DNA of 39,365 nt from Bacillus sp. FJAT-27245 (lineage in GTDB: Bacteria > Bacillota > Bacilli > Bacillales > Cytobacillaceae), in NCBI RefSeq assembly GCF_001273955.1, contig NZ_LIGI01000001.1:1911112-1950476 (forward strand). Direction: 5' to 3'. Below are positions 1-39,365 of this stretch, one piece after another. The notes under the pieces were generated by a model. The model searched no databases. It saw only the letters and a program-made list of their open reading frames with translations, and was not told where the DNA came from. The translations under genes were made by a program, and so were the position numbers. Positions within the stretch are counted from its first letter, which is position 1; each line of letters starts with the position of its first letter.

Positions 1-27
1 AGGGGAGTGGCTTGTCGAAACGGTCTT
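1..27. repeat. Truncated end of a GAAGAC-type hairpin repeat
   Basis: The first bases read CTTGTCGAAACGGTCTT after a short G-rich stretch. This closely matches the right half of the hairpin units at 16993-17035 (CTTGTCTCGAAACGGTCTT). The left half would lie outside the window, so this is probably the last unit of another copy of that array family. The rest of 28-202 is AT-rich and shows no gene or clear signal. Confidence 0.5.
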
Positions 28-202
28 TAGAAATGGATTCAAGTCCACTTCGAGGATAATCGCATCTTAAATAGTCTTTTTACAAGGGTATGCTAGTAAA
101 TTGTTCGTGGTTGTGGGTGGATGAGAACGGCTCGGAAATAATTATGACAACGAATACGGTTCTTTAATGTATGAATTTAATATTCATATATCTGCTGGAT
201 AA

Positions 203-229
203 ATAAAAAAGAACGGCGATATGCCGTTC
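203..229 (-). terminator. Rho-independent terminator of the small secreted protein gene
   Basis: On the minus strand the stem GAACGGC-ATATC-GCCGTTC is followed at once by a run of T (seen as AAAAAA at 205-210 on the plus strand). It lies just past the stop of the gene at 248-604. Confidence 0.85.
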
Positions 230-247
230 CTGGATTCTTGAATTCTA

Positions 248-604
248 TTATTCTTGTGGAACCCCTGCGTATGTTCCATTGATAAACACATGGTATTCAA
301 CTTCTCCACTTGCATTAACAAAAGGAACCCCGATCATCACCAAAGCAGGAAAAGGATTAATAACCTCGACGGAATGCGCACCGTTCCAGCTGTACCCTTT
401 GGACCACAGATCGGCTTTAACCTCCTTGAAAACCTGGCTGCTCAGCAGACCCGCTACACTTACATTTCTGTCCGCTCCGGAAATAGGAACCCAGGTATGG
501 CAATCACAAGGTTCTTCCGCTGCCTGAACAGCATTCCCCGGTACAGCAAATACGCCAAATGCAAGTGCTCCGCTAAATAAAACTGCCAATAACTTTTTCT
601 TCAA
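248..604 (-). CDS. Small secreted protein of unknown function, CDC motif
   Basis: About 118 residues. A typical Sec signal peptide is visible: a Lys-rich start, a hydrophobic stretch (LLAVLFSGALAFGVFAV) and an AxA-like end (AVQAA). The mature protein begins with an acidic stretch containing CDC and continues into a compact alpha/beta-looking domain ending in VFINGTYAG. I start it at the TTG at 604 because the ribosome binding site GGGAGG sits only one base before the ATG at 610 but seven bases before the TTG. It has its own terminator. The pattern (LLSSQVFKEVKADL, then GY, then VPFVNASGE, then VFING) recalls secreted Firmicute precursor peptides, but I do not recognise the family and assign no function. 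The two Cys residues could form a disulfide or bind metal. Confidence 0.75.
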   Translation of the reverse strand: MKKKLLAVLFSGALAFGVFAVPGNAVQAAEEPCDCHTWVPISGADRNVSVAGLLSSQVFKEVKADLWSKGYSWNGAHSVEVINPFPALVMIGVPFVNASGEVEYHVFINGTYAGVPQE

Positions 605-827
605 TTTCATTCCTCCCTTTTTTTACTCCCTCTTCTTATTCTAGGAATCTTGGCAAAACCCTTCTTTTTTCGAGGAAAAAAGTGAGAAATTAAACAGAAT
701 ATGTCAGAATGGTGAAATGGTTGTAAAAAAATTTCCCAAGTAAAGTTTTTGAAACATGTGAACATTTTGTGACAAAAGACTATTTATTCTGTTAATATAG
801 AAAAAAGAGGAAGAAGAGGGTGGGGGA

Positions 828-1028
828 ATGGGCCGGGTTTTAAAGTTCTTTTATCTGGCGCTTGGGATTTATTGTTCGGTGAGTTTCGTTGTGCTTTTGT
901 TCAAGCATGAATATCAGCAAATGGTTTTGTCTTTTTTCTTGGCATTGTTCAATTTCGGACTTTATTCTCTATTTAAAAAGGAAGGCAGCGTTCCGCAGTT
1001 TCGGCTGATTAAAGGAGGGCGCAGATAG
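828..1028 (+). CDS. Small two-helix membrane protein, hypothetical
   Basis: 66 residues with two hydrophobic helices, about residues 6-24 and 30-47, then a basic tail (FRLIKGGRR). The ATG is preceded by GAAGAGGGTGGGGGA, an acceptable ribosome binding site. The gene is divergent from the secreted protein gene. No convincing terminator follows; the 52-bp repeat array begins 20 bases downstream. Family not recognised. Length, composition and ribosome binding site support a real gene, but nothing indicates its role. Confidence 0.6.
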   Translation: MGRVLKFFYLALGIYCSVSFVVLLFKHEYQQMVLSFFLALFNFGLYSLFKKEGSVPQFRLIKGGRR

Positions 1029-1047
1029 GGATATTCGTAGAAAGGTT

Positions 1048-1307
1048 TGAAGACAGTTTCAAAGATCGTTTCCGTTTGAAAGTGTCCTCATCAAGTGTAT
1101 GAAGACAGGTTCGAGGTGGGTTTTCCATTGGAAGTGTCTTCATTAAGGGTATGAAGACAGTTTCGGAGTAATATTCCCGTTGAAGGTGTCTTCATTAAAT
1201 GTATGAAGGCAGGTTCGGAATGGATTTTACTTTGAAAGTGTCTTCATTAAGGGTATGAAGGCAGTTTCTAAGCGAATAGTCCATTAAAAGTGTCTTCATC
1301 GATCTCG
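1048..1307. repeat. Tandem array, five 52-bp units with complementary ends
   Basis: Units begin with TGAAGACAG, TGAAGACAG, TGAAGACAG, TGAAGGCAG and TGAAGGCAG at 1048, 1100, 1152, 1204 and 1256, an exact 52-base period. Each unit contains TGTCTTCA (TGTCCTCA in the first) near its end. TGAAGACAGTTTC can therefore pair with GAAAGTGTCTTCA inside a unit, and TGTCTTCAT can pair with ATGAAGACA across a boundary with a 7-base loop. The middle of each unit is poorly conserved. The array lies between the 3' ends of two convergent genes. A 52-base period is not a multiple of 3, which argues against coding. The remaining 1308-1415 shows no gene. Confidence 0.9.
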
Positions 1308-1415
1308 TAACATTTATTCATCCTGGATGAAGAGCTTTTCAAAAGAAGTTTCCCAACATTTGTTTCTTAATCCTGGAGAGGAACGGCAATTATAAATAAA
1401 ACCCCGTTAGATGAC

Positions 1416-1452
1416 AAAAGCAGGCGCCCCGGAGGGAAGCCTGCTTTTTTTT
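1416..1452. terminator. Bidirectional terminator downstream of qoxD
   Basis: The stem GCAGGC/GCCTGC, with CCC/GGG inside, is followed by eight T on the plus strand. On the minus strand it is followed by TTTTG, just past the qoxD stop, so it should end the qox transcript and block reading from the repeat side. Confidence 0.8.
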
Positions 1453-1464
1453 ATAACAAAAGAA

Positions 1465-1767
1465 TTATCCGTGGGAGTGGCCGGATGTGAGGACCCAGAT
1501 GGATCCTGCGACGATGACGATGGCAAGGAAGAAAGCATAGATGATATTAATGACATTCGTCCTGCGGTCTTCGCCTTCCCTTAGGTGCATGAACATGAAC
1601 AGCTGGATGGCTGCCTGCACGAATGCAAGCGTGCCGATAAATGTCATAATTGTCTTAGCTGGAAGGGAGGTCTTGAGTGCCACCCACGCTGCCCCGAGTG
1701 TCAGGACGAGCGACATGAGAAATCCAATGACATGGCTGATAGGAAAACGATTCGTATGTTGATTCAT
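1465..1767 (-). CDS. qoxD: Cytochrome aa3 menaquinol oxidase subunit IV
   Basis: 100 residues with three predicted membrane helices, about residues 10-30, 40-58 and 70-92, matching the COX4/QoxD small-subunit family. The conserved core FVQAAIQLFMFMHLREGEDR is present. It has no cofactor of its own; in the family it helps assemble and stabilise subunit I. It is the last gene of the operon: its ATG directly follows the qoxC stop (TAAATG), which suggests translational coupling. It is somewhat shorter than the Bacillus subtilis protein (about 124 residues), mainly at the N-terminus. A terminator follows at 1416-1452. Confidence 0.93.
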   Translation of the reverse strand: MNQHTNRFPISHVIGFLMSLVLTLGAAWVALKTSLPAKTIMTFIGTLAFVQAAIQLFMFMHLREGEDRRTNVINIIYAFFLAIVIVAGSIWVLTSGHSHG

Positions 1768-2373
1768 TTAGTTCACCAACCCTGCTAAATACACGAATGT
1801 AAAAATGAAAATCCAAACAACGTCAAGGAAGTGCCAGTACAAGCCGAAGATGAATGCTTTACGGGCTGTGATTGGCGTTAGGCCGCGTTTCATCAGCTGG
1901 ATGATCAGCAGGATGGCCCAGCCGATACCAATTGTTACGTGAAGGCCATGCGTTCCAAGCAGGACGAAGAAGCTCGATAGGAACGCGCTTGTCTGCCAGG
2001 TTGCGCCTTCATGGACGTAATGGATGAATTCACGGACTTCCATGAACAGGAATCCTGCGCCGAGAAGGAGTGTCAGGATGAGCCAGAGGACCATGCCTTT
2101 CTTATTGCTCCGGCGCATTTCGTAAATTGAGATGCCCATTGTAAAGCTGCTTGCCAGCAACAGGAATGTTTGGATCAAGACATCCCTGACGATGAAAATG
2201 TCCTGCTGGGTCGGGCCGCCCGCATGGCGGTGGCCCAATACCCCGTATACACTGAATAGAGTTGCAAAGAGTACGATTTCAGCTCCAAGGAAGAGCCAGA
2301 AACCAAGGATGTTCATCCGGTTTTGTTCGGTTTGCAATTCAAGAGGCAATGCTGTGTTTGCATTAGCTGACAT
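1768..2373 (-). CDS. qoxC: Cytochrome aa3 menaquinol oxidase subunit III
   Basis: 201 residues with five predicted membrane helices, as expected for the short bacterial subunit III of heme-copper quinol oxidases. Family motifs include FWLFLGAEIVLFATLF near the N-terminus and GTHGLHVTIGIGW and YWHFLDVVWIFIF toward the C-terminus. Its ATG lies inside the end of qoxB (11-base overlap), so the two are probably translationally coupled. It forms part of the membrane oxidase complex that takes electrons from menaquinol and reduces oxygen to water. Confidence 0.95.
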   Translation of the reverse strand: MSANANTALPLELQTEQNRMNILGFWLFLGAEIVLFATLFSVYGVLGHRHAGGPTQQDIFIVRDVLIQTFLLLASSFTMGISIYEMRRSNKKGMVLWLILTLLLGAGFLFMEVREFIHYVHEGATWQTSAFLSSFFVLLGTHGLHVTIGIGWAILLIIQLMKRGLTPITARKAFIFGLYWHFLDVVWIFIFTFVYLAGLVN

Positions 2374-4339
2374 GGCTCTTCACTCCTTTGCTGTTTTTTC
2401 TCCACTTGCGTTCGGTTTCGATGATTTCGTCCTTATGGACATGGTAGCCTTCGTCATAGTCAAACGAACGGAAGGCAAGACCCGCAAATATGCCTAGTGC
2501 GGCAATTCCAGCGGCAATCGTCCATTCGAAGACGAGCAGGAAGCCTGCGATGCCGAAGATAACGCCCATGTAAATCGGAATCCAGGAATTCCCCGGCATG
2601 TGGATTTCCTCTACCTCTGAATCTTTCAAAGGCTGGATTTCATTGTTCTTTTTCATATGCCAGAAAGTATCAAGGCCTTTCACTTCAGGAATGCTGGCAA
2701 AATTGTAGTGCTGGACCGGTGTTGCAGTTGCCCATTCGAGCGTCCTTGCATCCCATGGGTCGTTGCCGACGTTCCGGTCCGCATGGCGCGCGCTGTAGTA
2801 AATGTTGTAGCAAAGCGCCGCGAAGCCTGCAGCCAGGATGAATGCGCCAATAGCGGATAGCATCATGAGCGGGCCGAAGCCTGTTTCCGGTGAATAGGTG
2901 TACGCGCGGCGTACAGCTCCGTCAAGGCCAAGGAAGAACATTGGCATGAATGTCAGGTTGAACCCGATGTTGAACAGCCAGAAATGCCATTTGCCGATTC
3001 GTTCGTTCAGCATGTAGCCGAACATTTTTGGCCACCAGTAATACAGCCCTGCGAAGATAGGGTACACAACCCCTGGAATCAATACGTAGTGGAAGTGCGC
3101 CACAAGGAACAATGTATTATGGTATTGGTAATCGGCTGCGGCCATTCCAAGCATAACGCCAGTTACCCCGCCAATCACGAATGTTGGTACGAATGCGAGA
3201 GACCACATCATCGGTGAAGTAAAGCTAATCCGGCCTTTTCTCATTGTGAATAGCCAGTTGAATATTTTAACTCCGGTCGGGATTGCGATTGCCATTGTCG
3301 TAATCGAGAAGATTGAGTTGGCTGCCGGGCTGTTGCCCATTGTATAGAAGTGGTGGACCCAGACGAGCATGCTCAATACGGAAATGACGATAATTGAACC
3401 GACCATTGATTTATAGCCATAAAGCGTTTTTCTCGCAAAAGTTGAAATGATGTCCGACAGCATTCCGAATGCCGGCAGGACAACGATGTAAACCTCCGGG
3501 TGGCCCCAAAGCCAGAAAAGGTTCGCCCAGAGCATGTCGATTCCGCCGCCGGAAACTGTGAAGAAGTGCGTTCCGAATACACGGTCGAATGTCATAAGTG
3601 CAAGGGCAACCGTAAAGATAGGGAAGCTTGCGGTAATGATGATCGATGTGATGAATGTTGTCCATGTGAACATCGGCATCCTTAACAATGTCATACCTTT
3701 TGTACGCATCTTCAGGATGGTGACAACAAAGTTAATACCAGTCATCAGCGTACCGGCCCCGGCGATCTGCAGGGAGACGGCATAAAAGTTGTTCCCGATT
3801 CCCGGGCTGAATTCCTTGCCGGCGAGCGGGAAGTAGGATGTCCAGCCGGCATCAGGCGAACCTCCGATCACAAAGCTCAGGTTGAAAAGCATCGCACCGC
3901 TGAATGTCAGCCAGAAGCTGAGCGCGTTCAGCTGCGGGAAGGCGACGTCCCTAGCACCAATCTGGAGAGGGACGGCAAAGTTCATAAGTCCGATCAAAAG
4001 CGGCATCGCAACGAACAAGATCATGATGACGCCGTGTGTCGTAAATACTTCATTATAGTGCTGCGCATTCAAAAACGAATTTTCCGGTACGGCTGTCTGG
4101 GCTCTCATCATCAAGCCGTCGACGCCGCCGCGGAAGAACATCAGGATCCCAACAAGGATGTACATAATCCCGATTTTCTTATGGTCAACCGTTGTGAGCC
4201 AGTTGGTCCATAGCCATTTCCATTTTTTAAAATAGGAAATGGCTGCCACTAGTCCGATACCAGTTAGGGCGATTGCAATTTGCGAGGCGAAGATCAGCGG
4301 ATCACCTGTAACGAAAAACTTGCTCCAATCAATGCCCAT
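2363..4339 (-). CDS. qoxB: Cytochrome aa3 menaquinol oxidase subunit I
   Basis: 658 residues; catalytic heme-copper subunit with about 14-15 membrane helices. Visible ligand motifs are THGVIMI (low-spin heme His), WLWGHPEVYIVVLPAFG (CuB His with the cross-linked Tyr), VHHFY (CuB His pair) and VAHFHYVLIPG (heme His pair). The subunit reduces O2 to water and pumps protons. The reading frame extends 5' into qoxA, but the start is the ATG at 4339 (MGIDWSKFF): GGAGGTGAG sits just upstream and the family normally begins there. It overlaps the qoxA stop by 11 bases (ATGGGCATTGA) and qoxC by 11, giving a tightly coupled operon. Confidence 0.97.
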   Translation of the reverse strand: MGIDWSKFFVTGDPLIFASQIAIALTGIGLVAAISYFKKWKWLWTNWLTTVDHKKIGIMYILVGILMFFRGGVDGLMMRAQTAVPENSFLNAQHYNEVFTTHGVIMILFVAMPLLIGLMNFAVPLQIGARDVAFPQLNALSFWLTFSGAMLFNLSFVIGGSPDAGWTSYFPLAGKEFSPGIGNNFYAVSLQIAGAGTLMTGINFVVTILKMRTKGMTLLRMPMFTWTTFITSIIITASFPIFTVALALMTFDRVFGTHFFTVSGGGIDMLWANLFWLWGHPEVYIVVLPAFGMLSDIISTFARKTLYGYKSMVGSIIVISVLSMLVWVHHFYTMGNSPAANSIFSITTMAIAIPTGVKIFNWLFTMRKGRISFTSPMMWSLAFVPTFVIGGVTGVMLGMAAADYQYHNTLFLVAHFHYVLIPGVVYPIFAGLYYWWPKMFGYMLNERIGKWHFWLFNIGFNLTFMPMFFLGLDGAVRRAYTYSPETGFGPLMMLSAIGAFILAAGFAALCYNIYYSARHADRNVGNDPWDARTLEWATATPVQHYNFASIPEVKGLDTFWHMKKNNEIQPLKDSEVEEIHMPGNSWIPIYMGVIFGIAGFLLVFEWTIAAGIAALGIFAGLAFRSFDYDEGYHVHKDEIIETERKWRKNSKGVKSHVS

Positions 4340-5336
4340 GGTGCTCACCTCCGTGTGAATCTTCTGAATCGGAACCATCATGGTTGTGTCCCGATTCATT
4401 CGTTCCTGCATCTTTGTTTTTGTAGTTGTTCTCGTCTTCGAAAATTTTCCCTGGCCATCCATGTCCGCGGTCATACATTTCAGGGTTCAGATAGTTTTTC
4501 GAATTATGGTCGGAATGGTCAACCCATTCAAGATGGGTATTGGAGTACGTTTCCCGGCCAAGATGGGAAGGCTCAAGTTTTTTATAGTACTCTTTCTCCG
4601 TCAGCTTCGGTGCTGTTTCCTTTACTTCCTTCACCCATTTGTCGAAGTCTTCATGGGTCATGGCTTGTACTTCGAATTGCTGTTCGGCGAAGCCCTGGCC
4701 ATTAAAGTTGGAATTCTTCCCGACGTAAGACCCTGGGTGGTCAGCAACAAGATAGAGCTGGGTTTCCGCATGGGCCATTGTGTATTTTTGTCCGCCAAGA
4801 GCTGGAATCCAGAAGCTGTTCATTGTTCCTGCCGAGGTCAATTTGAAATCGATCGGCCTGTCTTCAGGGATGTTCACATAGTTGACAGTCTCAATGCCCT
4901 GTTCAGGATAGCTGAAAATCCACTTCCAGTCGGCCGACGTCACTTTAATGACGAGCGGTTCCTTATTTTCATAGCCTTTAGGTATTTTTTCAGTCGCATA
5001 GATTGTTCTTACAGTCGGAATGGTCAATGCGATGATAATAATGATTGGGATAGCGGTCCAAATCGTTTCAAGGATTGCGCTCCCATGCTCCTCTGGTGGT
5101 TCATAGCCCATATTGTCCTTGCGTTCGCGGTACTTCCAGACAATATAGATGAACAGGGCAAACACTACCCCAACGACAAGAAGCATCAAGACAATCGAAT
5201 AGTTGATTAATCCCGTGATTTCCCTGGCTACAGGTCCCTGCGGGTTAAAGACAACCATGTTGTTTTCACAGCCTCCCAAAATGGAAATGGTAAAAACAGA
5301 AAGCAAAAATACTATGATTCCCTTTACCTTGCTCAC
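4329..5336 (-). CDS. qoxA: Cytochrome aa3 menaquinol oxidase subunit II, lipoprotein
   Basis: 335 residues. The N-terminus is a lipoprotein signal ending in the lipobox LGGC at about residue 23. Two membrane helices follow, then an extracytoplasmic cupredoxin domain. The CuA-binding Cys/His/Met set of cytochrome c oxidases is absent: the corresponding loop reads GSYVGKNSNFNGQGF. That identifies a quinol oxidase rather than a cytochrome c oxidase. The C-terminus carries a long tail rich in His, Asp, Glu and Ser (about the last 50 residues). First gene of qoxABCD; ribosome binding site AAAGGAGATG. Candidate operators lie at 5397-5416 and 5439-5454. Confidence 0.95.
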   Translation of the reverse strand: MSKVKGIIVFLLSVFTISILGGCENNMVVFNPQGPVAREITGLINYSIVLMLLVVGVVFALFIYIVWKYRERKDNMGYEPPEEHGSAILETIWTAIPIIIIIALTIPTVRTIYATEKIPKGYENKEPLVIKVTSADWKWIFSYPEQGIETVNYVNIPEDRPIDFKLTSAGTMNSFWIPALGGQKYTMAHAETQLYLVADHPGSYVGKNSNFNGQGFAEQQFEVQAMTHEDFDKWVKEVKETAPKLTEKEYYKKLEPSHLGRETYSNTHLEWVDHSDHNSKNYLNPEMYDRGHGWPGKIFEDENNYKNKDAGTNESGHNHDGSDSEDSHGGEHHGH

Positions 5337-5396
5337 TTTTTCATCTCCTTTTCTAGTAAAACAATATGTTCAATTAATCACAAACTATATTCCGAT

Positions 5397-5416
5397 TGTT
5401 CCATAAATATGGAACA
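5397..5416. promoter_or_regulatory. 20-bp perfect palindrome upstream of qoxA
   Basis: TGTTCCATAAATATGGAACA is a perfect inverted repeat, with 9-base arms around AA. On the minus strand a possible -10 TATAGT lies at 5389-5384, which would put the palindrome over the -35 and spacer region, as a repressor site would be. The regulator is unknown to me. The 12-base core CCATAAATATGG occurs again at 7716-7727. Confidence 0.55.
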
Positions 5417-5438
5417 TTGAATATAAGCAGCTCCTTAT

Positions 5439-5454
5439 TGTGACATTTATCACA
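5439..5454. promoter_or_regulatory. Fnr/Rex-type operator upstream of qoxA
   Basis: TGTGACATTTATCACA matches the TGTGA-N6-TCACA consensus of the CRP/FNR superfamily and also resembles Rex sites (TTGTGA...TCACAA). It lies about 103 bases upstream of the qoxA start, suitable for oxygen or redox control of the oxidase. Which regulator binds cannot be decided from the sequence. Confidence 0.6.
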
Positions 5455-5691
5455 CTTAAAGGTCAACGCTATTTTAACATAAATATTTATGAAATTAATC
5501 ATGGTAAATGTGAACAAAATATGAAAACAATAATTGTAAATTCATTCCCATTGATGCACTAGTTATGGAAAAATTATGCCTATTGTTAGCCGCAATAATA
5601 ATGAAATGCGCACGCGGCAAAAATCGAATAATTTGTGAATCTTTCAGATTGCTTGTACCATAAAGGTAAAATATTTCTGTTGGAGGCATGT

Positions 5692-6543
5692 ATGGAAAAG
5701 GACTTATATTTGCTTGGGAAAAAATTGGAGGAACGGAGATTTGAGATTGCCAAAAAAGTCCACGATATCAGGCTTTCGGAAGCAACATTTGAGCAAAGGC
5801 GGCTCCTGTCTTCCACGATAGATGAAGAGGAAATTATTAAGATTCGGGCAAATTTTATATCCCTTTTTGCCGAAACGCTCATTCACGGGCTGAGCAAGGA
5901 AGAAGCATACGCGAAAATAGAGCAATGGGGCAAGGAAACCGGGGAATTTACGTATAGCCTTGGCATCCCCCTAAATGAGGCGTTGAAAGATACGAGCTAT
6001 TACCGGATGTTTATCATTGATGTGCTGGAAGAGGAAATTGAGAACCACAATATGGGCATCAAGACAGTGTTTGCTGTGTCGAGGAAAATTGATCCGCTTC
6101 TCGATCATGCCGTCTATTGCTTCAGCCTTACATATGTCCATTATTTTCAGAAAAATCTCGAATCCTCAAAAACAGCTTTTCTCGAGCTTTCAGTACCTGT
6201 TGTCCCGCTCATGAATGGAATCGCCATCCTGCCCCTGATCGGGAACATTGATACGGAAAGGGCGCAGCTGATCATGGAGGAATCGCTCCAGGAGGCTGTA
6301 AGGCTAAAGCTGACAACGCTCATTTTCGATCTTTCCGGTGTCATGATCGTCGACACAATGGTTGCCGACCAGTTGTTCAAGGTCATCGGTGCCCTCGAAC
6401 TTCTCGGCGTCAAGTCGATGTTGACAGGGATCCGGCCGGAAATTGCCCAGACGGTCATCAAGATGGGCATCGATTTCAGGAATGTTGTCATTAAAGCCAC
6501 CCTGCAGCAGGCGTTCGAAGAGATTGATCGTATGGAACAATAA
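5692..6543 (+). CDS. RsbR-family stressosome protein with C-terminal STAS domain
   Basis: About 283 residues. The first ~150 residues are helical, like the non-heme globin-like sensor domain of RsbR paralogues. The C-terminal ~115 residues form a STAS domain (VPVVPLMNGIAILPLIGNID through to the end). The two conserved phosphorylatable threonine regions are present: DLSGVMIVDTMVA and LTGIRPEIAQT. RsbR proteins form the stressosome with RsbS and hold RsbT until stress, which releases RsbT to activate sigma-B. I start at the ATG at 5692, five bases after GGAGG (5682-5686); a GTG upstream at 5635 has no ribosome binding site. No rsbS or rsbT is adjacent, so this is a stand-alone paralogue. Confidence 0.9.
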   Translation: MEKDLYLLGKKLEERRFEIAKKVHDIRLSEATFEQRRLLSSTIDEEEIIKIRANFISLFAETLIHGLSKEEAYAKIEQWGKETGEFTYSLGIPLNEALKDTSYYRMFIIDVLEEEIENHNMGIKTVFAVSRKIDPLLDHAVYCFSLTYVHYFQKNLESSKTAFLELSVPVVPLMNGIAILPLIGNIDTERAQLIMEESLQEAVRLKLTTLIFDLSGVMIVDTMVADQLFKVIGALELLGVKSMLTGIRPEIAQTVIKMGIDFRNVVIKATLQQAFEEIDRMEQ

Positions 6544-6722
6544 TGTAAAGCCGTTGCAGCTGGTTGAATTTTGGATAAACATATACGCCATTGTTTGCTG
6601 CCCATTACAAGCAACATAAATTTTTCACATTTTTGGAAAAAAGGCTCTCGCTTTTTCTCTGATAATTCACTATACTTAAAAAGTAATTTAGCAAGTACAT
6701 AGTGTAAGAGAGAAGGCTTGGC

Positions 6723-7562
6723 ATGTGGTTCTTGGCGGCAATCGTGACAACGGTTTGTTTCGGAGTCAATAACGCAATCTTCAAATGGAGTACCGGAAAA
6801 GGGTATTCAAAAGTTTCGCTGCAGTTTTTCTTTTATTTAACGGCATTTATCCTGTCGCTTGGGTATGGGTTTTCAGCCGGGGACTTAAATTTTTCTGCCA
6901 TATCCGTCCTGCTCGGCGCGGCGATTGGAATCCTGAATGCAAACGGAAATATCCAAATGTCCAAGGCCTATGAGAAGGGGCCGGCGAGCCTGACTTCGCC
7001 GATTATCTCGTCCAATGCGGTATTTCCCGTCCTTTGCGCGGGACTCATTTTCGACGAACATATTAGCGCCATGCAGTGGGTCGGCATTCTGATTATCCTT
7101 TCATCTGTTGCAGCCATCCAATATACGCCGGCGAGGGGAAAAGAAAAGGCCGATTACTACGCCTGGATTTACCGGATTGCCCTGGCCATTTTATCGTTTG
7201 GCGCGCTTGGGATATTAATGAAGCTAGGATCCACGATGAGCTTCAGCTCTATCAGCATGCTTGTCGCGATGTACGGCGGCGGAAGCCTGTATTTATTGTT
7301 TTCCATCCTTGCCGGAAAGGAAACAGCCAGGAAACAGGAGATGAAAACGGGTGCGGTCGTTGGCCTGATAAGCGTTTTCGGATACAGCAGTTATTTTTTC
7401 GCCCTGAAAACCGGGGTCGCAAGCATCATCTTCCCGCTGATCAGCCTCAATTGTTTAATCGTCGTGTTCACGGGATGCGTCATCTTTAAAGAAAGAATCC
7501 GTGCCTATCAGCTCGTTGGTGTTCTTTCAGCGCTGTTAGGGATCGTCCTTATAAAAATGTGA
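6723..7562 (+). CDS. DMT-superfamily (EamA-type) transporter
   Basis: 279 residues with ten hydrophobic helices arranged as two homologous halves of five, the usual EamA/RhaT-like layout. The first half begins FLAAIVTTVCFGVNNAIFKW and the second near AWIYRIALAILSFGALGILM. Such proteins export or import small metabolites; the substrate cannot be predicted. ATG start with AGAGAAGG upstream; its own terminator follows at 7572. It stands alone as a transcription unit. Confidence 0.88.
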   Translation: MWFLAAIVTTVCFGVNNAIFKWSTGKGYSKVSLQFFFYLTAFILSLGYGFSAGDLNFSAISVLLGAAIGILNANGNIQMSKAYEKGPASLTSPIISSNAVFPVLCAGLIFDEHISAMQWVGILIILSSVAAIQYTPARGKEKADYYAWIYRIALAILSFGALGILMKLGSTMSFSSISMLVAMYGGGSLYLLFSILAGKETARKQEMKTGAVVGLISVFGYSSYFFALKTGVASIIFPLISLNCLIVVFTGCVIFKERIRAYQLVGVLSALLGIVLIKM

Positions 7563-7571
7563 GTTTAGAAG

Positions 7572-7602
7572 GCTTCCCGCCTAAGCGCGGGGAGCTTTTT
7601 TC
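7572..7602 (+). terminator. Terminator after the DMT transporter
   Basis: The stem GCTTCCCGC / GCGGGGAGC (one T-G pair) with a 6-base loop is followed by seven T. Confidence 0.9.
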
Positions 7603-7768
7603 TATAAGTATGATGTTAAAAGCCTCTTTTTGAAAAATAACCAATTCGCCACAACTTTATGAATGAAATGTTAACATATCAATTATTGACTATGAAGCAG
7701 CCTCTTCTTCCTTTACCATAAATATGGATAAGTTTCATTTTTACTTTTACGGGAAAGGGGGCGAGAGC

Positions 7769-8002
7769 ATGGTCGTATCCGGCTATTACGTTGAAACAAT
7801 CGAGGGCCAGGCTTTATCGGCAGCAATCGCGATAAGCAAAATCAAGGGCGTCGATGTACGCCACATTGAAGAAGACAAGAAAATCATGGTAACAATCGAA
7901 AGTGATACTCCCGGCCAAAACGAAACCATTTCCGATTCCCTTAAACATATAGAAGGTGTGTTAAGCACATCCGTTGTGTTCAGCAATTACAATGGAATAT
8001 AG
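7769..8002 (+). CDS. NapD-like chaperone
   Basis: 77 residues. The sequence VVSGYYVETIEGQ, then KIKGVDVRHIEEDKKIMVTIE, then a helix and a last strand (GVLSTSVVFS), follows the ferredoxin-like pattern of NapD. NapD binds the twin-arginine signal of the periplasmic molybdoenzyme NapA and controls its export. I start at the ATG at 7769 because GAAAGGGGGCGAG precedes it; the in-frame ATG at 7724 would add 15 residues and lacks a site. No molybdoenzyme gene is in the window, so the client must be elsewhere. Assignment rests on pattern and size, so moderate confidence. Confidence 0.65.
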   Translation: MVVSGYYVETIEGQALSAAIAISKIKGVDVRHIEEDKKIMVTIESDTPGQNETISDSLKHIEGVLSTSVVFSNYNGI

Positions 8003-8072
8003 AGGTTCCGGTACAATGCATGTTTCCTGCGATTCCCGGGATACTAGGGGAAAAGGAACATGAGGTGTGCAG

Positions 8073-8237
8073 ATGGTTAAATGGGATGAACAAGGAGCTC
8101 CGAACAATAATCTCTCCCCGAAAACAATCAGGAATTCGAAGCTTCTGGGCAAGGAAAAGGCTCCTGAGTTTTCCGAGGAACTGTCGGACGGCGGGGAGCG
8201 GAACCGGTTCATTGAAAACAGAAATCGAAAATCATAG
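8073..8237 (+). CDS. Small hydrophilic protein, hypothetical
   Basis: 54 residues, highly charged and rich in Asn, Lys, Glu and Arg, with no hydrophobic segment (begins MVKWDEQGAPNNN). GAGGTG lies six bases before the ATG, and a strong terminator begins three bases after the stop. It follows the NapD-like gene by 70 bases and may share its transcript. The family is not recognised; the compact fit between ribosome binding site and terminator is the main evidence. Confidence 0.5.
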   Translation: MVKWDEQGAPNNNLSPKTIRNSKLLGKEKAPEFSEELSDGGERNRFIENRNRKS

Positions 8238-8240
8238 AAA

Positions 8241-8270
8241 AAAGCGATGCCGCATGCATCGCTTTTTTTC
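8241..8270. terminator. Terminator between convergent genes
   Basis: AGCGATGC-CGCAT-GCATCGCT is a perfect 8-bp stem flanked by AAA on the left and TTTTTTT on the right, so it can work in both directions. It serves the 8073-8237 ORF and the minus-strand holin-like gene. Confidence 0.9.
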
Positions 8271-8272
8271 TT

Positions 8273-8536
8273 TTAACGCCGGGCCTTAAGCCATTTGACC
8301 GTTTGTTTGTATAGTTGATGGATGAAGACGGCGATTGCGGCAACAATGATGGCGTTGGACACGGCTACAGATTTTAGCCCGAAAACAATAAGTGCGATGA
8401 TTAAGGCGACAGCCAACAGGAGCCAAATGATCGCATGCCTTGGTACAGTTGATGAGTGCTTTAGGAAATACCCGATGATCCAAAGGATAGGGATCAGGTA
8501 GAAGAAGTGGGCATGAAGAAATTGTACGAGTGCCAT
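8273..8536 (-). CDS. Holin-like small membrane protein (paralogue 1)
   Basis: 87 residues with three hydrophobic helices and a basic C-terminus (KWLKARR). It aligns end to end with the gene at 8726-8983: VQFLHAHFFYLIPILWIIGYFLKH matches IQILNQNYYFLVPVLWIIGFALKK in size and spacing, and IHQLYKQ matches GHQAWKQ. The pair resembles the phage holin families of Firmicutes (PF16079-like). I place the start at the ATG at 8536, which aligns with the start of the paralogue; the GTG three codons upstream is possible but the site GAAAGGATG is better spaced for the ATG. No endolysin or other phage gene is near. Confidence 0.7.
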   Translation of the reverse strand: MALVQFLHAHFFYLIPILWIIGYFLKHSSTVPRHAIIWLLLAVALIIALIVFGLKSVAVSNAIIVAAIAVFIHQLYKQTVKWLKARR

Positions 8537-8725
8537 ATGTTTCACATCCTTTCACCACACCTTATGGCCCGGTTAAAAAAAGGATTGTACGTTACCCCAG
8601 TTGTAGATAATATTTTCGTTTACGATTGTGGTGGCTCCAATGAGGTGAAGGAAAGTTCCAAGTGTTGTGGCCACTTAATTGGGATGGGATTTATGCCAAA
8701 GTTAGCATTTTGTTTTTCATTTGTT

Positions 8726-8983
8726 TCAGGAATCAAGGCCTTCGAGCGATTGCTTCCACGCCTGATGCCCGAAAACAGCTGTCCCTGCCGCGATGATTCC
8801 ATTTATTATGGCGTCAATATTGAAGCCAAACGCTATCCAGGCGAGAACAAGGGAAATACCAAACAGGAACCAAATAATCGACCAATCGGGAACCCGCGGT
8901 GTTTTCTTAAGCGCGAAGCCAATAATCCAAAGGACAGGCACAAGAAAATAATAATTTTGATTAAGAATTTGGATGAAATCCAA
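8726..8983 (-). CDS. Holin-like small membrane protein (paralogue 2)
   Basis: 85 residues with three hydrophobic helices. The core FLVPVLWIIGFALKKTPRVP followed by WSIIWFLFGISL and GIIAAGTAVFGHQAWKQ is typical of small Firmicute holins (PF16079-like). Start is TTG at 8983 with GAAAGGATGTGAA upstream. The same upstream block (TTCACATCCTTTC, then a lysine-codon-like A run and TTGTAC) precedes paralogue 1, so the duplication included the leader. About 190 bases separate the genes. A holin normally makes the membrane holes that release an endolysin; without phage genes these may be domesticated or regulate autolysis. Confidence 0.75.
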   Translation of the reverse strand: MDFIQILNQNYYFLVPVLWIIGFALKKTPRVPDWSIIWFLFGISLVLAWIAFGFNIDAIINGIIAAGTAVFGHQAWKQSLEGLDS

Positions 8984-9138
8984 GACTTTTCACATCCTTT
9001 CAAATTACTATATGTCCTGTTTGAAAAAAGGTTTGTACCCTCTCCCGAGTTAAAAGAATATTTTCAAAGTTATTAAAGAAATGTAAAATAAAATGTGAGG
9101 GTTGGAAAAAAGAGGTTTTTTAGAGTGGGGGAGTTTGT

Positions 9139-10278
9139 TTGCCAAGGAAGTATGATTTGGACTGGCTGCGTGTGCTTGCAACATTTGCTGTATTTTCGTA
9201 TCACATCTTAATGTTTTTCAACCCGTGGCCATGGCATGTGAAAAATTATGAAACCGGTTCAATGGGCGTGCTGATTGTCTCATTGGTGATTAGCACATGG
9301 ATCATGCCATTGTTTTTTGCGATTTCAGGAATGACGGCGTCTATTTCTTTTCAGAAACGTCCGGTGAAAAAGTACATGAAAGAACGGCTAGCGAGGCTCG
9401 GTATCCCGCTTTTGTTCGGCGTAGTTGTCCTCACCCCTCCGCAGGTGTATGCGGAAAGGATCAGCCACCATCAATTTGAAGGAAGTTTTCTTTCTTTTAT
9501 GGGCAATTATTTTAACGGGCCTTACCTTGATATTGGCGCGGAAGGGAATTTTGCGTTCGCCGGGCACCATCTCTGGTATTTGCTTGTATTGCTTTTTTTT
9601 ACTCTTGGTACGTTGCCTCTTTTTAAAAGGATGCCAGCGAAGAGGGAAAAACGGATTGGAGCTGCCGGCCTGCTTATTGTGGCGATTTTGCCATTGATCG
9701 CGGCCGCATCGCTTGTCGATCTTGTAAATCTTGGTGGGTACGATATCACTTTTTATCTAATCATCTTTTTGTACGGCTATTATTATTTTTCAACAGATGA
9801 GTTTGTCGAAGTTACTGAACGATTTTTCGGGCTGAATTGTGTTGTTGCCTTTTCGGGGACGATTCTGTTTGTTCTATTGTATATGCAATCGTTTTATGGC
9901 GGCGGGATTTTGGAACGGCTGGCGTTCTGGGGAGCGAAATCCGTTAGCGGATATTTCATGATGATGGTGTTGTTTACGCTGGCGCGAAGGTATTTGACTC
10001 GGAAAAATAAATTCCTTGCCTACTGGAATGAGGCCTCGATGCCCTTTTACATCCTCCATCAGCCGATCATCGTCGGAATTGGCTTTTTCCTGGCCGATGT
10101 GGGCTGGAAAGTTGGCTTGAAACTGCCCGTGTTGGCGGCGGGAGCCTTCACGGTCATTGTCTGCCTGTACGAATTTGTTGTGAAACGAACCCATTTCCTG
10201 CGCCCGTTATTCGGCATAAAAGGGAAGCCTGCCGGAAAATTGTCGATTGTGCCAAGTGGCAGGGAGATTGGGAAATAA
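9139..10278 (+). CDS. Acyltransferase 3 family membrane protein
   Basis: 379 residues, about ten membrane helices. It opens with RKYDLDWLRVLATFAVFSYH, the characteristic acyltransferase-3 (OafA/WecH-like) start with the catalytic-region Arg and His. Later elements include PLFFAISGM, the basic loop KKYMKERLARLGIPLLFG and the C-terminal PFYILHQPIIV. Members transfer acyl groups to cell-surface sugars or other exported molecules; the acceptor is unknown. Start is TTG with GTGGGGGAG upstream. It is monocistronic or at the head of a short unit with the next gene. Confidence 0.9.
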   Translation: MPRKYDLDWLRVLATFAVFSYHILMFFNPWPWHVKNYETGSMGVLIVSLVISTWIMPLFFAISGMTASISFQKRPVKKYMKERLARLGIPLLFGVVVLTPPQVYAERISHHQFEGSFLSFMGNYFNGPYLDIGAEGNFAFAGHHLWYLLVLLFFTLGTLPLFKRMPAKREKRIGAAGLLIVAILPLIAAASLVDLVNLGGYDITFYLIIFLYGYYYFSTDEFVEVTERFFGLNCVVAFSGTILFVLLYMQSFYGGGILERLAFWGAKSVSGYFMMMVLFTLARRYLTRKNKFLAYWNEASMPFYILHQPIIVGIGFFLADVGWKVGLKLPVLAAGAFTVIVCLYEFVVKRTHFLRPLFGIKGKPAGKLSIVPSGREIGK

Positions 10279-10378
10279 TTGGCAGGAAGTCGTCTGTTAT
10301 GTAAAATAAAGGTAGTGTCATAAATTATTGGAATTACCTTAAAATGCAAGAATAAATCAGATTTAAAGGGGGAGAAAC

Positions 10379-10711
10379 GTGAAGAACAAGAAGATCGTCA
10401 TTTTTCTGTTGGCGCTCGTCGTGGAGGCACTAATTTCATACGCGGTTGCCGCGAAATTTTCCGTGCGGTTTATCGAGGTTATGTTTTTCATCGGCCTCGT
10501 CTTTACGGCAGCCTCGTTTTACTTTTCGAGCAGTGGGGGCACGACGTCCGATTTTGGCAACCTGAATACGAGCGCCCAGACCGGCTTGATTCAAAAGCGG
10601 CAGGAGTTTGTGTTCAGGAGGGGACCGATTTTTACCGCCTCCGCTCTGTTTATGGCGATAGGACTCATTTTCTTTCTCTTATTACTAACCGGAAAAATCC
10701 CGCCTGCTTAA
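10379..10711 (+). CDS. Hypothetical membrane protein (possibly DUF3899-like)
   Basis: 110 residues with three membrane helices, about residues 6-24, 31-50 and 84-106. Between helices 2 and 3 is a loop rich in Ser, Gly and Asn (SSSGGTTSDFGN) followed by a basic stretch (LIQKRQEFVFRR). GTG start preceded by AAAGGGGGAG. The layout is like small Bacillus DUF3899 proteins, but I cannot confirm this. A terminator follows at 10794. Confidence 0.7.
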   Translation: MKNKKIVIFLLALVVEALISYAVAAKFSVRFIEVMFFIGLVFTAASFYFSSSGGTTSDFGNLNTSAQTGLIQKRQEFVFRRGPIFTASALFMAIGLIFFLLLLTGKIPPA

Positions 10712-10793
10712 TGGGTTATTTGCAGCATGGAAGAAGGCCTTGCCTGTATTTAACTAGAATAAAGTCGCCTTCATATGGCGCAAACCAATTTTC

Positions 10794-10821
10794 AGCCTGA
10801 AGGAACTCTCAGGCTTTTTTT
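10794..10821 (+). terminator. Terminator
   Basis: AGCCTGA / TCAGGCT with an 8-base loop, followed by seven T. Confidence 0.88.
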
Positions 10822-10862
10822 ATGTTTTTTTTTAAAAAAAGATGGGTTTTTCAAATCCACCA

Positions 10863-10916
10863 TGTCCATTTCACCCTTCATCCACCTATATAAATGGTGA
10901 AAGGAGGTGATGGACA
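10863..10916 (+). promoter_or_regulatory. Hairpin that could hide the DUF1659 ribosome binding site
   Basis: TGTCCAT (10863-10869) is complementary to ATGGACA (10910-10916), and the adjoining CACC can pair with GGTG of the very strong ribosome binding site AAAGGAGGTGA (10900-10910). The start codon follows immediately. The structure has bulges, and TATATAAA lies in the loop. It could restrain translation until melted or bound; it could also be an operator in DNA. Confidence 0.4.
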
Positions 10917-11135
10917 ATGGCACTGGCACTTCTCGCTGATTCGAAACTGCGCCTCGTTTTTGAAACAGGCGTCAATGAAAAGGGCGAACCGATTTTTAAG
11001 TCGAAAACGTTCAACAATTTGAAGACGGAAGCGACTCCGGCCCAGATGTACCTTGCTGCATCGGCAATCGGGGCTCTATCCGCGGACCCATTGAGCGTGG
11101 TTGAACGAAACGACCGCACGGAAATCATCAGTTAA
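10917..11135 (+). CDS. DUF1659 family protein
   Basis: 72 residues. The pattern of two beta-rich segments (RLVFETGVNEKGEPIFKSKTF) and a helix (TPAQMYLAASAIGALS) matches DUF1659, a small cytosolic family common in Bacillaceae. Function unknown. The ribosome binding site is a near-perfect AAAGGAGGTGA that may be folded into a hairpin. First gene of a group with DUF2922 and yvrJ, a pairing seen repeatedly in this family of bacteria. Confidence 0.85.
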   Translation: MALALLADSKLRLVFETGVNEKGEPIFKSKTFNNLKTEATPAQMYLAASAIGALSADPLSVVERNDRTEIIS

Positions 11136-11172
11136 TTTATCAAAAATTTAAACAGGCAGGAGGTGAATAAGG

Positions 11173-11391
11173 ATGGCAAAATCATTGGAGCTAAGCTTTA
11201 TGACGGAAGCCGGAAAGGTTTCGAGGCTCACAATCGATAACCCTAAGGAACCGATTGATCCCGCGGTTGTAAAACAATCGATGGAAAATATCATCGCGGC
11301 CGGCATTTTCATCACGCCAAACGGAAATTATACTGCTGTTGAAGGCGCGAGGGTAATCGAACGCAACGTGACCGATTACGAAATCGTTTAA
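11173..11391 (+). CDS. DUF2922 family protein
   Basis: 72 residues. KSLELSFMTEAGKVSRLTID, then NPKEPIDPAVVKQSMENIIAAGIF, then the C-terminal EGARVIERNVTDYEIV, match the DUF2922 profile as I know it. GCAGGAGGTGA lies seven bases before the ATG. It follows DUF1659 by 37 bases and is closed by a strong terminator. Function unknown; it probably works with its neighbour. Confidence 0.88.
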   Translation: MAKSLELSFMTEAGKVSRLTIDNPKEPIDPAVVKQSMENIIAAGIFITPNGNYTAVEGARVIERNVTDYEIV

Positions 11392-11397
11392 TAAGGA

Positions 11398-11434
11398 AGG
11401 AGCCGGTTACGTTATGGAGCCGGCTCCTTTTTTT
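11398..11434 (+). terminator. Terminator after DUF1659-DUF2922
   Basis: AGGAGCCGG / CCGGCTCCT perfect 9-bp stem with a 13-base loop and a run of seven T. Confidence 0.93.
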
Positions 11435-11547
11435 AAAATATGGCCATCTAAAAAGGTGCAGCCTCTGGTGAGCCAAAAAGAAATTTAAAACGAACTTGGG
11501 TATAGGGAAGTTTAACTCGATAAAAAATAGGGAATGGAGGTAAGGAA

Positions 11548-11691
11548 ATGGATCAGATTATCCCGATTATTAGTGAAGTCGGCTTTCCGATCGCGGTGAC
11601 GCTATACCTGCTGTACCGGATTGAAACCCGCCTCGACCTGGTCGTCCAGTCGATCCAGGACTTGCCGGGAAGGTTGAGTGACCGGATGTAA
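11548..11691 (+). CDS. yvrJ: YvrJ family small membrane protein
   Basis: 47 residues: a short N-terminus, one hydrophobic helix (ISEVGFPIAVTLYLLY), then RIETRLDLVVQSIQDLP, the recognisable core of YvrJ-family proteins. GGAGG (11536-11540) lies seven bases before the ATG. In this family it often sits beside DUF1659 and DUF2922 genes, as here, although the terminator at 11398 separates the transcripts. Function unknown. Confidence 0.85.
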   Translation: MDQIIPIISEVGFPIAVTLYLLYRIETRLDLVVQSIQDLPGRLSDRM

Positions 11692-11714
11692 CGGTAAGTT
11701 CGGCGCTCCAAATC

Positions 11715-11743
11715 TTTACAGTACTGAAGGAATATGGTATAGT
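11715..11743 (+). promoter_or_regulatory. Sigma-A promoter of the cold-shock gene
   Basis: TTTACA (11715-11720), a 17-base spacer and TATAGT (11738-11743). Transcription would start near 11750, giving a leader of about 108 bases. Long structured leaders are typical of cold-shock genes and control their translation by temperature. Confidence 0.7.
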
Positions 11744-11857
11744 TGTTAATGCCGTTATACGGATTGGCGCTTCGAAAATTGGGTTTTCGCAGCAAGCCGA
11801 AGTCTGTTGGCGAAATTTACACTTGGCCGAACATGGCCACTAGGAGGATTTTGTTAG

Positions 11858-12058
11858 ATGAAAAACGGTAAAGTTAAATGGTTCAACGCAGAAAAAGGTT
11901 TTGGCTTCATTGAGACAGAGGAAGGCAACGACGTATTCGTCCACTTCTCTGCAATCCAATCCGAAGGCTTCAAATCTCTTGAGGAAGGCGAAGAAGTTTC
12001 TTTCGAAATCGTTGAAGGAGCACGCGGCCCTCAAGCAGCCAACGTAACGAAATTATAA
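11858..12058 (+). CDS. Cold-shock protein (CspA/CspB family)
   Basis: 66 residues, a single OB-fold. Both RNA-binding motifs are intact: KGFGFIE (RNP1) and VFVHFSAI (RNP2); the C-terminal [10 protein letters not shown] is also typical. It binds single-stranded RNA and DNA and acts as an RNA chaperone. TAGGAGGA precedes the ATG. It has its own promoter with a long leader and its own terminator. Bacillaceae carry several paralogues, so I do not choose between cspB, cspC and cspD. Confidence 0.96.
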
Positions 12059-12077
12059 TAGCCAGACCCGATAAAAA

Positions 12078-12108
12078 ACAGCCAGGCCCAAGTGCCTGGC
12101 TGTTTTTC
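12078..12108 (+). terminator. Terminator of the cold-shock gene
   Basis: ACAGCCAGGC-CCAAGT-GCCTGGCTGT, a perfect 10-bp stem, followed by T-rich DNA. Confidence 0.93.
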
Positions 12109-12225
12109 TATGAAAGGTTTGAAAAGCTCGAAAGGTACGTTTGTGAGTGTGTGGTATAATTTGGATGTGAAGTGCCGACTTATTCAAGTCCGACAGCTTT
12201 TTTAACATAAGAAGTGGATTAGTCT

Positions 12226-12395
12226 TTTACTGTCCGAATGAGGTGCTGCCGCTGCTGTTCGGTCGTTAACTCTTTTTTTAATGCCAAATGAAGTGCAGCC
12301 TGCTGCTGTTGGAGCGCTAAGTTTTCCTTTAGTTCCCGAATGATGTGCTATCCATTGCTGTTCGGGCGCTAAGTTTTTCTTTAGAGCCCGTAGGA
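12226..12395. repeat. Tandem array, about 3.3 units of 51 bp
   Basis: Units start with TTTA at 12226, 12277, 12328 and 12380. A consensus could be read as TTTAnTnCCGAATGAnGTGCtgCCnnTGCTGTT and then CGGnCGcTAAgTTTT (two pieces). CCGAA near the start and TTCGG near position 33 can pair in units 1 and 3. The last unit is cut short. Being a multiple of 3, the period leaves an open minus-strand frame with a degenerate 17-residue repeat, but that frame has no ribosome binding site and I do not call it. The rest of 12109-12631 holds an extended -10 element (TGGTATAAT at 12152-12160), a weak hairpin with a T run near 12175-12203, and no gene. Confidence 0.7.
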
Positions 12396-12631
12396 ATGCC
12401 AGAGATTCCAGTTTTACGGTCCAGCTAGCAGACTTGTTTTTTGCTTCTTTAATGCGAGAGCAGTATTTAAACTTGAGTGGGGGTTTTTCTTCTAGTATTT
12501 TTCGTACAAACGGTAGAAGATGCGATGCGACCACCACACCAACCAACGGTTACCTAATTTTGGTTTTGCCAACAGTGTGGAGCAGTGCCTTATAATAATA
12601 GATAACAAGAATAATGGAAGAGGTGGGAAAC

Positions 12632-13780
12632 ATGAAGTTTATACATACTGCTGATTGGCATCTTGGCAAATTGGTCCACGGTGTTTACATGACCGAACAT
12701 CAGCGTGAAGTGCTCGAGCAATTCATTCACCTGGTGGAGGAGGAAAAGCCGGATGCCGTCGTGATTGCGGGGGATTTGTATGACCGCTCCGTACCGCCGG
12801 TTGATGCCGTCAATTTACTCGATGAAATTCTATTTAAACTGAATGTTGAACTGAAAACGCCGATTATTTCAATCGCCGGAAACCATGACAGCGCCGACCG
12901 CCTCTCGTTCGGGAGTTCATGGTACAGGCACAGCCATTTTTATTTGAGCGGAAAATTAAGTGATAGTTTTAAACCGGTACATATGAACGGCGTTAATTTT
13001 TATTTGCTGCCCTATGCGGAACCGGGGGCGGTCAAGGAACTGCTGGATGACCACTCGATACATACCCATCACGATGCGATGAAGGCGCTTATTGGTAGGA
13101 TTGAAGAAGAACTGAATCCGAATGAGCCGAACGTGCTTGTCGGACATGCCTTTGTGACAGGCGGGGAAACATGCGAATCCGAACGGCTGTTATCAGTCGG
13201 TGCTTCCGGCAACGTAGGGGCCGAATTGTTTAAGCCATTTTCCTATACGGCGCTCGGCCATCTTCACAATCCAAACGCGATTCGCCATGAGACAATTAAG
13301 TATTCCGGCTCTCTATTAAAATATTCTTTTTCAGAAGCGAAGCATAAAAAGTCGGTTTCAATCATTGAGATGGAGCGCAACGGCACCTTCTCGATCCGCG
13401 AAAGGTCGCTTGCGGCTACGAAGGATATGCGCGAGCTCGAAGGCTATCTGGACGAGCTGCTCGACCCTTCATTTTTTGAAAAGCAAAAAAGTGATGATTA
13501 CTTGAAAGTGACACTCCTTGATGAAGGGGCGATTCTCGACCCGATGGGCAAGCTCCGCCAGGTCTACCCGAATGTGATGCATCTTGAAAGAAAATCCGAC
13601 CTCGCCGACCAAAAACGGAACAATGGATTTTCAATTGGCGACAGCAGGAAAAAGAAATCGGAACTCGAGTTATTCGAGCAATTTTACAAGGAGATGACAG
13701 CCCAGGAGTTCACCGACGAGAAAAAATCGGTTGTCTCAAGCGTTATCGAATCTGCTGTAAAGGAGGAATTGCCGGTATGA
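12632..13780 (+). CDS. sbcD: DNA double-strand-break repair nuclease SbcD
   Basis: 382 residues; Mre11-type calcineurin-like phosphoesterase. Metal-binding motifs appear in order: DWHLGK, GDLYDR, GNHD, GHAF and GHLH. Together with SbcC it forms an ATP-dependent nuclease that opens hairpins and trims blocked DNA ends. I start at the ATG at 12632 (MKFIHTADWH), which matches the family start and has GAGGTGGG upstream; an in-frame ATG at 12614 is probably unused. The stop overlaps the sbcC start by four bases (ATGA), showing translational coupling. Its hairpin-cleaving job is notable because long inverted repeats lie on both sides of the operon. Confidence 0.96.
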   Translation: MKFIHTADWHLGKLVHGVYMTEHQREVLEQFIHLVEEEKPDAVVIAGDLYDRSVPPVDAVNLLDEILFKLNVELKTPIISIAGNHDSADRLSFGSSWYRHSHFYLSGKLSDSFKPVHMNGVNFYLLPYAEPGAVKELLDDHSIHTHHDAMKALIGRIEEELNPNEPNVLVGHAFVTGGETCESERLLSVGASGNVGAELFKPFSYTALGHLHNPNAIRHETIKYSGSLLKYSFSEAKHKKSVSIIEMERNGTFSIRERSLAATKDMRELEGYLDELLDPSFFEKQKSDDYLKVTLLDEGAILDPMGKLRQVYPNVMHLERKSDLADQKRNNGFSIGDSRKKKSELELFEQFYKEMTAQEFTDEKKSVVSSVIESAVKEELPV

Positions 13781-16700
13781 GGCCAATTACATTGACAATG
13801 CAGGCATTCGGTCCTTATGCAGGAAAGGAAACGATCCATTTCTCCACGCTTGGCAATAGGACGATGTTTGTCATTTCCGGTAAGACGGGATCAGGGAAAA
13901 CAACAATTTTCGATGCGATTAGCTATGCGATTTATGGGAAGGCAAGCGGAGAGGACCGGACAGGCGCCGACTTGCGGAGCCAATTTGCGAAGGATGACGT
14001 CATTACGGAAGTGTCGCTCGAATTTTCGCTTCGGGACAAACGGTACTTCATTGTCCGCACGCCCCAGCAGGAAAGGCGGAAGGAACGCGGCGAAGGGACG
14101 AGGACGCTTCCTGCGACCGCCAGCCTGTACATGGTCGACGAACACGGCCGCCAGCAATTGCTCGCATCCAAAGTGACCGAGGTTGAGGAACGAATCAAGG
14201 AAATTATGCTCATCGACAGCAACCAGTTCCGGCAAATCCTGATGATTCCGCAGGGCGAATTCCGGAAATTGCTGACGTCCGACAGTAAAGACAAAGAAGT
14301 TATCCTGCAGCGTCTATTCCATACGCAAATCTACAAGCTCGTCGAGGAAAAACTGCGGACGGAAGCCCAGGATTTGAAAAAGAAAGTGGAAGACAGGATA
14401 GCGAAACGAAGCGACGAACTGAAACGGATCCAGGCATCCTTCAACGAAGAGTTGATTGAGCTCATGGAAGCCGGCAGCGTGAACGACAATCTCATTCTCC
14501 CGCTGCTTGCCGATGAAATTGCCGAGATGGCAGCGGAAATCGATGTGCTTACGGAAAGGGTATCCGCTAAACGGGATGAGCAGGACAAGCTGAAGCAGCA
14601 CTATTTTGCGGCTGAAGCAACCCTTAAGCAATTCCGCGACAAGGAAGCCCTCGAAGCGAAGAAGCAATCGCTTGAAAGCCGGAAGGACCTTTTCCTCGAA
14701 AAAGAAAAACAGATTGTCCTTGCAAGGAAAGCGGCATTGCTCGCATCGCAGGAGGAACTTTGCCACCGTTTGAAAAAAGAAGTCGATGGCGCACGGGCTA
14801 CCCTGTCCGGGCTTGAAGAAAACGTGAAACGGCTCATCGAATTGAAGGCAGCCAGGGAAAAGGAATATGAGAACGAGAAAAACCGCGAGCAGGAACGCCA
14901 GGACCTTTTGGAACAGGCAAACAGGCTGTTAAACATGAAGGACGATGTGCATTCCTTCGCGGATGTACAGGAGAAACTGTCGAAAACGGACACTTTGCTT
15001 GAACAGAAAAAATCCCGTCTCGTTGCTGTTGAATCGAAGGCAGCGGAGACCGAGCGCGAGGAAAAGGCGCTTCTTTTAAAAAAGGCGGAAATTGACGAGG
15101 CAAAAATCGCCAGGATTGAAAATGAGCGAAACCTTGAAAAAGTAGAGAATACCCTGGGATTGCTTGGCAAGCTGGAAGGGCTTAAGACCAGATTCCAGCA
15201 GGCATCCGCAGATCTTGAAAGAAAAAAGGCGGCCTTCGAGTCAGCGGAGAACGGTTTTCTTGAAGCAAGGCGCCATGTTGATCTTCTTGAAGAAAAATGG
15301 CTAAAAGGCCAGGCGTCAATTTTGGCGGCAACGCTTCAGCCAGGGGACCAATGCCCAGTATGCGGGTCTAACCATCACCCGGCCCCAGCCCATGGAACCG
15401 GCGGCGATATACCTGACGAGCAGGCACTTAGGCTTGCCAAGCAGCAGGCGTCCCTTCGTGAGCAGGAAAAGGTGAAAGCCGAAAGCGCCTATCTCGAAAG
15501 TAAATCGGCTGCATCGCGGCTGTCGGAGGATGTGGAAGCAGCGTCAGAAGAACTTGGCAAAAACGCGCCAAGCTTTATTGCTGATGGGGAAGAAGCGTTC
15601 CGTTCAGCGTTGCTTGCTGAAAAAACGGAAATGTTAAAAGCGAAGGACCGGATTGCGGCGATTCTCGCACAGGAATCGCATGTCGGAAAACTCTTGGGTG
15701 GTATTGAGGAAACCAGGTTAGCCCTTAAGAATGAGCAGGATGCATTAAGGGTGGAAATTGGTGACCTCTCCGTCCGGATTGCGGAGCTGAAGGCGCAATT
15801 TAACAGGATGCTTACAATTGTTCCGGAAGGCCTCCGCTCGGTACCTGTGTATGAAAAAACGCTTAACGATGTGAAAAGCCGCCACGAACAGCTTGTAAAG
15901 AAGCTTGAACAGGCGCAAAAACTCCTTCAGGAAGCGGTCGAAAAATTGGGTGCGGAATCGGCGCGGCTCGACGATGCACGACTTTATTTTTCGAAAAAGG
16001 AAAAGGAACTCGCCGAGGAACGGGAAAGCTTCAGGTCGCAAATGATTGCACGGGGCTTCGAAAATTACTCCGCTTATGAGAAGGCGAGATTGAAGGACGA
16101 CGAAATTGCCCGGATTGAAGAGGATGTAAGGGCGTATAACGAAGATGTGAAAGTATGCACGGAGCTTTTGTCCGAGCTGAAAGGAAAGCTTGCAGGGGTG
16201 GAGCCGCCAAACCTGAATGCCCTTGCCGAAGCGCTTACGGCCATCGCGGCGGAAATCGACAGCCTCCAGAAGCGCGGAACGGACCTTTATTTAAAGAAAA
16301 ACCAAAACGAGGAAATCCTGCAGCGCGCGGAAACTCTGAATCAGGAAATGAAGCAGCTTGAGGAACGTTACCGCATTGTCGGGGACCTTTCGGATATTGC
16401 GAGGGGCCAGAATTCGTATCGCCTCACCTTCGAGCGTTATGTTCTCGCTGCGTTCCTTGATGATATTTTACGGGAAGCGAATGGAAGGCTTTCAAAAATG
16501 ACGTCCGGGCGTTTCCAGCTGCGAAGGAAAACGGACCGCTCGAAAGGAAACGTCCAAAGCGGCCTGGAACTGCTAGTATTCGACCAGTACACGTCGCAGG
16601 AGCGGCATGTAAAAACGCTCTCGGGCGGTGAAAGCTTCAAGGCGGCGTTGTCGCTCGCACTCGGGCTTGCGGATGTCGTGCAGGCTAATGCTGGCGGAGT

Positions 16701-16914
16701 GTCGCTTGAAACGATGTTCATCGATGAAGGCTTCGGCACGCTTGACCCGGAATCGCTCGAACAGGCAATCGACGCGCTCATCGACATCCAATCGAGCGGC
16801 AGGCTTGTCGGCATCATCTCCCATGTACCGGAACTGAAGGAACGGATTGACGCCCGGTTGGAAGTTATCTCAACGCAAACCGGAAGCAAAACTGAATTTG
16901 TGATAGGAGTTTAA
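13777..16914 (+). CDS. sbcC: Exonuclease SMC-like ATPase subunit SbcC
   Basis: 1045 residues; Rad50-like. The N-terminal Walker A is GKTGSGKT (about 35-42) and QGEFRKLL follows around 165. Long coiled coils flank a zinc hook CPVCGSNHH near residue 525. The C-terminal half contains the signature LSGGESFKAALSLALGLADVV (about 948) and Walker B MFIDEGFGTLD (about 978). It uses ATP to control SbcD access to DNA ends and hairpins. Length is within the usual range for Bacillus SbcC (about 1000-1130). It overlaps sbcD by four bases; no classical terminator follows, only the hairpin array at 16931. Confidence 0.97.
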   Translation: MRPITLTMQAFGPYAGKETIHFSTLGNRTMFVISGKTGSGKTTIFDAISYAIYGKASGEDRTGADLRSQFAKDDVITEVSLEFSLRDKRYFIVRTPQQERRKERGEGTRTLPATASLYMVDEHGRQQLLASKVTEVEERIKEIMLIDSNQFRQILMIPQGEFRKLLTSDSKDKEVILQRLFHTQIYKLVEEKLRTEAQDLKKKVEDRIAKRSDELKRIQASFNEELIELMEAGSVNDNLILPLLADEIAEMAAEIDVLTERVSAKRDEQDKLKQHYFAAEATLKQFRDKEALEAKKQSLESRKDLFLEKEKQIVLARKAALLASQEELCHRLKKEVDGARATLSGLEENVKRLIELKAAREKEYENEKNREQERQDLLEQANRLLNMKDDVHSFADVQEKLSKTDTLLEQKKSRLVAVESKAAETEREEKALLLKKAEIDEAKIARIENERNLEKVENTLGLLGKLEGLKTRFQQASADLERKKAAFESAENGFLEARRHVDLLEEKWLKGQASILAATLQPGDQCPVCGSNHHPAPAHGTGGDIPDEQALRLAKQQASLREQEKVKAESAYLESKSAASRLSEDVEAASEELGKNAPSFIADGEEAFRSALLAEKTEMLKAKDRIAAILAQESHVGKLLGGIEETRLALKNEQDALRVEIGDLSVRIAELKAQFNRMLTIVPEGLRSVPVYEKTLNDVKSRHEQLVKKLEQAQKLLQEAVEKLGAESARLDDARLYFSKKEKELAEERESFRSQMIARGFENYSAYEKARLKDDEIARIEEDVRAYNEDVKVCTELLSELKGKLAGVEPPNLNALAEALTAIAAEIDSLQKRGTDLYLKKNQNEEILQRAETLNQEMKQLEERYRIVGDLSDIARGQNSYRLTFERYVLAAFLDDILREANGRLSKMTSGRFQLRRKTDRSKGNVQSGLELLVFDQYTSQERHVKTLSGGESFKAALSLALGLADVVQANAGGVSLETMFIDEGFGTLDPESLEQAIDALIDIQSSGRLVGIISHVPELKERIDARLEVISTQTGSKTEFVIGV

Positions 16915-16930
16915 AGCGGAGTAATATAAT

Positions 16931-17156
16931 TGAAGACGGTTTTGTTAGGGTTTTGTCGTTGAAAGAGTCACTTAGTTCCAGTAAATTACAGGTGAAGACC
17001 GTTTCGAAGGGGAACTTGTCTCGAAACGGTCTTCATCGCCTTTATGAAGACCGTTTTGTCGGGGGTTTATTGTTGAAATAGTCTTCATGTTCCATTAAAT
17101 TACAGATGAAGACCGTTTCAAAGAGTCTAAGGCCTCGAAACGGTCTTCATATAACG
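16931..17156. repeat. Hairpin array of four GAAGAC units, alternating 62 and 52 bp
   Basis: Units begin with TGAAGAC at 16931, 16993, 17045 and 17107, so spacings alternate 62, 52, 62. Units 2 and 4 hold near-perfect long inverted repeats: TGAAGACCGTTTCGA pairs with TCGAAACGGTCTTCA across a 13-base loop in unit 2. Units 1 and 3 are degenerate hairpins ending in a shared tail (TTCCAttAAATTACAG-like). The array is thus a duplicated 114-bp pair. It sits between the convergent ends of sbcC and the GNAT gene. The stem is related to that of the array at 1048. The rest of 16918-17249 shows no gene. Confidence 0.88.
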
Positions 17157-17249
17157 TAAACCTTGAAATGTCCTCGAGCGGGTCCTTTCCCATCCGGCGT
17201 TTCGTTCAATTGCCCTTAATAGCCAATTGGAATCTCCAGCATTCCCTTT

Positions 17250-17726
17250 TTAAACAGGGATAGATTCGAATTCCTGTATAGTCTTCCGTTCATCGATTGT
17301 TTCAGTATAATTTCCATTTGTGTACTGGCCGATTACTTTACGCCAAAAGGCCTTGGCCGGGTCGTTGGCTTCAATTTGTGTAATCCTCCACGTCCCCGGA
17401 AACATCGCAAAAATTTTCAAAGCAGCCTGCCTGCCGTATCCAAAGCCATTGTATTTTCGAATCACATGGAACTCCTCGATTGCATTTGGATTTCCTTCAT
17501 GCCCTGTGGAAACAAGGGCGAACCCGATAAGCTCCTCCCCGAGTTTGATGAAAAATGGATGGTAGCCGGAATCCTCCCAATAAGCAGTTAAGTCAAAACG
17601 CTTATACGTTCCATCCGCTTCCAGGTTGATTTCGGGCTTCAACGCTGCAAACTCGTAAATATAAAATTGCATCAAATGATGGAGCGTTTCTTCCTCTTCT
17701 TTTTTTACTATAACAAGATTGATCAT
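17250..17726 (-). CDS. GNAT-family N-acetyltransferase
   Basis: 158 residues with the GNAT fold: ELIGFALVSTG is the central strand region, and the acetyl-CoA loop appears as RKYNGFGYGRQAALKIF. The C-terminal part (WRITQIEANDPAKAFWRKVIG) is the usual motif B. It probably transfers an acetyl group to a small molecule or protein; the substrate is unknown. GAGGGGG lies upstream of the ATG. Convergent with sbcC across the hairpin array. Divergent from the CxxC protein gene at 17865. Confidence 0.85.
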   Translation of the reverse strand: MINLVIVKKEEEETLHHLMQFYIYEFAALKPEINLEADGTYKRFDLTAYWEDSGYHPFFIKLGEELIGFALVSTGHEGNPNAIEEFHVIRKYNGFGYGRQAALKIFAMFPGTWRITQIEANDPAKAFWRKVIGQYTNGNYTETIDERKTIQEFESIPV

Positions 17727-17864
17727 CTTTTTTCCCCCTCGCCGGTTGTAATTCGCCGGCCTGCCCAGAAATTCCTTCCTGGTTTGAACTTTTCCAAAAA
17801 CGGCTATGTAGAAAGCAAACGAAACGATTCACATTCTGCTTCAACAATGAGAGGAGAATTCCAT

Positions 17865-18176
17865 ATGAAAATTGTATATGGACTAATGACAAACACAGGA
17901 AGCGGCAATGAATTCTTGTACGACCTGGGGGTTTGGGAAACGGAGGAATCCGCCAATGACTATCTGGCGAACAAGCTTCCGCACTCGACCGGAATCTGGG
18001 TTGAGAAGATTGAAATCAATGATGCGTCCCCGGAACATCTCATTCCGATAACTGAAAAAATGATCGAGTGCAGCCAGTGCGGAATCGAGTACAGTCCGGA
18101 AGATATCCATATTATCGAGGACCTTGAGGTTTGCCTCGAGTGCGAACCGGCCTTTAAGCAAAATATGACTGGCTGA
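17865..18176 (+). CDS. Small protein with two CxxC pairs, hypothetical
   Basis: 103 residues. Residues 1-65 form an alpha/beta region (KIVYGLMTNTGSGNEFLYDL). The C-terminal third carries CSQCGIEYSPED and then CLEC, two CxxC pairs about 24 residues apart, which looks like a zinc ribbon. AGAGGAG lies nine bases before the ATG at 17865; the open frame extends upstream to 17667 but overlaps the GNAT gene and has no start signal. A strong terminator follows. Function not recognised. Confidence 0.75.
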   Translation: MKIVYGLMTNTGSGNEFLYDLGVWETEESANDYLANKLPHSTGIWVEKIEINDASPEHLIPITEKMIECSQCGIEYSPEDIHIIEDLEVCLECEPAFKQNMTG

Positions 18177-18190
18177 TACGGGAAATACGA

Positions 18191-18219
18191 AAAAGGATGG
18201 CGGCTGCCATCCTTTTTTT
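18191..18219 (+). terminator. Terminator
   Basis: GGATGGC-GGCT-GCCATCC flanked by AAAA and TTTTTTT; it can serve both convergent genes. Confidence 0.92.
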
Positions 18220-18237
18220 GACCGTGAAGTCCTTGCC

Positions 18238-18750
18238 TTACTCTTCAACAGGTTTTTGCATATGGAGCGGCGGCGGGATGAGCCAGCCTTTTTCCTTGTT
18301 CAGCCTCAAATACCGGGCGGCTTGCTGCGCCTTGGTCATATGGAATTCGCCGAACAGCATCGCAATGTCTTCCCTGATGCAATTTCCCATCGCGCCGCTG
18401 CACATCACCAGTCCTGCCGCGATATTTGCCGATGCCGCATAGGAAATCTCGTTGTCCATGAACCTTGCTCCGGGCGGGATGCTCTCCAAATCCGCCAGCG
18501 GCCTCTCAGGTGGGGTAGGAGGAAGCCCAATCCCGTTCTCTTTTAAAATATCCTCAACCCGCTTTTCCTCCTGCTGGCATGTCTGGATCGATTCCTCAAT
18601 AAGGTTCCGTAAATCCTTGTCGCCAATATGGTTTAGAAACGTTTGGTAGGCAGCCTTCATAGCCTTGCTGCCGGCCACATAAGACCAAAGCGCATATACT
18701 TCACCGTAATGCAGCGGTTCTGATTGCGGATTCCCACTCAAAATTCCCAT
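18238..18750 (-). CDS. DUF3231 family protein
   Basis: 170 residues, predicted all-helical. The sequence EPLHYGEVYALWSYVAGSKAMKAAYQ opens a four-helix bundle; the proline-rich linker LPPTPPERP and FMDNEISYAASANIAAGLV follow. This matches DUF3231, a family that is usually duplicated in longer homologues; here there is a single copy. Function unknown; ferritin-like helical packing has been suggested for such proteins but no metal ligands are certain. The start is the ATG at 18750 with AAAGGATG upstream; the open frame upstream of it has no start signal. Confidence 0.82.
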   Translation of the reverse strand: MGILSGNPQSEPLHYGEVYALWSYVAGSKAMKAAYQTFLNHIGDKDLRNLIEESIQTCQQEEKRVEDILKENGIGLPPTPPERPLADLESIPPGARFMDNEISYAASANIAAGLVMCSGAMGNCIREDIAMLFGEFHMTKAQQAARYLRLNKEKGWLIPPPLHMQKPVEE

Positions 18751-18831
18751 CGTAACACATCCTTTTGTAAAATTGTGTACGTCTACCCGCTTAGTGTCTT
18801 CTAAATGGGGAAAATTATCCTGCCAGTTCAA

Positions 18832-18864
18832 TGCCAGGCAACCGAAAAATTAGGTGCCAGGCAC
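18832..18864. repeat. Two copies of the GTGCCAGGCAC-type short palindrome
   Basis: TGCCAGGCA at 18832-18840 and GTGCCAGGCAC at 18854-18864. The second is a perfect 11-base palindrome. Such GTGCC-N-GGCAC words are scattered between genes in Bacillaceae genomes; no role can be given here. Confidence 0.5.
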
Positions 18865-18931
18865 TAAAGGATGGATTTCCCATGCAGTTCCCCTATAATA
18901 AAATCAAGTCAAAAGGAAGTGGGGGACCAGG

Positions 18932-19747
18932 ATGGAGAGAAGCAGGATTGGGATTGATGCTGGCGGGACACTGCTGAAAGTGGCCTTTGAAGAGAGTGAG
19001 AGAATCAAGTACCGTAAGGCCGGATACAAGGAAGCGAAAGAGCTGCTGAACTGGCTGAAACTATTGGCGCCAGAAGCTTCTCCATCGGTAACTGGAGGAA
19101 GGGCTGCTTGGGTAAAAGAACATTTTTTCCCCAACGCACGGCTTTTCCCTGAATTCAATGCGATCTGCACGGGTGCTGATATTCTTCGCCAAAAAGAGGA
19201 TAACAGCTCGGTTGGGCAGTTTATACTTGTGAATATTGGGACTGGAACATCCATTTTTCTTGCAGGTCAAGGCAAGTGCGATCGCATCGGGGGAAGCGGC
19301 CTTGGCGGCGGTACCCTGACGGGGCTTGGCAGCCTGCTTTCAGGAACGGACGATTTTACCGAGCTTGTCGGCATGGCGGCCGCCGGCTCGAGGCTGAGCG
19401 CCGATTTATTGGTGAAGGATATTTACGGCGATGGAGATGAACCACTGAACGGCAATATGACGGCTGCCAATTTTGCAAAAGGGAAGGGTGCGGGAAAGGA
19501 GGACCTCGCGGCGGCGCTTATCAATATGATTGCCGAAACAATTATTCTGCTCGCTTCACAGTCTGCCATGGCGAGCAAGGTGGATACGGTTGTGTATGCC
19601 GGAAGCACACTTGCAGGAAATGCCCCATTAAAAGACGCCCTGTCCGCCTATACAGAGGCGTTTGGCCTGAAACCGGTTTTCCTTCAGAATGGTGAATATT
19701 GCGGGGCACTCGGGGCGTTGATGGCTGAAGAGGGAACGGAGAACTGA
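18932..19747 (+). CDS. coaW: Type II pantothenate kinase
   Basis: 271 residues; sugar-kinase/Hsp70 (ASKHA) fold. The phosphate-1 motif is GIDAGGTLLKVAF at the N-terminus, phosphate-2 is VNIGTGTSIF, followed by GGSGLGGGTLTGLG, and the adenosine motif is near VVYAGSTLAGN. It phosphorylates pantothenate with ATP, the first step of coenzyme A synthesis. The length matches staphylococcal and Bacillus CoaW (about 265-275). ATG start with AAGTGGGGGA upstream; a possible -10 TATAAT lies at 18894-18899. It precedes selB by about 170-190 bases on the same strand. Confidence 0.93.
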   Translation: MERSRIGIDAGGTLLKVAFEESERIKYRKAGYKEAKELLNWLKLLAPEASPSVTGGRAAWVKEHFFPNARLFPEFNAICTGADILRQKEDNSSVGQFILVNIGTGTSIFLAGQGKCDRIGGSGLGGGTLTGLGSLLSGTDDFTELVGMAAAGSRLSADLLVKDIYGDGDEPLNGNMTAANFAKGKGAGKEDLAAALINMIAETIILLASQSAMASKVDTVVYAGSTLAGNAPLKDALSAYTEAFGLKPVFLQNGEYCGALGALMAEEGTEN

Positions 19748-19934
19748 TTGATGCCAGGCCTCCAGGCCAATCGGCGGCTCGGTAAAGCTCTCACAATCTA
19801 ACGTGAAGTGGCCAAAGCCTGCAGCGGACTTCTTGGACAAAACAGGAATACTGGGCGCCTTTAAAAAGAGTTTCTTGAACAAACCAGCCGTTTCAGTCAG
19901 AATATAGGGAGAATGGTTGAAGAAGGTGGCTTAT

Positions 19935-21818
19935 TTGGAAAAACGCTTTTTTACGATTGGCATGGCTGGCCATATTGACCACGGGAAAACATCGCTTACC
20001 AAAGCGCTGACCAATGTGGATACGGACCGGCTGAAAGAGGAGAAAGAACGGCAAATTTCAATTGAGCTGGGTTTTGCCCCGCTTTATGAAGATAATGAAA
20101 TCCAAATCTCCGTCATCGATGTGCCCGGCCATGAACGGTTCATCAGGCAGATGATTGCCGGAGTGGCTGGAATTGACTTGGTTGTCCTTGTCGTCGCCGC
20201 TGATGAAGGCGTCATGCCGCAGACGAGGGAGCATCTCGATATTCTCGGATTTCTCGGGATTAAAAATGGCATAGTGGCCATTACGAAAATGGACCGGGTT
20301 GAAGAGGATTTCATCGAGCTTGTAAAAGATGACATCCTTGAGGAACTCCAGGGAACTGTTTTTGAAAACGCGCCATTCATGCTCGTTGATTCCATTTCGA
20401 AAAAAGGAATCGAAGAGCTGAAGCAACTTATTATCGCAACGTTGAAAGAACAGGAAATGCGCGATGCCCGCGGTGCGTTCAGGCTGCCGATTGACCAGGT
20501 GTTCACCGTAAAAGGACAGGGGACGGTCGTCCGAGGGACTGTTTATGAAGGAGCGGTTGAAGAGGGCCAGGCACTGAAGATCATGCCGAAGGGGATTGAA
20601 GTCCGGGCGAGGCAGCTTCAGGTTCACCATAAACCGGCCCAGAAGGCGTATGCCGGGCAAAGGGCGGCGATCAATCTTTCCGGGGTAGCGAAGGAGGACC
20701 TCGAACGTGGCGATGTATTGGTTTCCTCCGAGCATTTCATCGTTTCAAAAACTCTTGATGTCGCAATTCGGGTCGTCGAAGACCTTGATTATATGGTCAA
20801 ACAGCGGATGCCTGTAAAACTCCATATCGGCACAGCCGAAGTAATGGGGAGAATAGTCTTTTTTGACCGAAACGAATTGAAAGAAGAGTCCGGCGAAATC
20901 CTCTGTCAGCTCCGGCTTGAGGAGGAAGTGCTGACGAAGCGCGGCGACCGGTTCATCCTCCGGCGCCCAAGCCCGCAGGAAACGATTGGCGGCGGATGGG
21001 TCATCGATCCGCACGGCAATAAGTACCGGTTCGGAAATGAGACCATCGAAGAATTGGAGAAAAAGAAGGCAGGCAAGCCGAAGGAACGGATTGCCGCGGC
21101 GCTTTATGAAGCTAAGAGCCTTGGCTTTAATGAGCTGATCAAACGGACCGCGCTTGACAGCGAGACGCTTGCCTCCGAGCTTGAGGACGAAAGCTTCCTT
21201 CTCTATAACGGGAAGGAATATACGCTCCGCCAGCTGGTCGATGCAATTGAAGAAGATATGTACGACAGGCTTCAGGACTACCACCAGAAGCATCCGATGA
21301 AGCAGGGGCTAAATAAAGCCGAGCTTCTCCAATCGATGAATAAAACCTTCCCGCGCGGCCTTCTTGATTTTACGGTCGAGGACGCGATTGGCAAGGGGGC
21401 GTTTAAACGAAGCGGGCAGTTCGTTTCGTTGGCCGATTTTACAAGGCATGTCCCGAAAAACTGGCAAAAACGCGCGGAGAACCTCGTCGAAGAGCTGAAA
21501 AAGGATGGGCTGCAGGTCAAATATCTTGCTGACTATTTTTCAGCCGCCGGAATCCCTGATGCACTCACAGGCGATTTGGAAAGATACCTTGAGGAAACAG
21601 GGCAGATTGTCCCGCTTGATGGGCAGTATTACTACCATGGCGAAATTTTTGAAAAAGCAGTTCGGACGCTCCGTGATAGAACCGGCCCCGAGTTTGAGGT
21701 CGGTGACGCAAAGGATGCATTGGGGCTTTCAAGGAAATACATGATCCCTTTCCTGGAGCGGCTCGACGCCATGGGGCTCACGAAACGCGTTGAAAATAAG
21801 CGGGTTTGGCAGAAATAA
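19935..21818 (+). CDS. selB: Selenocysteine-specific translation elongation factor
   Basis: About 627 residues. The N-terminal GTPase domain has [10 protein letters not shown] (G1), [12 protein letters not shown] (G3) and TKMD (G4), and the domain ends with EF-Tu-like beta barrels ([15 protein letters not shown]). The C-terminal ~270 residues are the winged-helix repeats that bind the SECIS hairpin and that separate SelB from EF-Tu. SelB carries Sec-tRNA to UGA codons. The switch I region reads [15 protein letters not shown], with Gln where many SelB have Gly. Start could be TTG 19935 (after AGAAGGTGG, and best by homology) or TTG 19917 (after AGGGAG). No selA, selD or tRNA-Sec is in the window. 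Confidence 0.93.
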
Positions 21819-21943
21819 AAAGGAATAACCCTTAACCCGGTAAAACAGGTTCGGCAATGAAGGCTAAATTCTAAATAGCTGTATATTTTGGAATGGAATT
21901 TATCTTGTTAACAACCATAATCAAACCCAAATTAACGCAACAA

Positions 21944-21973
21944 AAATGCTCAGGTATTTCTGAGCATTTTTTT
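21944..21973 (+). terminator. Terminator of selB
   Basis: AAATGCTCAG-GTATTT-CTGAGCATTT, perfect 10-bp stem, followed by a T run. The rest of 21819-22083 shows no gene or RNA structure that I recognise, and no tRNA-Sec. Confidence 0.9.
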
Positions 21974-22083
21974 ATATAAGGACAACTCAATTGTGTTAGA
22001 AGAAGATTTAAAGCCCGAACGGCAGTGGTCAGCCTGTCCTTCGGTAACAATTATTTTAAATTGTTCATTTATCTTATTAAAAC

Positions 22084-22105
22084 GCGCCAGGACCTTTCCT
22101 GGCGC
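22084..22105 (-). terminator. Terminator of the AI-2E-family gene
   Basis: GCGCCAGG-ACCTTT-CCTGGCGC, perfect 8-bp stem. On the minus strand it is followed by GTTTTAAT, just past the stop at 22118. Confidence 0.8.
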
Positions 22106-22117
22106 ATTTTCATTTCC

Positions 22118-23191
22118 CTAGATTGCCTTTTTGATTTTATTTAAATTATAAAACTTTTGAATGTTTTTGAATGTCACTTTCAAAACCGAGAATAGAGGTA
22201 TCGATATAATGACGCCAATCGCTCCGTACAGGGATCCAGCGACCAAGAGGACGAGGATGACGGTGAGCGGATGGAGGTTCAGCTTATTGCTCATCACCCG
22301 TGGTGTAATCAGGTTGCCTTCGAGCTGCTGGACGACGAACATGACCAGGAGAACTTTTACGACAAGGCCCGGGCCGTCCATGAGCGCGATGAACACAGCC
22401 GGGATAATCCCGATGATGGGACCGAGGAACGGGACGACGGCGACACACATTGCAAAAATCGCGAGCAGAAGGGCGTTATCAAGCCCGATTATCAAATAAC
22501 CGGCATACAGCATAATGCCATCCGCGACCGCGATGATGAATTGCCCGACAATATAAGATGAGAGCGTTTTGTCGATATCGCGGAGGATTTTCCGGCCTTC
22601 GTCCTTCCTGTCAGTTGGCAAATGGCGCACCAACGAAGGTGTAAGCCGTTCTCCATCCCGTAATAAATAGAACACGATGAAGGGAACAACGGCTAGGACC
22701 GTTACGATGCCCGCAATCATGGAGAGGACTTTGCCCATGTTTTTTTCGGCTGCTGTAAAAAATTCGCCAACCATGCTTTTCGCTTTCGCCTGGATATTGT
22801 CCACCGATTGTTTCGCTTTTTCGTTTTCCTTTACCAATTCTTTTGATTCGTCGGTAACCTCTGCAACCTTTGATGGGAGATGGCTGCTGATTTCCTTTAC
22901 CTGGTCCGCGATTTGGGGGCCAGCGAAATGAAAGAAGGCGAACCCGATTGCGAAAAGGAGCAAAAATACGGTCAGGATGCTTGGTGTCGTGGGCATGAAT
23001 TTTTCCAAAAGACGCACTGGCGGACGCAAAATATAATATAGGAAACCAGATAATAGCATTGGGAAAAAGATGGTGGCGATTAGTTTTTTGAATGGCCAGA
23101 TGAAGTAATCGATTTTGCCGAATAGGAAAATAACGATTAATAACAGGATTGCGGCTGTCGCATACCTGAAGAATGGTTTTTCAATCCACAT
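22118..23191 (-). CDS. AI-2E family transporter (permease)
   Basis: 357 residues, about eight membrane helices with a long central soluble region of helices (residues about 85-150, with EISSHLPSKVAEVTDESKEL). Family hallmarks are the glycine-rich re-entrant region (AVVPFLGPIIGIIPAVFIAL) and VQQLEGNLITPRVMSNKLNLHPLTVI. The family includes the autoinducer-2 exporter TqsA, sodium-proton antiporters and many proteins of unknown cargo, so substrate is not assigned. ATG start with GGAGGAATTAT upstream. It may share a transcription direction with the DUF2512 gene but a terminator separates them. Confidence 0.92.
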   Translation of the reverse strand: MWIEKPFFRYATAAILLLIVIFLFGKIDYFIWPFKKLIATIFFPMLLSGFLYYILRPPVRLLEKFMPTTPSILTVFLLLFAIGFAFFHFAGPQIADQVKEISSHLPSKVAEVTDESKELVKENEKAKQSVDNIQAKAKSMVGEFFTAAEKNMGKVLSMIAGIVTVLAVVPFIVFYLLRDGERLTPSLVRHLPTDRKDEGRKILRDIDKTLSSYIVGQFIIAVADGIMLYAGYLIIGLDNALLLAIFAMCVAVVPFLGPIIGIIPAVFIALMDGPGLVVKVLLVMFVVQQLEGNLITPRVMSNKLNLHPLTVILVLLVAGSLYGAIGVIISIPLFSVLKVTFKNIQKFYNLNKIKKAI

Positions 23192-23252
23192 ATAATTCCT
23201 CCGTTTTCTCTCTGTTACCTTGCTTTTTCCCTATTCATGTACCCCGGTAAAC

Positions 23253-23288
23253 AAAAAAGCTGCCTTCCGTTTCCGGAGAGGCGGCTCG
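23253..23288 (-). terminator. Terminator of the DUF2512 gene
   Basis: On the minus strand AGCCGCCTCTCCGG pairs with CGGAAGGCAGCT (some wobble) and is followed by TTTTTTG. It lies just past the stop at 23301. Confidence 0.8.
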
Positions 23289-23300
23289 ATGTTTCAAATA

Positions 23301-23669
23301 TTAGACTGCATCGTGGCGGTCGTGTGCGAGGTTGTTTCCGACTAGCCATTTATGGTAAAACCATTCGCCTGCTGCGAGCACGAGCGATGCAACGAACGCT
23401 TCGGCAAGGGAGTCGTTATAACCGAGTATATGCAATCCTCCCCAAAGGACGACTAGGCTGAGGACAAAGTCCCCTACGGTAGCCGCTACATTTCCCATTC
23501 TTGGCAGTACAAACATGTCTCCCGTAAAGTATGCGAGCAACGTAAGAATAATGCCAAGAAGGGTTGCGTCAAGGAATGAAACATTGAAAATGAGCGTTAA
23601 AACGATCCACATGACAGCGAGGACCATTCCGACTTTGATTGCCAGTGCCTTGGCGTGATTTACTTCCAT
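23301..23669 (-). CDS. DUF2512 (YndM-like) membrane protein
   Basis: 122 residues with four hydrophobic helices (about 10-30, 35-52, 60-80 and 88-105) and a His/Asp-rich tail (HDRHDAV). The run GIILTLLAYFTGDMFVLPRMGN and the motif AEAFVASLVLAAGEWFYHKWL fit DUF2512, a small Bacillaceae membrane family of unknown role related to YndM. GGAGG precedes the ATG. It is transcribed toward the AI-2E-family gene. Confidence 0.85.
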   Translation of the reverse strand: MEVNHAKALAIKVGMVLAVMWIVLTLIFNVSFLDATLLGIILTLLAYFTGDMFVLPRMGNVAATVGDFVLSLVVLWGGLHILGYNDSLAEAFVASLVLAAGEWFYHKWLVGNNLAHDRHDAV

Positions 23670-23814
23670 CCCGACCGCCTCCTTGAAAAATTTGGTTTTC
23701 GGTGGTTATTTATCCGAAGTTCAATTTTCTAAACTGGAAAAAAGAGGTTTGCGGTTTTGGTTTTTCGCGGCGGGGTAGAATATTGTCAAAAACTCCTGAA
23801 AAAGGTGGGTACTC

Positions 23815-24999
23815 ATGCTGACGCTTATTAAAAATGGAATTGTGTACAGTCCTGATTTTCTTGGCAAGAAAGATATTTTAATCGTGAGGGACCAGATCGG
23901 GTTTGTTGAGGATGAAATTAGGCAGCCCTCGGATTTTGTCGAGATTGATGTGATTGATGCGGAGGGGAAGTACATATTTCCGGGATTCATAGATTCCCAT
24001 GTTCATATTATGGGGGCCGGAGGGGAAGGCGGGTTCCGGCTGAGGACGCCTGAATTGATGCTAACGGATGTGACGACGGCAGGGATTACGACGGTCGTTG
24101 GCGTAATTGGGGATGATGCGACAACGAGGACGATGGCAAGTTTGATTGGGAAAGCGTACGCACTTGAGGAAGAAGGGATTTCAACCTATATTCATACGGG
24201 CTCTTACCAGGTTCCCGTTCGGACGCTGTTTGATAGGATAGAAGATGATCTGATTTTGATAGACAAGGTGATTGGCGTCGGGGAGATTGCGATTGCGGAT
24301 GAGCGTTCTTCCCAGCCTACTGTCGAGGATATCGCGAAAATCGCCGCCGCTGCGAAATCGGGAGGAAAAATGCTTGGCAAGGCGGGCATCCTGAACATCC
24401 ACGTTGGTACTGGTTCCGATAAGCTTTCCATTATCGAAAAGGTGATTGAAGAAACGAATGTCCCGATTAGCCAGTTCCAGGTGACCCATATCAACCGGTA
24501 CCGGGAGCTGTTTGAATCAGCCAAGCAATATGCGAAAAAAGGCGGCTACATCGACTTGACGACAAGCACGGATTACAAGTCGCTCGAAACAACGGAAATC
24601 AAATGTTCCAAAGGTCTGCGGGAAATCATTGACGAAGGCGTTCCGCTTGAAAATGTCACCTTCACATCAGACGGGATGATTTCACTGCCGACATATGATG
24701 AGGAGGGAAATCAAACGGGCTACAAGTTGGGCCTCCCAAAATACCTTTACGAAGAAGTGAAGGACGCGATACTTGAAGAGGGCGTGCCAATTGAAAAAGC
24801 GCTCCGTGTCATCACCGCGAATCCCGCGGACATTTTGCAAATTAAAAAGAAAGGCTATATTGAAGCAGGCCGGGACGCCGACCTTGTCATCGTCGAACCC
24901 GATACCCTTGAGATTGTTGATGTGTTTGCAAAAGGAAAGAAGATGGTTGAAGGCGGGAAACCAATTGTCTTCAGCACCTTTGAAAGCAAAAAAGAATAA
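23815..24999 (+). CDS. iadA: Isoaspartyl dipeptidase (beta-aspartyl peptidase)
   Basis: 394 residues; amidohydrolase fold. The metal-binding DSHVHIMGAGGEGGF lies near residues 61-75. GSYQVP, GEIAIADERSSQPT and LNIHVGTGS carry further metal and substrate residues, and TSDGM near residue 285 supplies the catalytic Asp. IadA splits dipeptides with isoaspartyl bonds that arise from protein ageing, releasing amino acids. The length agrees with the family (about 390). ATG with AAAAAGGTGGG upstream; a terminator follows at 25013. Single-gene unit. Confidence 0.95.
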   Translation: MLTLIKNGIVYSPDFLGKKDILIVRDQIGFVEDEIRQPSDFVEIDVIDAEGKYIFPGFIDSHVHIMGAGGEGGFRLRTPELMLTDVTTAGITTVVGVIGDDATTRTMASLIGKAYALEEEGISTYIHTGSYQVPVRTLFDRIEDDLILIDKVIGVGEIAIADERSSQPTVEDIAKIAAAAKSGGKMLGKAGILNIHVGTGSDKLSIIEKVIEETNVPISQFQVTHINRYRELFESAKQYAKKGGYIDLTTSTDYKSLETTEIKCSKGLREIIDEGVPLENVTFTSDGMISLPTYDEEGNQTGYKLGLPKYLYEEVKDAILEEGVPIEKALRVITANPADILQIKKKGYIEAGRDADLVIVEPDTLEIVDVFAKGKKMVEGGKPIVFSTFESKKE

Positions 25000-25012
25000 T
25001 AGAGTTGTTGAA

Positions 25013-25043
25013 GGCTGTCCAGTTTAATGGGCAGTCTTTTTTT
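25013..25043 (+). terminator. Terminator of iadA
   Basis: GGCTGTCC-AGTTTAAT-GGGCAGTC stem with G-T pairs, followed by seven T. Confidence 0.82.
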
Positions 25044-25063
25044 AGAAAAAATATTGGCTCATC

Positions 25064-25125
25064 TTGACAGTTGAATTGGAAAAAAATATAGTTAAACAGG
25101 TGAATAGTTAAACTATTGAACTATT
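25064..25125 (+). promoter_or_regulatory. Sigma-A promoter and MarR-type operator
   Basis: TTGACA (25064-25069), 17-base spacer, TATAGT (25087-25092). Just past the expected start point is the palindrome AATAGTTAAACTATT (25103-25117), followed by a further GAACTATT. Two AGTTAAAC words overlap this region. A palindrome here would let the MarR protein repress its own operon. Confidence 0.8.
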
Positions 25126-25150
25126 TTTCGGAAGGAGCGTGTAAAGCGCT

Positions 25151-25612
25151 TTGGGAAAACAGGCTATCCAGGAACTGATTGACCGATATATCGCGGTCTC
25201 GTTTACGGTAGATAAAAAGGGCGAAACGATGATCAAGGAGCAAATCGGCAGCGATTTAACGAATGACCAGCATTATGTTCTACGCTATATCCGCAAAAAC
25301 GGGGACTGCACGTCAACGGAATTGGCAGATGTATTTGGCGTAAATAAGAGCGCGATTACCGCGATTATTACGAGGCTGACCGACAAGGGCCTTGTTAAAC
25401 GGACGCGCGATGAGGGGGATAGGCGGATTGTCTACCTGGCGCTGACGGAAGAAGGCATCGACCTGTTCGAAAAAACCGAGCAGCGGATTCATGCGCTTGT
25501 CGAAACGATTATTACGAAATTTGAGCAGGAAGAAATTACGGCTTTTATTGCTACGTATGAAAAATTGGCAGGCATTCTAACAAATCTGGATTCCAAACAA
25601 CTGGGGGAGTAG
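25151..25612 (+). CDS. MarR-family transcriptional regulator
   Basis: 153 residues with a winged-helix DNA-binding domain. The recognition helix region is CTSTELADVFGVNKSAITAIITRL, and the wing GLVKRTRDEGDRRIVYLALTEEG carries the conserved D-x-R-D-R-R pattern. The C-terminal helices form the dimer interface. Start is TTG at 25151; AAGGAG lies 13 bases upstream, which is long, and no better start is visible. Its stop is four bases before the MMPL gene, so the two form an operon that the MarR protein probably represses until an inducer binds. Confidence 0.92.
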   Translation: MGKQAIQELIDRYIAVSFTVDKKGETMIKEQIGSDLTNDQHYVLRYIRKNGDCTSTELADVFGVNKSAITAIITRLTDKGLVKRTRDEGDRRIVYLALTEEGIDLFEKTEQRIHALVETIITKFEQEEITAFIATYEKLAGILTNLDSKQLGE

Positions 25613-25615
25613 CAG

Positions 25616-28600
25616 ATGAGACATATCTTGAAATATAAGTGGCTGGTGCTCGCCATCTGGGCCGCCGTCATAGCGGCACTGGTGCTGATTGCCCCGAACA
25701 TGGAGACGCTAGTGAGGGAAAAAGGACAGATTACGGTTCCGGAAGGATATTCCTCGACCCTCGCCGGCAAAATTGTGAATGACAGCCAACAGGAAGCGAA
25801 GGCCGGGCATGAAACCCAGGTAGCGCTTGTTTTTCACAGTGAGAAAAAGCTGACGGACGCCGATTTTGCCGAGGCGGAGAAGGCAGTTGCAATGCTCGAG
25901 AATCAGCGGAAAGAGCTTGGGGTTACGGAGGTTATGTCCCACTTTAAGGAAGCATCCTTAAAGGATCAGCTCGTTTCGAAGGATGGAAAGACGATCCTCG
26001 TTTCTGTAAAAGTTGATCTAAAGGACAGGGAACCGGGCGAGGTCACAAAATCGCTTTATAAAGCGCTCGTTGGCGTGAATCTCGGCCATTATTATACTTC
26101 AAGCTGGATGATTGGCGACGACCTCGTGACGAATTCGGAGGATGGGTTGAAAAAAACGGAGTCGATTACCGTCGTGTTCATACTCGCGGTGCTTCTTATC
26201 GTATTCCGATCCGCGCTTGCACCGGTTATTCCGTTGATCGCGGTCGGAATCAGTTATCTGGCATCCCAATCGATTGTCGCGATTTTGGTTGACAAGGTAG
26301 ACTTTCCTTTGTCGACGTTTACGCAAATTTTCCTGGTGGCGGTCTTGTTCGGGATTGGGACCGATTACTGCATCCTGCTGATGAGCCGGTTTAAGGAGGA
26401 GTTGCAGCATCATGATTCCGCTGCCGAAGCGGTTATCAGCACATACCGGACGGCGGGCAAGACGGTATTTTTCAGCGCTCTGGCCGTGATGGTTGGGTTT
26501 GCATCAATCGGTTTTTCCGAATTCGTCCTTTATCAATCGGCTGCGGCAGTTGCCGTCGGGGTTGCGGTGTTGATGCTTGCCCTTGTGACCGTCGTGCCGT
26601 TTTTCATGGCATTGTTCGGCAAGAAGCTTTTCTGGCCGGCAAAAGGCACGCTTGAACACAAGGATAGCAGGATTTGGGGCGCTGCAGGGAAGTTCGCGCT
26701 CGCGCGGCCGTTGATTGCCCTCTTGATTGTATTGGGCATTTCACTCCCATTCCTGTTTACGTATGATGGGAAACTGTCGTTCAACTCGCTTGAGGAAATT
26801 GGCGACAATTTCAACTCGATCAAGGCGTTCGACATCATCGCGGACGGCTTTGGCCCAGGCGAATCAATGCCTGCCCAGATTGTCATTAAAAATGATGAAC
26901 CGATGGACGAACCGGAATACCTGGCGCTTGCTGATAAAATAAGCCAGGAAGCCGCCAAGGTGAATAATGTGAAAACGGTCCGGTCGGTAACACGCCCGAC
27001 TGGTGAACCGATTGATGAACTGTATATTTCTTCGCAGGTGAAATCGCTTGGCGAAGGGCTTGAAAAAGGAAATGACGGAATCAGGCAAATCAGCGGCGGC
27101 CTGTCCGACGCGGAAAAGCAGCTTGCCGCATCAGGACCTAAGTTGAAGCAGACAACCGAAGGAATTTCCGGATTGGTTTCCGGTACGAATGACTTGAAAA
27201 GTGGACTCGGCCAGGTGAAAGCCGGCCTTGTGAAAATTGAAGATGGCATCCGCCAAGGATCTGCAGGTTCGGAGCAGCTTCGTTCCGGACTTGCGGAGGT
27301 GAAGGCGAACTCCGAAAAAATTCTTGATGGCAACAGGAAGCTTCTTCAGGGGTACAAAGATGCCGGCGCCGGATTGGGCGAGCTTCAAAAGCATTACGAA
27401 GAGATTGCAGCGGGGCTTGCCGGATTGAAGGGGACAATTACGGAGGCCAATGCGTTTGTCGATGAGCTTGGGAAAAATCCGGCCGCGGCAACGGATCCCA
27501 ATTATGCAAAAGTAAAGGAAAAAGTCATGACTGCGATGGTGATGGCGGAGAAACTTGAAGGCGGCGTAAAAACGCTGAACGGCGAGCTGGCCAAGGTACA
27601 GGCCGGGATTGCGGCGGCGAATGGTGGTATGGCGGAACTGATTGCCGGGCAGGAAAGGCTAGTTGCCGGTATGAGCCAGCTCGTGGATGGAATTTCTAAG
27701 CAGCAGGCCGGCCTTGATCAGCTTGCTGACGGACAAGGACAAATTGTCGGGAATTTCTCAAAGCTGACTGGCGGTTTGGACAGCATTAACGATGGCCAGC
27801 TTCAGCTTTTGGACGGCTTCAAGCAGCTTGGCGGGCAATTAGGCGAATTGACGGACGGTCTTGGTAAAGGCGCGGATGGCCTGAATGAGGTTGCCAAAGG
27901 CCTCGAGCAGGCGCAGAGCTATCTTGGCGATGTGTCGAAAGAGAAACAAAACGGCTTCTACGTTCCGGAAGAAGCGTTGGCTAGCGGGGAATTTGACCAG
28001 GCGCTTGACGCCTACATGTCACCTGACCGCAAAGTGATGACAATGGATGTAGTGTTTAGCGTGAACCCGTACTCGAACGAAGCGATTAAATCCGTGGAAC
28101 CGTTAAAGCAGGCAGTTAAGCGGGTTGTGAAAGATACGGGGCTTGAAAACGCGCAAATAGCGGTTGGCGGCGTATCAAGTATGCACAGTGACCTAGATAC
28201 AATATCGAAGCAGGATTATTCACGGACTGTCTTGTTCATGCTTTCAGGTATTTTCCTGATTCTGCTTGTGCTGTTCCGTTCGGTGATTATGCCAATCTAT
28301 TTAATCGGTTCCCTTGTGCTGACGTATTACACTTCGATGGCGATATCCGAATCCATTTTCGTGAACATGCTTGGGTACACGGGCATTAGCTGGGCGGTTC
28401 CTTTTTTCGCTTTCGTCATCCTGGTCGCGCTTGGAATCGACTACAGCATCTTCCTGATGGACCGGTTCAGCGAGTTCAAAACGATGCGTGTCGAGGACGC
28501 AATTCTCGAAGCGATGAAGAAAATGGGCACTGTCATCATCTCGGCAGCCGTCATCCTTGGCGGAACATTCGCGGCGATGATGCCATCCGGCGTATTGTCA

Positions 28601-28771
28601 CTGTTACAGATTGCAACAATCCTGATGATCGGGCTTGTGCTCTATTCATTGTTCGTCCTGCCATTGTTTGTGCCAGTTATGGTAAAAACATTCGGTGAAG
28701 CCAACTGGTGGCCGTTTAAGCGGAAGAATGATGCAGTGATTGCTGAGAGTGGGGAGTCTTTAAATAGGTGA
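25616..28771 (+). CDS. MMPL-family (RND-type) efflux or lipid transporter
   Basis: 1051 residues. About 12 membrane helices in two blocks: one at the N-terminus plus a set around residues 185-370, and a second at about 870-1030. Motifs LFGIGTDYCILLMSRF and ALGIDYSIFLMDRF carry the conserved Asp-Tyr proton pathway. Between the blocks is an extracytoplasmic part with a long stretch (about 480-800) of repeated G-L and coiled-coil-like segments (GL..L.G...I..G). B. subtilis YdgH-type relatives are near 885 residues, so this one is larger because of that region. It likely exports drugs or lipids and is controlled by the adjacent MarR protein. Confidence 0.93.
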   Translation: MRHILKYKWLVLAIWAAVIAALVLIAPNMETLVREKGQITVPEGYSSTLAGKIVNDSQQEAKAGHETQVALVFHSEKKLTDADFAEAEKAVAMLENQRKELGVTEVMSHFKEASLKDQLVSKDGKTILVSVKVDLKDREPGEVTKSLYKALVGVNLGHYYTSSWMIGDDLVTNSEDGLKKTESITVVFILAVLLIVFRSALAPVIPLIAVGISYLASQSIVAILVDKVDFPLSTFTQIFLVAVLFGIGTDYCILLMSRFKEELQHHDSAAEAVISTYRTAGKTVFFSALAVMVGFASIGFSEFVLYQSAAAVAVGVAVLMLALVTVVPFFMALFGKKLFWPAKGTLEHKDSRIWGAAGKFALARPLIALLIVLGISLPFLFTYDGKLSFNSLEEIGDNFNSIKAFDIIADGFGPGESMPAQIVIKNDEPMDEPEYLALADKISQEAAKVNNVKTVRSVTRPTGEPIDELYISSQVKSLGEGLEKGNDGIRQISGGLSDAEKQLAASGPKLKQTTEGISGLVSGTNDLKSGLGQVKAGLVKIEDGIRQGSAGSEQLRSGLAEVKANSEKILDGNRKLLQGYKDAGAGLGELQKHYEEIAAGLAGLKGTITEANAFVDELGKNPAAATDPNYAKVKEKVMTAMVMAEKLEGGVKTLNGELAKVQAGIAAANGGMAELIAGQERLVAGMSQLVDGISKQQAGLDQLADGQGQIVGNFSKLTGGLDSINDGQLQLLDGFKQLGGQLGELTDGLGKGADGLNEVAKGLEQAQSYLGDVSKEKQNGFYVPEEALASGEFDQALDAYMSPDRKVMTMDVVFSVNPYSNEAIKSVEPLKQAVKRVVKDTGLENAQIAVGGVSSMHSDLDTISKQDYSRTVLFMLSGIFLILLVLFRSVIMPIYLIGSLVLTYYTSMAISESIFVNMLGYTGISWAVPFFAFVILVALGIDYSIFLMDRFSEFKTMRVEDAILEAMKKMGTVIISAAVILGGTFAAMMPSGVLSLLQIATILMIGLVLYSLFVLPLFVPVMVKTFGEANWWPFKRKNDAVIAESGESLNR

Positions 28772-28782
28772 TTTTTAGGAAG

Positions 28783-28818
28783 GCTGCTGTGCTCCTTGGA
28801 GGATACAGCGGCTTTTTT
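28783..28818 (+). terminator. Terminator of the marR-MMPL operon
   Basis: GCTGCTGT pairs with ACAGCGGC (one T-G), CTCC pairs with GGAG inside, and six T follow. Confidence 0.9.
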
Positions 28819-28837
28819 ATGTTGTGGCGTTTGGGGC

Positions 28838-29118
28838 TTTGTTCAGGGCAAATTGCCGAAGGGCAGGCTGGGTTGGAGGGCTGGTGCTGTGATTGAGAGA
28901 GGGGGTTTTTTATAACCTGGGGTTTCGTTCATAAGGGGGTTGCATGCAAGTTGCCGAAGGTCAGGCTGTGTTGAAGAGCTGGTGCTGTGATTGAAGGAGA
29001 GGCTTTTTATAACCTCGGGGTTCGTTCAAAAGGGGATGCATTCGGGTTGCCGAAGTGCCACCCATTTGGAAAGTGCCATATGTCGAAGAGGGGGTTTGTA
29101 TAACCGGCAGTTCGTTCA
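28838..29118. repeat. Irregular tandem repeat of about 90-97 bp
   Basis: TTGCCGAAG recurs at 28853, 28951 and 29047; TTCGTTCA recurs at 28924, 29021 and 29111; GGCTTTTTATAACCT-type words precede each TTCGTTCA. Two and a half units, diverging in the last. The stretch is G-rich on the plus strand. From 29119 to 29389 the DNA is AT-rich and carries three GTTTCGATA-like words (29187, 29209, 29249) that may be regulatory; I see no clear gene there. Confidence 0.75.
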
Positions 29119-29389
29119 CCTATTAGCATGGTGGTGGTGTAGTATAGTCGGGGATTGGTCGCTGTAAATGTGGCGGAAATGTGACAGTTTTCGATATCGT
29201 CTTTGAAAGTTTCGATATATTCAAAAAAGTGGGGGATAAAATTAAAAAAGTTTCGATAAGTGGTCCGAAACTTTCGTTATATTTTCCCCTTCCCAAAAAG
29301 AGCATAATTAATATTCAAATTCTACTAAAATTCGGCAGGAAAATTACAAAACAAATAGAATATGAACAGAAAGAAAGGAGGAATAGAGT

Positions 29390-30436
29390 TTGAATGCATT
29401 GGAAAGGGCAATTCCGCTTATCATTTTGATGCTCGAAGCACTTCTGAGGAGGCTACCGGGCGGCCATCCGAAGAGAAAGGAGGTTGAAGATGCTTATCGG
29501 ACACAAAAAGCTGGGTATAATGGTGAAAAATCAGTTGATTATTATCTAAATTTCCTTGATGAAGAAAAATTCATGATTTTTAAAGGGTTGCGGCTTTGTA
29601 TTAACGGCTACTTTTTCCAAATCGACACGCTTTTAATAACCCCATTTTTCGCATTGATACTCGAAACGAAGAATTGGGGAGGGGAAATCCATTTTGATAA
29701 GAACTTTTGCCAGGTATTTCAGGAGAAGGATGGCAAAACAACAGCTTATGCTAACCCGGTTTCTCAAGCCAGGATGCAAACGTTGAATTTACGAGCTTGG
29801 CTCAAAAAACAAAACCTTCCGGACATTCCTATCGAATATCTGGTTGTCATTAGCAACCATTCTTCAAAGCTAAAGGCAGATCCGGGCTACTACGAGGTAT
29901 TTCAAAAAGTCATTCACGCCATCCGCCTCGTTGAAAAAGTCTCCGAAATCGAAAAGCGGCATAGGAAAGATTTTTTCTCATCCAAGGAACTGAAAAAGCT
30001 TAAAAAGTATGTCCTCTCAAAACACACACCGCACCGTCCCGACGTACTGAAAAACTTCTCCATCTCCACAAAAGAAATCCTTTCTGGAATCCTTTGCTCC
30101 ACATGTTTTAAACTTTCTATGAAGCTTAGTTACGGAAAATGCCTCTGCCTTCAATGCGGAAATGTTTCCAGGAGCGCGCATTTGGAGGCGGTCCAGGACT
30201 ACTTCCTTTTAATTTCACCCAAAATCACAAATTCCGGATTGAGGCAATTTTTAAGGCTGGAAAGCGATAAACAAGCCTACTGGATCCTAAACTCCTTGAA
30301 CCTCCCTTTCACCGGCACAAAAAAAGGCCGCGTCTACCATCAACCCCCTAAGTGGCAAACCGACATCCAGCTTCCATCTGCGAAAAGATTAAAAGTTTCA
30401 AAAAGTGGTAAAAGGAAATATAGTAGATTGCGCTGA
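29390..30436 (+). CDS. NERD-domain protein with C-terminal Cys4 cluster
   Basis: 348 residues. Residues about 40-155 form a NERD (nuclease-related) domain: GYNGEKSVDYYLNFL, then FFQIDTLLITPFFALILETKNWGG, the last holding the E-x-K of the restriction-endonuclease-like core. A C-terminal region has CSTC and CLQC, a probable zinc-binding knuckle. A basic tail follows (RLKVSKSGKRKYSRLR). NERD proteins are predicted nucleases or DNA-binding proteins, and activity is unproven for most. TTG start ten bases after AAAGGAGG. Lower GC than the neighbouring genes. Confidence 0.88.
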   Translation: MNALERAIPLIILMLEALLRRLPGGHPKRKEVEDAYRTQKAGYNGEKSVDYYLNFLDEEKFMIFKGLRLCINGYFFQIDTLLITPFFALILETKNWGGEIHFDKNFCQVFQEKDGKTTAYANPVSQARMQTLNLRAWLKKQNLPDIPIEYLVVISNHSSKLKADPGYYEVFQKVIHAIRLVEKVSEIEKRHRKDFFSSKELKKLKKYVLSKHTPHRPDVLKNFSISTKEILSGILCSTCFKLSMKLSYGKCLCLQCGNVSRSAHLEAVQDYFLLISPKITNSGLRQFLRLESDKQAYWILNSLNLPFTGTKKGRVYHQPPKWQTDIQLPSAKRLKVSKSGKRKYSRLR

Positions 30437-30451
30437 ATAGGAGATGAAACG

Positions 30452-30808
30452 ATGCTGAACAACCCGCAGGAAAAGAAGATGTATTTCGTTGATATTAAAA
30501 CAGGTGAGATAACGATGGAGCCGACCGCAGAAAACACGTTTACCGTTATTGCGGATGAGGATGAAATCCAGGATTTACGTGAACTGTTTGAGGAAAATTA
30601 CGATGCAGACAAGCGCGGCTACATGCGGACGCATCTGCCGTGGCAGCAGTATCATGAATTTTCCGAGGGGGAAAACAAAGACTACGACAGGTCGATTGAA
30701 TTGATTTACGCAATGATTTACCGGCTCGGCGATGCTGAAGCCCGAAGGCACATCGATGAAATGGGGATCCTGAAAGAGCAGAACTATGATAATGAAGATT
30801 TTCGTTGA
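30452..30808 (+). CDS. Small acidic protein, hypothetical
   Basis: 118 residues, strongly acidic, no membrane helix or signal. MYFVDIKTGEITMEP and a helical C-terminal half (SIELIYAMIYRLGDAEARRHIDEMGIL) suggest a compact soluble domain. AGGAGATG precedes the ATG at 30452, 15 bases after the NERD stop, so both are probably on one transcript. I do not recognise the family with confidence. A terminator follows at 30853. Confidence 0.8.
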   Translation: MLNNPQEKKMYFVDIKTGEITMEPTAENTFTVIADEDEIQDLRELFEENYDADKRGYMRTHLPWQQYHEFSEGENKDYDRSIELIYAMIYRLGDAEARRHIDEMGILKEQNYDNEDFR

Positions 30809-30852
30809 TGGGGGAGGCAGGAGCCCGATACAAACAGGAGAATAATTTTCAG

Positions 30853-30883
30853 AAAAGCTGTTCCTGAACAGGGGCAGCTTTTT
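30853..30883 (+). terminator. Terminator
   Basis: AAAAGCTG pairs with CAGCTTTT, with CCTG-AA-CAGG inside, and ends in a T run. Confidence 0.88.
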
Positions 30884-30920
30884 CATTATGTCTTAAACTT
30901 GGGAGGGGGTTGGTTGCAGT

Positions 30921-30952
30921 CAAAATAAAAACCGCCCGGCTTCCCGGACGGC
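30921..30952 (-). terminator. Terminator of the lemA-TPM operon
   Basis: On the minus strand CCGTCCGG-GAAG-CCGGGCGG is followed by TTTTTATTTT. It lies just past the stop at 30983. Confidence 0.9.
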
Positions 30953-30982
30953 AAATCATGAAAAACTACACTCCAATAACTT

Positions 30983-31729
30983 TTACCAGCCACGGCTTGC
31001 ACCGCCGCCTCCGGATGAGCCCCCGCCACCGCCGCGAGGACCTCCGCCGCCACCGCCGCCTCCACGTCCAATCATCGACAGGATCAGGAAGGTGAATGTA
31101 CCGCGGAAGAAAATCATATCGACGATAATAAACCCGACGACGAGCAGGATGATCAACCATTCAGGAAGGCCGCCCGATTTCTGGGAAGCCTGATCTCCAT
31201 CGGTTGTCCCTCCGCCAGCGCCTTCCCCAATCACTTCATTGCCAAGTGCCTGGTACGTTTTAATCACGGCCTGGCTTGGCTTGCCTTGCTGGAGATAGGG
31301 AATTGCATACGTATCGAGGATTCGGCCGGCTTTGCCATCGGGGATAATCCCTTCAAGGCCGTAACCGACTTCAATCCTGATTTCCTTGTCTTTTAAAGCG
31401 AGGACAAGGAGAACACCATTGTCCTTTTCGGCGCTGCCCAGCTTGTATTTCCGGAATGCTTCGTTCGCATACCCTTCAATATCGCGGCCGCCTAGCGAGT
31501 TGACGGTGAGGACGGCAACCTGGGCACCGCCCGCGCTATCCTCTATTTGCCGACCCCAGCCGATAAGCTGCTGTTTCTCGGCGGGGCTTAAAACATTGGC
31601 GAAATCCTGGACGTATATATCTCCCCGCGGTTCCGGGATTTTATCGCCCGCAGCGTAGGCCCCCGAGCTGCCGCCAAGCAGAAACAGGACAAGCAGCGCA
31701 AGAATTGCTGAGGCCTTTGCCGGTTTCAT
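30983..31729 (-). CDS. TPM-domain (YgcG-like) membrane protein
   Basis: 248 residues. Signal peptide to about residue 26 (ALLVLFLLGGSSGAYA), then a TPM domain: DIYVQDFANVLSPAEKQQL, GAQVAVLTVNSLGG, DNGVLLVLALKDKEIRIEVGYGLEG. One membrane helix at about 189-206 and a second hydrophobic stretch near 212. The protein ends in a Gly-rich tail with a long glycine run, typical of this family. TPM proteins act at the envelope, and some are phosphatase-like; here it is the partner of lemA. Its ATG shares one base with the lemA stop (TAATG). Confidence 0.9.
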   Translation of the reverse strand: MKPAKASAILALLVLFLLGGSSGAYAAGDKIPEPRGDIYVQDFANVLSPAEKQQLIGWGRQIEDSAGGAQVAVLTVNSLGGRDIEGYANEAFRKYKLGSAEKDNGVLLVLALKDKEIRIEVGYGLEGIIPDGKAGRILDTYAIPYLQQGKPSQAVIKTYQALGNEVIGEGAGGGTTDGDQASQKSGGLPEWLIILLVVGFIIVDMIFFRGTFTFLILSMIGRGGGGGGGGPRGGGGGSSGGGGASRGW

Positions 31730-32307
31730 TACCCGTTGCCCCCGAAGTCGACTTCAGGTGCTTCCTGTGCACGCGGGTCTGCGCGGAAATATTCTTTTTC
31801 ATCGAACCCTGTAATTGACGCGACAAGCGCCCCAGGGAATCGTTTTACCTTTTTATTGAATACGGCGACTTGATCGTTGTAATCCTTCCGGGCGACAGCG
31901 ATACGGTTTTCCGTCCCGGCAAGCTCATCCATCAGCTGCCTGAACTGGGCATCCGCCTTCAGGTTCGGATAGTTTTCAACGACTACGAGCAATCGGCTCA
32001 GTGCACCAGACAATTCCGCGTTGGCAGTCGCTTCTTCTTCCGGAGATCTTGCCCCTGCGAGACCCGCGCGGGCATCCGAGATTGCCTTGATCGTTTCTTT
32101 TTCATGGGCCGCATAGCCTTTAACCGTGTTTACCAAGTTTGGTATCAAATCCAGCCTCCGCTGCAGCTGGTTTTCAATTTGCGCGTACGATTGATCCACA
32201 TTTTCCTCGGCGTTGACGAATCCGTTGTAGCTGGACATGAGCATGACGCCAAGCACAACGATGATGCCGAGGATGACGATCCATGTTCCCTTAAAACCTC
32301 TTCCCAT
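31729..32307 (-). CDS. lemA: LemA family protein
   Basis: 192 residues. One N-terminal membrane helix (about 8-26) and then the LemA helical domain: VNAEENVDQSYAQIENQLQRRLDLIPNLVNTVKGYAAHE is diagnostic, followed by YPNLKADAQFRQLMDELAGTENRIAVARKDYN. LemA proteins are membrane-anchored coiled proteins of uncertain function, often with TPM-domain partners, and induced by envelope stress in some bacteria. ATG with AGGAGTGTCGTAA upstream. Two candidate promoters lie upstream (32411-32439 and 32345-32371). Confidence 0.94.
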   Translation of the reverse strand: MGRGFKGTWIVILGIIVVLGVMLMSSYNGFVNAEENVDQSYAQIENQLQRRLDLIPNLVNTVKGYAAHEKETIKAISDARAGLAGARSPEEEATANAELSGALSRLLVVVENYPNLKADAQFRQLMDELAGTENRIAVARKDYNDQVAVFNKKVKRFPGALVASITGFDEKEYFRADPRAQEAPEVDFGGNG

Positions 32308-32344
32308 TTACGACACTCCTAACCTTTTTAATCTATACGTGTAT

Positions 32345-32371
32345 CTTCCCTCGGGCCAGTTGGTTTTAAAC
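32345..32371 (-). promoter_or_regulatory. Possible sigma-B promoter of lemA
   Basis: On the minus strand GTTTAA, a 15-base spacer and GGGAAG. The sigma-B consensus is GTTTAA then GGGTAT with 12-15 bases; this matches well at -35 and four of six at -10. Starts near 32337, 30 bases before the gene. Confidence 0.35.
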
Positions 32372-32410
32372 CCTCAGCAATTGTACTGCTTGTTATTCCC
32401 GATGTTCAAG

Positions 32411-32439
32411 TATACGGATTTCCTTTCGCATAAGTTTCA
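32411..32439 (-). promoter_or_regulatory. Candidate sigma-W (ECF) promoter of lemA-TPM
   Basis: On the minus strand TGAAAC (32439-32434), a 17-base spacer and CGTATA (32416-32411). Both hexamers match the B. subtilis sigma-W consensus exactly; the usual spacer is 16-17. This would put the lemA operon in an envelope-stress regulon. Confidence 0.65.
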
Positions 32440-32613
32440 TGGATGGACCGTATTTTTTAGTGCATTTTTTTGAAAAATAAAGCCTAACCACAGTTTCTGT
32501 AAAAAATGGTTGTTGCAGAAATGGCGTATTGATACTATAGTTAAATTGGAGAAAGTTGGGGACAGACTCGCAGCTTGATTGAACATAAAGTATTCCGGGG
32601 GAGGAAGTGCCCA

Positions 32614-33252
32614 ATGCAGCAAGTAATGGCATTTATGAACGAGTACGGCTATTGGTTTCTCTTTTTGTCGATGGCGACGGGAATGATTATCCTGCCATTG
32701 CCGTTGGAAGCGATCATGGGATACTCCGGCTATCTGTCATTTGAAGGAGATTTGGACTGGTTTACATGCGTCCTTGCCGCAGCCGCCGGGACGTTTCTCG
32801 GAATGATTGTCAACTATTGGATTGGCAAAAAGCTCGGCTATGGATTTTTTAAAAAGTACGGCCATTACTTTTTCCTGAAACCAAAAACCCTTGATAAATT
32901 GTCGGACTGGTTTTTAAAATATGGCAACAAGCTGCTAATTATCGTATTCTTCGTACCGGGTGCCCGCCATGCAATTGGTTTCTTTGCCGGCATCACCAAA
33001 TTCCCGGCCAGGACGTACGCAATTTGCACGGCGCTTGGATCGCTCATTTGGGCCACTCCATTCATTATTATTGGAAAAATGATCGGCCCGGGCTGGATGC
33101 TCTACCACGAACAAGTGAAGAATTTCCTCTATATCAGCAGCATCATTCTTCTCGTCCTCTTTCTCGCATTCTTTTTGGCGGGAAAGAAGAACCCGCGCGT
33201 AACCGATTTCGGGTTCAGGCTTAAAAGGAAGCTTTCCAGATTAATCCGCTAG
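32614..33252 (+). CDS. DedA family membrane protein
   Basis: 212 residues with five or six hydrophobic segments. Family features are present: an N-terminal LPLPLEAIMGYSGYL with conserved Glu; GTFLGMIVNYWIGKKLGYGFFKKYGHYFF; and FVPGARHAIGFFAGITKFPARTY with the conserved Arg. DedA proteins flip undecaprenyl phosphate or phospholipids or maintain proton motive force; the exact cargo is not known here. I start at the ATG at 32614, which follows GGGGGAGGAAGTG. The open frame continues upstream to 32575 without a site. Divergent from lemA. Confidence 0.9.
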   Translation: MQQVMAFMNEYGYWFLFLSMATGMIILPLPLEAIMGYSGYLSFEGDLDWFTCVLAAAAGTFLGMIVNYWIGKKLGYGFFKKYGHYFFLKPKTLDKLSDWFLKYGNKLLIIVFFVPGARHAIGFFAGITKFPARTYAICTALGSLIWATPFIIIGKMIGPGWMLYHEQVKNFLYISSIILLVLFLAFFLAGKKNPRVTDFGFRLKRKLSRLIR

Positions 33253-33282
33253 ACGGACGAATCTTTCATATTTTTCACCAGT

Positions 33283-33312
33283 AAGGGCTCGAATCGCAAC
33301 GGGCCTTTTTTT
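33283..33312 (+). terminator. Terminator after the DedA gene
   Basis: AAGGGCTCG pairs imperfectly with CGGGCCTT (one bulge), followed by seven T. Weaker than others in the window. Confidence 0.6.
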
Positions 33313-33473
33313 ATTGCCTTTGTTATGCAGATTTGCAAAAACACGCCTCTTTCTTTTGTTGTTTCGTAAAATAATTCTGGCGAATAATTCCCGTTCTTGG
33401 AGAAAAACATAAGGTGCAAGAAGCATCCTGATTTTCATTATCCAGTAAAAGTGATTTCAAAAGAGGTGAGTCC

Positions 33474-34094
33474 GTGGACCGGGATAATTGTGACTTTTCG
33501 CCAATGAAGCAATCATTGAAAAAGAATATTAACCAAGTGATAATGGCCTTGCAAAGTAGCTTGGAAACAATGGATGATGAAAATAATTGCCTCCTTGGAA
33601 ATTTTGAAAGGATAAAAAATCAATTCATACAAGTTGAAATGAATGCTGCTACCTTTTATCTAAACTGCTATTTGTCCCCGTTCACGGAAAAATATCCGGA
33701 AATATCGATTTGCCTACAAAACATGTCGGCCCGGAAACATGGCGGATTAATAGTCGTTAAACGTGAGGATTCCCTTGAGCCTTTCATGCATCCTGGTATC
33801 CCGATCGCAGCGGAATTGAGCCATTCCTTATTGGAATCAATCTTTTTTCCGGGAAACCCTTTGCATGATGGGGCTGTGCTCGTTCATCAAAACCATATCG
33901 TGTCCGCTGCCAATGTCCTCCCGCTCTCGCACAGAGATGTGGGTGATAAAAAACTGGGGACACGCCATCGGGCAGCCCTCGGTTTATCTGAAAAATGCGA
34001 CGCTCTCGTCCTCGTTGTATCTGAAGAGACCGGGAAAATATCTTTTGCTTTCAATGGGGGCCTGCACCCAATCACGACAGGAGAAATAATTTGA
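33474..34094 (+). CDS. cdaS: Diadenylate cyclase CdaS-type
   Basis: 206 residues. Residues 1-65 form the N-terminal two-helix YojJ segment (SLKKNINQVIMALQSSLET). The DisA_N catalytic domain follows: ARKHGGLIVVKREDSLEPF, FFPGNPLHDGAVLVHQNHIVSAANVLPLS, and the nucleotide-binding LGTRHRAALGLSE with its RHR motif. The active-site DGA and RHR are intact. It joins two ATP into cyclic di-AMP. In B. subtilis CdaS is expressed in the forespore and matters for germination. GTG start after AAAGAGGTGAG. No clear sporulation promoter is visible. Confidence 0.93.
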   Translation: MDRDNCDFSPMKQSLKKNINQVIMALQSSLETMDDENNCLLGNFERIKNQFIQVEMNAATFYLNCYLSPFTEKYPEISICLQNMSARKHGGLIVVKREDSLEPFMHPGIPIAAELSHSLLESIFFPGNPLHDGAVLVHQNHIVSAANVLPLSHRDVGDKKLGTRHRAALGLSEKCDALVLVVSEETGKISFAFNGGLHPITTGEII

Positions 34095-34189
34095 AGGCAA
34101 TGCCCGATTAACCCGGGGAGCAAATGTTTTTTTAAAAATGGATGTCATGTTACTCTTTTCAACAGACCTAATAAAAAACGTTTAACAAC

Positions 34190-34222
34190 AAGGACTTCCA
34201 CCCCGAAGTCCTTTTGTTTTTT
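34190..34222 (+). terminator. Terminator after cdaS
   Basis: AAGGACTTC / GAAGTCCTT perfect 9-bp stem with a 6-base loop, followed by TTGTTTTTT. Confidence 0.85.
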
Positions 34223-34332
34223 CTTTTTCCCAAAAGCCTCAACGAATTTACTCGAAGTAATCCTGCAAAATTTGAAATGAGCCCATTGTATGATTAAATA
34301 AAATAAGGAAGTTTTTGAAAGGGATGGTTTTT

Positions 34333-35124
34333 TTGCGAAAAAGAACTGTTGGCATCTGGATGATTGCATCAGCATTGTTCCTGTTGCTTTGGCTGGCGGG
34401 GCTCGTTTGGGCAGTAGGCGATTATTACGCGGGCAAGCCAGCGGAACCAAAGGCAAGGGAGCCAGAAACACCAATCCAGGCTAAAGCGGATGGGGGCCTC
34501 ACCATTGTCGCAATGGGCGATTCGCTCACGAGAGGGACCGGGGATGCAGCTGGCCGGGGTTATGTCGGCTATTTAGCCGATAGCTTGAAAAAGCGCTCCA
34601 AAGAGGACGTCAGGCTAGTCAACCTTGGCATTAATGGCCAAAGGTCGGAACAGCTCGCCCGGCAGGTACAGCAGGCTGAAGTCAAGCGGCAGCTCGGAAA
34701 TGCGGACATTGTCCTTATTACAATAGGGGGAAATGATTTATTCAGGGGCGGGCAGGGGCTCGTTGAATTCGACAAGCAGAAGCCTGAAGAAATCGAGAAG
34801 AAATTCCTCGCGAATGTAAACGTGATCCTCACGGAAATCAGGTCCGCGAATAAGGATGCAACCATTTATTTCATCGGACTTTACAACCCGTTTATTGAAC
34901 TTGCGGAAGGGAAGGAAATCTCGGCCGTCATTCGGCAATGGAATTTCGCGTCCGCAAATCTTGCCGCGAAGTTTGAAAAGGTGGTCTACGTCCCAACCTT
35001 TGATTTGTTTGAACAGAACGTAAACGATTATTTGTACACGGATAAATTCCACCCGAATACAAAAGGCTACCAGCTAATCGCAGACAGGGTGGCGGCATTG
35101 GTGGCATGGAAGGGGAAAAACTGA
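34333..35124 (+). CDS. SGNH/GDSL-family hydrolase, membrane-anchored
   Basis: About 263 residues. An N-terminal hydrophobic anchor (about 7-25, GIWMIASALFLLLWLAGLV) is followed by a Pro/Glu-rich linker and an SGNH domain. Block I is AMGDSLTRG with the nucleophilic Ser, block II contains LGINGQ, block III ITIGGNDLF, and block V DKFHPN with the catalytic Asp and His. It probably hydrolyses an ester outside the cell. The start is uncertain: TTG 34333 after AAAGGGATGG, ATG 34324, or TTG 34315. It precedes an ABC transporter, with its stop overlapping the next start (TGATG). Confidence 0.88.
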   Translation: MRKRTVGIWMIASALFLLLWLAGLVWAVGDYYAGKPAEPKAREPETPIQAKADGGLTIVAMGDSLTRGTGDAAGRGYVGYLADSLKKRSKEDVRLVNLGINGQRSEQLARQVQQAEVKRQLGNADIVLITIGGNDLFRGGQGLVEFDKQKPEEIEKKFLANVNVILTEIRSANKDATIYFIGLYNPFIELAEGKEISAVIRQWNFASANLAAKFEKVVYVPTFDLFEQNVNDYLYTDKFHPNTKGYQLIADRVAALVAWKGKN

Positions 35125-36035
35125 TGTCTTCCGTAACGCTTGAAGTAAAGGATTTGAAAAAAAGGATTGGCAAAAAAGAGATTATTAAGGGGATTTCCTT
35201 TGAGCTTCACAAAGGGGAGGTTTTCGGGTTCCTTGGCCCGAACGGCGCTGGAAAGACAACGACAATCAGGATGCTCGTCGGATTAATCAAGCCGACGTCG
35301 GGCACCATTTACGTCTGTGGGTACGATCTCAGGAAGGATTTCCCGGAAGCCATGCGTCATCTCGGCTGCATCGTCGAAAATCCGGAACTTTATCCGTATT
35401 TGTCGGGATGGGACAATCTCGCCCATTTCGCGAGGATGCTCGAAGGTGTCAGCGATGCCCGCATTTGGGAAGTCGTGCGGCTTGTCGGCCTGTCTGAACG
35501 GATTCATGACAAGGTGAAAACGTATTCTCTCGGGATGCGGCAGAGGCTCGGGATCGCCCAGGCGCTTCTCGGCAGCCCAAGTGTGCTCATTTTGGACGAG
35601 CCGACAAACGGCCTTGATCCGGCGGGGATCCGCGAAATGAGGGAGTTCATACGATTCCTCGCCGAAAAAGAGGGCTTGAGCGTCCTCGTATCGAGCCATC
35701 TGCTGAGTGAAATCCAGCTTTTATGCGACCGGGTGGCGATCATTTCAAAAGGCCGGGTCATAAAGACGGACACTGTTGCGGTCCTGCTCGGCAACCGGGA
35801 GCGGATTGCCTGGAAGCTCGCACCGTTTGAGGAAGGCAAAAAAATCCTCGGCACCCTTACAGCGATTGAAGTCACTGAAGATGGCACAATTTTAACGGAG
35901 TACAGCGCCAATAAAGCCGCGGAATGGAACAGGAAGCTTGTTGAAGCAGGCATCGCAGTCTCGGAAATGAACCGGAAGATGCCCGTCCTCGAAGACTTGT
36001 TCCTGGAGCTGACCGGGGGTGACACCATTGACTAA
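35124..36035 (+). CDS. ABC transporter ATP-binding protein
   Basis: 303 residues. Walker A GPNGAGKTT, Q-loop region near NPELYPYLSG, signature YSLGMRQRLGIAQALL, Walker B LILDEPTNGLD, and the H-loop SSHLL. The C-terminal ~80 residues resemble the extension in exporters of the BcrA/NatA type. It powers the permease that follows. The start is the ATG at 35124, which shares one base with the preceding stop and has GGAAGGGG upstream. Three genes from the hydrolase to the permease form one operon. Confidence 0.94.
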   Translation: MSSVTLEVKDLKKRIGKKEIIKGISFELHKGEVFGFLGPNGAGKTTTIRMLVGLIKPTSGTIYVCGYDLRKDFPEAMRHLGCIVENPELYPYLSGWDNLAHFARMLEGVSDARIWEVVRLVGLSERIHDKVKTYSLGMRQRLGIAQALLGSPSVLILDEPTNGLDPAGIREMREFIRFLAEKEGLSVLVSSHLLSEIQLLCDRVAIISKGRVIKTDTVAVLLGNRERIAWKLAPFEEGKKILGTLTAIEVTEDGTILTEYSANKAAEWNRKLVEAGIAVSEMNRKMPVLEDLFLELTGGDTID

Positions 36036-37008
36036 GCTCGTACATAATGAAATGCTCAAGCTTTTGGCTAAAAAAAGACTCCTGGTTATAGCTGCCATCA
36101 TCGCCGTCCTAGTCGCCCTGTTCACGTATGCGCAGCTACGCCAGGTTGAAACACAGCGCGAGCGCATGGGCACGAGCGATTGGAAGACAATTCTTCAGCA
36201 GCAAATCATCGACACGCAAAACAGGCTATCGTCGAGCCGGATTAGTGAGGAATGGAAGAAACAGCTGCAAATCAGCCTTCAGCAGCAGCAATACTACCTG
36301 GACCATAACATCAACCCATCCGAGCCCGGTGCGCCAACCTTTATGCGCATGTTCATCGAAAATTCAATTGACCTGTTCCTGCCGCTGATGGTCATGGTCA
36401 TCGCGAGCGACCTTGTGTCCTCGGAGCATAGCCAGGGCACCATTAAGCTATTGCTTACAAGACCCATTAAGCGCTGGCGGGTTCTGCTCAGCAAATACAT
36501 AACGCTATGCCTTTCCGTTTCCGTGATTGTCGCAATCATGGGTATTCTTTCGTATTTGATCTCCGGCATTGTGTTCGGGTACAAAGGTTGGGGCGCGCCA
36601 ATCCTGACCGGCTTTTCCGCGGTGGGAAGCACGCTTGATACATCAGGCGTCAAATTGGTTGACCAGTGGCAGTATTTATTGATGGAGTTCGGGCTTGTCT
36701 GGTTCGTCGCCATTGTTGTCGGCACGTTGTCGTTCATGCTCTCGGTATTAATTAGAAGTACGGCGGCCGGGATGGGCATCATGCTCGCGGCACTCATCTC
36801 AGGGGCTATTTTAAGCAACATGGTATCTTCATGGGAGTCCGCCAAATACTTGTTCATGGTCAACCTGAGGCTGACTGATTACATGACCGGCATCGCGCCC
36901 CCGATTGAAGGGATGACACTCTCATTCTCGCTCGCCGTCCTTCTGGCGTGGTGGGCTGCCGGGTTGTTCATCTCATTCTATGTATTTGTAAATCGGGATG
37001 TTTATTAA
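36028..37008 (+). CDS. ABC-2 type transporter permease
   Basis: About 326 residues. One helix near the N-terminus (RLLVIAAIIAVLVALFTYA), an extracytoplasmic stretch of about 90 residues rich in Gln, then five more helices. The motif VSSEHSQGTIKLLLTRPIKRWRVLLSKYI is the cytoplasmic coupling segment of ABC-2 permeases. TTG at 36028 is preferred, since GGGGGTGA sits just before it; GTG at 36019 is the alternative. It overlaps the ATPase gene. Substrate unknown; bacitracin-type resistance transporters have this build. Confidence 0.9.
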   Translation: MTKLVHNEMLKLLAKKRLLVIAAIIAVLVALFTYAQLRQVETQRERMGTSDWKTILQQQIIDTQNRLSSSRISEEWKKQLQISLQQQQYYLDHNINPSEPGAPTFMRMFIENSIDLFLPLMVMVIASDLVSSEHSQGTIKLLLTRPIKRWRVLLSKYITLCLSVSVIVAIMGILSYLISGIVFGYKGWGAPILTGFSAVGSTLDTSGVKLVDQWQYLLMEFGLVWFVAIVVGTLSFMLSVLIRSTAAGMGIMLAALISGAILSNMVSSWESAKYLFMVNLRLTDYMTGIAPPIEGMTLSFSLAVLLAWWAAGLFISFYVFVNRDVY

Positions 37009-37058
37009 TACTGGTTTTAATGGCGCTTTTTTGAAAATTTGACGATAGTAGTGATGTG

Positions 37059-37094
37059 ACCCCAAAAGTTAGACTTCACTCTAACTTTTGGGGT
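37059..37094. mobile_element. 15-bp palindrome resembling an IS3-family end
   Basis: ACCCCAAAAGTTAGA-CTTCAC-TCTAACTTTTGGGGT is a perfect 15-bp inverted repeat with a 6-base loop. The word CTAACTTTTGGGGTG matches the terminal inverted repeats of many Firmicute IS3-type elements as I recall. No transposase frame is present, so it is a relic end, a solo palindrome or a mini element. It lacks a T run, so it is not a typical terminator. Confidence 0.45.
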
Positions 37095-37363
37095 GCAGTA
37101 CATAGGAGTTGCTTTTTCAAAAAAGTTCTGTCGATAGGAATAGGAGCTGTTTATATTCTGGCGATAGTTGTAGAAGCTGTTTTTGTGAATATGTGTTGCG
37201 ATTTTAGGAATATTCGCATTTACTGTCGTTTCCTGCTTTTTCCATGGTTACCTGCCGCATAAAGAGGAAAAATAATGGAGTCAACATTATTTCGGAAAAA
37301 TAACGTTTTTTACATTTTTCATAAGAAATAATGGCAGCAATTTTTAAGAAGGCAGGAGATACA
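37095..37363. other. Gene-free stretch upstream of azoR
   Basis: AT-rich. It encodes a short hydrophobic stretch (KKVLSIGIGAVYILAIVVEA) without a credible start, possibly decayed. AATAATG at 37271-37277 is complementary to CATTATT at 37285-37291, a weak candidate operator for azoR. I see nothing else. Confidence 0.4.
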
Positions 37364-37999
37364 ATGGCGCAGGTTTTATACATCACCGCTCATCCCCATG
37401 ACGATACGGTTTCCTACAGCATGGCAGTTGGTAAAGCTTTTATCGAAGCGTACCGGGAAGCAAATCCCAATGACGAGGTGATCCACCTTGATTTGTACAA
37501 GGAGGATATTCCGCAAATAGACGTAGACGTTTTCAGCGGCTGGGGAAAACTTCGTTCGGGATCTTCGTTTGACGAGTTATCCAGCGAGGAAAAACGGAAA
37601 GTAACCCGGCTTGGCGAATTGACAGACCAGTTTGTCGCCGCAGACAAGTACGTGTTTGTAACGCCGCTCTGGAACTTTTCCTTCCCGCCTGTCATGAAAG
37701 CGTATATCGATTCCATCTGTACCGCAGGAAAAACATTCAAGTACACAGAAAAGGGACCAGTCGGGCTGTTGACTGATAAAAAAGCACTCCATATCCAGGC
37801 GCGTGGAGGCGTTTACGCGGAAGGACCAGCCGCGGCAATGGAAATGGGCCACCGCTATATCGGAATCATCATGCAGTTCTTTGGCATCCCATCCTTTGAT
37901 GGCCTGTTCGTCGAAGGGCAAAACCAGTTCCCCGACCGGGCACAGCAAATCAAGGAAGACGCCATCAGGAGAGCGCAGGAATTGGCAAAGACTTTTTAA
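37364..37999 (+). CDS. azoR: FMN-dependent NADH-azoreductase
   Basis: 211 residues; flavodoxin-like fold. [20 protein letters not shown] is the phosphate-binding start. [19 protein letters not shown] and the glycine-rich ARGGVYAEG are the FMN-binding loops typical of AzoR. It reduces azo dyes and quinones using NADH and protects against thiol-reactive electrophiles. ATG at 37364 after GGCAGGAG; the open frame upstream to 37331 is not needed. Length equals B. subtilis AzoR1 (about 208-211). Followed by a terminator. Confidence 0.94.
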
Positions 38000-38008
38000 T
38001 ACTTGGAT

Positions 38009-38040
38009 GGCACGGGGCTTTTACGGCGCCGTGCCTTTTG
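38009..38040 (+). terminator. Terminator of azoR
   Basis: GGCACGG / CCGTGCC stem with an extra GC pair inside, followed by TTTT. Confidence 0.75.
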
Positions 38041-38225
38041 AGGTTATACCAGCGAAAAGGAATTCAAATGGCAATCAAATCTCTGTTGAATGTTCTGATT
38101 GTCAAAAAAGGTGTCGTTCGAATTAACATGGCCGAAAAGGATAGGCTAAATCATGAAAAGGTGTCGCTCTAGAAAAATGAGTGATAACAATTTTAAAAAA
38201 ACGGTTGGTTGTAATTCGTCATTAT

Positions 38226-38640
38226 GCCATTTGGGCACTGAAGTAGCGTAACCTTTAGTTGCTGTCCAATTGGGTGCTTCATTTGGACAATGAAGCAGCG
38301 AGACCTTCAGTAGCTGTCCAAATCGGTGCCATATTTGGACACTGAAGTAGCGTAACCCCCCATTTGTTGTCCAAATCGGTGCGTTATTTGGACATTAAAG
38401 TTGCGCAACCTCCATTTGTTGTCCAAATCTTTGCCTTATTTGGACACCGAAGTAGCGCAACCCCCATTTGTTGTCCAAATCGGTGCCTTATTTGGACACC
38501 GAAGTAGCGCAACCTCCAATTGCTGTCCAAATCGGTGCCTTATTTGGACACCGAAGTAGCGTAACCTTCATTTGTTGTCCAAATCTCTACCTTATTTGGA
38601 CACCGAAGTAGCGAGACCTTAATTTGCTGTCCAAACTTCA
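38226..38640. repeat. Tandem array, eight 52-bp units with complementary ends
   Basis: TTTGG starts units at 38230, 38282, 38334, 38387, 38439, 38491, 38543 and 38595; all steps are 52 except one of 53. Each unit opens TTTGGACAC and ends TTGTCCAAAT, so TGTCCAAAT pairs with ATTTGGACA across a boundary with a 10-base loop. The same halves can pair inside a unit, and CGGTG with CACCG gives a competing fold in some units. Units 3-8 are very similar. The frame is not open. It lies beyond the azoR terminator. The flanks 38041-38225 and 38641-38890 show no gene. Confidence 0.93.
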
Positions 38641-38890
38641 AGTACCTTTGCACTCGCATCCCTTAAAAACCTGTTTTTAAAAATAATCACACTTTAGTTT
38701 TACTTGAATCCCCAGTGCATCCCCCAAAAGACCACAGTAGCGAATTAGATTAACCCAACCACCAAATTGCCTAGTCAAAAACCCAACGACCTGCTCTCCG
38801 CTTTCCGCAGATAAGGATAACCAATAGGATTAAAATTCTCATAAAATGCTCCTTTGGTTTATAATGGAAGAAAACGAGAGGGGATTGGAA

Positions 38891-39262
38891 ATGAAATTCA
38901 CTTTCAAACAACTTGACCATGTCCAGCTAGCCGCACCAAAAGGATGCGAGGAGGATGCGCGTCTATTTTACGCGAAAATATTAGGGTTTACGGAAATTGA
39001 AAAACCGCCTGCTTTAAAAAAGAGAGGCGGCGCTTGGTTTCAGAACGGAACTATCCAACTACATATCGGCGTCGAGGATCCGTTCCTTCCGGCAAAAAAG
39101 GCGCATCCCGCTTTTGAAATCGAGAATATCGAAATGTTAAAGGCCCATTTGAGGGGAAATGGGGTCGACATCATTGTCGATGAAAACCTTCCTGGCGCGA
39201 ACCGGTTTTATGCCGCGGACCCATTCGGCAACAGACTAGAATTCCTTGAGTGGATGAAGTAG
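38891..39262 (+). CDS. VOC-family (glyoxalase-like) protein
   Basis: 123 residues with two beta-alpha-beta-beta-beta modules: LDHVQLAAPKGCEEDARLFYAKILGF in the first, and HPAFEIENIEMLKAHL, then RFYAADPFGNRLEFLEW in the second. Metal ligands of the fold are suggested by the His in DHVQL, the His in QLHIGV and the Glu in RLEFLE. It could be a glyoxalase, bleomycin-resistance-like or dioxygenase-like protein; substrate unknown. I start at the ATG at 38891, since AGAGGGGA precedes it; the open frame begins 45 bases earlier. Confidence 0.88.
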   Translation: MKFTFKQLDHVQLAAPKGCEEDARLFYAKILGFTEIEKPPALKKRGGAWFQNGTIQLHIGVEDPFLPAKKAHPAFEIENIEMLKAHLRGNGVDIIVDENLPGANRFYAADPFGNRLEFLEWMK

Positions 39263-39263
39263 C

Positions 39264-39365
39264 CACAGAAGACTAGCCAGACGTGGATTCCATGAATGGT
39301 GAAATAAACACAGAAGACTACGCAGGCGCGCGTTCCATGAGCGGTGAAATAAACACAGAAGACTA
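39264..39365. repeat. Start of a 45-bp tandem array
   Basis: CACAGAAGACTA occurs at 39264, 39309 and 39354, an exact 45-base period, and the units share TTCCATGA-GGTGAAATAAA. Only two full units are visible; the array continues past the window edge. It starts two bases after the VOC gene stop. Confidence 0.85.

Follow-up and report, generated by a model that had tools for sequence, protein, structure and literature searches.

The window, by which we mean the whole 39,365-nucleotide stretch of the Bacillus sp. FJAT-27245 genome analyzed here, contains a tandem array near its right end, in the 846-bp gap between a Flavodoxin_2 gene, which we take to be AzoR-like and refer to as azoR, and a gene for a Glyoxalase/VOC protein. 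The host is Neobacillus-like. The features are listed below in window coordinates.

1076..1299, no strand assigned: second 52-bp array of similar architecture, word TGTCTTCAT-N7-ATGAAGACA, 25-bp hairpin (TRF)
37331-37999: gene upstream of the array, Flavodoxin_2 (PF02525, E 4.7e-48)
38009..38036, + strand: GGCACGG...CCGTGCC inverted repeat with TTTT after it, just past azoR, terminator-like by eye
38229..38635, no strand assigned: 52-bp tandem array of about eight units (TRF, hairpin positions, chance control)
38230..38237, + strand: first right arm, degenerate TTTGGGCA (sequence)
38263..38289, no strand assigned: hairpin 1, imperfect, TGTCCAATTGGGTGCTTCATTTGGACA
38315..38341, no strand assigned: hairpin 2
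38368..38394, no strand assigned: hairpin 3, past the single 53-bp step
38420..38446, no strand assigned: hairpin 4
38472..38498, no strand assigned: hairpin 5
38524..38550, no strand assigned: hairpin 6
38576..38602, no strand assigned: hairpin 7
38628..38635, + strand: last left arm TGTCCAAA, a half unit without a full partner, at the array end
38846-39262: gene downstream of the array, Glyoxalase/VOC protein (PF00903, E 2.6e-7)

TRF assigns the array a period of 52 with 7.8 copies and 84% matches over 38229-38635. The azoR–VOC gap reaches a best TRF score of 555, whereas none of 1000 first-order Markov shuffles scores above 58 (periods of 15 or more), in line with the eight-unit 52-bp array described in the first-pass annotation. 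Each unit is composed of a 27-bp hairpin, TGTCCAAAT-N9-ATTTGGACA, and a 25-bp linker with a consensus of about CCGAAGTAGCGNAACCTNNATTTGN; along the array the order is ATTTGGACA, 25 bp, TGTCCAAAT, 9 bp. These hairpins account for the complementary unit ends noted earlier. Their positions give seven hairpin-to-hairpin steps of 52, 53, 52, 52, 52, 52, and 52 bp, reproducing the earlier count of six steps of 52 and one of 53. Unit 1 is degenerate (TTTGGGCA; TGTCCAATT).

All six reading frames over the array are interrupted by 4-6 stops each, and none of the listed ORFs of at least 80 aa covers it, so the earlier statement that the repeat has no conserved frame holds. An Rfam scan returned no family at its threshold over the array; the sole Rfam match in the window is the cspA thermoregulator RNA family at 11726-12107 (82 bits). 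Window 38229-38635 is confirmed as a real non-coding repeat, far beyond chance.

The array is located beyond the terminator-like inverted repeat at 38009..38036. A scan of 37950-38900 for intrinsic terminators (GC-rich hairpin plus T run) found none with loops limited to 3-8, a limit under which GGCACGG...CCGTGCC at 38009..38036 is not called. The arms of the array run into a CCGAAG-type linker, not a T run. On the other side of the gap, a 45-bp tandem repeat of 5.4 copies begins shortly before the stop of the VOC gene and continues after it into the 3' flank (39241-39365 and past the window end; L001 2539-2788). Elsewhere in the window, an intergenic repeat at 16931-17150 has GAAACGGTCTTCAT / ATGAAGACCGTTTC inverted words and a period of about 114.

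The array almost certainly belongs to the 52-nt tandem-repeat class of Bacillus (PMC8161180). According to the main text of that study (Subirana & Messeguer 2021), 1886 of 4029 tandem repeats in 176 Bacillus genomes, B. infantis being among the species covered, are 51-53 nt long, which makes the 52-nt repeats the commonest tandem-repeat class in Bacillus; 781 tandem repeats of 20-21 nt are reported from the same 176 genomes, and B. subtilis 168 is counted with the species poor in repeats. The class is described there as constant in size and variable in sequence, without sequence conservation, with several families per genome and with each species having its own short signals and their reverse inside one repeat. 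A protein polymerizing on DNA, or small RNAs, are proposed to underlie it (PMC8161180).

As far as the main text defines the class, the likeness is close. The array has a length within 51-53 nt and at least four repeats (7.8 copies, steps of 52 and 53), within the typical 4-10 units; it is non-coding, with stops in six frames; and its units hold a short word and its reverse, TTTGGACA and TGTCCAAA, unit 1 being degenerate. The host has several 52-nt families of different sequence in one genome (nine arrays), and the partner class of 20-21-nt repeats is present in its genome as well. The first-pass annotation did not recognize a described repeat class; this view has to be given up, as the 52-nt class is published (PMC8161180).

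Arrays of 20-21-bp direct words, equivalent to about two helical turns, lie at window 29206-29259 and at L112 2002-2404 and 6372-6818, L010 4893-4971, and L069 1138-1468; their words are TATCGAAA, TTTATGAACCG, TGCCTAA, and ATATCACCGAAA. They belong to the 20-21-nt class that accompanies the 52-nt repeats.

The unit was searched for in the whole genome and in relatives, as had been suggested. With the array as query, blastn finds 13 further places in the host genome at 71-81% identity, and among 60 relatives a match to the array DNA occurs in G005 only, which is Neobacillus piezotolerans by identity of its azoR region with the named record. Plasmid and phage collections gave no array match at blastn sensitivity. 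The GGACA word is scattered through the host genome and that of N. piezotolerans with other linkers. Of 87 adjacent GGACA/TGTCC words less than 60 bp apart at 15 GGACA loci of these two genomes, 68 have a spacing of exactly 22 or 30 bp. Exact TGTCCAAAT/TTTGGACA hairpins number 12 in the host genome, six of them within this array, and all 12 are 27 bp long, though N5-14 was permitted. Hairpins at up to three mismatches exceed the reversed control in the host (89/17), in G005 (128/17), and in G185 (149/22), with smaller ratios in G094 (52/28) and G149 (58/31).

In 839 kb of host sequence (the window plus 40 grid stretches), nine arrays of period 52 and none of period 51 or 53 were detected. They use at least four words (GGACA, GAAGACA, AAGACCGTTT, and CCGAAC/TTCGGGC). 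In G185, a 21-hairpin GGACA array (L152, C1:3952500-3954800) has a higher-order repeat of roughly 313 bp and six units, a sign of unequal recombination.

Three of the five 5S genes of the host, those without a tRNA gene in the next 1.5 kb (L367, L370, L371), have GGACA/TGTCC words, which begin 167-181 bp past the 5S match and span 167 to 484 bp 3' of it. The two tRNA-followed 5S genes have none except one stray GGACA. Since the three loci are homologous copies with flanks 80-92% identical, the association may be one event, and a link of GGACA words to ribosomal operons was set aside.

The gap after azoR differs among close relatives. In AzoR the host shares 94% identity with N. piezotolerans and 92% with Bacillus sp. 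FJAT-27445; the gap in N. piezotolerans holds another word, AAGACCGTTTC, twice, and that in FJAT-27445 has TATCGAAA five times at a spacing of about 21 bp. No repeat word is seen by eye in the gap of G001. In Bacillus sp. EB01, azoR has a different downstream neighbor, with AGGACA words at about 20-21 bp. The gaps of these relatives do not look alignable by eye, and from the other repeat words after azoR the arrays seem to be replaced faster than the genes. TRF on 679 kb around 80 azoR loci from named relatives yields a single 52-bp array, that of Bacillus infantis, about 0.7 kb upstream of the azoR homolog (L020 2694-3260).

Beyond the host and N. piezotolerans, many arrays very probably share one grammar, in which TGTC-N19-GACA hairpins of 27 bp alternate with 25-bp linkers; our confidence was lowered slightly because the sampled genomes had been picked as carriers. 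A whole-genome search for TGTC-N19-GACA-N25-TGTC-N19-GACA finds this double unit in 136 of the 193 family genomes and in 17 of 25 genera, with up to 615 matches in one genome. The reversed-pattern control matches once each in two of the 193 genomes. In an even sample of the class, nine of 398 genomes have the pattern, three of them in the host's family. Its presence differs within genera: one genome of g4 has no match and others have hundreds, and in g2 the count is 0 of 13 genomes. The main text of PMC8161180 describes species-specific signals, whereas here the TGTC-N19-GACA core with its 25-bp linker is common across genera. Six of 22 consensus repeats, taken from the 27 in Table 1 of that paper, contain TGTC-N19-GAC. 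A grammar joining families that have been described as unrelated in sequence seems to be new; none of the texts consulted on 52-nt repeats mentions the shared core, which leaves its absence from print unproved.

The sharpness of the grammar was assessed in stretches on a grid from the host and three known carriers (G005, G185, and G034). These four genomes are the ones in which other four-letter words were compared, and as all four carry the pattern, the tests speak for its sharpness and not for its frequency. With the geometry fixed and the word free (256 words), TGTC ranks first in the host (11, against 7 for GTTT), in G185 (9, next 0), and in G034 (21, next 1), and the G005 sample yields no four-letter word at the fixed geometry. 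Leaving the span open as well puts TGTC-27 at the top in G034 (21) and tied for the top in G185 (9), and in the host sample it has 11 against 13 for TTGG-39, which is ahead because whole arms repeat there. Conversely, with the word fixed and the geometry free (span 14-45, period 40-65), 41 of 49 TGTC..GACA matches fall at span 27 and period 52.

The core was also sought in 26 TRF arrays of period 51-53. Two or more TGTC..GACA spans of 25-27 are present in 13 of them (27 bp in 11 arrays, 25 in one, and 26 in one); another array has a single span and 12 have none. With 13 of 26 arrays lacking the core by this rule, the 52-bp length is not explained by TGTC/GACA alone. Two 52-bp arrays (L101 2949-3305 and L215 18467-18747) have AAGACCGTTT/AAACGGTCTT arms and no TGTC core, so that the 52-bp period extends beyond the TGTC/GACA subclass.

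The hairpin stems of the subclass were compared in arrays from 65 scanned loci: 8 of about 22 host GGACA loci, 13 of 16 from G005, and the rest from other genomes. Arrays were obtained at 62 loci (none at L003, L004, and L198), giving 65 arrays from 21 genomes, of which 58 were kept once near copies from one genome (above 80% alike) had been removed. Because these 58 arrays were collected by pattern, their near-invariant TGTC/GACA ends arise by construction and are no evidence. At the inner pairs 5-9, 227 of 290 cells show Watson-Crick pairing, a count inflated by the kinship of many of the 58 arrays; re-dealing the whole arms 1000 times averages 122.8 such cells and never exceeds 150. Pairs 6, 7, and 8 occur as all four pair types, and pairing fades beyond pair 10. 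Unlike stems (for example CCAAAT, CCTTCA, CCGTAT, CTCATA, and CAGAGG) are found in different genomes, each largely complementary; both G034 arrays pair poorly beyond TGTCA.

The linker has a pattern of its own. A/T runs over its central five columns total 141, against maxima of 79 for letter shuffles and 116 for rotations (2000 each, in a test independent of orientation). A central run is present in 38 of 58 arrays, and 15 of the 21 genomes have one in half or more of their arrays. The folded linker profile has a second, lower A/T peak near linker position 3. In the column table the unit orientation was optimized, so strand asymmetries there are partly by construction. When 13 harmonics of the A/T runs are compared, the one at 10.4 bp comes out highest in all four sets, which partly overlap; as it does not rise above shuffles (z 0.0 to 1.3), helical phasing at 10.4 bp is not claimed.

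Several known systems resemble the array in part. REP/BIME elements of enterobacteria are intergenic tandem inverted-repeat units with a possible gyrase or nucleoid role. The array likewise consists of intergenic inverted-repeat units in tandem, but it has a strict 52-bp period and no link to a RAYT gene. A GTAG-type tetranucleotide directly before the hairpin was not found in the array, where the four bases before TGTCC are TTGC, TAGC, and TTGT on the + strand and TCGG, TTAA, TCAG, and TCAT on the - strand. Integron attC sites have conserved short ends, a variable self-complementary stem, and are read by their fold. The array shares with them the conserved short ends around a variable, self-complementary stem; its ends, however, are TGTC/GACA, its 25-bp linkers are without genes, and the attC core GTTRRRY / RYYYAAC has no match on either strand of 38226-38640. 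With CRISPR the array has in common palindromic repeats at constant spacing, at a total period of 52, but its linkers repeat with the unit and are therefore not unique spacers.

A mobile hairpin family of the REP/BIME type, moved by a Y1 (RAYT/IS200-like) transposase, would fit the dispersed tandem inverted repeats and the three Y1_Tnp matches in the host genome. At the RAYT-like locus among these (L131), the flanking REP-like repeat is a different one, GTAGGGGTCAGACCC / CACTAGTGA, with no GGACA, and at the two IS200-like loci scattered GGACA/TGTCC words are present, none at the array spacing. Moreover, the TGTC array pattern is present in 14 of 20 listed genomes without a Y1_Tnp match, 506 times in G010 and 519 times in G126 (eight more genomes without a Y1_Tnp match lie outside these 20). 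Given the L131 repeat and the Y1-less carriers, a Y1/RAYT origin is rejected as the driver and very improbable, and the suggestion of a degenerate transposon array, tested for Y1/RAYT elements, is not supported. The L131 locus itself (about 2000-2380, near host C1:1984834) has a RAYT-like gene with a 191 aa frame beside a tandem repeat whose period, judged by eye, is roughly 109; the two are likely a REP/RAYT pair.

The array could instead act as RNA, transcribed from neighboring genes as a hairpin ladder that stabilizes 3' ends or as a sponge for a small RNA or protein. The 52-nt repeats of B. coagulans are transcribed, with matching RNA-seq reads reported in the main text of PMC8625621, so a role as RNA keeps some probability. 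The folding check recommended earlier was run, and the array folds beyond shuffles as RNA on the + strand (z -7.28) and the - strand (z -5.56); it is equally unusual as DNA (z -7.23), as any inverted-repeat array folds in this way. The covarying inner stems would also agree with RNA. Selection for sense RNA hairpins should favor G-U pairs on the transcribed strand. G-U against A-C mismatches stand at 24:22 sense to antisense, and at 33:23 in a larger, overlapping set that leans to sense; in the common orientation of units there are 45 G-U and 60 A-C. Between codirectional genes, the unit orientation is sense in 18 arrays and antisense in 13. There is thus no clear sense-RNA preference in the strand tests, and this lack of bias, together with the missing Rfam match, argues against RNA; it leans to DNA over sense RNA and proves neither. 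The roles suggested in the first-pass annotation are near the options in the literature, and the strand-bias check it called for gave no clear bias. We regard an RNA role as unlikely.

Arrays may avoid divergent gaps, a weak trend: 0 of 16, 7 of 53, and 5 of 39 arrays in three sets lie in such gaps, the last count including the miscalled L184 (a masked stretch taken as an ORF), compared with 27 of 145 background gaps no shorter than 150 bp, with genes called by a simple ORF rule.

The main rival, ahead of the RNA role, is a functionless 52-bp satellite, a by-product of hairpin-prone DNA whose word spreads neutrally or selfishly through slippage, unequal recombination, and template switching that corrects quasi-palindromes. 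Template switching can yield complementary arms without selection. Three observations agree with such an origin: units within the array resemble each other more closely (84% matches) than copies at different loci do (71-81% identity); the word in the gap after azoR varies among related species, with no word seen in one of them; and L152 contains a higher-order repeat. Neutral copying, however, does not predict that 17 of 25 genera share the TGTC/GACA ends and the 27+25 spacing, nor unlike inner stems and linkers beside constant ends, nor the sharp peak at (27,52). We consider the functionless reading rather improbable.

Our best guess overall, which we hold with evenly balanced confidence, is that the TGTC/GACA subclass forms a DNA-level row of sites for a putative protein. 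The subclass combines a fixed geometry and shared ends with covarying stems and wide dispersal. Its unit is a 27-bp inverted repeat with a stem of about 10 bp and a loop of about 7, followed by a 25-bp linker that tends to carry an A/T run near its middle. The array would act at the DNA level, each unit taking up about five helical turns and presenting a site to a putative protein that reads TGTC/GACA on a symmetric or cruciform/hairpin-prone element. It would serve as a local nucleoid or supercoiling element and not as a sense-strand RNA, placed for the most part in gaps at the 3' end of one or both neighboring genes. Changes in array length would come from unequal recombination or slippage inside the array, as suggested by units that are alike within arrays and less so between loci and by the six-unit repeat of L152. 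The DNA-level protein-site mechanism taken by itself is a serious candidate that falls somewhat short of probable. More tentatively, the arrays might embody a common code in at least 17 genera of one bacterial family, made of 27-bp hairpins with invariant TGTC/GACA ends and family-specific, covarying stems, set every five turns with an A-tract half-way, whose fold and ends would be read by a putative host protein as part of a chromosome-organizing system or a genome-wide parasite.

The 52-nt satellites are abundant and strictly fixed in length, and the published account, in its main text, stresses length without sequence (PMC8161180). The sharply spaced grammar offers a defined bait, the TGTC-N19-GACA unit, for seeking the function of the class or its reader protein, and the natural presence and absence within a genus, as in g4 with zero against hundreds of matches, permits a comparison of gene content. 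If a reader exists, it would represent a new nucleoid or mobile-hairpin system; if there is none, the arrays would illustrate how the length of a repeat can be fixed across genera by DNA structure alone.
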